DNA of 60,736 nucleotides from Bacteroidales bacterium (GTDB lineage Bacteria > Bacteroidota > Bacteroidia > Bacteroidales > F082). Location of the stretch: assembly GCA_015493525.1 (NCBI GenBank), contig WGCY01000024.1, forward strand, positions 1-60,736, read 5' to 3'. Positions within the stretch are counted from its first letter, which is position 1; every line of letters starts with the position of its first letter. The notes under the pieces are model-generated. The model worked only from the letters and a program-made list of their open reading frames with translations, did not search any database and had not been told where the DNA came from. Made by a program: the position numbers and the translations under genes. Shown here piece after piece: positions 1 to 60,736 of this stretch.

Positions 1-1675
1 GAAATATTTTGGATTCTATTTGTTTTTCAAGTAAACGGGTAATCTGCTGCATTAACTCTTCATTGATAGAATTTTGATAATTTGGCATGGCCTTCTTATT
101 CGTTTCATCAATGTCCTCTTCTTCGGTTTTATGTTTGTTTTTGCCAACAATGTCCAGACTTTGATAAACTAACTGTTTATAGGCTTGGTTCCTTTTTATA
201 TACAGAAAAACAATTATAATTAATGCCATAAATACAATACCACCTCCCAAAAGTAAATAGCGAAATTTAAGGTTCTTATCTATGATGGCAGCTTTCTGTA
301 TTTTGATTTCCTTGTCTTTTTTTTCGGTTTGGTATTTTATTTCAAATTCATCCAAAGCATACCTGTTTTTTTTATTTAATATTGAATCATGAACCTTAAT
401 CCACTTTTGCAGATATTCATTCGATTTCCTGTAATCCCCCCTGTCATTGTAGTAATCGCTTAATAAACTTAAACCATCCTGGGCATTATAAGAATAATCA
501 TCATTTGTTACTAAAAGTGCTATCTTTTTAATTGTTTTGGAAAGTTTTTTTTCTTTATGTTGACGGATAAATAGTTGGGCAAGTGAATTCAAAGACGAAA
601 TCTTCCCGTCTTTATTGTTCAGGCTGTCAAATAAGGAAACAGACCTGTTTATGTAATGTTCTGCCAACTTTAGGCTATCGGTAAACAGATATGCCATCCC
701 CGTATTATTAAACAGAATAGCCCTATCCATGAGATTGAAAATAGAGAGATTATCCAATGCAAGTAATAAGTATGGGAGGGCAAGTTTGTATTTACGTGAT
801 GCATTATAACTGGCACCTAAACAGGCATCGATATAGGTTCCCAATCTTTCAGTATAAACAGGTTTTTGAGATTTCAATAAGCCAAGACCGTCTTTAAAAT
901 AAGGAACAGATTTTTCGTTCATATCTGTTTCAGAGTAAATAGTACCAATATTTATCAGGTATGTAACTTTTAAAATATCATCATCCCTAATGTATTTCAA
1001 GGCTTTTCCATAGCTGGCAATTGCCTTGAAGTATATTTTGTTAAGGCGGTACAGATAGCCTTCACCGCCATAAAGGCTTGCGCGAAATTTATCATTAAAA
1101 TGCCTATATTCAGAAAGTTTATGAATATAATTGAACAACATACTATCGTTGGTTCCGGGTTTATGAAATACTGTAATGAATCCCATGAGACTTTGAGAAA
1201 ACTCCAGATAATTGCCTTTCTCAATAGTTAAATCAATGAAACGCTTATACGTATCTGGCCCTTTTACTGTATCCTTAAGAAACCCAATATTATACAGATA
1301 TATTTTATTGAGAAGACTATTATAAATATCTTTATTGGTTCCATATTTATTAGCAGCTTTAAGGCTTTTATCATAATACGTATTGGCCAAAGCATATTTT
1401 TTAAGATAACTGTAACCTCCCCCTATAATATTATAGGTTCGGGCTTTTGCTTTGTAAAAGTTAAATTGCTTTGCCAGAACCAAAGCTTCTTTTCCCAAAG
1501 TAATTGATTTAGCCGGATTTACAGTCCAATAGGCAATAGCAAGTTCATTTAATTGCAATATCTTTTCACTTCCTTTTGCCTGAGAAAGTTTTTGTTGCAG
1601 GCTGTCAATAATATTGTTCCGGGAGAACATTTGTAAAGAAAGTAATAAAAAACAGAATGTAAAGAGTCTTCTCAT
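1..1675 (-). CDS. TPR-repeat membrane sensor/regulator, C-terminus cut by window edge
   Basis: The reading frame is open from the ATG at 1675 to the left edge (558 codons seen, no stop). It begins with a signal peptide (MRRLFTFCFLLLSL), continues with about 440 residues of helical tetratricopeptide-like repeats rich in Tyr, Leu and Ala, and has one transmembrane helix near residues 468-490 (core LLLGGGIVFMALIIIVFLY). An acidic cytoplasmic linker ending in NEELMQQITRLLEKQ follows. In Bacteroidota this layout (signal peptide, TPRs, TM, then a linker of this type) normally leads into an AraC-type HTH domain. That domain would lie outside the window, so the DNA-binding role is inferred. The gene is AT-rich compared with its neighbours. 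A kinase or LuxR-type output domain is the main alternative. Confidence 0.8.
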   Translation of the reverse strand, partial: MRRLFTFCFLLLSLQMFSRNNIIDSLQQKLSQAKGSEKILQLNELAIAYWTVNPAKSITLGKEALVLAKQFNFYKAKARTYNIIGGGYSYLKKYALANTYYDKSLKAANKYGTNKDIYNSLLNKIYLYNIGFLKDTVKGPDTYKRFIDLTIEKGNYLEFSQSLMGFITVFHKPGTNDSMLFNYIHKLSEYRHFNDKFRASLYGGEGYLYRLNKIYFKAIASYGKALKYIRDDDILKVTYLINIGTIYSETDMNEKSVPYFKDGLGLLKSQKPVYTERLGTYIDACLGASYNASRKYKLALPYLLLALDNLSIFNLMDRAILFNNTGMAYLFTDSLKLAEHYINRSVSLFDSLNNKDGKISSLNSLAQLFIRQHKEKKLSKTIKKIALLVTNDDYSYNAQDGLSLLSDYYNDRGDYRKSNEYLQKWIKVHDSILNKKNRYALDEFEIKYQTEKKDKEIKIQKAAIIDKNLKFRYLLLGGGIVFMALIIIVFLYIKRNQAYKQLVYQSLDIVGKNKHKTEEEDIDETNKKAMPNYQNSINEELMQQITRLLEKQIESKIF

Positions 1676-1914
1676 GTTGTTATTTTTTTAAATTACAGGT
1701 CTTATTGAATGACAATTTTTTATTCCTATGACATAATAAATTGATATTTAAGTTATTATATTTATAGTCGGGTAATGACTTGTTCTTGTTCCTATTACTT
1801 AATAATCTGACATTCGGTATCTCAGATAAGTTTTTAACGACAAAAACACCTAAAACATGAACACCAGTTGTGAGAGTAAAAATAGTATTTTAAATGACAC
1901 GTTTGTCAAAATTT

Positions 1915-2022
1915 TTAGTTTTTACTATTGATACCTTCTTCCATTGCATTGGTTTCGCCATTTAAAAAGTAGTTCAGTATTTCCTGTTCTTTGGTCTCCA
2001 CAAGGATTTTAAAGTTGAGTAT
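1915..2022 (-). pseudogene. Possible ISL3-type transposase C-terminal remnant
   Basis: The minus strand carries a 35-codon frame with stops on both sides. Part of it reads NYFLNGETNAMEEGINSK. This resembles the segment around the last catalytic Glu of ISL3-family (DDE) transposases, where TNA..EG.NSKIK is typical. The usual continuation is missing because a stop follows directly, so this could only be a decayed scrap. The match is short and made by eye. Confidence 0.35.
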
Positions 2023-2084
2023 TTAATCAATTCCGGCATATAGTGTGTCTTCATGCCATTGGTGGCAGCCTTTCTTTTAATCAA

Positions 2085-2135
2085 GGGGATTTCAAATCCC
2101 CCATCCCTAAACATTCGGATTGCAAATCCGAATGA
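2085..2135. repeat. Paired intergenic palindromes, copy A
   Basis: A perfect 17-base palindrome (2085-2101, arms GGGGATTT/AAATCCCC) is followed after 11 bases by a second one at 2113-2133, with arms ATTCGGA and TCCGAAT around the core TTGCAAA. The second palindrome recurs identically at 52749-52769 and, split by an insertion, at 47280-47321. In each case a GGATT...AATCC palindrome lies just upstream. It looks like a REP-like structural repeat family. Confidence 0.8.
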
Positions 2136-2165
2136 GCCAAAGAGCCAAATTCATCTTGTAATAAC

Positions 2166-2173
2166 TACCTTTG
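2166..2173 (+). promoter_or_regulatory. -7 box of pdxJ promoter
   Basis: TACCTTTG matches the Bacteroidota sigma-A -7 consensus TAnnTTTG. It lies 26 bases before the chosen pdxJ ATG. The in-frame ATG further upstream (2053) would precede the promoter, which supports the shorter start. Confidence 0.6.
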
Positions 2174-2199
2174 CAAAAATTATTCTAAACGATGAAAAG

Positions 2200-2922
2200 A
2201 TGATTCGATTAAGCGTAAACATCAATAAAATAGCCACGTTGCGCAATGCCCGCGGTGGCAACCTTCCCGATGTGCAACAAGTAGCAGTTGACTGCCAACG
2301 TTTTGGTGCACAGGGCATCACCATACACCCCCGCCCGGATGAACGGCATATCCGTTACAAAGATGTGGAATTGTTGCGGCCATTGGTTACCACCGAATTT
2401 AATATCGAAGGCAACCCCATCCCAAAATTTATCGACCTGGTTTTGAAATACAAACCCGACCAGGTAACGCTGGTGCCGGACGACCCCGGCCAACTCACCT
2501 CCGACCACGGCTGGGACACCAAAAAGCACAAAAATTTCCTCACCGATGTCATTGGCCGTTTTAAGGAAGCCGGCATCCGCACCTCCATTTTTGTAGACCC
2601 CGATGTGGAAATGATGGAACATGCGGTGGCCACCGGTACCGATCGCGTGGAACTGTACACCGAAGGTTATGCCGCCGGTTTTAAAACCGACCCCGAAAAA
2701 ACCATCCGTCCGTTTGTGGAAGCGGCCGAAAAAGCCCGCGCAGTGGGACTGGAACTCAATGCCGGCCACGACCTGAACCTGGAAAACCTGCACTTTTTCG
2801 CGCAAAATATTCCCTGGGCCAAAGAAGTCAGTATTGGGCACGCCCTTATAGCCGACGCGCTCTATTTTGGGCTGCAAAATACCATTCAACTTTATCTTCG
2901 TGCGTTACGTGTCGATGGATAA
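2200..2922 (+). CDS. pdxJ: Pyridoxine 5'-phosphate synthase
   Basis: PdxJ condenses 3-amino-2-oxopropyl phosphate with 1-deoxyxylulose 5-phosphate to give pyridoxine 5'-phosphate, the last ring-closing step of the DXP-dependent vitamin B6 pathway. The 240-residue product has the family length and starts in the typical way (RLSVNINKIATLRNARGGN). Other family features are HPRPDERHI, a FNIEGNP segment, LVPDDPGQLTSDHGWD, and the C-terminal ELNAGHDLNLEN and EVSIGHALIADAL segments that hold the phosphate and catalytic His residues. An open frame extends upstream to 2053, but it starts before the promoter box and its extra 49 residues are low-complexity, so I start at the ATG at 2200. The gene stands alone. 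Confidence 0.95.
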   Translation: MIRLSVNINKIATLRNARGGNLPDVQQVAVDCQRFGAQGITIHPRPDERHIRYKDVELLRPLVTTEFNIEGNPIPKFIDLVLKYKPDQVTLVPDDPGQLTSDHGWDTKKHKNFLTDVIGRFKEAGIRTSIFVDPDVEMMEHAVATGTDRVELYTEGYAAGFKTDPEKTIRPFVEAAEKARAVGLELNAGHDLNLENLHFFAQNIPWAKEVSIGHALIADALYFGLQNTIQLYLRALRVDG

Positions 2923-3059
2923 AACTTTGCTTTCATCCCTTCTCCTTTTACTTTATCAATGTTAATTGTTGAGGAGCGGGGCATGCTCAACCTTTCAAAG
3001 TCGGACAGGAATTGAAAAGTTGGGCAAAACAAGAAGACTGTTTCATTTTCAACGCCACC

Positions 3060-3083
3060 TTTCAGGTCCTGGATGACCTGAAA
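3060..3083. repeat. Dispersed hairpin, copy 1
   Basis: Arms TTTCAGGTC and GACCTGAAA flank a six-base loop CTGGAT. The same hairpin, with one loop change and longer arms, occurs at 47353-47384. No T-run follows it, so it does not look like a simple terminator. Confidence 0.75.
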
Positions 3084-3135
3084 GGAGAGCCACCACCTGC
3101 CGAGATTTATCTGCCCGACCAGCCTGGGGAAATAC

Positions 3136-3156
3136 CTCCGCGTTGCAAACGCGGAG
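3136..3156. repeat. Palindrome with TTGCAAA core and different arms
   Basis: The arms CTCCGCG and CGCGGAG flank TTGCAAA. The core is the same as in the 2113 and 52749 palindromes, but the arm sequence is entirely different and still pairs perfectly. This suggests that the structure, not the arm sequence, is what is kept. Confidence 0.65.
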
Positions 3157-3436
3157 GAGTTGGTTGGTTGGAGGTGTCCCGCAACAGCCAGGACTGCCAC
3201 CTCCATAGTTCGCCAGGGGCAGGACAGCTCAAATCATAGCCTGTGAATTTATTCGCAGGCGCGGGAAAAAACAAAAATTCGTGCAATTTGTATAATTCGT
3301 TGGTAAAAAAACCCTTGGTGAAACTTTGTGAATATCCTTGGTGGGACTTGGTGGTTTTCCGTTTCCGGGAACCTTTTCTCCCTGCCATTTTGCCAGCGGC
3401 ATAATCTTTGTTTAAGAGGCTGCAAAAAAGCAAACT

Positions 3437-3733
3437 ATGAGCAAATTCAATGATATTATTCAAGGAGATAAACCGGTATTGATAGACTTTTCGGCCGAGT
3501 GGTGCCAGCCGTGCCGGATGATGCCGCCCATTTTGAAACAGGTAAAACAGCAGTTGGGCGACCGTATCCGGATTTTGAAGGTGGATGTGGACAAAAACCC
3601 GGCCATTGCCCGGAAATACATGATCCAAAATGTGCCCACACTGATGGTCTTTAAAAATGGAGAGGTGAAATTTCGTCAGACGGGCGTTATCCAGGCACAG
3701 CAAATTATTGGGATTGTGCAACAGTTTCTGTAA
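3437..3733 (+). CDS. trxA: Thioredoxin
   Basis: This is a 98-residue single-domain thioredoxin that reduces protein disulfides in the cytoplasm. The redox motif is WCQPC (Cys23 and Cys26), slightly different from the common WCGPC. It is followed by the expected VDVDKNPAIARKYMIQNVPTLMVFKNGE with the cis-Pro loop. There is no signal peptide, so it should be cytoplasmic. It stands alone after a repeat-rich gap. An imperfect -7 box (taatctttg, 3402-3410, one base too long) lies just upstream. Bacteroidota usually have several thioredoxins, so this may not be the main one. Confidence 0.92.
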   Translation: MSKFNDIIQGDKPVLIDFSAEWCQPCRMMPPILKQVKQQLGDRIRILKVDVDKNPAIARKYMIQNVPTLMVFKNGEVKFRQTGVIQAQQIIGIVQQFL

Positions 3734-3795
3734 TTTTGCCGTTTTATTACGTTTAATTCTGAGAGGCATTAAGGCAGGAAAAAGCGCAAGTGCCT

Positions 3796-3850
3796 CGTGA
3801 GAATCTAACGAATGAAACGAATAAGACTCTCACGCCTCGCCACTGGCGAG
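3796..3850. repeat. Two adjacent hairpins between thioredoxin and trmO
   Basis: The first hairpin pairs 3796-3806 with 3824-3834 (11 bases, one mismatch) around an AT-rich loop holding two copies of the motif acgaat. The second pairs CTCGCC (3836-3841) with GGCGAG (3845-3850). Neither is followed by a T-run on the plus strand. They may end thioredoxin transcripts weakly or be further repeat elements. Confidence 0.5.
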
Positions 3851-3883
3851 ACTCAGAGATGAACGAATGAATAAGAGAAGTCA

Positions 3884-4360
3884 ATGAAAAACAAAATAGC
3901 GTTTTCCCCTGTTGGGACCATCCACACCCCTTTTGACGGTAAAGAAAAAATCCCGCGCCAGGGACGTTTTGGAGAAAATAATGACGGTGTGGTAGAAATC
4001 TTTCCCGAATTTACCGAAGGCCTCAACGGGCTGGAAAGTTTCAGCCACATCTACCTGATTTTTCATTTTCACCAGTCCAACGGGTACATGCTCACCCAGA
4101 TTACCCCGCGTCATCATCAGGTAAAAGGTGTCTTTGCCATTCGCAGTCCGCGGCGGCCCAACGGCATTGGCATGACCATTGTCCGGCTAAAAAAGATTGA
4201 AGGTAATAAAATCTATTTCTCCGGTGCCGATATGATTGATGGGACACCATTGCTGGACATCAAACCTTATACCACCGATATCGACAGTTATCCTGAAGCT
4301 GACAACGGATGGCTGAAGACGTTGCCACAACAACAAAATGACCAAAACATCCCGAAATAA
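3884..4360 (+). CDS. trmO: tRNA (N6-threonylcarbamoyladenosine37-N6)-methyltransferase
   Basis: TrmO (formerly TsaA/YaeB) uses S-adenosylmethionine to methylate the N6 of t6A at position 37 of certain tRNAs. The family is a small beta-barrel of about 155-235 residues; this one is 158. The key segments are visible: FSPVGTIHTPF at the N-terminus, RSPRRPNGIGMTIVRL in the middle (the family's SAM-binding core) and DMIDGTPLLDIKPYTTDID near the C-terminus. The C-terminal extension of the E. coli protein is absent, as is common. It sits 150 bases after the thioredoxin gene and converges on GAPDH. Confidence 0.9.
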   Translation: MKNKIAFSPVGTIHTPFDGKEKIPRQGRFGENNDGVVEIFPEFTEGLNGLESFSHIYLIFHFHQSNGYMLTQITPRHHQVKGVFAIRSPRRPNGIGMTIVRLKKIEGNKIYFSGADMIDGTPLLDIKPYTTDIDSYPEADNGWLKTLPQQQNDQNIPK

Positions 4361-4419
4361 CGCTTGTAATTTCCAATTTTAAGCACCGCACACTTCAAGA
4401 TAACACTTTCAGAATCAGG

Positions 4420-5883
4420 CTAGTAGTACATTGGCCGTAAAACACCGCCAATCATCTTGGCCACACGGATTACCTGGATAGCGTAACCAAATTCGTTGTC
4501 ATACCATACGTATATAACGATACTTTTTTTATCCTTTGATATCTTGGTTGCAGGGCTGTCGAAAATGGAAGTTGCCGTTTCTCCCACAAAGTCAGAGGAA
4601 ACGGCATCGTTGGAGGTGGAATATTTGATTTGACGTACCAGATTGCCTTCCAGTGAAGCTTTACGCATAAGCTCGTTCACCTCCTCAACCGATGTCTCCC
4701 GTTTTAGTGTGAGCGACATAATCACGAGTGAAACATTGGGTGTGGGCACCCGGATGGCATTTCCGGTCAGTTTACCTGCAAGGCTGGGAACAGCTTTGGT
4801 TACCGCTTGTGCAGCCCCAGTTTCGGTAATGACCATGTTGATGGGTGCTGAACGCCCCCGGCGATATTTTTTATGGTAGTTATCCAAAAGGTTCTGGTCG
4901 TTGGTGTAGGAGTGCACCGTCTCGAGGTGCCCTTTTTCGATGCCAAAAGTTTTTTCAATCAGATACAAAACCGGACTGGAAGCGTTGGTAGTACACGATG
5001 CGGCAGAAAATATGCGTTCGGTTTTTACTTCTACGCCTTTGTCATTTACGCCATAGACAATGTTGGGAATATCGCCTTTCCCGGGTGCGGTGAGCAGCAC
5101 TTTGTCCACGCCTTTGGCTTTCAGATGACGGCTAAGGCCTGCCCTATCGCGAAAAACGCCGGTGTTATCAATCAAAATCGCATTGTTGATGCCATATTCC
5201 GTATAGTCGATGTCCTCCGGATTTTGTGCAGCGAGCATCAGCACTTTATGGCCATTGATGTAAATAGTTTTTTCCTCCAGGTTCTCAATAGCTACCCCCC
5301 TGAAAGGGCCGTGAACAGAATCGTGGCGAAAAAGGGAAGCCCTTTTAATTATGTGTATGTCATCATTTCCGCGCGTAACAATGGCCCGTACCCGCAGCTG
5401 GCTCCCGTTGCCCTGAATGATAAGCTGACGGGCCAAAAGCCGGCCTATACGCCCAAAGCCATACAGGATAACATCGCGTGGCTTGAAAGTCCTGATATTG
5501 GATGACTTCAGGTGTTTCAGTTTAATGTTAATAAAGTCGTCTTCATCAAGAAAATTCTTCCGTTCTTCAATCCATTCGCGGTTAAGCCGGCCAATATCAA
5601 TACGCGACTGGCCAATATCCGAATGTAAAATGGCTTTGGCCAGTTTCAGCGAATCTTTAATGTGCAGGGGCCGGTCAATAATATTCTCGGCATAAGAATG
5701 CTTGTACAGGATGACACTGGCACTACGGTCGATCAGCTGGTCGCGAAAGAGGGCCAGCTCGATTGACTTGTCATAAAAAAGTTTGTAAACAACACTGATA
5801 AATTCATTGGCCAGTTTTTCCTGATACGACCAATCGTCCAGGGACTTTTCATAGTTCCCGTTCATGTTTTTTTGGGGGGTCAT
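4420..5883 (-). CDS. gap: Glyceraldehyde-3-phosphate dehydrogenase, long form
   Basis: It oxidises glyceraldehyde 3-phosphate to 1,3-bisphosphoglycerate in glycolysis. The Rossmann motif YGFGRIGR is at residues 141-148, the catalytic Cys is Cys297 in SAASCTTNA, and the C-terminal WYDNEFGYAIQVIR is intact. Classical GAPDH is about 335 residues; this protein has 487. The extra roughly 135 residues are at the N-terminus (charged, helical, no signal peptide). I know this long form from Bacteroidota, but I do not know the role of the extension. The start ATG at 5883 lies about 50 bases after a consensus promoter box. Its 3' end converges with trmO. Confidence 0.93.
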   Translation of the reverse strand: MTPQKNMNGNYEKSLDDWSYQEKLANEFISVVYKLFYDKSIELALFRDQLIDRSASVILYKHSYAENIIDRPLHIKDSLKLAKAILHSDIGQSRIDIGRLNREWIEERKNFLDEDDFINIKLKHLKSSNIRTFKPRDVILYGFGRIGRLLARQLIIQGNGSQLRVRAIVTRGNDDIHIIKRASLFRHDSVHGPFRGVAIENLEEKTIYINGHKVLMLAAQNPEDIDYTEYGINNAILIDNTGVFRDRAGLSRHLKAKGVDKVLLTAPGKGDIPNIVYGVNDKGVEVKTERIFSAASCTTNASSPVLYLIEKTFGIEKGHLETVHSYTNDQNLLDNYHKKYRRGRSAPINMVITETGAAQAVTKAVPSLAGKLTGNAIRVPTPNVSLVIMSLTLKRETSVEEVNELMRKASLEGNLVRQIKYSTSNDAVSSDFVGETATSIFDSPATKISKDKKSIVIYVWYDNEFGYAIQVIRVAKMIGGVLRPMYY

Positions 5884-5936
5884 TGTCCATTGATTTTTAA
5901 AAGGTGAGTATTCAATTAAAGAGATAAACTGTCGGA

Positions 5937-5944
5937 CAAATATA
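5937..5944 (-). promoter_or_regulatory. -7 box of GAPDH promoter
   Basis: The minus strand reads TATATTTG, a perfect match to TAnnTTTG, 54 bases before the GAPDH ATG. It abuts the U-tract of the rpoD terminator. Confidence 0.7.
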
Positions 5945-5983
5945 AAAAAAAGAGGAAAGTCCGGGTTATGGATTTTCCTCTTT
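5944..5983 (-). terminator. rpoD terminator
   Basis: Read on the minus strand, AAAGAGGAAA pairs with TTTCCTCTTT (plus-strand arms 5949-5958 and 5974-5983) and a run of T follows. It lies 26 bases after the rpoD stop. Confidence 0.8.
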
Positions 5984-6008
5984 AGAAATCTTAAAAATAA
6001 AAATATGT

Positions 6009-6875
6009 TTACTGGCCGAGATAGGCTTTCAGCAACCGGCTGCGTGAAGTATGCCGCAGGCGGCGAATGGCTTTTTCTTTAATCTGCCGCACCCGCTCAC
6101 GTGTCAGGTCAAATTTGGCCCCGATTTCTTCCAGTGTGAGGCCGTGGTTTTTTCCAATCCCGTAATAGAGGTTGATGACATCCCGCTCTTTTTCGCTCAA
6201 AGTAGAAAGCGAACGTTGAATTTCATGCCGTAGCGATTGCTGCATAAGTTCTTCATCGGTACCTTTGGAATCGGAAGGTGCCATCATGTCTATCAGTTTG
6301 GTGTCTTCGTCAGGGATAATGGGGGCATCCATGGAAACAGACCGTGTGGAGATTTTCATGGCAGTATCGATTTTTTGTTCCGAAACATCCATCTCTTTTG
6401 CAATCTCCCGTGCAGAAGGCCGACGTTCAAACTTTTGTTCCAGCTGTGTGCTCACTTTTCTGATTTTATTCAGGGAGCCTACCTGGTTCAGCGGCAGCCT
6501 TACAATCCTTGACTGTTCGGCCAACGCCTGTAAAATGGACTGGCGAATCCACCATACGGCATACGAAATGAATTTGAAACCGCGGGTTTCGTCAAACCGG
6601 CGTGCTGCCTTAATCAGCCCCACATTTCCTTCATTAATCAAATCAGGAAGGCTAAGGCCCTGGTTTTGATATTGTTTGGCCACAGAAACAACAAAACGGA
6701 GATTGGCTTTGGTTAGTTTCTCCAGTGCTTCATTGTCCCCTGCTTTTATCCGGCGCGCAAGCTGCACTTCTTCATCTGCTGTAATAAGTTCCTCCCGCCC
6801 TATCTCCTGCAGGTATTTGTCGAGAGAAGCAGTGTTTCTGTTAGTGATCGACTTAACTATTTTTAGCTGTCTCAT
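6009..6875 (-). CDS. rpoD: RNA polymerase primary sigma factor
   Basis: This 288-residue sigma-70 has the size of the Bacteroidota primary sigma, which lacks region 1.1 and the large non-conserved insert of E. coli RpoD. Region 1.2 ([20 protein letters not shown]), region 2 ([15 protein letters not shown], then [20 protein letters not shown] and [14 protein letters not shown]), region 3 ([13 protein letters not shown]) and region 4 with its HTH ([30 protein letters not shown]) can be read in order. It should direct transcription from the TAnnTTTG promoters seen throughout this window. It is a single-gene unit with its own terminator. Confidence 0.96.
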
Positions 6876-6964
6876 AATAATTTAGTTCGTTTTAGTTTTT
6901 AATTTACGTGATTACTTGTGAAAAGTTTCGCAATTTATTTAAAAAAATTCTAAACTACACCCTT

Positions 6965-8413
6965 TTACGGCACAAATTCAAAAGATATTCTCATACCATT
7001 GGGATATATTCCACTTACTTTCACCGTATTGCCCTTACTCTCCGAGAGGGCTTCATCAATTTGCCTGCGGCTGTTTACCTCCTGGTCGTTCACTTCTGTG
7101 ATAATAAACCCTTCCGCAATGCCGCCCCTTTGCAAGATACCCTCTTTCACACTGACAACTTTTAAACCATGGTCAATGTTCAGGTTTGCCAGGTCATTTT
7201 CAGAAGCTGTTTTCAGCATAGCCCCGAGGCTGCTGTTGAAAAAAGCTTTTTGGGCTTTCATAAGGCTGGTGGTACCGTTTCTGTTTTGCAGTAATACGGA
7301 AACCATTTTTTCTTTATCGTTTCGGACCAGATTGACCTGTATTTTGTCGCCGGGACTGTACTGCCCGATAATGCCCATTAATTCTGAAACATTTTTTACG
7401 GGATGGCTGTTGATATCGGTGATAATATCTCCTTTTTTCACACCGGCTTTATCCGCACCACTGCCATCGACTACCATGGCCACATAAACGCCATTCAGGT
7501 TATGTAAATTCATTTTCTTTGCAAAATCAGCATCAATATCCCTGATTTGAACGCCAAGGTAAGCCCGCTGAATCTGCCCGTAATTCATAAGGTCGTTCAC
7601 CACCTTGCGCACCAGGTTAACAGGAATGGCAAACGAATACCCTTCGTAAGCACCTGTTTGTGAGGCAATAGCTGCATTTATCCCGATAAGCTGACCGGCA
7701 GTATTTACCAGTGCACCACCGCTGTTACCGGGATTTACGGCCGCATCGGTCTGGATAAAAGACTCAATAGCAGATTTTCCCCCGAGGATATGGATATCGC
7801 GTGCTTTTGCACTGATAATTCCGGCTGTTACCGTAGAGGTAAGATTGAACGGATTCCCCACGGCAAGTACCCACTGGCCCACTTTCAGGTTATCGGAATT
7901 TCCATAAGTCAGATAAGGCAGGTCTTTGGCATCCACCTTGATCAATGCCAAATCCGTTGAAGGCGAGGTGCCGATAATTTTGGCTTCCATCTCCTTTTTG
8001 TTGTTGAAGGTAACGGTTATTTTGTTGGCCCCGGCCACCACATGGTTGTTGGTTACGATGTATCCGTTGGGAGAGATGACGACCCCCGAGCCAAAAGCAA
8101 TAAGTTCCTGCTGTGGTTGCCCGTAAAGGTAGCCACGCAACGAGCCGAAAAAGTTGTCGTAATAACGCGGTTTAACGCCAATCACCGTCTTGATGTGCAC
8201 AACGGCATTAACGGTTTTTGCTGCAGCTGTCGTAAAATCTGTATTCTGGGGCAATCTGTAGTCTGCCTGAACGACCGGCATTTTTTGAATATGATTTACT
8301 ATTACCGATTTTGTCCTGACCGGATAACGGTCTTTCGCAACAAAGAAAGCAACCGCCAAAACAAATAATGTTCCGGCCACTGCCCCTGCGAAACTTTTCA
8401 CGATTGTTTTCAT
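6965..8413 (-). CDS. Periplasmic HtrA/Deg serine protease with two PDZ domains
   Basis: This is a trypsin-like, ATP-independent protease/chaperone for misfolded envelope proteins. The catalytic triad is His124 (TNNHVVAGAN), Asp154 (PSTDLALIKV) and Ser231 (NPGNSGGAL). A signal or anchor helix lies at residues 7-26. Two PDZ domains follow: one from about residue 285 (YLGVQIRDID) and one from about residue 400 to the end, where the usual GSRRQID-like loop reads NSRRQIDEALSE. Length 482 matches DegP/DegQ. The regulatory LA loop contains YYDNFFGSLRG. The gene lies 89 bases upstream of rpoD on the same strand, but no shared promoter is evident. Confidence 0.93.
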   Translation of the reverse strand: MKTIVKSFAGAVAGTLFVLAVAFFVAKDRYPVRTKSVIVNHIQKMPVVQADYRLPQNTDFTTAAAKTVNAVVHIKTVIGVKPRYYDNFFGSLRGYLYGQPQQELIAFGSGVVISPNGYIVTNNHVVAGANKITVTFNNKKEMEAKIIGTSPSTDLALIKVDAKDLPYLTYGNSDNLKVGQWVLAVGNPFNLTSTVTAGIISAKARDIHILGGKSAIESFIQTDAAVNPGNSGGALVNTAGQLIGINAAIASQTGAYEGYSFAIPVNLVRKVVNDLMNYGQIQRAYLGVQIRDIDADFAKKMNLHNLNGVYVAMVVDGSGADKAGVKKGDIITDINSHPVKNVSELMGIIGQYSPGDKIQVNLVRNDKEKMVSVLLQNRNGTTSLMKAQKAFFNSSLGAMLKTASENDLANLNIDHGLKVVSVKEGILQRGGIAEGFIITEVNDQEVNSRRQIDEALSESKGNTVKVSGIYPNGMRISFEFVP

Positions 8414-8597
8414 TTGTATTTGTATTTGTTATCAATGCATCTGTTATCTTTGTCTGGTTTTTTAAGATAAAACGCCCACACAGGGATTTCATTTCCCGGG
8501 AGATGTTAATCTTTGTTAATCAGGCAAATTCATAAAAAATATACCCGCAAAAACCTCTCCAAAACGAGGTACCTGACTTGATTTTTAACAATTATTA

Positions 8598-9392
8598 ATG
8601 GCTATGACGATACGGTTTTTTAAATTTCAGGCAAACGGAAATGATTTTATTTTAATAGATAACAGGGGAAATGGTTTTCAGGCAAACCGGGAAACCGTTG
8701 CCCGTTTGTGCCATCGCCAGTTGGGTATTGGTGCCGATGGGCTTATGTTGCTGGACATGTCCGGTGATTATGATTTTGAGATGCACTATTTCAATTCCGA
8801 TGGCAGCTTCGGGGAAATGTGCGGGAATGGCGGGCGCAGTATCGCAGCAATGGCCTATATGCAGGGAATTGCCGGAAGAAAAATGCGGTTTGCTGCCGGA
8901 GATGGAATACACGAGGCACAGGTAAAAGGGGCAGATACCACCGGCCGGGTATTTGATATCTCTTTGAAAATGCAAAATGTACAAGAGATACAGCCACAGG
9001 AAGAAGGCTTTTTCTTAAATACGGGCGTCCCCCATCTGGTACAGTTTGTTCCTGACATTGAAGCGGTTGATGTTGCCGCATCAGGCCGAAAGTTGAGAAA
9101 CGATGGGCGTTTTGCACCCGAAGGCACCAATGTGGATTTTGTGGAGGTGAGAGAGGACAGCCTTTTTGTCAGGACATACGAACGCGGCGTGGAAAGAGAA
9201 ACGCTTTCGTGTGGAACGGGCGTTACAGCCTCGGTACTGGCTGCCTCCCTGAAAACCGGACGAGAGATTTATTCTGTTCATACACCCGGGGGAGATTTTC
9301 AGGTCCATTTCAGGAAAGCAGGAAACAGTTTTGAGGATATTTGGCTTCGCGGGCCGGCAGAATGGGTTTTTCAGGGGGAAATATCTGTTTAG
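8598..9392 (+). CDS. dapF: Diaminopimelate epimerase
   Basis: DapF interconverts LL- and meso-diaminopimelate, supplying lysine and the peptidoglycan cross-link residue. It uses two cysteines as acid and base: Cys75 in MCGNGGRS and Cys205 in LSCGTGVTAS. Both motifs and the substrate loop GNDFILIDNRG are present, and the 264-residue length is normal. Two possible ATG codons lie two codons apart (8598 and 8604). Its last four bases overlap the end of the convergent LysM gene. A TATCTTTG box far upstream (8445-8452) could be its promoter, but the leader would be unusually long for this genome. Confidence 0.93.
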   Translation: MAMTIRFFKFQANGNDFILIDNRGNGFQANRETVARLCHRQLGIGADGLMLLDMSGDYDFEMHYFNSDGSFGEMCGNGGRSIAAMAYMQGIAGRKMRFAAGDGIHEAQVKGADTTGRVFDISLKMQNVQEIQPQEEGFFLNTGVPHLVQFVPDIEAVDVAASGRKLRNDGRFAPEGTNVDFVEVREDSLFVRTYERGVERETLSCGTGVTASVLAASLKTGREIYSVHTPGGDFQVHFRKAGNSFEDIWLRGPAEWVFQGEISV

Positions 9393-10372
9393 CGTACCCT
9401 GAGTTTTGTACCGGTGGAAGCCTGATAATGCCGTGGCAGGTTATTTCTTTCTAACAGGCTGCCCAGCCTGATTCCATATAGCTGAGATATCTTCCACAAA
9501 GTCTCGCCTTGTTTCACAATATGGTATTTGTACCCTTTTTCTGCTTTGGAAGCTTTCTTTTCAAGATAAAGCAAATCGCCCGGATGCAGGATGTCCGTTT
9601 TTTTCAGGTCGTTGTACCTTATCAATTTACGCATCCCTATTTCAAATTCTGCAGCCACTCTTTTAAATGTATCTCCCCGTTTGACAACTATCAGCCGGCG
9701 ATGGTTATTCTCCAGCACCGGACGTCCGTACATGCTGGCCCTGACTTTTACAAACGAAGCAATTACCGGTGTCTGGTACATTTTAGCTTTCCTGCTTTTC
9801 CGGCTTTCTTTGGGTTTTTCAACCGTCCTTTTGGAGGTCCCGCCCCCTCTGTCGTATTTATCCAGATGGTATTCCTTGATATAATGAATCAGCAACTGGG
9901 GATATTTGGGGTTGGTGGCATATCCGGCCCGTTTCAATCCATAGGCCCATTTTTTATAGTCTGTTATGGGATACCGGAAAAGGAAAGCGTAACGCTCTCC
10001 CGTTGTCAAAAAGTGGGAATGGTCACGGTAAGAAGCTTCCGGATTTTTGTATTTCCGGAAACACTCATGACGCTTGTCATCATTCATGTAAACCCTTTTC
10101 CCATGCCATCCCTTGTGGCATTTAATGCCAAAATGGTTATTGGCTTTTCGCGCCAGCTTGCCATTGCCACTGCCCGACTCCAGAATACCCTGGGCCAATG
10201 TGATAGAAGCAGGAATTTTGTAGGTTTTCATATCTTTTATGGCAATATCTTTGTATTTGTTGATATACTCGCGGGTGGTCATCCTGCCCGACTGCCCGAA
10301 AGCATCGGGTAGCAAGCCAACCATTATCAACAGAATAGATAAAAGACGTAAATGGGGTTCCCACTTTTTCAT
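9389..10372 (-). CDS. Secreted N-acetylglucosaminidase (FlgJ/LytG type) with two LysM domains
   Basis: It probably cleaves glycan strands of peptidoglycan. After a signal peptide ending near LLPDAFGQ comes a glucosaminidase domain (TTREYINKYKDIAIKDMK, then ITLAQGILESGSGNG with the catalytic Glu, then NNHFGIKCH, and AGYATNPKYPQLLIHYI). A basic linker leads to LysM domain 1 (VVKRGDTFKRVAAEFEIGMRKLIRYN) and LysM domain 2 (HIVKQGETLWKISQLYGIRLGSLLERN), which anchor it to the wall. I chose the ATG at 10372 because it starts directly at the signal peptide; the frame is open eight codons further up. Convergent with dapF. Confidence 0.9.
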   Translation of the reverse strand: MKKWEPHLRLLSILLIMVGLLPDAFGQSGRMTTREYINKYKDIAIKDMKTYKIPASITLAQGILESGSGNGKLARKANNHFGIKCHKGWHGKRVYMNDDKRHECFRKYKNPEASYRDHSHFLTTGERYAFLFRYPITDYKKWAYGLKRAGYATNPKYPQLLIHYIKEYHLDKYDRGGGTSKRTVEKPKESRKSRKAKMYQTPVIASFVKVRASMYGRPVLENNHRRLIVVKRGDTFKRVAAEFEIGMRKLIRYNDLKKTDILHPGDLLYLEKKASKAEKGYKYHIVKQGETLWKISQLYGIRLGSLLERNNLPRHYQASTGTKLRVR

Positions 10373-10573
10373 CAACACAAAAATATATGAAAGCAACTTG
10401 CCATTAACTATTTTTTAAAGCATTTGTTCACAAAAAAATGTTAAACAACAACGATTGATTTTTCATTTTAAAAAAATTAAATATTCATTTCAAGAACTGA
10501 ACGAAATTGTGTTGTGTTATCTTATATCCTCTCAAAACAAGCCATTCACCGGGCCGGTACAAAATATCTCATA

Positions 10574-13546
10574 TCAGGGCCTCAATACAACTCCAACATT
10601 CTTTTTCCCATCAATTTTAATAGTCAGCGGTTTGGGGAACCGGATATGGCGAAGTGTTTCATTCTCAAATACAGCCTTTTGGCTATCCAAAAATTCCAGG
10701 TTAAAAACACCATCGTCCAAATAAGGATTGATGGTGAAATAGCCCACACGAAAAGAGGTCAGGTTTTGAAAGAAATGGGTTCCCTGGCTTGGGTCGATGC
10801 GGTAATTTTCGAGACCGGATTCGACAATGAGCCGTGTTCCCGAAATCTGGGACCACTTGACCGGAATACCGAGCCACGGATCGGATGACCCCCACCTGCC
10901 CGGGCCAATAAGGATATAGTTTTTATTCTTCTCTATAAATTTCTTGTTCAGCTCGCTAATCATTTCAGCCGTTTTACGGTTGTTAGCGGCATCAAAAGTT
11001 TGCGGCTTCACGTAGATTATGTCCCGCACATCGTTTACCACTCCGTTGCCAAGGGCAGAATAAGAGAGGATAAGAAGTTTTTTCTGGTTGATTTTGGAAA
11101 GGCTCAAATGGACACTTTGTTCTTTGCTGGCAATGGGCCTGATTTGCAGGAGAAAGAATTTTATTTTTTCTCCTTTTTTAACATTCAAATCCACAACAAA
11201 CTCGATTTCAACAGGTTTGTCCATCTCTCTGGCACCAAGGTACAATGTTTTTTGTAAAATCTCGGCCAGGGGGAACAGGTTGTGTTTAAGAATAGGGTTA
11301 AAGGTTATGAGCTTCTTCCCATCGTAGTTATAGCCATCGCGGACCACGTTGTTTTGTAAATCGAAAGTACTGGCAATTTTCCGGATGGAGCCATCCTTTT
11401 CGGCATTTTTTATGGAAAGTTTTACCAGATTGATGCTGTCATCCGTGCTGGGGATAAATTTCTCCGGCCGCAGGTCAAGGGCAAAGAAATATTTTTGTGT
11501 TTCGCGCAAAGCAGCATCCGGTGTGGCGGTTTGCATAATCTTTTGGGGATATCTCGGCGAAAAACGAAGTGAAAGGCCGCCATCCACAATAAATTTCCCC
11601 AAACCAAGTGCAATGTTAGCCGTGCCATCATGGGGTTTTTCAGGCGGAATGGGATAATAATCGAGTGAACGGGCCACTCCGGAAAGGGTAGGATAAAAAT
11701 AGTTTCCATATTGTTTTCCGCACACCTCCTGCAAAACCACAGCCATTTTTTCCTCATCGATAACATTGGACGTAGCCTGCATATAAGCTTTGCTGTCGGC
11801 AAAAAAAGCAGAAGCATACACGCTTTTTATGGCCTGGTTCAGCATTTCAAATTTCTTGTCCAGGTTCTTTTCCGTTGAAGGAATCATATAAGTATTGTAG
11901 ATTCCGGCAAAAGGCTGATAATGACTATCTTCCAACAAACTTGAAGAGCGCACGGCCAACGGTTGGTTCACCAGCGAAGCAATGGTAAACAAATCTTCCT
12001 GAACTGATTCGGGAAGTTTTGCATCCAAAAAAAACTGCAATATCTGTTCGTCAGAATGTTCTGCCGAGAGGGCAACGGGATAAAGGTCGTTGCTGTCCAT
12101 AAACTCATCGAAAATATCGGTACCCAACACAACCGTTTTGGGGATAGAGATGTCAATATTGTCGTAAAGATGATGCAACTCGTTTCGGTTGATGAGGGAA
12201 TCCAGAAATGCCAGACCCCTCGCTTTCCCGCCGATAGAGCCTTGTCCGATACGTGAAATGGAGAAATACTCATCGAAAGTGGTCCGGTCAAATTGGGAAA
12301 TGACCCCCCGCGATTTGGTAATACGAAAGCTGCTGATAGAGTTAAAAATAAAATACCGGATATCGTTTACGTTCTTAAAGTCATCTGTGGTGAAAGATTT
12401 GAAAAGCCGTGCAAGAGAAAACAAAGCCCTGGCGCGCAACCATTTGGAGAGATGGTCGCGTTCGATATGATACCGTAATGATTCTTTGGGGATCTGAAAA
12501 ATCTTCTCCTGCAAATCCTTCAGGTTCCGGGCACGGCCCACCTCCCTGTCTGTAGCCGGATCTTTAAAAATAAAATCACCAAATCCGAAATAGTATTTGA
12601 TAAACCTTCTCAGGTCATAAGACAGCCTGGAAGAATTTTTATCAATAAACCCTACTCCCAGATCACTGGCCCTCTGTTTGTTGCCCGGATCAGAAGACTG
12701 AAGCAACAGGGGCAAAAACCGGTTTTCTTTTTTGATACGCCGGAACAGGCGCAGGCCGGCTTCCGGGTCTTTTACCCCTTTTCGGGGATAACTGATATCA
12801 GAAATAACGCCCAACAGGTTGTTTTTATACTTTCTGTAAAGGTGCATCCCCTCTTCATAATCGGTGGCCAGCAGAATTTTCGGACGGCCGCGTGCCTTCA
12901 TCATTTTTTGGTGCTCATTAAGCCCTTCCGTAACAAAAGCTTTCGACTGTTTAAAAATAATCTTATAAATATTGGGCAGATAGCTGGAATAAAAGCGGAC
13001 ATTGTCTTCCACAAGAATAATGGTCTGCACATCAACAACCTTTACGTCATGCTCCACGTTCATCCGGTCTTCAATCAGCTTGATAATCGCCATCAAAAGA
13101 TCGGTATTTCCCAGCCAGCTAAACACATAATCAATATTGCTTAAATCCAGTTTTTCGATTTTCAGACTTACTTCCCTCGAAAAAGGAGAAAGGGCAATCA
13201 CCGGGACCAGGGGGTACTCTGCTTTCACCGCAGCAGCCAGCCTGAAAGTGCCTTTGTTGTCAAAACTAAGCATGGAAATCACCAAATCAACCGTTTCCTC
13301 CTGTAGTATTTTCATGGCCTCGCGCAGAGAGGTAGCCTGAATAAAACGGGGAGGGTAACGCAGGTTCAGCGATACGTATTCATTGAAAATCTGTTCTTCA
13401 ATACGTCCATCCTCCTCAAGGATAAAAGCATCATAAACACTGGAAACAAGAAGGATATTATAAATACGTTTCCGCATCAACAATTCAAATGAAACTTCAT
13501 TGAAAAAGTATTTGGGCGAAAACATTTTTGTCTCTTTCGAAATCAT
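10574..13546 (-). CDS. Receiver-like domains fused to a PPDK/PEP-synthase-type ATP-binding domain
   Basis: This 990-residue protein begins with a receiver-like fold at about residues 22-150 (RIYNILLVSSVYDAF, then DLVISMLSFD) and a second at about 175-345 (TIILVEDNVRFYSSYLP, then LLGVISDISYPR and PLLLQSSDP). From residue 431 it carries the nucleotide-binding region of pyruvate phosphate dikinase/PEP synthase (SRIGQGSIGGKARGLAFL, PLAVRSSSLLEDS, then GIYNTYMIP). A C-terminal region contains LIGPGRWGSSDPWLG. The swivelling phosphohistidine domain and the PEP/pyruvate TIM barrel of true PPDK enzymes are absent, so PEP synthesis is unlikely. The substrate and output are unknown to me. Its start lies about 20 bases after a promoter box. 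It is a single-gene unit. Confidence 0.8.
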   Translation of the reverse strand: MISKETKMFSPKYFFNEVSFELLMRKRIYNILLVSSVYDAFILEEDGRIEEQIFNEYVSLNLRYPPRFIQATSLREAMKILQEETVDLVISMLSFDNKGTFRLAAAVKAEYPLVPVIALSPFSREVSLKIEKLDLSNIDYVFSWLGNTDLLMAIIKLIEDRMNVEHDVKVVDVQTIILVEDNVRFYSSYLPNIYKIIFKQSKAFVTEGLNEHQKMMKARGRPKILLATDYEEGMHLYRKYKNNLLGVISDISYPRKGVKDPEAGLRLFRRIKKENRFLPLLLQSSDPGNKQRASDLGVGFIDKNSSRLSYDLRRFIKYYFGFGDFIFKDPATDREVGRARNLKDLQEKIFQIPKESLRYHIERDHLSKWLRARALFSLARLFKSFTTDDFKNVNDIRYFIFNSISSFRITKSRGVISQFDRTTFDEYFSISRIGQGSIGGKARGLAFLDSLINRNELHHLYDNIDISIPKTVVLGTDIFDEFMDSNDLYPVALSAEHSDEQILQFFLDAKLPESVQEDLFTIASLVNQPLAVRSSSLLEDSHYQPFAGIYNTYMIPSTEKNLDKKFEMLNQAIKSVYASAFFADSKAYMQATSNVIDEEKMAVVLQEVCGKQYGNYFYPTLSGVARSLDYYPIPPEKPHDGTANIALGLGKFIVDGGLSLRFSPRYPQKIMQTATPDAALRETQKYFFALDLRPEKFIPSTDDSINLVKLSIKNAEKDGSIRKIASTFDLQNNVVRDGYNYDGKKLITFNPILKHNLFPLAEILQKTLYLGAREMDKPVEIEFVVDLNVKKGEKIKFFLLQIRPIASKEQSVHLSLSKINQKKLLILSYSALGNGVVNDVRDIIYVKPQTFDAANNRKTAEMISELNKKFIEKNKNYILIGPGRWGSSDPWLGIPVKWSQISGTRLIVESGLENYRIDPSQGTHFFQNLTSFRVGYFTINPYLDDGVFNLEFLDSQKAVFENETLRHIRFPKPLTIKIDGKKNVGVVLRP

Positions 13547-13565
13547 TACCGTAACTGTTTTTCAG

Positions 13566-13573
13566 CAAAGATA
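13566..13573 (-). promoter_or_regulatory. -7 box for the receiver/PPDK-like gene
   Basis: The minus strand reads TATCTTTG, a perfect TAnnTTTG match 20 bases before the ATG at 13546. Confidence 0.65.
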
Positions 13574-13691
13574 AGGGAGTTTTGGGAATGATGAAGGTGG
13601 AAGGATGAATGTGGAATGTGGAAAGAAGCCATCCATTTGTACAACCAGGGACAACACCTTAACCCGGAGATAAACAAAACAGAAAAAAAGT

Positions 13692-13699
13692 TATTTTTG
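13692..13699 (+). promoter_or_regulatory. -7 box of the APC permease promoter
   Basis: TATTTTTG matches TAnnTTTG and ends 18 bases before the ATG at 13718. It lies inside the longer frame that opens at 13616, which argues against that longer start. Confidence 0.65.
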
Positions 13700-13717
13700 C
13701 TTCTCAAACCGATTGTT

Positions 13718-15928
13718 ATGCCCCAGGATATTCAGGAGATTTTTTTTCGGAAAATTAAGCCGTTAAATTTTGAGCGGACGATAGGCCTTTTCGGTGCTAC
13801 GACCATTGGTGTGGGCGCATTGATGGGGGCAGGCATCTATGTGTTGGTCGGGGCCGCTGCCGGTGTGGCCGGCCCTTCGGTAATCCTGACCTATTTTATC
13901 ACCGGCGTACTCGCTTTTGTAACGACCCTCATGTATGCCGAGTTGGGACGGATTATCCCCCGTTCTGGTGGTGGCTACACCTATTCTTATAAGATTTTGG
14001 GCAGTGTGGGCGGTTTTACATCCGGATGGTTTCTCGCCCTTGGCAGTATGTTTGCCTGCGGCCTTTATGCCATTGGTTTTGCCGATTATGCCATTTCCAT
14101 TACGGGAATCCATATCCCCGATTTTGAAGCCAAACTGATAGCCATTGGCATCACACTGCTGCTTGGGTTACTGAATATTTTGTCATCGGGAAAGAAAAAG
14201 TTCAACCTGCAAAACTGGATTATCTGGGGAAATGTAGGCGTTTTGTTGCTGCTCATTGTTTTCTCATTTTTCCATGGCAATGTGCAGAATATCCATCCGG
14301 TTTTCCCGAAAGGTTTCAACGGAACGCTGGCAGCCATATCCCTGATTTACATCTCTTTCTTTGGATACCAGCTGATAGCCAACAACGCAGATGAAATCAA
14401 AGAACCTGAAAAAACAGTTCCCAAAGCCATGAAACTTTCCATGCTCATCAGCATGGGGATTAACCTGCTTATTGCTGTTGCAGCTGTGTTGACGGTTCCG
14501 TGGCATGCGCTTGCCACAAGTCATGCCCCGCTGGTACTGGTTGCCAACAAAAGCTTTGGCGGAAAGGGCTGGCTTCTGATTTCGATTGGGGGCATCATGG
14601 CTTCGCTCGGGGCGTTGAGCAGTACGATGGTATCGCAGAGCAGGCAAATTTTTGAAATGGGCAAAGACAAGTTTTTTCCTGATTTTTTGGGGAAGCTCAA
14701 TGCGAAAACCAAAAAGCCCAATACCGCCCTTATTATCGGGGCCGCCCTGGTAGGCCTTATCCTGCTTTCTGCCGAAATGACATTTATTGCCAAAGCGGCC
14801 AACTTCTGCCTGTTGGTTTCCATGCTGCCTGTCTCACTGGCACTCAGAAAGATATACCGGAAGAACCCGGAAATGAAACCAAAGGCAAAATGGAAAAATA
14901 TCCTGCCCGAACTCACCCTGGTTATTAATCTCGGACTTCTGCTGACGCAGGGTATTGTATCGCTTGCCTTTGGCCAGCAGCTATTGGTCTTGGGTGCCCT
15001 CGTTTATCTTTTTTATTCGCGTAAGCGCGAAAAACGGCATAGAGAGGGGCTTAATATCATTCTCGAAGAGGAAAAAGAATTTTCTTTTTTCAGCAAAAAC
15101 ACGGTATTGGTCCCCATGTCGAACCCCGAAACGCAAAAAGAGCTGCTCATGCTTTCCAATACCCTGATGGCCAAACAGGGAGGGAAATTAATTGTGTTGG
15201 CTGTGAAAGATGTACCCGAAGGAAAAGACTTTTACGAAGCACTGTCAGGGGCCAACGAAACGTTGGAGGTGATAAAACGCGGGGTGGAGCTGGCCAAACT
15301 GAACAACATAAAAATGACCCCGGTAATCCGTGCATCACACGATGTGGCCCGCGGAATTGTTCAGGCCGGAGAGAGCGAGAACAGCAACCTCATCATCATG
15401 GGTTTCCCGCGCCGGAAAACACCCGGAAAGCCGAGCATCCTCAGCCAGGTGATGAAAATGTCGGTAACAGACATCGTTGTCCTCAACCTGAAAACCCCGG
15501 TAGGAAAATTTAACCCCCGCAAAATTGCCTTGTATGTGAGGAGTTCAACAGACCTCAATTTGATGCTCAACTGTGCCACGGCCGTGGCCGAAAAAAGAAA
15601 TGCACGCATTTTCATACTTAAATTCCTGCCGGTAAAATATTCCAAAAGGCAAAAACAAAGGGCAGACCGCCTGATTGTAGAAGCCATTGAAAATTTTAAT
15701 TCAAGTGCTTTGTACGATATTTCCCTGATTCCGACAGACCATCCCAAAGAAGAGGTGCTGAAATATTCTTCCAGGGTCGATTTGCTGATTATCAGTTCCG
15801 AACGTGGGATGAAATCGGCAAAATCCATTGAAGAAAGTAACGCTTTCCGTATTTCGGAACAAGCCGACTGCTCGGTGCTTATGGTAAAAAGTGTCAACAG
15901 GATGAAAAAACTGGTGGCCAAACTATAA
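13718..15928 (+). CDS. Amino acid permease (APC superfamily) with C-terminal universal-stress-protein domains
   Basis: The first roughly 440 residues form a 12-helix APC permease. They open with FERTIGLFGATTIGVGALMGAGIYVL, whose GxGxGIF-like unwound helix is the substrate site. Further conserved parts are GGGYTYSYKILG in helix 3, FFGYQLIANNADEIKEPEKTVPKAM in helices 6-7, and STMVSQSRQIFEMGKD. From about residue 455 two UspA-like domains follow, the first with TVLVPMSNPETQKELLML and NSNLIIMGFPRRKTPG, the second with LLIISSERGMKSAKS and a final CSVLMVK. Fused USP domains usually bind nucleotides and tune transport. Substrate unknown; cationic or neutral amino acids are likely for this family. 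The promoter at 13692 sets the start. Its stop overlaps the hemH 3' end by six bases. Confidence 0.9.
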   Translation: MPQDIQEIFFRKIKPLNFERTIGLFGATTIGVGALMGAGIYVLVGAAAGVAGPSVILTYFITGVLAFVTTLMYAELGRIIPRSGGGYTYSYKILGSVGGFTSGWFLALGSMFACGLYAIGFADYAISITGIHIPDFEAKLIAIGITLLLGLLNILSSGKKKFNLQNWIIWGNVGVLLLLIVFSFFHGNVQNIHPVFPKGFNGTLAAISLIYISFFGYQLIANNADEIKEPEKTVPKAMKLSMLISMGINLLIAVAAVLTVPWHALATSHAPLVLVANKSFGGKGWLLISIGGIMASLGALSSTMVSQSRQIFEMGKDKFFPDFLGKLNAKTKKPNTALIIGAALVGLILLSAEMTFIAKAANFCLLVSMLPVSLALRKIYRKNPEMKPKAKWKNILPELTLVINLGLLLTQGIVSLAFGQQLLVLGALVYLFYSRKREKRHREGLNIILEEEKEFSFFSKNTVLVPMSNPETQKELLMLSNTLMAKQGGKLIVLAVKDVPEGKDFYEALSGANETLEVIKRGVELAKLNNIKMTPVIRASHDVARGIVQAGESENSNLIIMGFPRRKTPGKPSILSQVMKMSVTDIVVLNLKTPVGKFNPRKIALYVRSSTDLNLMLNCATAVAEKRNARIFILKFLPVKYSKRQKQRADRLIVEAIENFNSSALYDISLIPTDHPKEEVLKYSSRVDLLIISSERGMKSAKSIEESNAFRISEQADCSVLMVKSVNRMKKLVAKL

Positions 15929-16957
15929 ACCTGAATTCGAGATAAGCTGTTTTTGAACAATATCGGCGGCAGCCCCTGTCCATTGTTCATTGCTGTTCAG
16001 GCCCTTTACCAAAACCAGCTTTTCCCCGCCCAAATCTTCAAATAGTTTCCCGTATCCGATTTCTATTTCCACCAGTGTCTCCAGACAATCGGCCACAAAC
16101 GATGGGACCGTAACAAGAATCTTTTTTGCCCCTTTTGCCGCCAAGTTTTTAATCAGTTCATCGGTAAAAGGGCTAAGCCACCTGTTGGAAAAACGCGACT
16201 GAAACCCGACGGAATATTGCGACGCTTCCAACCCCAGTTTCCCGGCAAGCAGGCGGGTTGTTTCGTAGCAGGTTGCTTTGTAACAGTTGGTTCCGTGTGC
16301 CGGCATGTATCTGTCGCAAGGGCATTCGCCGGAACGGACCTCCGGATGGATTTTGTTTACCTGGCGCAAGGGCAGCCCGTGATAAGAAAAAATAACATGG
16401 TCGAATGCTTCCGGATGACAGGCGGCAATATTTTGGGCGAATGCCTCCAAAAATCCGGGATGGTCATAAAATTGACTTATAAAATGAACCTGGCGAAACA
16501 AGTTTCCCCTATGCACCTCCTTTTTTACAAATTCCATGACTGTCCCTGTTGTGGAAGAAGCATATTGCGGAAACAATGGAAAAACAACCAACTCATCAAA
16601 TCCAAGGCTTTTGATTTGCCACAGCCTCCTTCCCAGGGAGGGGTTGCCATACCGCATGGCCGTAAAGACCTGAAAATCTTTTCCGAGCTTGTTTTGCAAT
16701 CCGGCAGCAAAATTCCCGGAATGGAACAACAGCGGAGAGCCTTCGGCAGTCCACAGTTGCCGGTACAGTTTTGTGGATTTCGGCGCACGAAACGGAACAA
16801 TAACAAGGTTTACCAATATCTTTCGCAGAAGCCGGGGCATATCCATAACATACTTGTCATTTAAAAACTGCGACAAAAAACGGCGGACATCTTTTACTTC
16901 GGCTTTGTCAGGCGTTCCCACATTGACAAGCAACACGGCTTTTTGTTTTTTCTGCAT
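15923..16957 (-). CDS. hemH: Ferrochelatase
   Basis: HemH inserts Fe2+ into protoporphyrin IX, the last step of protoheme synthesis. The start KAVLLVNVGTPD, the metal-binding His in FSYHGLP, and the Glu-containing PSFVADCLETLVEIEIGYG are all family hallmarks. A Cys-rich stretch (ECPCDRYMPAHGTNCYKATC) is also present. The frame is open up to 17101, but that extension runs through the gdhA terminator and lies upstream of a promoter box at 17023-17030, so I start at 16957. The last residues (QLISNSGL) are encoded by a short sequence, AACCTGAATTCGA on the plus strand, that also occurs in non-coding DNA at 41331. Confidence 0.93.
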   Translation of the reverse strand: MQKKQKAVLLVNVGTPDKAEVKDVRRFLSQFLNDKYVMDMPRLLRKILVNLVIVPFRAPKSTKLYRQLWTAEGSPLLFHSGNFAAGLQNKLGKDFQVFTAMRYGNPSLGRRLWQIKSLGFDELVVFPLFPQYASSTTGTVMEFVKKEVHRGNLFRQVHFISQFYDHPGFLEAFAQNIAACHPEAFDHVIFSYHGLPLRQVNKIHPEVRSGECPCDRYMPAHGTNCYKATCYETTRLLAGKLGLEASQYSVGFQSRFSNRWLSPFTDELIKNLAAKGAKKILVTVPSFVADCLETLVEIEIGYGKLFEDLGGEKLVLVKGLNSNEQWTGAAADIVQKQLISNSGL

Positions 16958-17022
16958 AACGGATGGGGCTAATGCACCTGTTGTCTCCCAATGTTTAGCA
17001 TCAGAGAAACGTTTTACAGTAG

Positions 17023-17030
17023 CAAAGATA
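17023..17030 (-). promoter_or_regulatory. -7 box of hemH promoter
   Basis: The minus strand reads TATCTTTG, 66 bases before the hemH ATG at 16957. It lies between the gdhA terminator and hemH. Confidence 0.6.
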
Positions 17031-17066
17031 GAAAAATAGCCGGCAGCAAACAGATGCTTCCCCAAA

Positions 17067-17099
17067 CAAAAAAGGCCGTGAAATTTCACGGCCTTTTTC
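17067..17099 (-). terminator. gdhA terminator
   Basis: A perfect 30-base palindrome (17069-17098) consists of AAAAA, GGCCGTGAAA and the complement TTTCACGGCC, TTTTT. It begins 21 bases after the gdhA stop on the minus strand and ends in a T-run. Being symmetrical, it could also act on plus-strand transcripts. Confidence 0.85.
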
Positions 17100-17118
17100 A
17101 AGATAAACTGTTTATAAA

Positions 17119-18468
<1,350 letters not shown>

Positions 18469-18649
18469 TTATTGTTTTAAGGTTAAACATTATTTGAATC
18501 TGAGTCCGAAATTACCCAAAAAGCCTTAGCAGTGAATCATTCACAATATTATTTGGTAGATTTCCGTAGTAATTTAAGGGAATTACGTATTGATTGGTAT
18601 GGTTTTGTATGCCCGGGGAAGGTACATCCCGTTTAGGCCGGCATGCAAC

Positions 18650-18680
18650 AAAAAAAGCCATCCCGATAAGGATGGCTTCT
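18650..18680 (-). terminator. Terminator of the PyrD-like gene
   Basis: On the minus strand AGCCATCC pairs with GGATGGCT (plus arms 18656-18663 and 18670-18677, loop cgataa), followed by seven T residues. It lies about 35 bases after the stop at 18712. Confidence 0.85.
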
Positions 18681-18711
18681 GAAATAACTTGTCTGACAAT
18701 ATATTAACCTG

Positions 18712-19725
18712 CTAAATAATCGGATATTGCTTGAATATCTCCGCTGACCGCATAAGAATATCCACGTACTGGGCACGACGATAGGCAAACGGCTCTTTCA
18801 CATTTTTCATGGAGAGTTTTCCCCTGAACGCATCGACAGTGTCGTATTGTTTGTTGGCCATCCATATCTCCATGTCTTCCAGAATCTTTTGAATTTGTTG
18901 CGGCCCGTTTTTATAGATGGTGCTCACCACCTGAACGACATCCGCACCGGCCAAAATCATTTTAATAACATCTTCGGCATCAAATATTCCCGTGTTGGCA
19001 CACACATTACAGTGAAGCTGGCCATACAACATACCCGAATAGCGCAGAGCCATCCGGTTGTCCTGTTTGCTGCTCAGGTTATAGTTGAAACTCATTTTTT
19101 CACTGTCAATGTTTATGTCGGGCTGAAACAACCGGTTAAAAAGCACAAGGCCATCAACCCCTTTTTTGTCCATCTCTTTAAACACATAAAGCGGATTGGT
19201 ATAAAATGAGCTTAGCTTAACACTAACAGGAATTTGAACCGCCTCTTTGACCCCTTTTATAACATCCAGTTCTTCGTTGAGGATGGCACTCCCCTGCATA
19301 TCAAATTCACGGGGATTGTTATAGAAATTGAGTTCCAACGCATCGGCACCTGCCTCTTCCAGTTTTTTTGCCCATTCGTACCACGTATCATCAAAAACGG
19401 CATTCAGGCTGGCAATAAGCGGAATATTAATGGCGCTGCGCGCTTCTTTGAAATGCATCAAAAACTCTTCAGGCCCGGCTTCATAAACATCCTGTGGGAA
19501 AAGCGAGGTCATCTCGTGGTTCCTGTCGGCATACTCTCCCATATCTTCCTCCATCTGAAGCTGTTCGAGGTTAACCTGTTCTTCAAAAAGTGATTTGTAC
19601 ACAATGGCAGCCGCACCAGCCTGTTCCAGCGACTGAAGCATCTTTATTTCGGTAACGAGGTTGCTGGCACCGACGATAACGGGGTTTTTTAATTCTAATC
19701 CAAGGTATTTAGTTGTAAGGTCCAT
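18712..19725 (-). CDS. Dihydroorotate dehydrogenase-like FMN protein
   Basis: This 337-residue TIM-barrel protein matches the PyrD family in overall pattern: MDLTTKYLGLELKNPVIVGAS at the start, ADALELNFYNNPREFD in the middle, PVSVKLSSFYTNP, GVDGLVLFNR, and the phosphate-binding ILAGADVVQVVSTIYKNG. True class 1 enzymes carry a catalytic Cys or Ser in an N-x-S-C/x-P-N motif. Here that position reads NFYNNP and has neither. It is therefore unlikely to make orotate. It lies divergent from nifJ across 283 bases, which suggests a link with pyruvate or ferredoxin metabolism, but this is inference. It has its own terminator. Confidence 0.8.
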   Translation of the reverse strand: MDLTTKYLGLELKNPVIVGASNLVTEIKMLQSLEQAGAAAIVYKSLFEEQVNLEQLQMEEDMGEYADRNHEMTSLFPQDVYEAGPEEFLMHFKEARSAINIPLIASLNAVFDDTWYEWAKKLEEAGADALELNFYNNPREFDMQGSAILNEELDVIKGVKEAVQIPVSVKLSSFYTNPLYVFKEMDKKGVDGLVLFNRLFQPDINIDSEKMSFNYNLSSKQDNRMALRYSGMLYGQLHCNVCANTGIFDAEDVIKMILAGADVVQVVSTIYKNGPQQIQKILEDMEIWMANKQYDTVDAFRGKLSMKNVKEPFAYRRAQYVDILMRSAEIFKQYPII

Positions 19726-19877
19726 AATAAATTTATTTAAACGTTTTTTCTTTGTTGGGAGTAAAAATAGGCAAAAAAGCAGTTCGTTAAAAACATGCTA
19801 ATCTAAAATCATTTTAAATTGGAAAATTATATCTGTTATCATAAACCTAATTAAGGGTTTACTACAGATAAAAATCG

Positions 19878-19885
19878 TATTTTTG
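19878..19885 (+). promoter_or_regulatory. -7 box of nifJ promoter, with long leader
   Basis: TATTTTTG is a perfect TAnnTTTG match 124 bases before the nifJ ATG. The resulting leader of roughly 115 bases is much longer than the 10-40 bases usual in this window and is very AT-rich. I see no recognisable riboswitch fold in it. Confidence 0.55.
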
Positions 19886-20008
19886 CAATCGCCTTAAAAA
19901 AGCAACAGTTTAAAATTTAAGTATTTGGCATTTAGTTAAGTATGATAATTTAAACTTTCAGAAAGGTTAGAATTTAATGAAATAAAGTAACTTTTAAAAT
20001 TTAGATAA

Positions 20009-23000
20009 ATGAGCGGAAAGAAAAAATTTATTACTTGTGACGGAAACTACGCTGCTGCCCATATCGCTTACATGTTTAGCGAAGTAGCTGCTATTTATCC
20101 TATCACACCTTCGTCAACCATGGCAGAATATGTGGACCAATGGGCTGCATTCGGCCAAAAAAATATTTTCGGGGAAACTGTCAAAGTTGTTGAAATGCAG
20201 TCGGAAGGTGGTGCTTCCGGTGCCGTACACGGCTCCTTGCAATCAGGTGCCCTGACCACAACTTTTACCGCCTCTCAGGGATTGTTGCTGATGATCCCCA
20301 ATATGTACAAGATTTCCGGTGAGCTGTTGCCGGCAGTATTTCACGTAAGTGCACGCAGCCTGGCCGCACAGGCACTTTCCATTTTTGGCGACCACAGCGA
20401 TGTGATGGCAACCCGTAATACAGGTTTTGCCATGCTGGCCACCGGGAGTGTTCAGGAAATTAACGACCTGGCAGGCATAGCCCATTTTGTGGCCCTGCGT
20501 TCCAGAATTCCTTTTGTCCACTTTTTTGATGGTTTCCGTACTTCTCACGAAATTCAGAAAATTGAATATTTTGAAGTAGAAGACCTGAAACACCTGTTTC
20601 CTTTCGAAGACCTGAAAAAATTCAGGGACAATGCTTTGAACCCCGAACATCCGGTTACCAGGGGCTCTGCCCAGAATCCTGATATTTATTTTCAGGCCCG
20701 TGAAGCCGGTAACCGGTTTTACACGCCTATTCCTGACATGGTGGAAGAATACATGCAGGAAATTACCAAACTCACCGGCCGCGAGTACCATCCATTCACT
20801 TATTACGGTGCAGAAGATGCCGAAAACATCGTAGTTGCCATGGGATCGGTAACCGAAACCATCCGCGAAACCATCGATTATCTTACCGCCAAAGGGGAAA
20901 AAGTCGGTTTGGTTACCGTGCATTTGTACCGTCCGTTCTCCACGGATTATTTAATGAAAGCCATTCCGAAGACAGTAAAAAATATTGCTGTCCTCGACCG
21001 TACCAAAGAACCGGGTGCCAATGGTGAGCCATTATATCTCGACATTAAAGAGGCTTTCTATGGCTTGGAAAACGAACCTGTTGTTGTTGGTGGCCGTTAT
21101 GGACTCAGCTCCAAAGACACCACTCCGGCGCAAATTGTTTCGGTGTTCAACAACCTGAAACAACCGGAGCCTAAAAATCATTTTACACTTGGAATTGTAG
21201 ATGACCTTACTTTCACCTCACTTCCACTGCTTCCGGAAATAAGTATTTCCGACAAGGGAACGGTTGAAGCCAAATTTTACGGGCTGGGGGCTGACGGAAC
21301 AGTTGGTGCCAACAAAAATTCCATTAAAATTATTGGTGAAACGACCGAGAAATATGCACAGGCCTATTTTGCCTACGACTCTAAGAAATCCGGTGGCATC
21401 ACCATCTCGCACCTTCGTTTTGGCGACAAGCCCATCCGCTCGACCTACATGGTTGGAACTCCCGACTTTGTTGCCTGCCACGTTCCGGCTTATCTTGGAA
21501 AATACGACATGCTGAAAGGCCTCAAAGATGGCGGCACTTTCCTGCTGAACAGTATTTGGGATGAGGAAGAAACCAAACGCCGGCTGCCTGATGACATGAA
21601 AAAATACATGGCCGACCACAAGATTAATTTCTATACCATTAACGCCACCAAAATTGCCAATGAAATCGGTTTGGGAAGCCGGACCAATACGATTATGCAA
21701 TCGGCTTTCTTTAAGGTTTCAGAGGTAATTCCTTACGACCAGGCTGTGGAAAAAATGAAATCGTTTATCCACAAGACCTATGGCCGTAAAGGGGATGAGA
21801 TTGTTGAAATGAATTACCGTGCCGTCGATGAGGGTGGCGATGTAACGAAAATCGAAATCCCTGAAGAATGGTCAAATATTGAGGTAAAAAAACAAAAACA
21901 AGCCGATGGCGATGTTCCTGCTTTCATTCGTGAAGTAGCCCGCCCCATTGATCACCTGAAAGGCGATGACCTGCCGGTAAGTGCTTTCAAAGGACGTGAA
22001 GATGGTACATTCCCTGCCGGGACAGCGGCTTACGAAAAACGGGGAGTTGCCGTGGATATTCCTGAATGGATTGGCGACAATTGTATTCAGTGTAACCAGT
22101 GCGCTTACGTTTGTCCCCACGCTGCCATCCGTCCGTTCCTGGTGAACGAGAAAGAAGAAAAGAATGCCCCTGAAGACATGCTTTTCCTCGAAACCAAAGG
22201 CAAACTGAAACCTTTGAAATACCGTATTCAGGTCAGCGTCATGGATTGTACCGGTTGTGGAAGTTGTGCCGACGTTTGTCCTTCTCCGGAGAAATCGCTG
22301 GTAATGAAAGCGTTCGAGACACAGAAACAAGAAGCCGAAAACTGGGATTATTTGATTAAAAATGTTACGGACAAAACTGCTGACGGAACAGTCAACAAAT
22401 TTATCAGTGTGAAGAACAGTCAGTTCTCCCAGCCACTCTTTGAATTTTCAGGAGCTTGTGCCGGTTGTGGCGAAACACCTTACATAAAAGCTGCCACACA
22501 GTTGTATGGCGACCGCATGATGATTGCCAACGCAACGGGATGTTCTTCCATTTACGGTGCTTCGGCCCCTGCTACTCCTTATACGGTAAACGCAGAAGGA
22601 AAAGGTCCGGCCTGGGCAAACTCCTTATTTGAAGACAATGCCGAGTACGGCCTGGGAATGGCTACCGGAATTCGCAAAATGCGCGATCGTATTGAACGTT
22701 TTATGGAAGAAGCCCTCAAAGCCGGTACAACCGAGGAAAGAAAAGAAGCTTTTGAGGCATGGATAGCTGCCAAAGATAATGGCGAAGAATCCAAGACTGC
22801 TTCCGCAAAAGTAGCAGAATTACTCAAGGGGGCCGATGATGAAACAGCCAAAAACATCATGGAACTGGAGCAATACCTTGTCAAAAAATCCATGTGGATT
22901 ATTGGTGGAGATGGCTGGGCCTATGACATTGGATACGGCGGACTGGACCATGTGCTGGCATCCGGCGAAGATGTCAACCTGCTGGTACTTGATACAGAGG

Positions 23001-23554
23001 TCTATTCCAATACAGGCGGACAGGCTTCCAAATCGAGCCAGACTGCTGCCGTTGCCAAATTTGCCACTGCCGGTAAAGAAATCCGCAAAAAAGACCTCGG
23101 GGCCATCTACATGACTTACGGTTATGTGTATGTTGCTTCGGTAGCCATGGGAGCTAACCAAAGCCAGTTCTTCAAAGCTTTGAAAGAAGCTGAGGCTTAC
23201 CCGGGACCGTCCATTATCATTGCCTACTCACCTTGTATTGCACACGGCCTGCGTAATGGCATGGCCCGTTCACAACACGAAGAGAAGCTGGCTGTTGAAG
23301 CTGGTTACTGGACAATGTACCGCTACAATCCGTTACTGGAACTCGAAGGCAAAAACCCACTTCAGCTTGATTCCAAAGAACCTGATTTTGAAAAATTAAA
23401 AGAATTTCACGATCTGGAAGTGCGTTTTACCTCGCTGAAAAAGGCTTTCCCCGAAAGGGCAAAAGAACTTCAGGAAGTAGCGCTCAAAAATGCCAAATGG
23501 CGTTATAATTTTTACAAACGCCAGGCTGATATCGATTATTCATCCGAAGATTAA
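20009..23554 (+). CDS. nifJ: Pyruvate:ferredoxin (flavodoxin) oxidoreductase
   Basis: It decarboxylates pyruvate to acetyl-CoA and CO2 and passes electrons to ferredoxin or flavodoxin, a sign of anaerobic energy metabolism. The 1181 residues have the size of the single-chain homodimeric enzyme. Domains can be read in order: N-terminal pyrimidine-binding domain (AAIYPITPSSTMAEYVDQWA), transketolase-C-like domain (YGAEDAENIVVAMGSV), gamma domain (SHLRFGDKPIRSTYMV), two 4Fe-4S motifs at about 692 (CIQCNQCAYVCP) and 746 (CTGCGSCADVCP), and the TPP domain with its extra cluster Cys (CAGCGETPY near 815; GGDGWAYDIGYGGLDH; LDTEVYSNTGGQASKS). It is preceded by a long leader and followed by a terminator. 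Confidence 0.97.
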   Translation: MSGKKKFITCDGNYAAAHIAYMFSEVAAIYPITPSSTMAEYVDQWAAFGQKNIFGETVKVVEMQSEGGASGAVHGSLQSGALTTTFTASQGLLLMIPNMYKISGELLPAVFHVSARSLAAQALSIFGDHSDVMATRNTGFAMLATGSVQEINDLAGIAHFVALRSRIPFVHFFDGFRTSHEIQKIEYFEVEDLKHLFPFEDLKKFRDNALNPEHPVTRGSAQNPDIYFQAREAGNRFYTPIPDMVEEYMQEITKLTGREYHPFTYYGAEDAENIVVAMGSVTETIRETIDYLTAKGEKVGLVTVHLYRPFSTDYLMKAIPKTVKNIAVLDRTKEPGANGEPLYLDIKEAFYGLENEPVVVGGRYGLSSKDTTPAQIVSVFNNLKQPEPKNHFTLGIVDDLTFTSLPLLPEISISDKGTVEAKFYGLGADGTVGANKNSIKIIGETTEKYAQAYFAYDSKKSGGITISHLRFGDKPIRSTYMVGTPDFVACHVPAYLGKYDMLKGLKDGGTFLLNSIWDEEETKRRLPDDMKKYMADHKINFYTINATKIANEIGLGSRTNTIMQSAFFKVSEVIPYDQAVEKMKSFIHKTYGRKGDEIVEMNYRAVDEGGDVTKIEIPEEWSNIEVKKQKQADGDVPAFIREVARPIDHLKGDDLPVSAFKGREDGTFPAGTAAYEKRGVAVDIPEWIGDNCIQCNQCAYVCPHAAIRPFLVNEKEEKNAPEDMLFLETKGKLKPLKYRIQVSVMDCTGCGSCADVCPSPEKSLVMKAFETQKQEAENWDYLIKNVTDKTADGTVNKFISVKNSQFSQPLFEFSGACAGCGETPYIKAATQLYGDRMMIANATGCSSIYGASAPATPYTVNAEGKGPAWANSLFEDNAEYGLGMATGIRKMRDRIERFMEEALKAGTTEERKEAFEAWIAAKDNGEESKTASAKVAELLKGADDETAKNIMELEQYLVKKSMWIIGGDGWAYDIGYGGLDHVLASGEDVNLLVLDTEVYSNTGGQASKSSQTAAVAKFATAGKEIRKKDLGAIYMTYGYVYVASVAMGANQSQFFKALKEAEAYPGPSIIIAYSPCIAHGLRNGMARSQHEEKLAVEAGYWTMYRYNPLLELEGKNPLQLDSKEPDFEKLKEFHDLEVRFTSLKKAFPERAKELQEVALKNAKWRYNFYKRQADIDYSSED

Positions 23555-23567
23555 TTTTTTCGGATAT

Positions 23568-23604
23568 TAAAAAAAGGCCGTTGCTGAAAAGTAACGGCTT
23601 TTTT
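23568..23604 (+). terminator. nifJ terminator
   Basis: GCCGTT (23577-23582) pairs with AACGGC (23593-23598) and is followed by six T residues; A-runs on the other side extend the stem. It starts about 15 bases after the nifJ stop. Confidence 0.85.
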
Positions 23605-23615
23605 AATGTCATGTG

Positions 23616-23644
23616 TTTGCCTGCAATGTTATTTCTTACATTTG
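23616..23644 (+). promoter_or_regulatory. panB promoter, -33 and -7 boxes
   Basis: TTTG at 23616-23619 and TACATTTG at 23637-23644, separated by 17 bases, match both parts of the Bacteroidota consensus. The panB ATG follows 15 bases later. Confidence 0.7.
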
Positions 23645-23659
23645 TAAAAAATTATTGAT

Positions 23660-24484
23660 ATGGATGGATTATACGGTTCCTCAAGATTTCCGAAAATTAC
23701 CACCCACGTGCTTCAGGAGATGAAGCTGAAAGGGGAGAAAATTGCCATGCTCACCGGCTACGATTATTCCATGGCCCGGTTGCTGGATGAGGCGGGCATC
23801 GATGTTATCCTTGTGGGCGACTCCGCTTCCAATGTGATGGCCGGCCATGTTACCACATTGCCCATTACCCTCGACCAGATGATTTACCATGCCTCCTCGG
23901 TGATGCGTGCCGTAAAACGGGCACTCGTGGTAGTTGACCTGCCTTTTGGCACTTATCAGGGGAACTCCAAAGAAGCCCTGCATTCGGCTATCCGTATCAT
24001 GAAAGAGTCCGGTGCCAACGCGGTTAAATTGGAAGGTGGTGCCGAAGTGGTGGAATCCATCGACCGTATCCTGACTGCCGGCATCCCCGTACTCGGACAT
24101 CTGGGCCTTACGCCACAATCCATCAACAAATTTGGTACTTATGTGGTCCGTGCCAAAGAAAAGGAAGAAGCCGCCAAGCTGCTCCGCGATGCAAAATTAC
24201 TGGAAGAATCCGGTTGCTTTGGTATCGTACTGGAAAAAATCCCTGCCGACCTTGCCGCGAAAGTTACGGCATCCGTGAAAATTCCCACCATCGGAATTGG
24301 TGCCGGCCATGCCGTGGATGGGCAGGTGCTGGTGTTGCATGACATGCTGGGCATCAACCAGGAGTTCTCTCCCCGTTTCCTACGCCGTTATCACAACCTC
24401 CACGATGAAATTATCAAAGCCTTCCTGGCTTATATTCAGGATGTGAAGGCTGTTGACTTCCCCAACGACAAAGAGCAGTATTGA
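23660..24484 (+). CDS. panB: 3-methyl-2-oxobutanoate hydroxymethyltransferase
   Basis: PanB transfers a hydroxymethyl group from methylene-tetrahydrofolate to 2-oxoisovalerate to make ketopantoate, the first step of pantothenate and CoA synthesis. The 274-residue product has the family's metal and substrate motifs: [61 protein letters not shown] and IPTIGIGAG. It is the first gene of a unit with the downstream pseudouridine synthase (21-base gap). No panC or panD gene is nearby. Confidence 0.95.
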
Positions 24485-24505
24485 TTTTCTCTTTTAGCCG
24501 GTTTT

Positions 24506-25213
24506 ATGAACGATAAACTTCCGCTGGAAAAGCGTATCTTATTTGAAGACAATCACCTGATTGTGGTGAACAAGTTACCTTCGGAAATCGTCCAGGGCGA
24601 CAAAACCGGCGATGAACCGCTGAGTGAAGCCCTGAAGAAGTACCTCAAAGAAAAATACCGTAAACCGGGAAATGTTTTTCTTGGTGTTATTCACCGGCTG
24701 GACAGGCCGGTGAGCGGTGTAGTGGTTTTTGCCAAAACGGGAAAAGCACTCAGCCGCATGAACGAGCTGGTGAAACAACGGGATATGCAGAAAACCTATT
24801 GGGCCGTAGTGAAAAACAGGCCGCCGCAAAAAAAGGGGATGTTGGTACATTATCTTCGGCGCGACCAGAAAAAAAACAAATCCTTTGTGGGCCGGAAACC
24901 GGGAAAAGAGGCCAAAGAAGCTATCCTGAATTACGAATTGGTGGCATCGGGCGAACATTATCATCTACTGGAAATAGATTTACTCACCGGGCGGCATCAC
25001 CAGATCAGGGCACAGCTTGCCGCCATTGGTTGCCCCATAAAAGGGGATTTGAAATACGGTTTCCCGCGCAGTAACCCGGATGCTTCCATAAGCCTCCATG
25101 CACGTAAAGTCTCGTTTGTCCATCCGGTGAAAAAAGAGAAACTGGAGATTACCGCTGACCCGCCACACAATGTACTGTGGGATTATTTTCTGAAGGAAAT
25201 AAATGCCAAATAA
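24506..25213 (+). CDS. RluA-family RNA pseudouridine synthase
   Basis: It isomerises specific uridines in rRNA or tRNA. The catalytic Asp is Asp66 in HRLDRPVSGVVVFAKT, the family signature. The second conserved part, LLTGRHHQIRAQLAAIGCPIKGDLKYG, is intact, as is the C-terminal SLHARKVSFVHPVKKE. At 235 residues it lacks an N-terminal S4 domain, so it resembles RluC/TruC-like single-domain members. The exact target cannot be told from sequence. It sits 21 bases after panB and is probably cotranscribed. Confidence 0.9.
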   Translation: MNDKLPLEKRILFEDNHLIVVNKLPSEIVQGDKTGDEPLSEALKKYLKEKYRKPGNVFLGVIHRLDRPVSGVVVFAKTGKALSRMNELVKQRDMQKTYWAVVKNRPPQKKGMLVHYLRRDQKKNKSFVGRKPGKEAKEAILNYELVASGEHYHLLEIDLLTGRHHQIRAQLAAIGCPIKGDLKYGFPRSNPDASISLHARKVSFVHPVKKEKLEITADPPHNVLWDYFLKEINAK

Positions 25214-25286
25214 AAAGTATTTTTTGGGGGAAATAAAAAGTCAATTTACCGTTATTTGTAAAAAACCCATTTAATTTCTGAGAACC

Positions 25287-25937
25287 TTGAAAGATTACAC
25301 CAAAAAACGTACTTACTCTCCAGCTGAAGAACGGCTGAACATCTGGTCGCACGGACTGGGCTTTTTGCTGGCCATTCCTGCCACGGTTTTCCTCATTCTG
25401 AAAGCATCGCTGCACGGCGATGCCTGGCAAATAGTCAGTGTCAGTATTTACGGGGCCAGCATGATGACACTGTACCTGGCCTCTACGCTATACCATTCAG
25501 CCAAAGATCCGGAAAAACGACACAAGCTCAACATTTTTGACCACGCCTCTATTTACCTGCTCATTGCCGGGACTTATACACCGTTTTTACTGGTAACCCT
25601 GCGCGGGCCATGGGGTTGGAGTTTGTTTGGCGTTATATGGGCAGCAGCTGTTGGCGGCATTATTTTCAAAATCTTTTATACAGGCAAGTTTGATGTGGTT
25701 TCCACCGTTGCCTATGTTTTAATGGGTTCCATCGTACTGGTGGCCATAAAACCGCTGGTGGCCAATCTTTCCTTACCCGGTCTTTACTGGTTACTGGCCG
25801 GAGGTGTAAGTTATATTATTGGTGCCGTTTTGTATTTACAGCGAAAAATGCCTTTTCACCATGCCATTTTTCATGTGTTTGTACTGGGCGGCAGTGTCTG
25901 CCATTACATTGCCATTTACAGCTATGTGTTAAAGTGA
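25287..25937 (+). CDS. trhA: Hemolysin III / TrhA (YqfA) family membrane protein
   Basis: A seven-helix membrane protein of the PAQR-related hemolysin III family; members have been linked to membrane energetics and fluidity. It has the family opening YSPAEERLNIWSHGLGFLLA, followed by STLYHSA, FDHASIYLLIAGTYTPF, and near the end FHHAIFHVFVLGGSVCHYIAIY, giving the conserved His set. The start codon is TTG: the nearest upstream in-frame stop is TAA at 25272 and no ATG lies between. It follows the pseudouridine synthase by 73 bases and converges on the T9SS cargo gene. Confidence 0.88.
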   Translation: MKDYTKKRTYSPAEERLNIWSHGLGFLLAIPATVFLILKASLHGDAWQIVSVSIYGASMMTLYLASTLYHSAKDPEKRHKLNIFDHASIYLLIAGTYTPFLLVTLRGPWGWSLFGVIWAAAVGGIIFKIFYTGKFDVVSTVAYVLMGSIVLVAIKPLVANLSLPGLYWLLAGGVSYIIGAVLYLQRKMPFHHAIFHVFVLGGSVCHYIAIYSYVLK

Positions 25938-25962
25938 TTTATCGGGGCACCGCAAGACAGTA

Positions 25963-27513
25963 TTATTTTTTCAAAATTTTTCCGCTGAACTTTTCTCCCC
26001 TGAAAACGGCCCGGTAAAAATAGACGCCGTTTTGCAGGTATTGCAGATTAATCCTGGCATGGTTGGCCACTTTTTCCGACAACACTTTCCGCCCCTGTAC
26101 ATCAAACAGCTCAAACGTAAAATTTCGTACATCCTGCCGGGGCAGGGTTACCGTTATGTAACCGGAAGCAGGATTGGGCTGGATTTCCAGATGTTGCTCT
26201 TCCGTTTTCCGTACCCCGGTAACATCAAATTTCGAATAAAAAAGGGCTATCTTTTCGCTTTTTGTCCACGAACCGATTTTGGCGTCCCAGTCGTAATCAA
26301 TAGACGAAGTCCACATGTGGACAAAATACATTCTGAAATCGGCCGGCGATGGTATAAAGCTTTCAGCAGGGTCAAAACTGTCATTGGTTTTTTCCGATTG
26401 GGCAGCTGATTTATCAGATGAATGGCCACCCCTCCTGCCCAGGTCTGAGAGGATATAAGCAGGTAAGACCAAATCGGAAAAGCTGTACGTATTATCATAT
26501 TTTAGTTCAGATTTTTCAGAATTGCTCCATTGCCCTGCCGATTCATTCCAATCGAAATCGGTTTCTGTTGCAAAATTTCCATCCGTATCATATTGTATTT
26601 CGGTTTTGGATTGGTTAGTCCACTCACCACTTCCTTTTTCAGAATGTGCGGAATAATCAATTTCCTGAACAAACCGGCCCTGATTATCGTAAGAATAAAC
26701 ATATTTATTATCGTCAGACCATGCACCTGAATTGCTATCCCAGTAACTGTAAACATCTCCGGTAAGCTTCCCGTCCGAAAAACTGTACTCATCTTTGCCA
26801 TCGGCAACCCATTGGCCCGAATCCCAGTCATAATCTGTTATTGTGGCGATACTCCCCTTGTCATCATACGACCAGGTTGTCTTTTCATTTTTCGTCCATA
26901 CGGCTGATGTTTTGTTAATGGTTTGGTTTGTAGAATTATAATAATCCACTTTCTCAGCCAAGCGGCCTGAACTGTCATAAGTAAAAACATCCTTTTGGTC
27001 TTCCAGCCATTGGAGGCTGTCCGTGTCGTAATATAATGCCACAACCCGGTCCAGCTTTCCATTAGAATAGGTAAAGACTTCCTGAACATCAGGCTCCAAG
27101 TTGCCCAAAGAATCCGGTGCAAACAAGAAAAGGCTGTCCATCTTTCCCGTGGTATTGTAGGAAAAAGTAAATTTAACGTCCATTTCCCATCCTCCTGCAT
27201 CTGCAATTTCCCAGTAAGTATAATCAATCAGGTTTCCAAGGGCATCATAATGAAAAGTCAATTTTTCATTATCCTCCGGATCATCCGTGTCACTCACAAC
27301 AATGCTGTCCAGTTTTTGCTTTTGCCGGGTAAGGATATTTTTAAAATGATAATCCTGTGATGGCAGGTAAATATGGTGTGCCCCGGTGCCAAAAAAACGC
27401 TTGATACCGGTAATTGAACGACTTGTGAAATGGGTATCAGAAGTGGTTTGCCCGAAAGAAAAGGCAAAAATAAAAAATGAAAAAACAACAGACAGAACAG
27501 TAATTTTTTTCAT
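25963..27513 (-). CDS. Secreted repeat protein with T9SS type A sorting domain
   Basis: A signal peptide (MKKITVLSVVFSFFIFAFSFG) leads to about 350 residues of a roughly 40-residue repeat rich in Tyr, Asp, Trp and Gly, with units such as FTYDSSGRLAEKVDYY, WSYDDKGSIATITDYDWDSGQW and YVYSYDNQGRFVQEIDYS. These resemble YD/RHS-like surface repeats. The last roughly 75 residues are a type IX secretion sorting domain: LEIQPNPASGYITVTLP, FELFDVQGRKVLSEK, LQNGVYFYRAVFRGEKFSGKILKK. The protein should cross the outer membrane through T9SS and be attached or released at the surface. Function unknown. Confidence 0.85.
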   Translation of the reverse strand: MKKITVLSVVFSFFIFAFSFGQTTSDTHFTSRSITGIKRFFGTGAHHIYLPSQDYHFKNILTRQKQKLDSIVVSDTDDPEDNEKLTFHYDALGNLIDYTYWEIADAGGWEMDVKFTFSYNTTGKMDSLFLFAPDSLGNLEPDVQEVFTYSNGKLDRVVALYYDTDSLQWLEDQKDVFTYDSSGRLAEKVDYYNSTNQTINKTSAVWTKNEKTTWSYDDKGSIATITDYDWDSGQWVADGKDEYSFSDGKLTGDVYSYWDSNSGAWSDDNKYVYSYDNQGRFVQEIDYSAHSEKGSGEWTNQSKTEIQYDTDGNFATETDFDWNESAGQWSNSEKSELKYDNTYSFSDLVLPAYILSDLGRRGGHSSDKSAAQSEKTNDSFDPAESFIPSPADFRMYFVHMWTSSIDYDWDAKIGSWTKSEKIALFYSKFDVTGVRKTEEQHLEIQPNPASGYITVTLPRQDVRNFTFELFDVQGRKVLSEKVANHARINLQYLQNGVYFYRAVFRGEKFSGKILKK

Positions 27514-27622
27514 AATGACTAAAATTTAAATGGTTAGAATTTTTTTAAAAATATATATTAATACTTCAAATTAATACTTCAAACAAAAATATAAAAATGG
27601 GGGCAGAATATCAAAGGAACTG

Positions 27623-28023
27623 TTATATTTTTTTGTTCTTAAAATTCAGGACATTGCGTTCCTCACCGGCTTCCCACTCAGTCTGTATTTCAGGAAGTTT
27701 CTCCTGAAGTTTTTTCAGGCTGTCCGCAATGGCGGCATCGTTCATCATAATACAGACAAACTGTTTTCTTACCCGTTTTATGTTTGGCCCGAAAACTTTG
27801 GAGACAAGTACCTGAACTCCCTCCCTCTTCAACAACCGGCCAATGCCTTTGGCCTTTTCAGGGTCGGCATGCTTTTTTTCTTCGGGGGCCGTGTTTTCAA
27901 CACGTTTCAGGAAAACAGTATCTTTTTCCGAGATTTTATAAAAATCAAAAAACGGGCATCTCCCGAATGTTTGTCCACAAAAGTTTTTCCATCATTGGTT
28001 GAGAAAGCTGTTATTATTTCCAT
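27623..28023 (-). pseudogene. NifX/NifB C-terminal-like (dinitrogenase FeMo-cofactor) domain protein, frameshifted
   Basis: Two adjacent frames encode one protein. The first (ATG at 28023) reads MEIITAFSTNDGKTFVDKHSGDARF and then runs into a stop. The second, shifted by one base, continues with FDFYKISEKDTVFLKRVENT and carries on without a stop through KREGVQVLVSKVFGPNIKR to the end at 27623. The break falls in a run of six A (plus strand 27947-27952); a seventh A would restore a protein of about 133 residues. Intact members have HFGxAxxF near the start. A promoter box just upstream suggests a live gene, so a sequencing error is as likely as a real mutation. Members bind or carry metal clusters; the role outside nitrogen fixation is uncertain. 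Confidence 0.75.
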
Positions 28024-28039
28024 AAATTTTCTTTTTGGA

Positions 28040-28047
28040 CAAAGATA
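28040..28047 (-). promoter_or_regulatory. -7 box of the frameshifted NifX-like gene
   Basis: The minus strand reads TATCTTTG 17 bases before the ATG at 28023. Confidence 0.6.
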
Positions 28048-28152
28048 AAATTTTTGCAGCAAAACCATCAATTGGACAAGCCCCGAAACCCGAGGCGTAC
28101 TTTCTTCCCACAAAAGCCCATAGTTTGTTTCAATACAAACAGTAGCCAATGG

Positions 28153-30330
28153 CTATTTTATCCTCATTATTTTCTCCACGCCTTTCACCAGTTTTATTTT
28201 GTGTACCAGCTGGTCGAGGTGCTCGTGGTTTCTAATCATCAAACTGACACGGCCCTCAAATTTCTTCCCTTTGGTGGTAAAATTTATGGAGCGCATGTTC
28301 ACACGCAAATCACCCGTAATGGCTTTGGTAACAGCCTCCACAATGCCCAGTTCATCGCTCCCGACGATTTTCAGGTTAATACGGTAAAAAGGTTTGTCTT
28401 CCGACCCCATCCATTTTACATCCACAATGCGGTAAGGGTACCGTTCGGACAACCGTTTGGCATTGGGACAATTGCGCCGGTGAATGGAGATGCCGCCAAG
28501 TGTTGTAACAAAACCGAAAATATCATCGCCCGGGATGGGATTACAGCATTTGGCAAACCGGTAGTTGATGTTTTTTACATGGTTGCCAATGTAAAGGATG
28601 TCTTCCGGTTTATCCGGATTATCTCCCGCTTTGGAAAGGGATTTTGTCTCTTCCCCTTGTGGTGCAGCCTCTTCCGATTTTTCTTTCAGGTAGTCGTTGA
28701 GGACCGATTTAACAAGTGTCAGGTCAATTTTATCGGTTGCCAGCAGATAGTACAAATCGATGGCCGAATCCATTTTAAAATACTTCACCAGGACATTTAT
28801 CAAGTCATCGGCACTTTTCAGTTTCCAGTTTTTAAATTTCCGCAGCAAAAGGTCTTTCCCTGTTTCGGCTTCTTTGAATTTTTGTTCTTTCAGCTGGCGT
28901 TTTATGTGGTTACGGGCTTTTGTGGTACGGACAAAGCTGACCCAGTCGGCTTTTGGCTTTTGATTTTTGGCCGTAACCACCTCTACCCTGTCGCCATTTT
29001 TCAACACATAACGTATGGGTTTTAGCTTGTTGTTGACACGTGCGCCACTACACTGGTTTCCAACTTTGGTATGGATATCGTAAGCAAAGTCGAGGACTGT
29101 GGAGCCTGCCGGAAGCCGTTTCAAGTCGCCGAGCGGGGTAAAAATATAGACATACTCTTTGGATTTCTGCGACTGGTAAGCATATTCGGCACCAATGGCT
29201 TCGGGATGTTCAAGCACATCACGCACCTGTAACAGCCAATCGTCCACATCTTTGGATTTCATTAGCCCTTTGTACGCCCAATGGGCAGCCTGTCCTTTTT
29301 CGGCAATCTGGTCCATGCGTACAGTCCTGATTTGAACTTCCACCCATTTTTTGTTTGATCCCATAACCGTTGTGTGCAACGATTCATAGCCCGATGCCTT
29401 GGGGGTGGAAATCCAGTCGCGCAGCCGCTTGGGGTTAGGCTGATAAATATTGGTAACGATGGAGTAAGCCATCCAGCAATCTTCTTTTTCCTTTTTTGGG
29501 TTTTTGCTGTTGATGATAATCCGGATGGCGAAAATGTCATAAATCTGTTCAAAATCCACATTCTGCCGTTTCATCTTTTCCCAAATGGAAGAGACCGATT
29601 TGGTACGCCATTTTATTTCAAAATCAAAGCCGGCGGCGATAAGTTCGTGTTCCACAGGCCGGATAAAATCTTTGATATAAACTTCCCGTTTGCTTTTTGT
29701 TGCCTGGATTTTTTCTGAAATACTGTCATAGATGTCAGGGTTCTCAAAGCGCATCAGGTCATTTTCCATCTCGCTTTTTATGTGGTAAAGGCCCAGGCGG
29801 TGGGCAATCGGGATATAGATATATTTTATTTCGTTAAAAAATTTCTTTTTTTGCTTTCCGGTGAGCAGTTCGGGTTTTCTTACATCGTGCAGGCGGTGGG
29901 CCATACGGATCAAGATCACCCGGATGTCATTTACCAGAGAGAGGAACATGTTCCGAAAAGCATCCGACTGAAAAGATATCCGCTCTGTTTGCAGCGAGGA
30001 TATCTTTTTGAACCCCTGAATAATTTCCAGCACATTCGGGCCAAAGTCCCTCACTATTTTTTCGCTTATCTGCTCATCGTCAGTATCCACGGAATGAAGC
30101 AGGGCACAAACAGCGGAAGTAGGGCCCAGGCTGATTTCTTTCATGGCAATGAGGGCCACATCAATATGATGCAAAATCAACGGTGAACCGTCCGGCATCT
30201 TTTTTCCATCGTAGGCTTTTGAAGCCATGTTAAAGGCTTTCTGTACCTCACGATGGGATGTTGCATCCCCTTTTGCATCCAGCCAGTCAAACAACTCTTC
30301 CAGTTTCTCTCGAACCAATTTATTTTTCAT
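28153..30330 (-). CDS. relA: RelA/SpoT-type (p)ppGpp synthetase with degenerate hydrolase domain
   Basis: This 725-residue protein has all the long-RSH parts: an HD-like domain (about 20-175), the synthetase (about 230-350), TGS (KEYVYIFTPLGDLKRLPAGSTVLDFA, from about 390), a zinc-finger-like HRRNCPNAKRL and a C-terminal ACT domain. The synthetase residues look intact: YDIFAIR with Asp265, SGYESLHTT with Tyr315 and His319, and EVQIRTVRMDQIAEKGQAAHW. The hydrolase site is not: the HD pair reads HS (Ser80 in LLHSVDTD), the nearby ED reads TD, and the second metal Asp (A-D-R-L-H-N) is His145 in AHRLHDVR. It therefore probably makes but does not destroy (p)ppGpp. No promoter box is obvious. Confidence 0.9.
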   Translation of the reverse strand: MKNKLVREKLEELFDWLDAKGDATSHREVQKAFNMASKAYDGKKMPDGSPLILHHIDVALIAMKEISLGPTSAVCALLHSVDTDDEQISEKIVRDFGPNVLEIIQGFKKISSLQTERISFQSDAFRNMFLSLVNDIRVILIRMAHRLHDVRKPELLTGKQKKKFFNEIKYIYIPIAHRLGLYHIKSEMENDLMRFENPDIYDSISEKIQATKSKREVYIKDFIRPVEHELIAAGFDFEIKWRTKSVSSIWEKMKRQNVDFEQIYDIFAIRIIINSKNPKKEKEDCWMAYSIVTNIYQPNPKRLRDWISTPKASGYESLHTTVMGSNKKWVEVQIRTVRMDQIAEKGQAAHWAYKGLMKSKDVDDWLLQVRDVLEHPEAIGAEYAYQSQKSKEYVYIFTPLGDLKRLPAGSTVLDFAYDIHTKVGNQCSGARVNNKLKPIRYVLKNGDRVEVVTAKNQKPKADWVSFVRTTKARNHIKRQLKEQKFKEAETGKDLLLRKFKNWKLKSADDLINVLVKYFKMDSAIDLYYLLATDKIDLTLVKSVLNDYLKEKSEEAAPQGEETKSLSKAGDNPDKPEDILYIGNHVKNINYRFAKCCNPIPGDDIFGFVTTLGGISIHRRNCPNAKRLSERYPYRIVDVKWMGSEDKPFYRINLKIVGSDELGIVEAVTKAITGDLRVNMRSINFTTKGKKFEGRVSLMIRNHEHLDQLVHKIKLVKGVEKIMRIK

Positions 30331-30386
30331 TCGCTTTCTTCACTGTTCCGGTGAGGGAGGTCATTTAGTCATGCAGGTATTTACAT

Positions 30387-31382
30387 TTACTTATCTTTTT
30401 CGGTTGGCCCTGTTCCGATTCCGGGATCTTCTGCAATGGAATCGCGCATTTTTGTATCGGCCTGAATATTTTTATAGCGGTAATAGTCCATAATGCCGAG
30501 ATTTCCCGAGCGGAAAGCTTCGGCAATGGCCATGGGGATTTCTGCTTCGGCCTGTATCACATTGGCTTTGGCTTCCTGCGCTTTGGCTTTCATTTCCTGT
30601 TCGCTGGCTACTGCCATGGCCCGGCGTTCTTCGGCTTTGGCCTGTGCAATATTTTTATCGGCATTGGCCTGGTCCATCTGCAAAACAGCACCAATATTTT
30701 TACCAATATCAATGTCGGCAATATCGATGGAGAGTATTTCAAAAGCCGTTCCCGAATCCAGCCCTTTCTCAAGGACTACCCGTGAGATACTGTCAGGATT
30801 TTCCAAAACCGCTTTGTGTGAATGAGCTGAGCCAATGGACGATACAATCCCTTCGCCCACACGGGCCAACACAGTTTCTTCTCCGGCACCGCCCACCAGT
30901 TGCCTGATGCTGGCGCGAACCGTAACCCTTGCCGTAGCAATCAGCTGTATCCCATCCTTGGCTACAGCGGTTACCCTTTTTGTGTCAATAACTTTAGGAT
31001 TGACAGACATCTGTACAGCCTCCAGCACATCGCGGCCTGCCAAATCAATGGCCGTAGCGGTTTTAAAATTCAGGTCAATATTGGCTTTGTCAGCCGAAAT
31101 CAATGCGTTAACGACTTGCCGAACCCTTCCCCCTGCAAGATAGTGGGCTTCCAGGTCATCCCGTTTAAGATGAAGTCCCGCTTTGGTGGCAGTAATCAGG
31201 CTCCTCACAATGATTCCAGGTGGAACTTTGCGCCAGCGCATAAGGACCAACTGAATAAGGGAAATGCGGACCCCGGAGACAAATGCGGTAAACCACAACC
31301 CCACAGGAATAAAATAGAGTAAAACCCAAAGGATAAAAATAGCACCGACGGCTGCCGCAAAAATGATATAAGTACTTGCCAT
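30387..31382 (-). CDS. floA: Flotillin-like protein FloA
   Basis: FloA (UPF0365/YqfA type) scaffolds functional membrane microdomains. An N-terminal membrane helix (residues 5-45) is followed by a conserved central region ([68 protein letters not shown]) and a long Ala/Glu-rich coiled coil ([20 protein letters not shown]). The length of 331 fits the family. It is the last gene of a clpS-nfeD-floA unit, with four-base gaps. The nfeD neighbour is the usual partner. Confidence 0.93.
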
Positions 31383-31386
31383 AATA

Positions 31387-31854
31387 TTAGGTTGTTATTT
31401 GTTTGATAAATATTTTATTTTCAAATATTCTGACAATCTCCACCGGTGTTCCGGTATTCAGATAATCAGTTCCCGCATCGACCTCCACATGGTGGTTGCC
31501 AAAAACAGCTTTTCCCATGGGTGCACAACGGGAGATGGTCTCGCCGCGCATTCCAACCTTCAGGCCCATGTCATCCAGTGTACGCACTTTGCCCGTAACA
31601 GAAGTTTTTAATTGGGCCCTTTTCCAGGTTTTTGAACGCAGCATAACCGCCATGCCCGAGGCACTGACCAGAACAGTGATGATTAGGGTAATATTTCCGG
31701 CAGCCGTGCCCTCCCTGGAATAGGCCAGCCACACACCTTCGGCCATAAGCAGAAATCCGAGGATACCCGTAATCCCTACGCCCGGGATAACCATAATCTC
31801 CAACGCCAGCAGGGCAAGCCCCACCAGAATTAAAATAACAACAACAGCCCACAT
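31387..31854 (-). CDS. NfeD-like membrane protein
   Basis: The short form of NfeD: three to four hydrophobic segments ([62 protein letters not shown]) and a C-terminal OB-fold domain ([40 protein letters not shown]). NfeD proteins partner flotillins/stomatins, and here the gene lies four bases before floA. The long form's N-terminal ClpP-like protease domain is absent. Confidence 0.88.
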
Positions 31855-31858
31855 ACGC

Positions 31859-32134
31859 TTATTGTATTTCTACTGTTAACTGTTTTAGGACCATTGCCTT
31901 GTAACACGGTTTAAGTTCCTCCAAAGTTCCGTTTTTTATTGAACATTTTCCTTTGAAATGGGCGATGAGGGCGCAATTTTCAGCTTGATGCGGGTTGTGG
32001 CCGCAAACTTCTATTAATGTCTCTATCACAAAATCAAAAGTGTTTACATCATCATTAAAGAGAATGAGTTTCCTGCCCACATTGCCCTGCAAGTCAGTTC
32101 CGGAATCAGGCAACTTTTTTTCTTTGGTTGTCAT
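31859..32134 (-). CDS. clpS: ClpS, adaptor of the ClpAP/ClpCP protease
   Basis: ClpS delivers N-degron substrates to the Clp protease. The 91 residues contain the family core: LILFNDDVNTFDFVIETLIEVCGH and HQAENCALIAHFKGKCSI, and the helix around EELKPCYKAMVLKQLTVEIQ. The N-end binding residues (ND dyad before the VNT segment, and His65-equivalent in the AHFKGK part) appear present. It heads the unit with nfeD and floA (four-base gaps) behind a good promoter. The ClpS-flotillin linkage is unusual in my experience. Confidence 0.9.
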   Translation of the reverse strand: MTTKEKKLPDSGTDLQGNVGRKLILFNDDVNTFDFVIETLIEVCGHNPHQAENCALIAHFKGKCSIKNGTLEELKPCYKAMVLKQLTVEIQ

Positions 32135-32156
32135 ATTTTATCAAATGATGTTTGTA

Positions 32157-32164
32157 CAAATGTA
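32157..32164 (-). promoter_or_regulatory. -7 box of the clpS-nfeD-floA operon
   Basis: The minus strand reads TACATTTG, a perfect match 23 bases before the clpS ATG. Confidence 0.7.
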
Positions 32165-32219
32165 ATGAAAAATAAAATGTAGCAGACAAAAAATTCCTAA
32201 TCTTTGTTAACCGGATGCC

Positions 32220-33446
32220 TTATTCGTACCGGAGTGCACTGGCCGGTGTTATGCGCATGATATAAAATGAAGGGACTATGAGCATGAGCAAACAAAGAAA
32301 AAAAGTACCCGCATTGAGCAACAGAAAGTTTACAACAGATAATGAGACAGGGACATACGAAACATAATAATTAACAGGATTCAAATGGAACAGATGAAAA
32401 TAATATTGGGCAAAATAGAAAAGCAGGCCGAGGAGGTTGCCCCACAACATGCCGCGTCCAACAATATAGGCAGCTTTGTAAAGAAAAATTTTCTGAATTG
32501 TGCGGTTGTTGCTTCCCAGTGTTTTTAAAATGCCTACCATGCCGGTCCGTTCGATAATAAGAATAAACAGGGTGGAAATCATGGTGATCCCTGCCACAAG
32601 GATCATAAGTACCAGAATGACCACCACATTGGTGTCCAGCAGGTCAAGCCAATTGAATATTTCGGGGTAAGCATCATAAATGGTGTTGATATTCAGGTTG
32701 TAAGGGATACTGTTATAAATATTTTGTGCTATGGCCTTCAGCTTCTTAAAGTCGCGGACCTGTATTTCCACACATCCCACCTGGCCGGGTTTCCACCCGT
32801 TGAGGTGTTGTATCTGCCGAAGGTCGCCAATGAGGAAACGGTTGTCAAATTCTTCGATGCCGGTGTTGTAAATCCCGCTGATGACAAGCTTGCGCCCCAG
32901 TGCTGCCGTGGCCTCTTTTCCAATAAACCAGATACGAACGGCATCGCCGGGTTTTAGCCTGAGTTTTGTGGCCAGTTTTTGTGAAATCAGGATTTGCCTG
33001 CCCGGTTTACTTTCTTTAAAATCAGGAATATGTCCCGCTACCAGGTTTTCTTTCAAAAACTGCCAGTTATAGTTCCTGCCCACCCCTTTGAGTATGACAC
33101 CCTGAATCTGGTCCGCTGTTTTCAGCACGCCCCCTTTTTGTGCCGTAAACTGGAGGTGCGTGATTTCGGGATTGTCGCGAAGCTTTTCCAGAAATTTTGT
33201 CCCGGTGGCTACCGGACTTTCCTCCAGTGATTCGTTGCGCGTAAATGCCACCACTTCCATCGGGGCCGAGAAACCCACCACCTTGTTGCGGATAGAGTTT
33301 TTAAAACCTATGACAATGGCCACCGAAACAATCATCAGTGCCAGCCCCAGGGCAATGCTCACAACAGCAATACGGATGATGGGACGTGCATACTCTTCCG
33401 TACGTCCCGGGGCAATGTGTTTCGCAATGAAATAGGCAACGTTCAA
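32220..33446 (-). CDS. LolC/LolE-type ABC transporter permease (FtsX domain)
   Basis: A 408-residue inner-membrane permease of the lipoprotein-export/MacB-like class. One N-terminal helix (RIAVVSIALGLALMIVSVAIVIGF) is followed by a large periplasmic domain (about 50-265) and three C-terminal helices of the FtsX domain (VVVILVLMILVAGITMISTLFILIIERT, GMVGILKTLGSNNRTIQKIFLYKAAYIVGRG and LLNAGTFFLCLLMLIVPSFYIMRITPASALRYE). The pattern fits LolC/E, which extract lipoproteins from the inner membrane. The ATPase partner (LolD) is not adjacent, so the role is likely but not proven. A promoter box is directly upstream. Confidence 0.88.
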   Translation of the reverse strand: MNVAYFIAKHIAPGRTEEYARPIIRIAVVSIALGLALMIVSVAIVIGFKNSIRNKVVGFSAPMEVVAFTRNESLEESPVATGTKFLEKLRDNPEITHLQFTAQKGGVLKTADQIQGVILKGVGRNYNWQFLKENLVAGHIPDFKESKPGRQILISQKLATKLRLKPGDAVRIWFIGKEATAALGRKLVISGIYNTGIEEFDNRFLIGDLRQIQHLNGWKPGQVGCVEIQVRDFKKLKAIAQNIYNSIPYNLNINTIYDAYPEIFNWLDLLDTNVVVILVLMILVAGITMISTLFILIIERTGMVGILKTLGSNNRTIQKIFLYKAAYIVGRGMLWGNLLGLLFYFAQYYFHLFHLNPVNYYVSYVPVSLSVVNFLLLNAGTFFLCLLMLIVPSFYIMRITPASALRYE

Positions 33447-33461
33447 AACTGATTTTTTTTA

Positions 33462-33469
33462 CAAAATTA
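33462..33469 (-). promoter_or_regulatory. -7 box of the LolC/E-type permease
   Basis: The minus strand reads TAATTTTG, 16 bases before the ATG at 33446. It lies back to back with the promoter of the NamZ-like gene. Confidence 0.65.
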
Positions 33470-33500
33470 TCATTTCCTTTATTACAACGACAGACTTTCA

Positions 33501-33508
33501 TACATTTG
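33501..33508 (+). promoter_or_regulatory. -7 box of the NamZ-like gene
   Basis: TACATTTG is a perfect match 24 bases before the ATG at 33532. Confidence 0.7.
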
Positions 33509-33531
33509 TCTCACTTAAAATCATACATCTC

Positions 33532-34728
33532 ATGAAAAGAATTTTATCCCTGTTTGTCCTCATGCTTTTTGGCATAACGTCCTGCACCGCACAGCACCGG
33601 CATCCGGTATTGACAAATTATAAACAAATTGTTACCGGCGACGAGCAAACGGCTGTTTATTTTCCAATGTTGCAGGGGAAAAAGATTGCGGTAGTGGCAA
33701 ACCAAAGTGCTATTATCGGAAAAACGAACCTGGTGGATTCACTTTTGTCCGCAGGAATACAGGTTGTCCGTATTTTCAGCCCGGAGCATGGTTTCAGGGG
33801 AAACAAAAGTGCAGGTGCCCATATTAACAATGGCGTGGATGCCGAAACAGGCCTGCCCATTGTCTCCCTGTACGGAAAGCACAGAAAGCCCACTGTGGAA
33901 GATTTAAAAGGGGTGGATATGGTACTCTTTGATTTGCAGGATGTGGGCACCCGGTTTTATACTTATATCTCCACCATGACATTGGTTATGCAGGCCTGTG
34001 CCGAAAACCACATACCCATGATTGTACTTGACCGCCCCAACCCCAACGGTTTTTACGTAGATGGACCGGTGTTAATACCCAAGCTCAAATCGTTCGTCGG
34101 GATGCACCCCGTGCCGATTGTTTATGGGATGACCATTGGCGAATATGCCCGCATGGTCAACGGGGAACACTGGCTTCAGAATGGCGTAACCTGTAACCTG
34201 ACCGTTATCCCCATGAAGAAATATACCCGAAATATGATAGTGAAACTTCCCGTGAAGCCTTCTCCGAACCTTCCCGACTGGCAAGCGGTGTATCTTTATC
34301 CTTCACTCTGTCTTTTGGAAGGGACAGTGGTGAGCGTGGGACGCGGAACCGACAAACCATTTCAGGTCTACGGCTATCCGGGGATGAAAGGCGGGTATGT
34401 CTTTACGCCGCGAAGCATTCCGGGTGCCAGCCTGCATCCCAAGTTTCAGGGCAAAACCTGCCGGGGAGAAGATTTGACGGCTTTCGCCGAAAATTATCCA
34501 CACAACCCGCCCCGTATAGAGTTGAAATGGTTGCTGTCGGCTTATCACCAGCTTAAAGCGATGGGTGTCCATCCGTTTTTCAGGGGCTCTTTTGACCGGT
34601 TGGCCGGCACCGACAGCCTGCGGTTGCAGCTCGAAAAAGGATATACCGAAAAACAAATCCGCCAAAGCTGGCAGAAAGGTTTGAAGAAATTCAAAAAGAT
34701 AAGGGAAAAATACCTTCTCTACCGATAA
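33532..34728 (+). CDS. namZ: NamZ-type exo-N-acetylmuramidase (DUF1343) lipoprotein
   Basis: DUF1343 proteins include NamZ, which removes terminal N-acetylmuramic acid from peptidoglycan fragments. The signal peptide ends in a lipobox (GITSC, Cys18), so the protein is probably lipid-anchored in the periplasm. Family signatures include VANQSAIIGKTNLVDSLLSAG, FSPEHGFRGNKSAGAHI, LPIVSLYGKHRKPT, DLQDVGTRFYTYISTM and LDRPNPNGFYVDGPVL. Its 398 residues are the normal size. This suggests cell-wall recycling or scavenging. It converges on nfo 16 bases away. Confidence 0.88.
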   Translation: MKRILSLFVLMLFGITSCTAQHRHPVLTNYKQIVTGDEQTAVYFPMLQGKKIAVVANQSAIIGKTNLVDSLLSAGIQVVRIFSPEHGFRGNKSAGAHINNGVDAETGLPIVSLYGKHRKPTVEDLKGVDMVLFDLQDVGTRFYTYISTMTLVMQACAENHIPMIVLDRPNPNGFYVDGPVLIPKLKSFVGMHPVPIVYGMTIGEYARMVNGEHWLQNGVTCNLTVIPMKKYTRNMIVKLPVKPSPNLPDWQAVYLYPSLCLLEGTVVSVGRGTDKPFQVYGYPGMKGGYVFTPRSIPGASLHPKFQGKTCRGEDLTAFAENYPHNPPRIELKWLLSAYHQLKAMGVHPFFRGSFDRLAGTDSLRLQLEKGYTEKQIRQSWQKGLKKFKKIREKYLLYR

Positions 34729-34744
34729 TTTATTTGCTTTTATT

Positions 34745-35590
34745 TTATTTCCCGGTAAGGGAATAAAGCATTTCAATCTCCTGCGGCCAGAGATTGGGAT
34801 CCGGTGTCTCCAGTATCAGCGGCATATCATCAAAACGCGGATCGTTCATAATGCGGCGGAAGAGGTTGATGCCGATGAAACCTTTCCCGATGCTGTCATG
34901 ACGGTCCACACGCGTGGCCAGCTCTTTTTTCGAGTCGTTCAGGTGCATACCTTTTAAATACCGAAACCCAACAATAGCATCAAAATCGGCAAATGTCTTG
35001 TCATAACCGGCATCTGTTTTGATATCGTAGCCCGAAGTGTAGGTATGGCAGGTGTCAATGCATACGCCCACGCGGCTTTTATCTTCCACACGGTCGATGA
35101 TATAAGCCAAATGCTCAAAACGAAAGCCAAGGTTGGAACCCTGCCCTGACGTGTTTTCAATGACGGCCGTTACGCCCTGCGTTTTATCCAGTGCAAGGTT
35201 GATGGAATCGGCAATGGTTTGTAAACAAACTTCTTCCGTAATCTTTTTCAGATGCGAACCCGGATGAAAGTTCAGCCGGTCAAGCCCCAGTTGTTCACAG
35301 CGTTGCAACTCATCCAGAAAAGCTGTCCGCGATTTTTCCAAAGGTTCTTTCTCAGGATGGCCGAGGTTTATCAGGTAACTGTCGTGTGGCAGGATTTGAT
35401 AAGGCTCATAGCCGTATTTTTCACAGTTTTCACGAAAAAGGGCAATACTCCTTCCACTCAACGGCTTGGAAAACCACTGCCGCTGGTTTTTGGTAAAAAG
35501 GGCAAACGCTTTTGCCCCGATGGCCTGTGCGTTGACCGGGGCATTCTCTACACCTCCGGAAGCACTGACATGGGCACCGACATATTTCAT
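34745..35590 (-). CDS. nfo: Endonuclease IV
   Basis: Nfo cleaves DNA at abasic sites and processes damaged 3' ends in base excision repair. The 281-residue TIM barrel shows the zinc-ligand set in order: [18 protein letters not shown]-like [65 protein letters not shown] and LILETPDP. All motifs look intact. It is 26 bases downstream of the aminotransferase gene and may share a transcript. Confidence 0.95.
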
Positions 35591-35616
35591 GGTTTTTGAG
35601 TTTTTTAATTACAGTG

Positions 35617-36819
35617 TTAATAATTTGTCCTTCCCGGATAAACTTTCAAGGCTTCTGCCAGCACTTTCACCGAGCTTTTCAGGTCTTCCACTTTCAGCAC
35701 ATAGCTAATACGGACTTCGTCTTTTCCCTTGCCGGGCGTAGAATAAAATCCGGAGGCTGGTGCCAGCATAACCGTTTGGTTTTCGAATTCAAAATCTTCC
35801 AGTAGCCAGCGGCAGAATTTATCCGAATCGTCAATGGGCAGCCGGGCCACCACATAAAAAGCGCCGGATGGATTGGGGCAGAAAGCCCCTTCAATCTTAT
35901 TAAGTCCTTCTACCACAGCATTCCGGCGGGCAATGTACTCTTTGATGACGGCATCAAAATATTCCCCAGGCGTATCTACGGCCGCTTCGGCGGCAACCTG
36001 CCCGAAAGTTGGCGGGCTGAGCCGGGCCTGTGCAAACTTCAACGCGGTGGACATGACCTCTTTGTTGCGTGAAACCAGCCATCCAATACGTACGCCACAT
36101 GCACTGTACCGTTTTGATACCGAATCAATTAAGATTACATTTTCATCAATACCATCGAGGTACATGGCCGAATAGTGCGTTTTGCCATCGTAGGTAAACT
36201 CGCGGTAAACTTCGTCTGCAATCAGGTACAAATCATATTTTTTTACCAGATCGCGCAGTGTTTCCATCTCCTCTTTGGAGTAAAGATAGCCGGTAGGGTT
36301 GTTGGGATTACAAATCAGAATGGCTTTGGTTTTGTCCGTAATGGCCTGCTCAAAAGCTTCCATGGGGGGCAGTGCGAACCCACTTTCAATATCCGACACG
36401 ATAGGTTTCACCCGAATCCCGGCATTGGTGGCAAAACCGTTGTAGTTGGCATAAAAAGGTTCGGGAATAATGACCTCATCCTCCGGGTCCATAATACTCT
36501 GGAAAGCAAACAGCAAGGCTTCGGAAGCACCGGTTCCCACAATAATCTGGTCGGCGGTAACCTCTATGTTTACCGTTTTATAATAATCTGTGAGACGCTG
36601 GCGTAGCGAAAGCATCCCGGCAGAATGGCTGTATTCAATCACCTTATGGCCGTAGTTGCGGACGGCATTCAAAGCTACTTCCGGCGTTTCAATATCGGGT
36701 TGTCCAATGTTGAGGTGATAAACTTTCCGGCCTTTTTTCTTGGCCTCGTCAGCAAAAGGTACCAGTTTGCGAATGGGCGATTCGGGCATCTGTTGCCCTT
36801 TTAATGAAATTTTTGGCAT
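35617..36819 (-). CDS. PLP-dependent aminotransferase (class I, AspC/AlaT-like)
   Basis: A 400-residue fold-type I aminotransferase. Visible features are the substrate-binding HLNIGQPDIETPE, the PLP contact VGTGASEALLFAFQSIMDPEDEV, AILICNPNNPTGYLYS with the Asn-Pro signature, the Asp-Tyr pair YLIADEVYREF, the Schiff-base Lys in SVSKRYSACGVRIGW, and the carboxylate-binding Arg in DEVRISYVL. Aspartate or aromatic amino acids are likely substrates, but the group is too broad to decide. It lies 15 bases downstream of the DUF1573 gene, so the two are probably one transcript. Confidence 0.9.
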   Translation of the reverse strand: MPKISLKGQQMPESPIRKLVPFADEAKKKGRKVYHLNIGQPDIETPEVALNAVRNYGHKVIEYSHSAGMLSLRQRLTDYYKTVNIEVTADQIIVGTGASEALLFAFQSIMDPEDEVIIPEPFYANYNGFATNAGIRVKPIVSDIESGFALPPMEAFEQAITDKTKAILICNPNNPTGYLYSKEEMETLRDLVKKYDLYLIADEVYREFTYDGKTHYSAMYLDGIDENVILIDSVSKRYSACGVRIGWLVSRNKEVMSTALKFAQARLSPPTFGQVAAEAAVDTPGEYFDAVIKEYIARRNAVVEGLNKIEGAFCPNPSGAFYVVARLPIDDSDKFCRWLLEDFEFENQTVMLAPASGFYSTPGKGKDEVRISYVLKVEDLKSSVKVLAEALKVYPGRTNY

Positions 36820-36834
36820 GATATTTTTTGTTAG

Positions 36835-37281
36835 TTATTTTCGAATAGGTGTTCCTGCATCATTGGCCTGTTTTACCGGTAACATAGGTTTCGGACGGGG
36901 AACCACTTCACCCTGAATATGAAGCACAACCGGTTTATCCGCATTGGAATAAACGGTAACCGTTTTGTTAAACCTCCCAATGATATGCGTATTGTATGTT
37001 ACGCTGATAACTCCCGAATCGCCGGGAAGTATCGGTGCTTTGGGCCAGGTGGGGACAGTGCAACCGCAGGAAGAACGGGGCCGCGACAAAAGTAACGGTT
37101 CGTTGCCGGTATTCACAAATTTGAAATTATGGGTTCCCTCCGAGCTGTAATAGATTTTGTTGAAATTATGGGCCGTTTGATCAAATTTCAAAGCGGCACG
37201 AACTGAATTTGTTGTTTTTTGCTGGCCCTGGGCCTGAAACATAAAAAATACAAACCCCAATAAAATAATTATCTTTTTCAT
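36835..37281 (-). CDS. DUF1573 periplasmic protein
   Basis: The 148-residue protein starts with a signal peptide (MKKIIILLGFVFFMFQAQG) and consists of one immunoglobulin-like DUF1573 domain: FDQTAHNFNKIYYSSEGTH, then FKFVNTGNEPLLLSRPRSSCGCTVPTWPK with the family's CGC, and GVISVTYNTHIIGRFNKTVTVYSN. The function of the family is unknown. It heads a unit with the aminotransferase and has its own promoter box. Confidence 0.88.
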   Translation of the reverse strand: MKKIIILLGFVFFMFQAQGQQKTTNSVRAALKFDQTAHNFNKIYYSSEGTHNFKFVNTGNEPLLLSRPRSSCGCTVPTWPKAPILPGDSGVISVTYNTHIIGRFNKTVTVYSNADKPVVLHIQGEVVPRPKPMLPVKQANDAGTPIRK

Positions 37282-37306
37282 AGCAGATGACCTGTTTTTT
37301 ATCTTA

Positions 37307-37314
37307 CAAAATTA
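37307..37314 (-). promoter_or_regulatory. -7 box of the DUF1573 gene
   Basis: The minus strand reads TAATTTTG, 26 bases before the ATG at 37281. Confidence 0.65.
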
Positions 37315-37336
37315 ACAATAATCGTTTATCAGGAGT

Positions 37337-37813
37337 CTATGAGTGCCAGTTCTTAAAAGGATTTTTTGTCAGCATGGAATTATAGTACCGTTTGTCGCCG
37401 GTAACCTCCTCTCCCAGCCAATCGGGTTTGTCAAAAGAGAAATTTTCGTCGGGGAGTTCAATCTCCGCAACAGTAAGCCCTTCGTTTTCACCATGAAACT
37501 CATCTACTTCAAAAACCAGGTTGTTACCGGATGGAACAATCTGGCGGATTTTGTCTATCACCCCGGGTTCACACAAACGGAGCAACTCTCCGGCTTCTTC
37601 TGCCGTTATTTGCTTTTCCCATTCATACCGGCTGGTACCGCTATCGTTCATCCGGCCTTTTATCGTCAGATAACCCCGTCCATCCCTGATGCGGACCCTG
37701 ACTGTCCTTTCCGGCACCGACGACAAATATCCCTGAATAACCCTTTCTGCTTTGGTAACAAAAGGTTTATAGTTGCTTTTTACCAAAAACTTCCGCTCAA
37801 TTTCCTGTGGCAT
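37337..37813 (-). CDS. CYTH-domain protein (triphosphate tunnel hydrolase)
   Basis: A 158-residue triphosphate tunnel protein related to class IV adenylate cyclase and bacterial inorganic triphosphatases. The signature ExExK is EIERK (residues 4-8). Other charged tunnel strands are seen: RTVRVRIRDGRGYLTIKG, SRYEWEKQIT, LVFEVDEFHGENEGLTVAEIEL, and a C-terminal EVTGDKRYYNSML. Most bacterial members hydrolyse inorganic triphosphate; substrate here is not known. It is monocistronic with its own promoter. Confidence 0.88.
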   Translation of the reverse strand: MPQEIERKFLVKSNYKPFVTKAERVIQGYLSSVPERTVRVRIRDGRGYLTIKGRMNDSGTSRYEWEKQITAEEAGELLRLCEPGVIDKIRQIVPSGNNLVFEVDEFHGENEGLTVAEIELPDENFSFDKPDWLGEEVTGDKRYYNSMLTKNPFKNWHS

Positions 37814-37828
37814 AACGTTAAATTTTTA

Positions 37829-37836
37829 CAAAAATA
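37829..37836 (-). promoter_or_regulatory. -7 box of the CYTH gene
   Basis: The minus strand reads TATTTTTG, 16 bases before the ATG at 37813. Confidence 0.65.
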
Positions 37837-37943
37837 GCGTAATATCGATGAACAATCTATCGGGTTATAACCTGAGTTATTCGGGTCAGGTTGCCAAAAC
37901 CAAAATGAACCTGAAAAAATATTTGCATAATCATTTAATTTTT

Positions 37944-37951
37944 TAATTTTG
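37944..37951 (+). promoter_or_regulatory. -7 box of tRNA-Met promoter
   Basis: TAATTTTG is a perfect match 13 bases before the mature tRNA 5' end. Confidence 0.7.
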
Positions 37952-37963
37952 CAGCCTCAAAAC

Positions 37964-38037
37964 GGCGAGGTAGCTCAGTTGGTTAGAGCGTCGGATTCAT
38001 AACCCGGAGGTCCTGAGTTCAATTCTCAGTCTCGCTA
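37964..38037 (+). tRNA. tRNA-Met (CAT), elongator type
   Basis: The 74-base gene folds as a tRNA: acceptor GGCGAGG pairs with TCTCGCT (G-T at the first and last pairs), D-arm AGCTCAGTTGGTTAGAGC, anticodon loop TTCATAA with CAT, and T-arm CTGAGTTCAATTCTCAG. The anticodon stem has an A-C mismatch next to the loop. The first acceptor pair is formed and the anticodon stem lacks the three consecutive G-C pairs, so it is not the initiator. CCA is not encoded. A promoter and terminator flank it. Confidence 0.95.
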
Positions 38038-38043
38038 CAATAG

Positions 38044-38072
38044 AAAGCCAGAAAAACAGTCTGGCTTTTTTT
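38044..38072 (+). terminator. tRNA-Met terminator
   Basis: AGCCAGA (38046-38052) pairs with TCTGGCT (38060-38066), followed by a run of seven T. It begins seven bases after the tRNA. Confidence 0.85.
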
Positions 38073-38089
38073 GTTGGGATTGTTTTGGA

Positions 38090-38139
38090 GGATTCATATC
38101 CGCCTGAGGCGGACCTGAGTTCAATTCCCAGTCTCGCTA
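38090..38139 (+). repeat. Partial duplicate of tRNA-Met 3' end (possible attachment-site scar)
   Basis: Bases 38114-38139 repeat the last 26 bases of the tRNA (38012-38037) with one change (C for T). Upstream of them, GGATTCATA (38090-38098) repeats the anticodon-loop region. Between the two pieces, where the tRNA has ten bases, sits a 15-base palindrome (38099-38113, arms TCCGCCT/AGGCGGA). A 3'-end tRNA copy is what tyrosine-recombinase elements leave behind, but no integrase is visible here. Confidence 0.75.
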
Positions 38140-38140
38140 T

Positions 38141-38220
38141 AAAAAGGGGCTGTTCAAAAAGGGAGTTTCACGCAAAGTGCGCAAAACTTTTAAAACTATT
38201 TTTTTGAACACCTCCTTTTT
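38141..38220. repeat. 80-base MITE-like inverted-repeat element
   Basis: Bases 38141-38160 are the inverted complement of 38201-38220 at 18 of 20 positions (left arm contains GGGGCTGTTCAAAAA). The 40-base centre contains a caaagtgcgcaaaac tract like other repeats in the window. It begins two bases after the tRNA scar. No clear target duplication is seen. It could also act as a large hairpin. Confidence 0.6.
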
Positions 38221-38324
38221 TTGTAATTCCCCAAAAAGACTCGGTAAAGCCGGTTTTCCATTGCCCATTTCTGTCCATCCCGAGGAGAACTCTTTTCGGA
38301 GGGCAAAAAATGCTACTTTTTCCT

Positions 38325-38332
38325 TACTTTTG
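38325..38332 (+). promoter_or_regulatory. -7 box of the DUF3108 gene
   Basis: TACTTTTG is a perfect match 18 bases before the ATG at 38350. Confidence 0.65.
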
Positions 38333-38349
38333 AATTTTTCAGAAAAACT

Positions 38350-39165
38350 ATGACAAAAAAAATCATCTTTCTGTTTTTCAGCTTGTTCCTGTTTCTTTTT
38401 TCAGCCGGGGGCTTTGCCCAAACCAAAGCAAGCTACCCGTTTGTGCCACACGAAGACCTAAAACTGCACGTCTATTACAACCTGGGGCCTATCTGGGTAT
38501 ATGCAGGTTATGCAGACTTGATATCAGACACTACGACCTACAACGGCGTACCTGCCATACATTTTGTGGCTTCCGGTTTTTCACTGAAAAAATACGCTTT
38601 TATTTTTACGATGGAAGACCATTACCAGGCCATAGTATCACAAAAAGGTTTTAAGCCCTTGTTTTATGAGAAAAACACACTGGAGGGCGGCTATTACATC
38701 CACAATATTTACAATTTTCATTGGGACAAACACACTGTTAATGTTCATACTGAGGCCACACGGCATCCTGCAAAAGACACCATCCTTTCGTTGAGAAAGT
38801 CCATTTACGATGTCCTCAGTGCCACTTACTACCTGCGTATCCTGAACACGGATTCCATAGCCATTGGCGACACGATACCCGTCCCATTAATTGTAGATGG
38901 GAAAAAGACAACGTATTACATCGTTTATGCAGGCAAAGGGGAAATGAAATACAAAAAGGATGTCATAGACTGTGATGTGTACAAAGCAGTTATCCTGAAC
39001 AGTACATTTTTCTCCGATACTGATCCATTAATCGTTTACGTTACCACCGACAAGCACCGCTATCCCATTTATGTGGAAGCCAATATCATTGTCGGCTCCG
39101 TAAAAGTGTTTTTACTGCCATATCTTGAATACAAACACAGATTTAAGGCACCCAAACACCGATGA
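38350..39165 (+). CDS. DUF3108 secreted protein
   Basis: The 271-residue product has a signal peptide (KIIFLFFSLFLFLFSAGGFAQ) and then a DUF3108-type all-beta domain: DLKLHVYYNLGPIWVYAGYADL, YHFDxx-like IYNFHWDKHTVNVH, DVLSATYYLRILN, IPVPLIVDGKKTTYYIVYAGKGEMKYK, and a C-terminal VYVTTDKHRYPIYVEANIIVGSVKVFLLPY. The family's function is unknown; it is periplasmic or outer-membrane associated. Its stop overlaps the EamA start by four bases (ATGA), so the two are translationally coupled. Confidence 0.82.
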   Translation: MTKKIIFLFFSLFLFLFSAGGFAQTKASYPFVPHEDLKLHVYYNLGPIWVYAGYADLISDTTTYNGVPAIHFVASGFSLKKYAFIFTMEDHYQAIVSQKGFKPLFYEKNTLEGGYYIHNIYNFHWDKHTVNVHTEATRHPAKDTILSLRKSIYDVLSATYYLRILNTDSIAIGDTIPVPLIVDGKKTTYYIVYAGKGEMKYKKDVIDCDVYKAVILNSTFFSDTDPLIVYVTTDKHRYPIYVEANIIVGSVKVFLLPYLEYKHRFKAPKHR

Positions 39166-40049
39166 AAAAATTTCAGGTCCATATCCTTGCGTTTATCTCC
39201 ATGTTGTTCTGGGGGATGTCGTACATATGGTCTAAAATTGTCTTTGAAGTCTATTCTCCGCTGACAACCATCTATTTCCGGTTGCTCATTTCATTTGTGG
39301 TGCTTTTCCTTTTTGGATATGTTACCGGCCGGTTGAAACCGGTTCAAAAGGAAGACCGCCTGCTTTTCCTCGGAAGTGCTTTTTTAAACCCGTTTCTCTA
39401 TTTTGTGGGCGAGAATTACGGGCTAAGCCTTGTGCCGGCTTCCCTGAGTTCCATCATCGTGGCCACCATCCCGCTTTTTGCGCCTTTTGCCGCCTATTAT
39501 TTTTATAAAGAGCGGCTGAAACCGGTAAATATTGTGGGACTGCTGGTCTCATTCGGCGGGCTGTTGCTGATTATCATAAACAAAGATTTTGGTTTGAATG
39601 CCAATCCGTGGGGGATTGCCTTGCTGTTCCTGGCCGTCTTTTCGGCTGTTTTTTATGTGGTGGCTTTGAAAAAGCTAAGCTTTAAATACAACCCCGTAAC
39701 CATTATCACCTGGCAAAATATGCTGGGTTCACTATTCTTCCTGCCGTTTTTTCTTTTTATCGACGGGCCGGCTTTCGCTACCATCCGTCCGGGGATGGCA
39801 ACCATTGCCTCCCTGTTGATGCTCGGCATTTTTGCCTCTTCGGTGGCGTACGTCCTTTACACCTATGTGGTGAAATATCTTGGCGTGATAAAATCAAGTT
39901 TATACACGAACCTGATACCTGTTTTTACCATTATTTTCGCCTTTTATCTGCTTGGCGAACAGTTTACCACAAGAAAACTTATCGGGATGTCTGTGGTCAT
40001 TATCGGCATTATTTTAGCTGAAACCGGAAAAACAGAACCTTCAAAATAA
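39162..40049 (+). CDS. EamA-family transporter (DMT superfamily)
   Basis: A 295-residue, ten-helix exporter-type membrane protein with two EamA repeats. The first opens with AFISMLFWGMSYIWSKIVFEVYSPLTTIYFR and the second with GIALLFLAVFSAVFYVVALKKL; the closing segment reads LIPVFTIIFAFYLLGEQFTTRKLIGMSVVIIGIIL. DMT members export amino acids or other small metabolites; the substrate is unknown. It is the second gene of a three-gene unit and lies 16 bases before the saccharopine dehydrogenase gene. Confidence 0.88.
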   Translation: MKKFQVHILAFISMLFWGMSYIWSKIVFEVYSPLTTIYFRLLISFVVLFLFGYVTGRLKPVQKEDRLLFLGSAFLNPFLYFVGENYGLSLVPASLSSIIVATIPLFAPFAAYYFYKERLKPVNIVGLLVSFGGLLLIIINKDFGLNANPWGIALLFLAVFSAVFYVVALKKLSFKYNPVTIITWQNMLGSLFFLPFFLFIDGPAFATIRPGMATIASLLMLGIFASSVAYVLYTYVVKYLGVIKSSLYTNLIPVFTIIFAFYLLGEQFTTRKLIGMSVVIIGIILAETGKTEPSK

Positions 40050-40065
40050 TTTAAAAACTAAGCCT

Positions 40066-41199
40066 GTGAAAACAAAAGTTATTGTTCTGGGAGCCGGCCT
40101 TATCGGGAAACCGCTGGCCATCGATTTGGCAAAAGATAAAAATTTCGATGTTACTGTCGCCGATAAAAGCTGGCAGCGACTTGAAAATATTTACGAAATT
40201 GAACTGGGCAAAAAGCATCTGGATCTGATGGAAACCGATGAGCTAAAAAAGCTTTTGAAACCTTTTGATTTGGTGGTAAATGCCGTTCCCGGATTTATGG
40301 GGTACAATACGTTGAAAACCGTGATAAAATCCGGAAAGGACTGCGTGGACATTGCTTTTTACCCGGAAGATGTTTTCGGTTTGTCGGAATTGGCCCGGGC
40401 CAAAGAAGTGCGTGTTATCTCGGATATGGGCGTGGCACCTGGCATGAGTAACCTGCTGGCCGGTTTTGCCGCCTCCAAAATGGACGAAGTGGACAAACTG
40501 GATATCTTTGTGGGTGGATTGCCGGTGGTCAGGAAGCTTCCGTGGGAATACAAAGCGGTTTTCTCGCCCACCGATGTCATTGAAGAATACACCCGCCCGG
40601 CACGCCTGGTGGAAAACGGGAAAATTGTAACCAAACCACCGTTGACAGAAATTGAATTGCTGGAATTTGAAGGGGTTGGGACGCTGGAAGCTTTTAACAG
40701 CGATGGCTTGCGCTCGCTTATGTTTACGCTGAAAGCCAAAAACATGCGGGAGAAAACATTGCGTTATCCCAGTTATGCCGAAAAAATTAAATTGCTGGCC
40801 GAAAATGGTTTTTTTGATACGGAAAAAATAGATTTTCGCGGACAGGCCGTCTCTCCACTGGAAATGACCAGCAAATTGCTGTTCAAACAATGGCAGCTGG
40901 AAGCGGGCGAAGAAGACCTGACCGTAATGAAAATTGTGGTGGAAGGGAAAAAAGCCGGAAAAAACCTGCGTTATGTCTTTGATTTGTTTGACCGCTATGA
41001 TACGGAAACCAACACCCACAGCATGGCCCGGACAACGGCTTACGCTGCTTCACAGGCTGTCCGGCTGATGGCTTCGGGATTGCATTCGCAAAAGGGGATT
41101 GTGGTACCGGAGCTGCTGGGCAAAGATGAAAAAATTGTCAGTTTCATGCTCACAGGGCTGGCCGAAAGAAACGTGGTTTACAAAACCGATATTTCATGA
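40066..41199 (+). CDS. Saccharopine dehydrogenase family protein
   Basis: The 377-residue product has an N-terminal NAD(P)-binding fold (KVIVLGAGLIGKPLAIDLAKD), followed by FDLVVNAVPGFMGYNTLKTVIKSGKDCVDIAFYP and SDMGVAPGMSNLLAG, which mark the saccharopine dehydrogenase / carboxynorspermidine synthase group. The start codon is GTG (40066). It could act in lysine or polyamine metabolism; I cannot decide. It follows the EamA gene closely, which may export the related metabolite, but that is a guess. Confidence 0.85.
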   Translation: MKTKVIVLGAGLIGKPLAIDLAKDKNFDVTVADKSWQRLENIYEIELGKKHLDLMETDELKKLLKPFDLVVNAVPGFMGYNTLKTVIKSGKDCVDIAFYPEDVFGLSELARAKEVRVISDMGVAPGMSNLLAGFAASKMDEVDKLDIFVGGLPVVRKLPWEYKAVFSPTDVIEEYTRPARLVENGKIVTKPPLTEIELLEFEGVGTLEAFNSDGLRSLMFTLKAKNMREKTLRYPSYAEKIKLLAENGFFDTEKIDFRGQAVSPLEMTSKLLFKQWQLEAGEEDLTVMKIVVEGKKAGKNLRYVFDLFDRYDTETNTHSMARTTAYAASQAVRLMASGLHSQKGIVVPELLGKDEKIVSFMLTGLAERNVVYKTDIS

Positions 41200-41270
41200 A
41201 GAAAGTGGTTCTACTGCCATTTTAGCGGGTAAATTATTATTGTAGTGTCCAATGTACATTTTTTAAGAAA

Positions 41271-41375
41271 AGTCAGAAGACCGAAGACGGAAGTTTTTTT
41301 CATTCATAGCAATAGCAAACCAATCTGATAACCTGAATTCGAAAAGCAATTTTCTTCTGACTTCCGGCTTCCGGC
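41271..41375. repeat. Inverted intergenic repeat between saccharopine dehydrogenase and recR
   Basis: AGTCAGAAGACCGAAGACGG (41271-41290) is roughly complementary to TTCTGACTTCCGGCTTCCGG (41355-41374). Between them lies AACCTGAATTCGA (41331-41343), a 13-base sequence also found at 15929 inside the hemH 3' end and, in altered form, at 47122. No gene is present. Confidence 0.5.
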
Positions 41376-41393
41376 AATAATAATTACACAACC

Positions 41394-42014
41394 CTACCGC
41401 CGGTTCGATTCTTCAAAAGGCAACCGGTTCAGGATGGAACGGCCGAGCGTGATCTCATCGGTATATTCCAACTCATTTCCTACGGCCACACCACGCGAAA
41501 TGGTGGTGATGCGCAGCCCAAACGGCGATAAAAGTTTGTAAATATAATAACCGGTGGTGTCGCCCTCCACGGTAGCCGGCAAAGCCAGGATTATCTCTTT
41601 AATATCTTCCGTACGAATACGTTCTGTGAGGTGCATCAGGTTCAGGTCGTTGGGGCCAATGCCTTCCATGGGATTGATAATGCCGCCCAGCACGTGGTAC
41701 AACCCGTTAAACTGGGACGTGTTTTCCACGGCGAGTACATCGCGTGTGTCTTCCACCACACAAACCGTTTGCTCATCGCGTTTGGGATTGCTGCATATCT
41801 CACAGTATTCCGTATCGGAAATATTGTTGCAACGCTTACAAAACATGATGTCTTCCCGCATTTTTACCAAAGCTTCGGCGAGATGTTGCGATACCGAAAT
41901 GTCTTCCCGCAGCAAATGTAAAGCCAGCCGAAGGGCCGTCCGCTTGCCGATGCCCGGCAGCCGCGACAATTCTTTTACTGCCGATTCCAATAATTTTGAA
42001 GAATATTCGTTCAA
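41394..42014 (-). CDS. recR: Recombination mediator RecR
   Basis: RecR acts with RecO (and RecF) to load RecA on gapped DNA. The 206-residue product has the expected HhH motif (ELSRLPGIGKRTALRLALHLL), a four-Cys zinc motif (CKRCNNISDTEYCEIC), and a Toprim domain (TVCVVEDTRDVLAVENT, then GRYHVLGG-like GLYHVLGGIINPMEGIGP, ALPATVEGDTTGYYI). All are intact. It is divergent from the YwqK-like gene. Confidence 0.95.
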   Translation of the reverse strand: MNEYSSKLLESAVKELSRLPGIGKRTALRLALHLLREDISVSQHLAEALVKMREDIMFCKRCNNISDTEYCEICSNPKRDEQTVCVVEDTRDVLAVENTSQFNGLYHVLGGIINPMEGIGPNDLNLMHLTERIRTEDIKEIILALPATVEGDTTGYYIYKLLSPFGLRITTISRGVAVGNELEYTDEITLGRSILNRLPFEESNRR

Positions 42015-42021
42015 TTGATGC

Positions 42022-42029
42022 TATTTTTG
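42022..42029 (+). promoter_or_regulatory. -7 box of the YwqK-like gene
   Basis: TATTTTTG is a perfect match 45 bases before the ATG at 42074. Confidence 0.6.
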
Positions 42030-42073
42030 TCAGGCGATAAAATTAAAACATTTCAACCAAGCAGCAGCAAGAA

Positions 42074-42784
42074 ATGAAGAAACTATTGATAATGGTGTTT
42101 TTCTCAGTGATATCGTTATCCCTGGTAAAAGCCCAAAACCATACCGACAACCGGGGCCTGCGACAGGGAAAGTGGATAGGTGCCTACAGTAACGGAACCA
42201 TCCGGTACAGAGGACAGTTCTACAACGGAAAGCCTTATGGCACTTTCATTTACTATTATCCTTCAGGGATATTAAAAGCTACAATGACCTATGCCGATAG
42301 CGGACGGACAGCCCATCTGAAATCCTATCAGCTAAATGGAAAACTTATGGCAGAAGGTAAATTTATCGGGCACAAAAAAGACAGTACCTGGCTCTATTAC
42401 AGCGAAACAGATGGCAAACTTGTATTGGAAGAAAATTACAAGGATGGAATAAAACAGGGGGTTACCATCATTTTCTATCCGGAAACAGGGAGGCCTTCCG
42501 AGCTGACCGACTACAAAAACGGGCACAAAAACGGGCGTTGGATCAAATATTTTCCCGATGGAAAAGTATCTACCTCAGGAACCTACGTAAACGACACGTT
42601 GCAGGGAGACTTTCGCGTGTATGACATCAATGGCACGCTGATTGTTCGCGGGCAATATAAAAACGCTCTGCAGGACGGGGTATGGCTAACTTATGATACG
42701 CTTGGAAATTTACAGAGCAAGGAGGTCTTTCATAATGGCTTTGTAGAAAGTAAAAAGAAATCAAAAACAACTTTGCAAGAATAA
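42074..42784 (+). CDS. Secreted MORN-like (YwqK-type) repeat protein
   Basis: After a signal peptide (KKLLIMVFFSVISLSLVKAQ), the 236-residue product is a series of about eight 20-24-residue MORN-variant repeats: RQGKWIGAYSNGTIRYRGQF, GKPYGTFIYYYPSGILKATM, GRWIKYFPDGKVSTSGTYVN, QDGVWLTYDTLGNLQSKEVF. Databases often name this repeat after a YwqK antitoxin, but the signal peptide and lack of a toxin partner argue against a toxin-antitoxin role here. It is probably a surface or periplasmic protein. It has its own promoter, and tatA follows on the same strand behind a promoter of its own. Confidence 0.82.
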   Translation: MKKLLIMVFFSVISLSLVKAQNHTDNRGLRQGKWIGAYSNGTIRYRGQFYNGKPYGTFIYYYPSGILKATMTYADSGRTAHLKSYQLNGKLMAEGKFIGHKKDSTWLYYSETDGKLVLEENYKDGIKQGVTIIFYPETGRPSELTDYKNGHKNGRWIKYFPDGKVSTSGTYVNDTLQGDFRVYDINGTLIVRGQYKNALQDGVWLTYDTLGNLQSKEVFHNGFVESKKKSKTTLQE

Positions 42785-42808
42785 AATCCGGCTCATGGGG
42801 ATTTTTTT

Positions 42809-42816
42809 TACTTTTG
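42809..42816 (+). promoter_or_regulatory. -7 box of the tatA-porE-like-purM unit
   Basis: TACTTTTG is a perfect match 22 bases before the TTG start of tatA, and supports that start. Confidence 0.65.
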
Positions 42817-42838
42817 CGAAAGACAAAAATTTAAAGGG

Positions 42839-43420
42839 TTGGTTTTACTATTTTTTGATTTGGGCTCAGGAGAAATTTTCCTGATTGTATTGGCTATCTT
42901 TCTCGTTTTCGGACCGGGAAAAATTCCTGAATTGGCACGGGGCCTGGGGAAATTTATCAATGAGATAAAACGGGCCTCAGAAGATGTAAAAACCGAAATT
43001 ACCCGGGAAGCTGACCGAATCGAACGCAATAAAAAACGGGATGATTACCTAAAACAAAAAGAGGCAGAAGAAAAGCAAACAACAGTTAAAGAGGAGGGGG
43101 AAACAGAAAAAGCTCAACCGAAACCGAAAACACGTACCAAACCGAAGACAACGGCTTCCACAAAAAAAACAGGTGTAAAAACCAGTCCTGACAAGGCCAA
43201 AACAGCCGCTAAAAAGCCTGCTTCCACCACCCGTAAGGCACAAAAGAAAAAGACGGCAGCCAGCAAAACGTCCACAAAGCCCAAACCAAAGGCCGGGACC
43301 AAAACGGCCTCCGGCACAAAGAAAAAATTAAAAAAAGATGAACCGAAACCGGAAAACGAAACGGCCAATCATCAGGTAAAAATAAAACCGGCAGAAAAAT
43401 CGGTAAGCACCAAAAGATAA
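42839..43420 (+). CDS. tatA: TatA/TatB-type twin-arginine translocase subunit with long basic tail
   Basis: TatA forms the pore of the twin-arginine protein exporter. Residues 1-60 are typical: a short N-terminus, one helix (GEIFLIVLAIFLVFGPGKIPELARGLGKFINEIKRA, where FGP.KIPELAR is the hinge) and an amphipathic helix. The remaining 130 residues are a Lys/Pro/Thr/Ala-rich, histone-H1-like tail. TatA is usually 55-90 residues, so the tail is odd. The start is TTG; no ATG fits the frame. The stop overlaps the next ATG by one base (TAATG). No tatC is in the window. Confidence 0.85.
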   Translation: MVLLFFDLGSGEIFLIVLAIFLVFGPGKIPELARGLGKFINEIKRASEDVKTEITREADRIERNKKRDDYLKQKEAEEKQTTVKEEGETEKAQPKPKTRTKPKTTASTKKTGVKTSPDKAKTAAKKPASTTRKAQKKKTAASKTSTKPKPKAGTKTASGTKKKLKKDEPKPENETANHQVKIKPAEKSVSTKR

Positions 43421-43485
43421 TGGCCCAATGGCAGAAATTAACAGCATCCAAACAAAAAAAGCGTAAGACCGGGAAAAACAAAACC

Positions 43486-45954
43486 ATGAAAAAACCACAC
43501 ACCAAATATATTCTGTTTTTTCTTGTGGCATTATTGCCCCTGTTTTCTTTTGCCCAGAAAAAAAGTCCGGCACATGCCGCAGACGAACTGTTTGCCCGTC
43601 AGCAGTACTACGCAGCCATCGACAAGTATAAGAAAGCTTACACAAAAATAAAAAACAACCGTGAAGAGAAAAACCGTATCTCTTACCGGCTGGCCGATTG
43701 CTATCGTTTTACGGAAAATTACAGACGGGCCGAGGCTGTTTACAGAAGACTGGTGCGGTATGGCTGGGCAAAAAACCATCCCGATATTTTGCTTCACCTG
43801 GCCGATGTGTTGAAAATTGATGGGAAATACGATGATGCCATTACACAATACAAGGCTTACGCTGAAAGGGTTCCCGACGACCCAAGGGGAAAGCTGGGTG
43901 CCGAATCAGCGGCAAAAATCCAGCATTGGATAGACAACCCTTCCAAGTACAAGGTTACCGATGTAAAAAAACTCAATTCGCGTGAAGCGGATTTTGCCCC
44001 GGCTTTCATCTCAGACAATTACAACGAGATTGTCTTTACCTCCACCCGGGATGGCGTTACCGGAAAAGCCAAAGATAAATGGACAGGACAGAATTTCAGC
44101 GACCTGTTTACCGCGCGCCAGGACAGGAAAGGCGAATGGGGCACACCGGTACTGCTGGACAAAAACAAGCACATCAACACCACCGCCAACGAAGGGGCAG
44201 CACAAGCCAACAGCCGTTTCAATACGCTCTATTTTACACGTTGCCCGCAGATTCCTGACAAAAAAATGGGATGTCAGATTTATACCTCCCGGCGTATTGG
44301 CCGAACCTGGGGGCAGGCACACCGGCTGGTTATCCACGGCGTGGACACAACGCAAACCGTAGGGCAACCAACGCTGAGCAGCGATGGCCTGGCCATCTAT
44401 TTTTCATCGAGCCGCAAAGGTGGTTTCGGGGGAAAAGACCTTTGGGTCTCCGTACGTACCAGCAAAGGTGTTGCATTCGGCCCGCCGGTCAATCTTGGGG
44501 CCATCATCAACACCAAAGGCGATGAAATGTTTCCTTTCCTGCGTGGGGACACGGCCCTCTATTTTGCCTCTAACGGGCACGGGGGCATGGGCGGCCTGGA
44601 TATATTTGAAAGCAAAATCGATTCTTCCGGTCATTGGGGAAAACCGGTTAACCTGAAATACCCCATTAACTCTACCTACGATGATTTCGGCCTTATTTTT
44701 CATCCCACAGAATCGTGGGGCTACCTTAGCTCTAACCGCAAAGGAGGCCGCGGAAAAGAAGATATTTACTATTTCATTCAGCCTCCCCTGGAATTTACCC
44801 TTTCGGGAACCGTTACCGACAACCGTACGCTGTTTGGCGTTTCAAATGCAACGGTTCAACTAATTGGTTCAAACGGACTTACCGTAAAGACGATTACCAA
44901 CAACAAAGGCTTTTACTCTTTCGGCAAAAGCCAGATAAAACCCCGTACGACATACGAAGTAAAGGTTAGCAAAGAGAATTATTTCAACAACATCGGGAGG
45001 TTTACCACAGCCGGAGTAGAGTTCAGTAAAGATTTCAAAAAAGATATTGTGCTTAAACCTATTTCGCAAAAACCCATTGTATTGCCCGACATACTTTATG
45101 ATTTGAACAAATGGAACCTGAAGCCACAATACCAGGATTCGTTGCAGGGCCTGATCCAGACACTACGTGACAACCCAAATCTGGTTATCGAACTCGGCTC
45201 ACATACCGACTCGCGCGACACCAAAGAATACAACGATATCCTGTCTCAGAAACGGGCCCGTTCGGCAGTAGATTACCTCATTATGCGCGGAATTGATCCC
45301 AAAAGGCTTGTGGCCAAAGGCTATGGCGAGAGGATACCGCGGACACTGCAAAAAAATATTGTAAAAGATGGCTTCCTCTTTAAAAAAGGGACTACACTGG
45401 ATGATGCATTTATAAACTCACTTCAAAGCAAAGCGGAAAAAGAAGCAGCTTTCGCCCTGAACCGGCGAACGGAATTCAGGGTATTGCGTAAAGATTTTGT
45501 TCCTAAATCCACCAATGTGGCCCTTGATACTGCTGCCGTCCATATTGCCATCAATCCACACGAAAACAGTGCCTCTTTCATAGCGGACAAGAAGACAGGG
45601 CTTTACATAACAAACTGTCTGATCAATGGTTATGCCGAATCTTTTGTGTATGAGCGAAACAGCAGCGGAATGATTTCCCTGAAAAAAGCACTCGAATTGC
45701 TCAACGATGGCGTAATCAGTAAGGAGAACTTTGAAGGAAATGCCTCGGAAATCCTGAAAAACAACACCATTGCCGATCATGCAGTAATCCATTTTGACCA
45801 GATTAGGATTGCCAACAAAACGGCACAAAATATCCGTGTCATCGTTAACTACCGGCTCAATTTTGGTATTGTCTTTGGCGATTTCATCCTAAGGAAGTTT
45901 GGGAAATATCATTTCGACACGCAGAAACACGAGCTTATTTTTGATGAAAAATAA
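43486..45954 (+). CDS. PorE-like OmpA family lipoprotein-type protein with degenerate retropepsin-like C-terminus
   Basis: Signal peptide (YILFFLVALLPLFSFAQ), a TPR region (about 10-150), WD40/PD40-like propeller repeats (about 165-440; units such as PTLSSDGLAIYFSSSRKGGFGG), a carboxypeptidase-regulatory-like domain (FTLSGTVTDNRTLFGVSNAT), an OmpA peptidoglycan-binding domain (IELGSHTDSRDTKEYNDILS, then RARSAVDYLIMRGI) and a final 150 residues that resemble a retropepsin domain (see findings). The first four parts match PorE, which links T9SS to peptidoglycan. Start choice: the ATG at 43486 gives a normal signal peptide; one at 43420 overlaps the tatA stop and would add 22 basic residues. I cannot exclude it. 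Its 3' end overlaps purM by 11 bases. Confidence 0.85.
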   Translation: MKKPHTKYILFFLVALLPLFSFAQKKSPAHAADELFARQQYYAAIDKYKKAYTKIKNNREEKNRISYRLADCYRFTENYRRAEAVYRRLVRYGWAKNHPDILLHLADVLKIDGKYDDAITQYKAYAERVPDDPRGKLGAESAAKIQHWIDNPSKYKVTDVKKLNSREADFAPAFISDNYNEIVFTSTRDGVTGKAKDKWTGQNFSDLFTARQDRKGEWGTPVLLDKNKHINTTANEGAAQANSRFNTLYFTRCPQIPDKKMGCQIYTSRRIGRTWGQAHRLVIHGVDTTQTVGQPTLSSDGLAIYFSSSRKGGFGGKDLWVSVRTSKGVAFGPPVNLGAIINTKGDEMFPFLRGDTALYFASNGHGGMGGLDIFESKIDSSGHWGKPVNLKYPINSTYDDFGLIFHPTESWGYLSSNRKGGRGKEDIYYFIQPPLEFTLSGTVTDNRTLFGVSNATVQLIGSNGLTVKTITNNKGFYSFGKSQIKPRTTYEVKVSKENYFNNIGRFTTAGVEFSKDFKKDIVLKPISQKPIVLPDILYDLNKWNLKPQYQDSLQGLIQTLRDNPNLVIELGSHTDSRDTKEYNDILSQKRARSAVDYLIMRGIDPKRLVAKGYGERIPRTLQKNIVKDGFLFKKGTTLDDAFINSLQSKAEKEAAFALNRRTEFRVLRKDFVPKSTNVALDTAAVHIAINPHENSASFIADKKTGLYITNCLINGYAESFVYERNSSGMISLKKALELLNDGVISKENFEGNASEILKNNTIADHAVIHFDQIRIANKTAQNIRVIVNYRLNFGIVFGDFILRKFGKYHFDTQKHELIFDEK

Positions 45955-47122
45955 AAATCCGGAACCATCACGTTACGAAGGCAGGGGCGTCTCCTCTTCC
46001 AAAGAAGATGTCCACGCAGCCATCAAAAATTTGGACAAAGGATTGTACCCCAACGCTTTTTGTAAAGTAATCCCGGATATCCTGGGAAATGACAAAGCTT
46101 ATTGTAACATTATGCATGCCGATGGTGCAGGGACAAAATCGGCGTTGGCTTACATGTACTGGAAAGAGACAGGCGACCTGAGTGTCTGGGAAGGCATTGC
46201 ACAGGATGCGGTTGTGATGAATACGGATGATCTGCTTTGCGTGGGCGTTACCGACAACATCCTGCTTTCGTCCACCATTGGCCGCAACAAAAACCGCCTG
46301 CCCGCCGAAGTGGTTTCGGCCCTGATTAATGGTACGGAAAAATTCCTGGAAAAGATGCGAAAATGGGGCGTGGAAATCTACCTTACGGGAGGCGAAACAG
46401 CCGACGTGGGCGATTTGGTACGTACGGTCATCGTGGATTCCACCGTTACCGCCCGCATAAAACGTTCTGAAATTATTGAAAACAGGATGCACCCAGGCGA
46501 TGTGATTGTGGGGCTCTCTTCTTACGGACAGACAACTTACGAAGAGTGTTACAATGGCGGTATGGGCAGCAACGGCCTCACTTCTGCACGCCACGATGTT
46601 TTTGAACATGCCCTGGCAAGGGCTTTTCCGGAAAGTTACGATCCGCTTGTACCGAATAAGCTGGTTTACACCGGAAAGCTGAAACTTACCGGCCCTTCAC
46701 CGGTAGCGGGCATCGATGTGGGAAAACTGGTACTCTCCCCTACCCGTACTTACGCACCCGTGATTAAGGCCTTGTTCAAAGAATACAAAAAGCAAATCCA
46801 CGGTATGGTTCATTGCAGTGGAGGCGCACAGACAAAAGTGCTACATTTTGTTGACAAACTGCATGTTATCAAAGACAATCTTTTCCCCGTGCCGCCACTT
46901 TTTGAGATGATTCATCATCAATCCGGCACCCCATGGAGAGAGATGTACCAGGTTTTCAATATGGGACATCGCATGGAATTGTATGTTCCCGAAGAAATTG
47001 CCCCTTCTTTGATAGCCATTGCCGAAAGTTTTCATTTGGAAGCAAGGGTAGTCGGCCATTTAGAAAAATCAGTTGAAAAAAAACTGACCATCCGCTCCCC
47101 GCATGGGATATTTGTTTACTAA
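45944..47122 (+). CDS. purM: Phosphoribosylformylglycinamidine cyclo-ligase
   Basis: PurM closes the imidazole ring of AIR in purine synthesis using ATP. Visible are SSSKEDVHAAIKNLDKGL, HADGAGTKSALAYMYWKETGD, GIAQDAVVMNTDDLLCVGVTDN, EIYLTGGETADVGDLVRT, VIVGLSSYGQTTYEECYNGGMGSNG, and GMVHCSGGAQTKVL. The 392 residues are longer than the 345 of E. coli, as in Bacteroidota. The ATG at 45944 overlaps the previous gene by 11 bases. A frame reaching to 45899 exists but adds only 15 unrelated residues. Confidence 0.93.
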   Translation: MKNKNPEPSRYEGRGVSSSKEDVHAAIKNLDKGLYPNAFCKVIPDILGNDKAYCNIMHADGAGTKSALAYMYWKETGDLSVWEGIAQDAVVMNTDDLLCVGVTDNILLSSTIGRNKNRLPAEVVSALINGTEKFLEKMRKWGVEIYLTGGETADVGDLVRTVIVDSTVTARIKRSEIIENRMHPGDVIVGLSSYGQTTYEECYNGGMGSNGLTSARHDVFEHALARAFPESYDPLVPNKLVYTGKLKLTGPSPVAGIDVGKLVLSPTRTYAPVIKALFKEYKKQIHGMVHCSGGAQTKVLHFVDKLHVIKDNLFPVPPLFEMIHHQSGTPWREMYQVFNMGHRMELYVPEEIAPSLIAIAESFHLEARVVGHLEKSVEKKLTIRSPHGIFVY

Positions 47123-47229
47123 CCTGCGTTCGCGATAAGACTTTATTACGGTTATCGATAGTTTTTCCACAGGCGATTCGAATTGACCCAGCTGGTCGGG
47201 ATATGTTATCCCGGCCCAAAAAGGGTTTG

Positions 47230-47321
47230 CGGATTTGAAATCCGGGAAAGAACGGATTGAAAATCCTTAAGCCCATAACATTCGGATTACTCCGAAGGAG
47301 TACCATAGCACAAATCCGAAT
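47230..47321. repeat. Paired intergenic palindromes, copy B with insertion
   Basis: CGGATTT-G-AAATCCG (47230-47244) and GGATT-GAA-AATCC (47254-47266) precede a split copy of the palindrome at 2113. Its arms ATTCGGATT (47280-47288) and AATCCGAAT (47313-47321) are separated by 24 bases instead of three. The insert carries its own small palindrome (ACTCC/GGAGT), so it is a nested hairpin. Confidence 0.75.
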
Positions 47322-47352
47322 GAGCTACTTGGTATTAAATCATTGTGCTTTC

Positions 47353-47384
47353 AACTTTTCAGGTCCTGGACGACCTGAAAAGTT
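47353..47384. repeat. Dispersed hairpin, copy 2
   Basis: A perfect 13-base stem (47353-47365 and 47372-47384; AACTTTTCAGGTC and its complement) around loop CTGGAC. Copy 1 at 3060-3083 has the same inner nine pairs and a loop differing by one base. Confidence 0.8.
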
Positions 47385-47443
47385 AACATAATCCTTGGTG
47401 CCCCTCCGTGTAATCCCTCGTTTCCTTTGTGGTAAAAAACCAT

Positions 47444-48355
47444 TTATAAACAGATGCCTATCCCAAAAAGCACCGAAAACAACAGCGTGGAGAGTGCCAG
47501 CCGTTTCAAGTAGGGGTCAAGCAGGGCTTTGTCCCCTGTTTTGAAGATTCGTACCAAATCACGAATAAACAACGGGACAGTGAGCACAAAAAGTAAATTC
47601 CAAACAGAATGAAAATCCAGCAAAACATAAACCGCAGCAAAAATCAGGGCAAAACTGACAAGCAAAGCGTGATAAGCCCTTGCCCTGGCGTAACCCATCC
47701 GGGAGGCAATGGTATGTTTTCCTGAAGTACGGTCGTTGTCCATATCGCGCATATTATTGAGGTTCAGCACCCCGGCACTTAAAAAACCCATGGATGTGGC
47801 CGGCAGCAACAGCCGCCATTGAAACTGCAAGCTGTTGAGATAGTAAGTTCCCACCACCGCCACCAGGCCGAAAAAGACAAACACAAAAAAGTCGCCAAGG
47901 CCTTTATAACCATAGGCATGGGTGCCGGTAGTATATTTTATGGCGGCGGCAATGGCAGCTAGCCCTATCACAAGAAACAACAGGGCAGTAACAACATATG
48001 TCCCCAAAGCCACATAGAGCAAGGCCAGTCCGGAAACAAAAGAGAGCAACGAAAAAAGGATAATGGCCGATTTCATTTGCCGCGGTGTAATTTGTCCGCT
48101 TTGCACGGTCCGCTCCGGCCCTACCCTTTCGGTATTGTCCGTTCCTTTGAGGGCATCGCCATAGTCATTGGCCAGGTTTGATAAAATCTGCAGAAACAGC
48201 GTAGTCAGTAAAGCCAGCCCGATGATCCAACCGCGATACAAACCATCAGCGACAGCAAGAAAGCTGCCTGTGAGGATGGTGGACACGGCCAGCGGCAGCG
48301 TCCGCAAGCGGAAAGCTTCAACCCATATGGAAAACCGGGAACGTTCTGTCGTCAT
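47444..48355 (-). CDS. menA: 1,4-dihydroxy-2-naphthoate polyprenyltransferase
   Basis: MenA attaches a polyprenyl chain to 1,4-dihydroxy-2-naphthoate in menaquinone synthesis. The 303-residue UbiA-type membrane protein has RLRTLPLAVSTILTGSFLA, the first Asp-rich motif in ILSNLANDYGDALKGTDN, and the second in LNLNNMRDMDNDRTSGKHTI. About eight hydrophobic helices follow the family pattern. It lies 28 bases behind menB, and the two form an operon on the minus strand. Confidence 0.95.
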   Translation of the reverse strand: MTTERSRFSIWVEAFRLRTLPLAVSTILTGSFLAVADGLYRGWIIGLALLTTLFLQILSNLANDYGDALKGTDNTERVGPERTVQSGQITPRQMKSAIILFSLLSFVSGLALLYVALGTYVVTALLFLVIGLAAIAAAIKYTTGTHAYGYKGLGDFFVFVFFGLVAVVGTYYLNSLQFQWRLLLPATSMGFLSAGVLNLNNMRDMDNDRTSGKHTIASRMGYARARAYHALLVSFALIFAAVYVLLDFHSVWNLLFVLTVPLFIRDLVRIFKTGDKALLDPYLKRLALSTLLFSVLFGIGICL

Positions 48356-48383
48356 TTACAAATCATTGAAAGAATAATTCCTG

Positions 48384-49205
48384 TTATGGGAATTTTGGAT
48401 ATTTATGAAAATCGGGTTCCCGTTTTTCGAGAAAAGCATTTTTCCCTTCCTGCGCCTCATCGGTCATGTAATAGAGTAAAGTGGCGTTGCCTGCAAATTC
48501 CTGCAACCCGATTTGTCCGTCCAGCTCGGCATTCAGCCCCAGCTTAATCATACGCAGGGCCATGGGGCTGCGTTTGTGCATGGTTAGGCACCAGTCCACG
48601 GTTTCGTCTTCCAGTTTTTCCAACGGAACCACTTTGTTGACCATTCCCATTTCTAATGCTTCCTGTGCCGTGTACTGTCTGTTGAGGAACCAGATTTCGC
48701 GGGCTTTTTTCTGCCCGACTATGCTGGCCAGGTAGGAGGAACCCAGCCCGGCATCGAAACTGCCCACTTTGGGGCCTGTCTGGCCAAACCGGGCATTTTC
48801 GGAAGCAATCGTCAGGTCGCAAACCACATGCAGCACATGGCCGCCGCCAATGGCAAAACCGTTCACCATGGCAATTACCGGTTTGGGGATACTCCGGATT
48901 TTGCGTTGCACATCCAACACGTTCAGGCGCGGAATACCATCCTTGCCAATGTAACCGCCTTTGCCTTTCACATTCTGGTCGCCACCGGCACAAAAAGCCT
49001 TGTCGCCTTCGCCTGTGAGCACCACGCTGTAAAGGGTCATGTCTTCACGGCAAATGTCCATGGCCACAGCCATTTCTAAAGTTGTAGTCGGCGTAAAAGC
49101 ATTATAATATCTTGGCCTGTTGATGGTTATCTTTGCAATATGGTTCCAGCGTTCGAATTTTATTTCTTCAAAATCACGGATTTTCTTCCATTCCCTTTTG
49201 CTCAT
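48384..49205 (-). CDS. menB: 1,4-dihydroxy-2-naphthoyl-CoA synthase
   Basis: MenB closes the second ring of o-succinylbenzoyl-CoA. The 273-residue crotonase-fold protein shows [69 protein letters not shown] (oxyanion hole), [20 protein letters not shown], and a final [16 protein letters not shown]. These are MenB-specific, not general enoyl-CoA hydratase, features. It is the first gene of the menB-menA operon and has a consensus promoter. Confidence 0.96.
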
Positions 49206-49227
49206 AACATACTATTTATTGTCCCCG

Positions 49228-49235
49228 CAAAGGTA
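49228..49235 (-). promoter_or_regulatory. -7 box of the menB-menA operon
   Basis: The minus strand reads TACCTTTG, 23 bases before the menB ATG. Confidence 0.65.
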
Positions 49236-49288
49236 CATGAAATTTTTTCAGTTTCACGGAAGGGGAAATGGCCATTGGGATAGCCAGG

Positions 49289-50518
49289 CTATTTCTTCAT
49301 TTTATTTTTCACTACGGAAGTAGCGGCTTTGACAGAAAACCGTGCCAGTTGTTCCAAAACGAAAGCGAGGTTGTCCATGGGAATCATACTTACCGTTTCG
49401 GTAATGGGGATAACTTTATGCAGGCGCAGGTTGGCACGCATAATCCAATCCATGGTAAACTCGTTGCGCATCCAGTATTTACTGTCTTCGCCCATGGCAT
49501 TCAGCCACTTCACACCACCATCCCATTTGCCTTTGCTTTTAATAAAATAAAGCGAGAACGCACCGATAATTTTCTGAAAATTCATGGTTTCCTGGTTACG
49601 CAGCGATTGGGCTATTTTGGAAAGTGTTTTCTGGTCCAGCCTGTTTTTTTTCATGGCTTTGGCAACTCCTTTGGCAAAGACCTGATACTGTTTCAGAATC
49701 TCATTAAAGCCCATGCCACAGCCATCAGGGTTGAGCATGCCGGATGCCCCGAAGAAAATAACGTTATCCAAAGCGTACTTTTTTAAAGAGCCTGAGACAA
49801 TGGTTCCACCCAGGTTCTGTATCTTTTTCCCTTCGGGTTCCAGTTCCTTGATGGTTTTCTCAAAAATATCCTTCAACTCAGCCGGATTGCCCATGGTGTT
49901 GCTTCGGCCCTGAAAAACATAAATATTTGTGATGGTACCGGAATGGGGATGAAGCCCCACATAGGTATTGTCTTTGTCGTTCAACGGATAGTATTCCAAC
50001 ACATACGGTTTCTCGTGCTTTTTGTGTTCAATCATTCCACCCCATATCACCCAGGCATCATGCCGTTTGATGAGGTTGTGTTTCTCCACAATGGGCGAAC
50101 CGGAACCCATGGCATCGATAAGCAGCCGGGCAAAGTATTCCCCCTCGCTGGTTTTCACCACCACGCCGTCTTCTTTGTATGCATAATCACGAAAAGTTTC
50201 CTGCCGTACCTCCGCACCGTTGGCTTTGGCACGTTCAAGCCATATTTGCAGCACCTTGTTATGGTCCAAAGTAACGGCCTCATCCATCATGTCGTGTTCC
50301 TGCGTGGGCGAAGTAAAACGGATACGGTCGAACCGGGCGACAACGGCTTCTTCAATATCATATTTCTTGACCCGGTCGGCATAACTGTACCACGTAGAAG
50401 AAGTCGTTCCGGGTTTCCGCCGTTCAATAATAAGAATTTTAAATTTCTTACTCAGTTCAACAGCAGCTGTCAAACCGCCCGGCCCGGCACCGGCAATAAT
50501 GATATCGTATTTATTCAT
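49289..50518 (-). CDS. FAD-dependent oxidoreductase, geranylgeranyl-reductase-like
   Basis: The 409-residue protein starts with a Rossmann FAD motif (YDIIIAGAGPGGLTAAVELS, then IIERRKPG). It has a LLIDAMGSGSPIV segment in place of the usual ADG..S, and a second FAD motif NVIFFGASGMLNPDGCGMGFNEIL where a GDA..P..G.G is expected. This places it in the broad group of geranylgeranyl reductases, lycopene cyclases and squalene epoxidase-like flavoproteins. The substrate is not clear. Position between menB-menA and a squalene synthase gene suggests a polyprenyl substrate. The start at 50518 places the Rossmann fold at the N-terminus. The C-terminal 130 residues are basic and helical. Confidence 0.78.
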   Translation of the reverse strand: MNKYDIIIAGAGPGGLTAAVELSKKFKILIIERRKPGTTSSTWYSYADRVKKYDIEEAVVARFDRIRFTSPTQEHDMMDEAVTLDHNKVLQIWLERAKANGAEVRQETFRDYAYKEDGVVVKTSEGEYFARLLIDAMGSGSPIVEKHNLIKRHDAWVIWGGMIEHKKHEKPYVLEYYPLNDKDNTYVGLHPHSGTITNIYVFQGRSNTMGNPAELKDIFEKTIKELEPEGKKIQNLGGTIVSGSLKKYALDNVIFFGASGMLNPDGCGMGFNEILKQYQVFAKGVAKAMKKNRLDQKTLSKIAQSLRNQETMNFQKIIGAFSLYFIKSKGKWDGGVKWLNAMGEDSKYWMRNEFTMDWIMRANLRLHKVIPITETVSMIPMDNLAFVLEQLARFSVKAATSVVKNKMKK

Positions 50519-50553
50519 TTTCTGATCTTTCTTAAAAAATTTTACGCCAATCG

Positions 50554-50568
50554 CCATACGGCGTATGG
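50554..50568. promoter_or_regulatory. Palindrome in the divergent flavoprotein-squalene synthase region
   Basis: CCATACG-G-CGTATGG is a perfect 15-base palindrome, 36 bases upstream of the flavoprotein ATG and about 150 bases upstream of the squalene synthase promoter box. It is placed like an operator, but there is only one copy and no known regulator. Confidence 0.4.
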
Positions 50569-50715
50569 TTTATTCAAAAACAGACAAAGTAATAATTAAT
50601 TAAATATCAGGCAATTCAAAATGATATTCCGTCTTTATAGTTTTATGCAAAGAAAAGAATAATTTCCATTCAATTAAAATTCCCCGAATTAAAGGCTTCA
50701 TAAGTCTAAAATTCA

Positions 50716-50723
50716 TAGATTTG
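50716..50723 (+). promoter_or_regulatory. -7 box of the squalene synthase gene
   Basis: TAGATTTG matches TAnnTTTG and ends 15 bases before the ATG at 50739, so the leader would be about ten bases. Confidence 0.65.
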
Positions 50724-50738
50724 CCAAAAACGAGGTAA

Positions 50739-51881
50739 ATGATACCGACATTATACAAATCGGCACTTCACCCGCGGGAAGTCAGGGCCCTTTTGAGTTT
50801 AAAGATTAAAGGCCAGAGATTTGCGGTTCCTAAAGAACCGCTGAATACGCTGGCTATGACATTGAATGATGAGGACTTTTGTTGTGCAGCGTTAAGCAAA
50901 GTTTCCCGTTCATTTGCTGTTGTCATCCAACAACTGAGCGAAAACCTGAGAAATGGGGTTTGTGTCTTTTACCTCGTACTCCGGGCACTGGATACCATTG
51001 AAGATGACATGCGTTTTCCACAAGCCGAGAAACTCGAATTGCTGCGTAACTTTTATAAAAAAAGCTACGACGAAGATTTTACTTTGCAAAATATTGGCGA
51101 CCAGGAAGATTACCGGGTACTATTGGCCCATTATGACAAAGTCATCCGGTTTTTTAAGGGACTGGACAAAGGTTACCGCGATGTGATTGTGGACATTACA
51201 AAAAAAATGGGCAACGGCATGGCCGATTTTGCAGAAAAAGAGGTAGTAACCATTGAAGATTACAACCTTTACTGTCACTATGTGGCCGGATTGGTGGGAA
51301 TAGGACTTTCCGAACTGTTTTCCGCTTCAGGATTGGAAAGCCCCGGTTTAAAAAGCCAGCATGACCTTTCCAATTCCATGGGGCTGTTCCTGCAAAAGAC
51401 CAACATTATCCGTGATTATCATGAAGACCTTTTTTCCGACCGTACTTTCTGGCCCAAAGAGATTTGGGGAAAATATGCCGATAAACTTACTTTTTTTACG
51501 GAGAATCCACATGCCCCCAAATCGCTGGATTGCCTGAACGAGATGGTAATGAATGCACTGGGGCATCTCCCTGACGTAGTAGATTATCTGAGGTTACTTA
51601 AAGACAAGAGCATTTTCCGGTTTGCCGCCATCCCGCAGGTAATGGCCATTGCCACCCTCGCAGCTGTTTTTAACAACCCGAAAGTTTTTACCGGTGTAGT
51701 TAAAGTACGCAAAGGACTGGCCGCCAGGTTAATCCTTTATGACCTGTCGTTGGATGACACCCTGAAATATTTTAAAAAATACAGCCGCGTGTTTCTGCGG
51801 AAATCACCGGCAGGAAGTGAACTTCATAAACAACTTTTGGCCTGGTCGAAAACGCTGGACCAAAAGATCAAAGAGGGCTGA
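50739..51881 (+). CDS. Squalene synthase, eukaryotic (ERG9/FDFT1) type
   Basis: It should join two farnesyl diphosphates to squalene through presqualene diphosphate. All catalytic elements of the eukaryotic enzyme are present: SRSFAVVIQQL (56-66), the first Asp-rich motif DTIEDD (85-90) preceded by RNGVCVFYLVLRAL, YCHYVAGLVGIGL with the essential Tyr178, NSMGLFLQKTNIIRDYHED with the second motif DYHED (226-230), FRFAAIPQVMAIATLAA with the Phe pair 293/295, and VVKVRKGLAARLIL. The N-terminal leader (HPREV, then LKIKGQRFAVPKE) aligns with the human one. The C-terminal membrane helix is missing; the protein ends at residue 380. Phytoene synthases and HpnC/HpnD do not share these segments. Divergent from a flavoprotein gene. 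Confidence 0.93.
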   Translation: MIPTLYKSALHPREVRALLSLKIKGQRFAVPKEPLNTLAMTLNDEDFCCAALSKVSRSFAVVIQQLSENLRNGVCVFYLVLRALDTIEDDMRFPQAEKLELLRNFYKKSYDEDFTLQNIGDQEDYRVLLAHYDKVIRFFKGLDKGYRDVIVDITKKMGNGMADFAEKEVVTIEDYNLYCHYVAGLVGIGLSELFSASGLESPGLKSQHDLSNSMGLFLQKTNIIRDYHEDLFSDRTFWPKEIWGKYADKLTFFTENPHAPKSLDCLNEMVMNALGHLPDVVDYLRLLKDKSIFRFAAIPQVMAIATLAAVFNNPKVFTGVVKVRKGLAARLILYDLSLDDTLKYFKKYSRVFLRKSPAGSELHKQLLAWSKTLDQKIKEG

Positions 51882-52008
51882 TTTCGGATATTCTTAGCAG
51901 TTTTTTTTGCGTGCTTTGCGAAAAAATTTTGCGACCTTTGCGTGAAACACTCTGCTCTATATCCTTTTAACGAATTTGTGCTGACGGCAGAAATAAATAC
52001 GCAAACTC
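51882..52008. repeat. Degenerate TTTGCG repeat tract
   Basis: Bases 51899-51947 contain ttttttgcgtgctttgcg and tttgcgacctttgcgtgaaac. Similar tracts occur at 52795-52835 and, inverted, at 38167-38187, with looser relatives at 3300-3360 and 47390-47440. They are intergenic only and appear to be a low-complexity repeat family. Confidence 0.55.
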
Positions 52009-52668
52009 ATGTACAAATACATTTTTCTGGTACTTCTGCTTACTGGCACTATCGCTGTGCAGGCACAGGACAAAGGCGGCATGTCGCTGGAGGCCGGCAC
52101 CGCCTGCTACTACCCGTTTTTCGGCGGTAACACAAAAAACCATTTCAACTACGGTTTTTCCCTGCTGGTTTCCAAACGCTTTCGCAACGTAAAAGTAAGC
52201 ACCGGCATCGATTATGCCACGAAAAGTTATTATTACGACGTAAATCCTACGGGCATTAACCCCCTGACCAAAAAGGAGTACGACATGCAGTACCTCGACT
52301 TTCCGTTTCTGGTGAACATAACGGTGGCCCATCTGTCCAAAAGAGCCGGATTGGGATTGCTTACCGGGCTGGTGCTGAACAAGGTCGTGGGTTACCAAAT
52401 CATTTCCACCTATGCCAACAATCCGGTCAGCGAAGATAACCTGAAAATACCGGCAACCCTGGGACTTACCTTCCGGTTGGGGGCTGCTTTTTCCCTCCCG
52501 CTGGGCAACCGTTTCCGGCTGAACCTGACGCCTTTTGGCGACATCAAACTGGTGATGAACGGCAACCAGGACAGCGGCAGCGACCCTTATGCCGGCAGCT
52601 ACCGCAACCTGCCCGACACCCGGTTTACTCTGGGCTTTCAGGCAGGGGTGGAATATTTATTCAGATAA
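52009..52668 (+). CDS. Outer-membrane beta-barrel protein
   Basis: The 219-residue protein has a signal peptide (YIFLVLLLTGTIAVQAQ) and alternating hydrophobic/polar strands typical of eight-stranded barrels: LEAGTACYYPFFGG, FNYGFSLLVSKRFRNVKVSTGIDYATKSYYY, GLGLLTGLVLNKVVGYQII, FRLGAAFSLPLGNRFRLNLTPFGDIKLVM, and a last strand FTLGFQAGVEYLFR ending in Arg after an aromatic residue. This is like other Bacteroidota PorT/OmpX-like barrels. The function is unknown. An open frame further up (51942) is in a different frame and is not real. Confidence 0.75.
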   Translation: MYKYIFLVLLLTGTIAVQAQDKGGMSLEAGTACYYPFFGGNTKNHFNYGFSLLVSKRFRNVKVSTGIDYATKSYYYDVNPTGINPLTKKEYDMQYLDFPFLVNITVAHLSKRAGLGLLTGLVLNKVVGYQIISTYANNPVSEDNLKIPATLGLTFRLGAAFSLPLGNRFRLNLTPFGDIKLVMNGNQDSGSDPYAGSYRNLPDTRFTLGFQAGVEYLFR

Positions 52669-52721
52669 CGAATTGTTTTTAATGAACCGCTTCAGGCCTT
52701 GCTTCACAGTAATCTTTCATC

Positions 52722-52771
52722 GGATTAGAAATCCACTTTCTCTTTAACATTCGGATTGCAAATCCGAATGA
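52722..52771. repeat. Paired intergenic palindromes, copy C
   Basis: GGATT-AGA-AATCC (52722-52734) is followed by an exact copy of the 2113 palindrome at 52749-52769 (arms ATTCGGA/TCCGAAT, core TTGCAAA), with the flanks AAC and GA also kept. Spacing and order are as in copy A. A TTTGCG tract follows at 52795-52835. Confidence 0.8.
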
Positions 52772-52916
52772 ACTTTTGGTAAGCAAATGAATTGCGGTCT
52801 TTGCGCTTTCTTTGCGGTTTTGGCGTGAACCCTCCAAAACTACCTTTTTATTAACGCTTCAAATTTGGTTGTCTGAAGCAATACAGGATAGCCGACACTT
52901 GAGAAAAAAAACTATT

Positions 52917-52951
52917 TTCGTACCATAAACATTGAAAATTTGGTACACGAA
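52917..52951. promoter_or_regulatory. Imperfect inverted repeat upstream of menE
   Basis: TTCGTACCA (52917-52925) is nearly complementary to TGGTACACGAA (52941-52951). It overlaps a near-match to the -7 box (TATTTTCG, 52913-52920) and ends 22 bases before the chosen ATG. It might bind a regulator; there is no further support. Confidence 0.3.
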
Positions 52952-52972
52952 AAAAAAATACTTCGCCTGAAC

Positions 52973-54013
52973 ATGCAGGCTTTTGATGCCTCCTGGCACC
53001 TGAAGTATGCCTACACCCATTTGAAAGAAAACTGGTCGCCGGCACCATGGAAAAAGGAACTGATGTATTTTGTCATCGACTGGTTATCCGGTTCCGATGA
53101 AATAATAGCACAGACTTCCGGTTCAACGGGCCAGCCGAAGAAAATCAGGCTGCAAAAGAAATTTATGGAGGTTAGTGCGCGCATGACGCTGAATTTTTTC
53201 GGGTTGACACCCGGCGACAAGGTGCTGTTATGCCTTCCTATCCGGTACATTGCTGCCAAAATGATGCTTGTTCGGGCGTTTGTCGGGAAACTGGATTTAT
53301 ACTCTGTTGAGCCAAAGCTGTATCCATACAGCGAGTGGACACCGGAGCTGGATTTTGCCGCCATGACACCGGCACAGGCTAAGAAACTGCTGGAAACAGG
53401 AGAAGGAACAGTTTTTATGAACCGTATAAAAAAACTGTTGCTGGGTGGTTCGGCACTTCCGTCTTTGCTGGAAGAGAAACTGCAAACCTTGAAAACACAG
53501 GTATGGCACAGCTACGGCATGACGGAAACGATGTCGCACATTGCTTTGCGGAAAGTAAATGGCAGGGATAGAACGGATGGGTTTGTCCCGTTGCCCGGCA
53601 TTTTATTGAGCCAAAACAGCGAGGGTTGTCTGCGTATCACCGCCCCGCATCTCGGTATCGACAATATGGAGACACATGATGTGGTTGAACGCTCCGGCGA
53701 TGGCAGTTTTCGTGTGTTGGGCAGGACCGACAATGTTATCAACAGTGGTGGGGTGAAGCTGTTTCCCGAACAAATTGAACAAAAACTCGCAAAGTGGATT
53801 TCAGCTCCTTTTTATCTCGTTGCACAGCCGGATAATTTGCTTGGCGAAAGGCCGTTATTACGGATTGAGTCGGACCCGTGGCCTGAATCCCGAGTAGAAG
53901 AGTTACGGCAGCAGATAAAATTACATCTCGAAAAGTTTGAGGTTCCGAAAGAAATCCTTTTTGTAAAAACATTCCGGCGAACGGATTCGGGGAAGGTTGT
54001 CAGGGAGAGATGA
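52973..54013 (+). CDS. menE: o-Succinylbenzoate-CoA ligase
   Basis: MenE activates o-succinylbenzoate with ATP and CoA, the step before MenB. It is an adenylate-forming enzyme with the P-loop-like QTSGSTGQPKKIRL, HSYGMTETMSHIALR (A5 motif), RITAPHLG, and FRVLGRTDNVINSGGVKLFPEQIE, and the C-terminal catalytic Lys in FRRTDSGKVVRER. At 346 residues it is a short form as in Bacteroidota, with a reduced N-terminal domain. The ATG at 52973 is used; a TTG 11 codons upstream lies in the inverted repeat. It is separated from menB-menA by 3.7 kb, and menC, menD and menF are not in the window. Confidence 0.9.
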   Translation: MQAFDASWHLKYAYTHLKENWSPAPWKKELMYFVIDWLSGSDEIIAQTSGSTGQPKKIRLQKKFMEVSARMTLNFFGLTPGDKVLLCLPIRYIAAKMMLVRAFVGKLDLYSVEPKLYPYSEWTPELDFAAMTPAQAKKLLETGEGTVFMNRIKKLLLGGSALPSLLEEKLQTLKTQVWHSYGMTETMSHIALRKVNGRDRTDGFVPLPGILLSQNSEGCLRITAPHLGIDNMETHDVVERSGDGSFRVLGRTDNVINSGGVKLFPEQIEQKLAKWISAPFYLVAQPDNLLGERPLLRIESDPWPESRVEELRQQIKLHLEKFEVPKEILFVKTFRRTDSGKVVRER

Positions 54014-54071
54014 AATTGGCAGGTCAGGGGAAACAGGTCCAGCCAGACACTTGAACCGGTTGGCTCATCGA

Positions 54072-55292
54072 TTATTTTTTGCAGTTGAGCTTGTAGATAA
54101 AAAACAGTGAGGAAAGTACCAACAGCATAAACAGGGCAAAAAACGGCAGGAACCCGAAGTGTTTTATGATCCAGCCACCAGCCAGCGGGAAAAGTGCGGG
54201 AAGTATGCTCCCTGCCCCGGCAATACCGGTGTAAAGTGTACGGTTTTTGGTACCGGAAATCTCAACCAAAATTCCATTTCTGGTAATGCTGTAAGCGGTA
54301 AAAATAACCCCTCCAACAAAGAAAATAACAGCCAGTGCCGGCAAATGAAAGGGTAAAAGCATGAGCAACGGTAGCAAAAAGGCCAGGATAGCTCCTCCGT
54401 AAAGCAGGTAACGGTATTTGTATTTCCCGGCAAGAAAAAATAAGGTAAAAGCAGCGAGAACGCTTCCAATAATTTTCACCAATAGAAACCATCCGGTTGT
54501 CCCGCCCGGGGTGTGGTATATTTCTTTTCCGTACAAAATAATAAAAGGCAACAACGTGATGCTTATGCCCATGGTATTGATAAAACCGAGGAAGTATTTT
54601 AACCTGGGATTTTGTTTGATTTCTATTTTAATGAGCTCCATAAAATGGCGAGGACTTCGTACCGTCAATTTGGAGGGTACCACTTCGCGTAGATGCCAAA
54701 ACCCCATTGATGCCATAAGCAGTGCGCCAAAAGCAATGAAATACATGATGGCATAGTTACGGGGATAACCCATGGTGGTTAGTACATGCTTGGCGGCAAG
54801 TGCTGCCATAAACAAGATAACACCATTGATGGCTTGCCGCAGTGAGAAAAAAGGCTTTCGTAGTTCAGGTAAAACCGATTTTCCCAAAATATCCATGTAG
54901 CTCACATTGGCAAAAGCACCACTGAACGAAAAAATAGTAATCAGCAGAAAAATAAGCCAAATAATGAGCCCGGGCTGCAACAATGCTGAGAAATAAAGCA
55001 TAAGCCCCATACCCAACAGTGCCAGAATACGCATATTAATCCCCAGCAGGAGGAATCCTTTTTTGTAATGGTAGTTACTGATAAATGGCGCAAAAATAAG
55101 CTGGGTAATGCTGGCACCTCCCAACATGATGGCCGTCATAATCCCAATCTGTACTGCTGTACCGCCCGCATCGACCAGCATGGAAGGAATGACGGTGTCC
55201 GTATCCATAAACGGTCGCGACAAGGCCAGAAATGCTGCATGCCACAGCAGGGAGTAAAAATTACGTTTCGATATTTTCGGCGTTAACGTCAT
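54072..55292 (-). CDS. MFS transporter
   Basis: A 406-residue protein with 12 predicted helices of the major facilitator superfamily. It begins FYSLLWHAAFLALSRPFMDTDTVIPSMLVDAGGTAVQIG, and has the loop 2-3 region FAPFISNYHYKKGFLLLG and a central loop VRSPRHFMELIKIEIKQNP. Substrate unknown. The gene converges on menE and has its own promoter. Confidence 0.85.
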   Translation of the reverse strand: MTLTPKISKRNFYSLLWHAAFLALSRPFMDTDTVIPSMLVDAGGTAVQIGIMTAIMLGGASITQLIFAPFISNYHYKKGFLLLGINMRILALLGMGLMLYFSALLQPGLIIWLIFLLITIFSFSGAFANVSYMDILGKSVLPELRKPFFSLRQAINGVILFMAALAAKHVLTTMGYPRNYAIMYFIAFGALLMASMGFWHLREVVPSKLTVRSPRHFMELIKIEIKQNPRLKYFLGFINTMGISITLLPFIILYGKEIYHTPGGTTGWFLLVKIIGSVLAAFTLFFLAGKYKYRYLLYGGAILAFLLPLLMLLPFHLPALAVIFFVGGVIFTAYSITRNGILVEISGTKNRTLYTGIAGAGSILPALFPLAGGWIIKHFGFLPFFALFMLLVLSSLFFIYKLNCKK

Positions 55293-55309
55293 CCTCTTTT
55301 ATTGGGTTG

Positions 55310-55317
55310 CAAATATA
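55310..55317 (-). promoter_or_regulatory. -7 box of the MFS gene
   Basis: The minus strand reads TATATTTG, 18 bases before the ATG at 55292. Confidence 0.7.
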
Positions 55318-55435
55318 TTGAACTTCAGGCAGGTTGTGCTTCCGGTAACAATAATTTTTCTTTGGCAAAAAACCTTTTTGTAATGACCTCAAATGTTAAA
55401 AAATAATAATCTCTTCCTTTTTCTGTAATTTTTTT

Positions 55436-55443
55436 TAATTTTG
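55436..55443 (+). promoter_or_regulatory. -7 box of the lipoprotein-sfsA unit
   Basis: TAATTTTG is a perfect match 74 bases before the ATG at 55517. Confidence 0.6.
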
Positions 55444-55516
55444 TACGTCTGATTGATTCTATTGCCATAGTCACTGGTCAGGTGTTCATCAATGTAAATC
55501 ATCAAATGCTGACAAT

Positions 55517-56140
55517 ATGAAAAAAATATTTATTCAAACCATTATCCTGCTTTCCGTATTTTTTATGAGTGGATGCGCCGCTACCTATAAAGCCATTAAC
55601 CCGAGGCAACTTTATTATACGGCACACACTTCCCGTGATAGTATTCTCATTTCATATAAATACAATGTTTTACAGGAAAAGGGAAATAAAAAACTGGCGA
55701 AAAAAGAGTTGAAAAGGGGGGTGCAGGTCATCGCTATTAAGCTGACGAATAAAACTGACCGGACAATCAATGTGCACGATGACCTTATTTTCTATGCCGG
55801 AGATACGCCCATTTATCCCATGCAGCCTGTGGATGTGAAAAACAAAGTCAGGCAAAGCGTTTTTTCTTATTTGCCGTATTTGCTGCTTTCCTTTACCTCT
55901 GTAATTTTTTCCAATGGTTATTCTTCCGTTGCCGTTCCTGTGGGTATCGTTATCGGGCCGGGCATTACCGCCGGAAATATGGCTGTGGCTGCAACGGCCA
56001 ATAAAAGGTTTTTGAGCGAGCTGAACGAATACAATATCCTGGATAGAAATATCAGGCCCGGAGATACTGATTTTGGCATTATCGGTGTGCAGAACTCTAA
56101 TTTCGGGCCGATTTCCGTACGGCTGAAAAATGAAAAATAA
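55517..56140 (+). CDS. Putative lipoprotein of unknown function
   Basis: The 207-residue protein has a lipoprotein signal peptide (lipobox FMSGC, Cys20). The mature part includes a beta-rich stretch (GVQVIAIKLTNKTDRTINVHDDLIFYAGDTPIYPMQP), a long hydrophobic segment at about 115-150 (VFSYLPYLLLSFTSVIFSNG, then VAVPVGIVIGPG) and a polar C-terminus. I do not recognise the family. The hydrophobic middle may be a membrane hairpin. The sfsA start follows three bases after the stop, so both genes are probably cotranscribed. Confidence 0.75.
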   Translation: MKKIFIQTIILLSVFFMSGCAATYKAINPRQLYYTAHTSRDSILISYKYNVLQEKGNKKLAKKELKRGVQVIAIKLTNKTDRTINVHDDLIFYAGDTPIYPMQPVDVKNKVRQSVFSYLPYLLLSFTSVIFSNGYSSVAVPVGIVIGPGITAGNMAVAATANKRFLSELNEYNILDRNIRPGDTDFGIIGVQNSNFGPISVRLKNEK

Positions 56141-56143
56141 ATT

Positions 56144-56836
56144 ATGAAATTCACACAAAAGCTGGTTCACGGAAAGCTCATTAAACGGTACAAACGTTTT
56201 CTGGCCGATGTGGAGCTGGACGATGGGACCGTGGTAACGGCGCATTGTACCAACTCGGGTACGATGAAAACCTGCCTCGAAACGGGTGCGCCGGTTTATC
56301 TTACCCCGGTGGACGATCCCAAACGAAAAACAAAATTTACCTGGGAAATGATTTTCATGAACGGAGGATGGATTGGCATCAATACTTCTGTCCCCAACCT
56401 GCTGGCTTTTGAAGCTATCCGTGATGGGAAAATTGAAAAGCTTTCCGGATATACTTTCGTGAAAAGAGAGGTAGCTTTCGGCGACAGCCGGTTTGACATC
56501 TACGCGGAGAACGAGCAGGAAAAATGTTTCGTGGAGGTAAAAAACGTAACCATGAAAGCAGGAGATTTTGCACGTTTCCCGGATGCTGTTACCACCCGCG
56601 GCAGGAAACATCTGGAAACGTTGATGCAGGTAAAAAAGCAAGGCATACGTGCCGTAATGCTGTATGTAATACAACGTATGGATGTGGAAAAATTCGGTAC
56701 AGCCAACAATATCGACCCGGGTTATGCCCAGACGTTGCAAAAAGCTCATGCTGTCGGTGTGGAGATTATCCCCGTACAGGCATCGGTTTCCCCCGAAGGC
56801 ATAGAGATAGTACGGGAATTACCTTTTGAAATTTAA
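56144..56836 (+). CDS. sfsA: SfsA family DNA/RNA nuclease
   Basis: The 230-residue protein is a member of the SfsA family: an N-terminal OB-like part (VHGKLIKRYKRFLADVELDDGTVVTAHCTNSGTMKTCLETGAP) and a C-terminal restriction-endonuclease-like part with FGDSRFDIYAENEQEKCFVEVKNVTM (the D..ExK nuclease motif) and FPDAVTTRGRKHLETLM. E. coli SfsA was first linked to maltose gene control and later to nuclease activity; the cellular role is not settled. It follows the lipoprotein gene closely and converges on the carboxylase operon. Confidence 0.93.
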   Translation: MKFTQKLVHGKLIKRYKRFLADVELDDGTVVTAHCTNSGTMKTCLETGAPVYLTPVDDPKRKTKFTWEMIFMNGGWIGINTSVPNLLAFEAIRDGKIEKLSGYTFVKREVAFGDSRFDIYAENEQEKCFVEVKNVTMKAGDFARFPDAVTTRGRKHLETLMQVKKQGIRAVMLYVIQRMDVEKFGTANNIDPGYAQTLQKAHAVGVEIIPVQASVSPEGIEIVRELPFEI

Positions 56837-56864
56837 ACCTTTCCTAACCGCTCTGCTTTACAGG

Positions 56865-58403
56865 TTATAAAGGAATGTTTCCGTGCTTTTTCGGTGGATT
56901 GCTTTCCGATTTGTTGGATAACATTTCCAGTGCCTGAATCAGCTTCTTCCGGGTATTGCGGGGATAAATTATCTCATCGATGTAACCCACCTCGGCAGCT
57001 TTGAAAGGACTGGCAAAATTATCGCGATACTCCTGAACTTTCTCTTTTCTGGCTTCGATATCCAGGTTTTTGAAAATGATATTCACCGCACCTTCGGGTC
57101 CCATTACGGCAATTTCAGCCGTGGGATAAGCAAAGTTCACATCTGTGCCGATATGTTTGGACGACATCACATCATAAGCCCCTCCGTAAGCCTTGCGGGT
57201 AATCACCGTAATTTTCGGGACGGTAGCTTCGGCAAAAGCGTACAACAACTTGGCACCGTGCTTGATAATGCCGCCAAATTCCTGTGTGGTTCCCGGAAGG
57301 AAACCGGGGACATCTTCAAAGGTAATCAACGGGATATTAAAAGCATCGCAGAAACGGACAAAACGTGCGGCTTTGGTGGAACTGGCAATGTCGAGCACTC
57401 CGGCCAGCACCTTGGGCTGGTTGGCCACAATTCCCACCGACTGTCCGTTGATACGGGCAAAACCTACAATGATATTTTGTGCATAATGAGGCTGTACCTC
57501 CAGAAAATGGCCGCTGTCTACCACCGCCAAAATAATCTCCTTCATGTCGTAAGGTTTGTTGGGATCGGTGGGGACGATGTCATCCAATTTTGGGTTGATG
57601 CGGTCGGGGTCGTCGGTACAGGGTTTGCGTGGCGGGTCTTCCATGTTGTTCAGCGGAAGGAACCCCATCAGCTCACGGATCATCATCATGGCCTGGTCAT
57701 CATCCTCGGCGGTAAAATGGGCCACGCCGCTTTTTTTGTTGTGGGTCATGGCACCACCCAGCTCCTCTTTGGTAACTTCTTCGTGGGTAACGGTTTTGAT
57801 TACTTCCGGGCCAGTAACAAACATGTACGATGACTCTTTGACCATCAGGATAAAATCGGTGATGGCCGGTGAATAGACAGCTCCCCCGGCGCAGGGGCCC
57901 AGCACGGCAGAGATTTGCGGAATAACACCTGAACTGCGTACGTTGCGGTAAAAGATGTCAGCATAACCGGCCAGGCTTTCCACACCTTCCTGGATACGGG
58001 CACCACCCGAATCGTTCAGCCCGATAACCGGAGCTCCCATCTTCATGGCGAGGTCCATAATTTTGGTAATTTTGTTGGCGTTGGCACGGCTCAGCGAACC
58101 TCCGAAAACGGTAAAATCCTGGGCAAAGACATACATCAGCCGTCCGTCAATTTTTCCATAACCGGTTACCACGCCATCGCCCAGGATTTTATTCTCGGCC
58201 ATGCTGAAATCGGTGGCTGTGTGGGTAACAAATTTGTCTATTTCCACAAAACTTCCGGGATCCAAAAGGACTTCAATCCGCTCGCGGGCTGTTTTGCGCC
58301 CGGCTTTGTGCTGTTTGTCAATACGGGTTTGTCCGCCACCCAGCTCGGCTTTTTTATGTTTCTCTTCTAAGACTTTTATTTTTGATTCTAATGACATTTT
58401 CAA
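56865..58403 (-). CDS. pccB: Acyl-CoA carboxylase carboxyltransferase subunit (propionyl-CoA type)
   Basis: This 512-residue carboxyltransferase moves CO2 from biotin to an acyl-CoA, probably propionyl-CoA, giving methylmalonyl-CoA. Hallmarks are [73 protein letters not shown] with the oxyanion Gly pair, [16 protein letters not shown], and [34 protein letters not shown]. The size suits both PccB and the alpha subunit of methylmalonyl-CoA decarboxylase. The adjacent biotin carboxylase favours carboxylation. Third gene of the operon. Confidence 0.92.
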
Positions 58404-58435
58404 TGCTTTTAAAATGATGATTAAAAAATCTAAAT

Positions 58436-58939
58436 TTATTCAAATGTAACCAGCGGCTGGTCGCCATCGATGTTGTCGCCCTCTTTCACAAGAATTTCTT
58501 TCACGGTGCGGTCTTTCACCACTTTGTATTCGCTCTCCATTTTCATGGCCGAGACGATAATAACTGTTTCGCCCCCTTTCAGTTTCTGGCCTTCTTCCAC
58601 CAGAATTTTCACCACCTGTCCGGGCATGGGAGTTGAAATAAAGTTGGCATCTTCCTCCTCACCCCCTTTTCGGCTTCTTGCATAACGGCTTTCTGCATCA
58701 ACAATCTCTACTTCAATTTTTTCATCGGTGGTGTCCACAATATACTTTTTAGGGCTCCGGGCATTCAACTCAAAATTAAAATTTTCTCCCTGATAAAGTA
58801 CCGAATAAATACCGGGTTCCACCTCCATAAGGTCCAGGTCATAAGTTTTTTCACCTATCCTGGCTTGTATCTTGTTGCCTTCGCGGCTGAGGATTTCAAT
58901 CTTACGGTCTTCTCCGTTTATGTTTACTTCGTACGACAT
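58436..58939 (-). CDS. Biotin carboxyl carrier subunit
   Basis: The 167-residue protein has a beta-rich N-terminal part (about 1-90), a short acidic linker and a C-terminal biotinyl domain. The biotinylated Lys is Lys133 in [12 protein letters not shown], preceded by [21 protein letters not shown] and followed by [15 protein letters not shown]. The N-terminal domain probably joins the carboxylase and carboxyltransferase subunits, as in the BT domain of fused PccA. Operon: 21 bases after the biotin carboxylase gene and 32 before the carboxyltransferase gene. Confidence 0.92.
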
Positions 58940-58960
58940 ATCTTTTACGTTTGCAATAGG

Positions 58961-60469
58961 TTATAATCTGGTAACGGCTTTTTTTCTGCCAAAAGCTTTC
59001 CATTGACTGGCAGGGGCCTTACCGTTGGAGGCCGGTTTTGCCCGCTCCTGTTTCTTAAGAAAATCAACAAATGCCGTGATGGCAGCCAAATCTGAGCACT
59101 CCTCCGAACAACTGTCTTTGGATTTTAAAGCCTCCGTATGGTTTTGGATAAAATGGGTGGTGTAACCTCCTTTTTTAAAATCGGGCACATCCATAATCCG
59201 GCTTAAAAACGGAATGGAAGTCTTCACACCGGAAATTTTGTAAGACCCCAGCGCACGTTTCATCCGTCCAATGGCTTCCTCACGGTTGTTGCCCCAAACG
59301 ACCAGTTTCGATATCATGGGATCGTAATAGATGGGGATTTCATAACCGTTGTAGGCATAGGTATCGTGGCGAACGCCTGCACCAAGCGGAAAATGAATGT
59401 GGTTAATTTTTCCGGGACTGGGCATAAAATTGTTGTCGGTGTCTTCGGCATATATGCGCGTTTCGATGGCGTGGCCGTGCTGCGACAGGTCTTCCTGCCG
59501 GTAACGCAGTTTTTCCCCGTTGGCGATGTTGATTTGTTCACGCACCAGATCCACGCCCACCACCTGCTCCGTAATGGGATGTTCTACCTGCAGGCGTGTG
59601 TTCATCTCCAGAAAATAGTAGTTCAGCTGGTCATCGGTGATAAACTCGATGGTGCCGGCGCCGGCATAATTTACCGCTTTGGCGGCAGCTACGGCATGGC
59701 GGCCCATCTCTTCACGTACTTCCGGTGTCATAATGGGAGAGGGCGTCTCCTCCACCACTTTCTGATGGCGGCGTTGTACCGAGCATTCCCTTTCAAAAAG
59801 GTGGATGCAATTCCCATGCTGGTCAGCAAGAATCTGAAACTCAATATGATGCGGTGAGTTGATATATTTTTCGATGTAAACGGCATCATTCCCGAAAGCA
59901 GCCAGTGCTTCCGATTTGGCGGCCTTTACCGAAGAGAGGATGTCTTCTTCTTTTTCCACGAGGCGCATCCCTTTACCACCACCGCCGGCACTGGCTTTGA
60001 CCATCACAGGCAGCCCGATTTCCACAATGGTTTTTACTGCTTCATCTAAATCCACAATGGGCTCTGTTGTCCCGGGAACTACCGGAACGCCGGCTGCCAA
60101 CATGGTTTTGCGGGCAGTAATTTTATCCCCCATCGTGTTGATGGCATGGGCATCAGGCCCGATAAAAATAATGCCTTCTTTTTTACAACGTTCGGAAAAC
60201 GCAGCATTCTCCGATAAAAATCCATAACCGGGATGGATGGCATCTGCACCCGACTTTTTGGCTGTTTCAATGATTTTCTCCAGGTCCAGATAGCTCTGGT
60301 TGGAGGGTGCGGGGCCAATGCAGTAGGCTTCATCGGCATAACGTACATGCAACGAGTTGCGGTCTGCCTCAGAATAAACCGCTACGGAAAGAATTCCCAT
60401 TTCGCGGCAGCTGTTCATCACCCTGATGGCAATCTCTCCCCGGTTGGCAATTAAAATCTTTTTAATCAT
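58961..60469 (-). CDS. accC: Biotin carboxylase subunit of acyl-CoA carboxylase
   Basis: A 502-residue ATP-grasp enzyme that carboxylates biotin with bicarbonate and ATP. It has KKILIANRGEIAIRV at the N-terminus, PGYGFLSENAAFSERC, the ATP loop ASAGGGGKGMRLV, ERECSVQRRHQKVVEETPSP, and EMNTRLQVEHPITEQVVGVDLV. The last roughly 45 residues are poorly conserved and basic. It is the first gene of a three-gene operon with the biotin carrier and carboxyltransferase. Symbol pccA is equally possible. A near-match -7 box (TATCTTTA on the minus strand, about 60534-60541) lies about 65 bases upstream. Confidence 0.93.
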   Translation of the reverse strand: MIKKILIANRGEIAIRVMNSCREMGILSVAVYSEADRNSLHVRYADEAYCIGPAPSNQSYLDLEKIIETAKKSGADAIHPGYGFLSENAAFSERCKKEGIIFIGPDAHAINTMGDKITARKTMLAAGVPVVPGTTEPIVDLDEAVKTIVEIGLPVMVKASAGGGGKGMRLVEKEEDILSSVKAAKSEALAAFGNDAVYIEKYINSPHHIEFQILADQHGNCIHLFERECSVQRRHQKVVEETPSPIMTPEVREEMGRHAVAAAKAVNYAGAGTIEFITDDQLNYYFLEMNTRLQVEHPITEQVVGVDLVREQINIANGEKLRYRQEDLSQHGHAIETRIYAEDTDNNFMPSPGKINHIHFPLGAGVRHDTYAYNGYEIPIYYDPMISKLVVWGNNREEAIGRMKRALGSYKISGVKTSIPFLSRIMDVPDFKKGGYTTHFIQNHTEALKSKDSCSEECSDLAAITAFVDFLKKQERAKPASNGKAPASQWKAFGRKKAVTRL

Positions 60470-60615
60470 TCAGAAATATTTAACAGATTTATTCTCAATA
60501 ATTTAGGTTAAGAACGCGCTTTTTTAGCGTGGGTAAAGATAATAAATATGGGAAAAAACGGAAATGTCAGGTGTTAATTTTACCTTCCGTAGTTTCAACC
60601 CACAAATGCGACAAA

Positions 60616-60736
60616 TCAGGTTACTAAACTAAAGAAAATATCTTTAGGGGATTTGAACCCCAGTTTTTCTCTTGGTCTTCGGTTTATTTTATGTTGAACA
60701 TCAGCAATATATCTATCGTCAAAGTTTTCAAATTCA
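60616..60736 (-). mobile_element. IS30-family transposase, C-terminal end only
   Basis: The minus-strand frame enters from the right edge and ends at the TGA at 60616-60618. The 40 visible codons include VQHKINRRPREKLGFKSPKD and then IFFSL, the closing signature of IS30 transposases (NNRPRKRLGYKTPNE in typical members). The rest of the element lies outside the window, and its inner end, probably within 60560-60615, is not clear from one side. Confidence 0.8.

Follow-up and report, generated by a model that had tools for sequence, protein, structure and literature searches.

Squalene is usually regarded as an intermediate on the way to sterols or hopanoids. In bacteria it can be made by the HpnC/HpnD/HpnE route, and squalane-like hydrocarbons are usually credited to archaea. 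Eukaryotic squalene synthases possess a C-terminal membrane anchor, which is not needed for membership of the TIGR01559 family. Sterol production is known in the Bacteroidota, where Fluviicola taffensis makes cycloartenol (PMC4919349). PMC10821996 and PMC12669819 propose, for archaea, that squalene is hydrogenated to an apolar membrane lipid. In the literature searched, including PMC4919349, PMC10070321, PMC10821996, PMC12669819 and PMC13170169, a squalene synthase-reductase pair was not found for the Bacteroidota; the synthase itself has possibly been noticed before.

Here we describe a locus in a stretch of 60,736 nucleotides from a Bacteroidales bacterium (contig WGCY01000024.1), which is called the window as a whole. 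It carries a squalene synthase gene (SQS) and, divergent to it, a gene for a flavoprotein resembling geranylgeranyl reductases (GGR). The reading that we favour, with somewhat better than even confidence, is that the two genes are the remnant of a sterol locus and provide acyclic, perhaps partly hydrogenated squalene as a neutral membrane lipid.

Results

Squalene synthase of the window

The open reading frame at 50739-51881 on the forward strand was found as described, with an ATG start and 380 amino acids. The preliminary description had taken its product for a squalene synthase of the FDFT1/ERG9 kind, and the searches bear this out. The TIGR01559 squalene synthase profile of NCBIfam scored 440.6 bits, over a cut-off of 286.75, and PF00494 of Pfam scored 158.1 bits. 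HpnC, HpnD and phytoene synthase, from which the protein had been set apart, were indeed represented by models scoring far under their cut-offs: 46 bits for HpnD (cut-off 278.6), 23 bits for HpnC (250.45) and 22-30 bits for three CrtB models (480-550). A sequence search of the PDB retrieved the T. cruzi squalene synthase with an E value of 4.4e-93, and the AF2 model of the window protein (mean pLDDT 90.7) had the same enzyme as its best fold match (3wca; rmsd 1.4, 46% identity, TM 0.95 by target). Over about 335 columns of the fold search, the identity was mostly about 43-44% with human squalene synthase and 42% with that of Aspergillus flavus. The TM by target was about 0.95 for the T. cruzi and human enzymes, in contrast to 0.70-0.77 for dehydrosqualene synthases and CrtM-like entries.

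All residues that the preliminary description had pointed out were at the positions given, i.e., the two Asp-rich motifs D85-T-I-E-D89-D90 and D226-Y-H-E-D230, Y178, F293/F295 and the loop VVKVRKG at 320-326. In an alignment of 15 squalene synthases (A4), D85, E88, D89, Y178, D226, D230, F295, V321 and K322 were invariant, and D90, E229, F293, R324, K325 and G326 were nearly so. The Tyr and Phe positions and the two Asp-rich motifs are those that we take to be functional in this enzyme. The C-terminal anchor was absent, also as reported before; the most hydrophobic 19-residue stretch among the last 60 residues had a mean hydropathy of 0.56. Likewise, a 19-mer with mean hydropathy above 1.6 was found in the last 60 residues of none of the 61 relatives checked, a set from which the partial L093 and L114 and the fused L103 and L104 had been left out. 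At the other end of the protein, where the preliminary description had seen a leader, the PDB alignments listed began at query residues 40-47 and that of TIGR01559 at residue 46.

Among the window and three related loci (L051, L052 and L151), pN of SQS was 0.10-0.13 and pS was 0.73-0.78; the synonymous sites are near saturation, and therefore the exact ratio is not claimed. The window genome has this protein as its sole match to the squalene/phytoene synthase family (SQS_PSY). From family membership and the conserved residues, we strongly infer that the frame encodes a working squalene synthase, which converts two molecules of farnesyl diphosphate to squalene.

The divergent flavoprotein

On the reverse strand at 49289-50557 lies the GGR gene, a neighbour that seems to matter and was absent from the finding of the preliminary description. 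It was annotated as a geranylgeranyl-reductase-like FAD protein from TIGR02032, the AF2 fold and its co-occurrence with SQS. Translation may in fact begin at codon 14 (base 50518), since M14 is the first invariant residue among the relatives. The match to TIGR02032 (GG-red-SF) covered nearly the full domain but was weak (49.2 bits against a cut-off of 158.8), and Pfam recognized general FAD-binding families only. Because searches of the PDB by sequence gave mainly short Rossmann matches, the assignment rests on the fold and the weak profile match. The AF2 model, which had a mean pLDDT of 76.6 and was weak in its C-terminal part (from about residue 321 onward), had a geranylgeranyl reductase, 3oz2, as its top match (TM 0.70 by target), followed by 4opg and others, with six further geranylgeranyl reductase entries in the top 20. 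Flavin halogenases and other flavoproteins scored almost equally; human squalene epoxidase was at rank 47. Ten aligned members showed a mean column identity of 72%; GMLNPDGCGMGFNEIL and KWDGGVKWLNAM are among the conserved blocks. For GGR, pN was 0.09-0.13 and pS was 0.67-0.78 among the window, L051, L052 and L151. The leading reading, suggested by the modelled fold, is a reductase of an isoprenoid; it is one among others, since the flavin halogenases follow so closely in the fold search. That the substrate would be squalene is a guess.

The two genes are separated by an intergenic gap at 50558-50738, which is possibly a shared control region. A promoter scan of the gap region gave 2 sites, as compared with 3.3 in shuffled sequences, and a repeat scan of the gap found only two short inverted repeats and nothing beyond chance.

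Distribution of the two genes

In a draw of 295 genomes from the class, six exceeded the TIGR01559 cut-off, namely the window's own and five of one other family; in a draw of 393 from the order, which included no more than five members of the window's family, one did. Among 60 nearer relatives, nine genomes had SQS, and full-length GGR was present in exactly the same nine. The Fisher test gave p 6.8e-11 with kinship ignored, a value that overstates independence because the nine genomes are related. At E 0.001 or better, 30 of the 60 genomes had some match to GGR, and 21 of these were without the full-length protein; the matches of these 21 genomes and the further copies were disregarded, since none exceeded about 225 residues or 26.5 bits. 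Within the window's genus, SQS was found in six of 12 genomes (G000, which is the window's own, G692, G694, G695, G698 and G701).

G692 (L157, L093) has its SQS broken into two frames and an internal stop in GGR, while the adjacent menB and menA match over their full length; an assembly error is possible there. This broken pair, together with the absence of both genes from the other half of the genus (6/12), would suit a relic, in which the sterol route is being lost, the two genes linger and squalene has no function of its own. Such decay is hard to reconcile with the low pN and high pS of both genes, which speak for constraint over a long divergence in genomes without epoxidase or cyclase, and we consider it improbable.

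A scan of named genomes yielded 70 SQS loci, of which 61 are labelled Bacteroidota and five are distant relatives from other phyla. A Thermoplasmata archaeon MAG, L117, encodes a distant relative of SQS (34%). Four further loci nest among the Bacteroidota rows of the tree, from two 'Chlorobiota' MAGs, a 'Competibacteraceae' MAG and a 'Glaciecola' record; the labels of these records (Chlorobiota, Ca. Competibacteraceae and Glaciecola amylolytica; L061, L068, L066, L107) may be wrong. No relative was found in viral contigs scanned with the window SQS and with alignment A1. The fetched stretch contained GGR in nine of the 70 loci and did not in 61. Two more places of the pair were L054 and L081, the latter a Eudoraea contig with a GGR of 59% identity in convergent orientation with SQS. 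With no GGR seen in 61 of 70 loci, including L061 and L068, the link between the two genes is confined to a few related genomes and this one Eudoraea contig.

Gene neighbourhood

The gene order in the window is menA, menB and GGR on the reverse strand, followed by SQS on the forward strand. menB at 48384-49205 (PRK07396, 465.7 bits over a cut-off of 380) and menA at 47444-48355 (PRK06080.1-2, 369.6 bits over 346), both on the reverse strand, were assigned with the additional support of synteny. Since they adjoin the SQS-GGR pair in four of the six SQS-bearing genomes of the genus, and both also occur near SQS in related sterol loci, menB at a distance of a few kb, GGR could instead reduce the side chain of menaquinone, with unmodified squalene as the end product and the two functions merely sharing a neighbourhood. 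The same superfamily includes a prenyl reductase reported to be specific for menaquinone, the archaeal AF_0648 (PMC10821996). However, menB was found in 39 of the 60 relatives, 30 of which have neither SQS nor GGR, while full-length GGR never occurred in the 60 without SQS. Moreover, in G701 and G698 the pair stays together and apart from menBA. We regard a menaquinone reductase as unlikely, though it deserves serious consideration.

Sterol-type relatives, epoxidase and cyclase

Squalene epoxidase (SQE; at least 250 residues at 38% identity) was present in the fetched stretch of 46 of the 70 SQS loci, and oxidosqualene cyclase (OSC; at least 150 residues at 38%) in 26, all within these 46. Many of the stretches end at contig ends, and two Eudoraea genomes, G688 and G689, have both enzymes elsewhere in the genome. 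From these neighbours in the wider set, SQS of the Bacteroidota looks to be mostly an enzyme of the sterol pathway. In G709 (L158), G702 (L160) and L054, the order is OSC and GGR in one direction and SQS, SQE, menB and menA in the other; in G721 (L159), GGR is cut off by the end of the contig, and the cyclase is not seen. (The loci of G709, G702 and G721 appear as L056, L060 and L062 in the named scan, and those of the window's genus as L051 for G701, L052 for G695, L053 for G698 and L093 for G692.) The cyclase of L158 scored 679 bits with TIGR01787, over a cut-off of 322.7, and stayed under the cut-offs of TIGR03463 for oxidosqualene cyclase (675 versus 851) and TIGR01507 for hopene cyclase (220 versus 431); its epoxidase scored 229.5 bits with PF08491. 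GGR is not in its place in L061, which otherwise has the sterol order, and the stretch of L068 contains SQS, SQE, menB and menA but lacks both GGR and cyclase. These two loci argue against a strict need for GGR.

Several other arrangements were seen in the sterol-type loci. A gene of the glycerophosphodiester phosphodiesterase family stands between squalene epoxidase and menB in G709 (L158, 12076-13140). In a Flavobacteriales MAG (L104; L007, G169), SQS and squalene epoxidase are joined in one frame of about 850 amino acids with a cyclase gene adjoining, and in L103 a frame of 836 amino acids spans both matches. G688, the Eudoraea MAG of L081, has full-length epoxidase at two places, in both cases on a contig that also matches the cyclase, which suggests that it holds two sterol loci.

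The preliminary description had noted that no cyclase is in the window. This absence extends to the whole window genome, where neither PF13243 nor PF13249 had any match, so that a squalene-hopene cyclase was not found by these families. None of the genus's 12 genomes had a PF13249 match, not even G694, which is assembled into a single 3.27 Mb contig; the family was present in nine of 20 genomes searched, among them relatives with sterol loci. The genome-wide epoxidase search covered 20 genomes, and 11 had a full-length epoxidase. In the five of the genus's six SQS genomes that it covered (G000, G701, G695, G698 and G692), only Rossmann matches of 32-41 residues and at most 24.4 bits were obtained, the best in G000 being of 37 residues and 20.3 bits. 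A full-length epoxidase was likewise found in none of the four SQS-free genomes of the window's family. Thus, the genes of a bacterial sterol pathway, epoxidase together with oxidosqualene cyclase, were not found in the window genome. Two many-contig drafts, G685 (= G721) and G687, have epoxidase and no cyclase match.

Cyclisation might still proceed by a non-homologous enzyme, e.g., of class I type, or by an epoxidase and cyclase that fall in an assembly gap: G000 is 96.4% complete in 53 contigs, and the homologues sought were those of known families only. On the other hand, the known-type cyclase is missing from the genus throughout, single-contig genome included, and the epoxidase from every SQS genome tested, and we judge hidden cyclisation to be quite improbable. 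Among the fates of squalene that had been suggested earlier, hopanoids and sterols are thus disfavoured, since the cyclase and epoxidase genes were not found in the 12 and five genomes, respectively; a membrane lipid of its own is the use that remains.

Descent of the locus

The preliminary description had seen in the likeness to the human and yeast enzymes a reason to consider lateral transfer in either direction. The eight closest relatives of the window SQS are from its own genus and family, with identities of 82, 80, 79, 78, 68, 61, 61 and 58%, and SQS in the wider set is mostly found beside sterol genes. A special status of the protein, or a recent exchange with eukaryotes, is therefore not supported by the likeness. 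In a tree of 72 rows, from which the partial L093 and L114 were left out and in which the eukaryotes were represented by two fragments, the reduced-type loci (window, L051, L052, L053 and L151) formed a clade with support of 100/99. Its sister (99/97) consisted of the sterol-type L054, L056, L060, L061, L062 and L068. The two eukaryotic fragments paired together outside the window's clade, with a tentative place among the Bacteroidota rows. When the 65 rows on the Bacteroidota side were forced into one clade, the likelihood was better than that of the free search and the tree was not rejected (p-AU 0.81); this test was done with a quick tree of 69 rows, L118-L120 being left out. A recent eukaryotic donor is opposed by the trees, in which the eukaryotes are the two fragments and the deep forks are tentative. 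An ancient exchange of SQS between Bacteroidota and eukaryotes, in either direction, is possible, and this part of the earlier suggestion stands.

Assembly contamination was rejected in view of the synteny within the genus. The window menB is 95-98% and menA 74-78% like those of SQS-bearing members of the genus, the values for G698 being 94% and 67%. A recent transfer from a eukaryote, or contamination, would accord with the likeness to the human and trypanosome enzymes; the nearest relatives, mostly with the same neighbours, the flanking menB and menA and the position of the eukaryotic fragments all stand against it, and we hold it to be extremely improbable.

A tree built from menB and menA of 22 loci united the genus's six genomes with SQS (89/88) and placed the six sterol-type loci in a group elsewhere (88/91). 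Neither group was starred, SQS-free relatives stood around them, and presence requires at least two changes. Either the pair was passed on without epoxidase and cyclase, or the ancestral locus was lost in several lines.

Oxygen-related genes

The window genome had COX1-family matches of 397.5, 191.6 and 24.1 bits, the third under the cut-off, and a bd oxidase match of 554.4 bits. Judging from the frame lengths, the first two are probably cbb3-type and NorB-like. The window also contains a pyruvate:ferredoxin oxidoreductase of 1181 amino acids (20009-23554), a sign of anaerobic or facultative metabolism. These predicted genes fit a cell that is facultative or microaerobic. The idea that epoxidase is missing because of strict anaerobiosis is weakened by the COX1-family and bd oxidase matches; with heme-copper-type and bd oxidases of its own, lack of oxygen alone does not explain the missing gene in this organism. 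COX1 matches above 500 bits were found in five of the six epoxidase genomes searched (G709, G721, G682, G686 and G687), G702 being the exception, and the genus's six genomes with SQS had none. This pattern is only a hint, because G700 of the genus and G712 of the family also have such matches and are without SQS.

Discussion

Related bacteria keep the squalene step and a flavoprotein under constraint, and epoxidase and a known-type cyclase were not found in them. The favoured course, that of a reduced sterol locus, would be as follows. SQS and GGR would form a two-gene divergent unit that derives from a Bacteroidota sterol locus (cyclase, GGR, SQS and epoxidase) and was either left behind in part of one genus or handed on to it. 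The synthase would, as is strongly suggested, join two farnesyl diphosphates to squalene, which would stay acyclic because the genes for epoxidation and known-type cyclisation were not found. The GGR flavoprotein most likely hydrogenates some of the double bonds of squalene, as its co-occurrence, neighbourhood and fold would indicate. By analogy with the archaeal proposals, squalene or hydrosqualene would then serve as a neutral or apolar membrane lipid in a microaerobic or facultatively anaerobic cell, and its synthesis would involve no oxygen-dependent step. A more specific version, in which GGR is a dedicated squalene reductase that represents a new branch within the superfamily of geranylgeranyl reductases and the product a hydrogenated squalene membrane lipid, is put forward tentatively, as it is rather doubtful. 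If it is true, the reductase in the sterol-locus relatives would act on one terminal isoprene, saturating it either ahead of cyclisation or afterwards, and the pair would be a bacterial source of squalane-like hydrocarbons. Should squalene or hydrosqualene be the end product of the pair, this would bear on membrane tuning in bacteria without sterols, on which organisms produce squalane-like hydrocarbons, and on what an uncharacterised family of flavoproteins does.

Compared with the known squalene synthases of FDFT1/ERG9 type (3wca, human 1ezf/3vj8 and A. flavus 7wgh), the window protein shares the fold, the Asp-rich motifs, the Tyr and Phe positions and the basic loop, but is bacterial, has no C-terminal anchor and is not beside sterol genes. 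It differs from the HpnC/HpnD/HpnE route in that the HpnC and HpnD models scored far under their cut-offs. The sterol-type SQS-SQE-OSC loci of the Bacteroidota, known from many MAGs and Fluviicola, contain related synthases, and three of the six loci in the sister clade carry GGR, menB and menA in one stretch; in the window's genus, however, neither epoxidase nor known-type cyclase was found. GGR has its best fold matches in the geranylgeranyl reductase superfamily (3oz2, 3atq, 4opg; TIGR02032), from which it differs in its identity of about 17%, its score under the curated cut-off and conserved C-terminal blocks of its own. With the archaeal squalene/squalane systems, the window may share the logic that squalene is made and then hydrogenated as an apolar membrane lipid, whereas here the setting is bacterial, the synthase and GGR form a defined gene pair, and the reduction step is putative.
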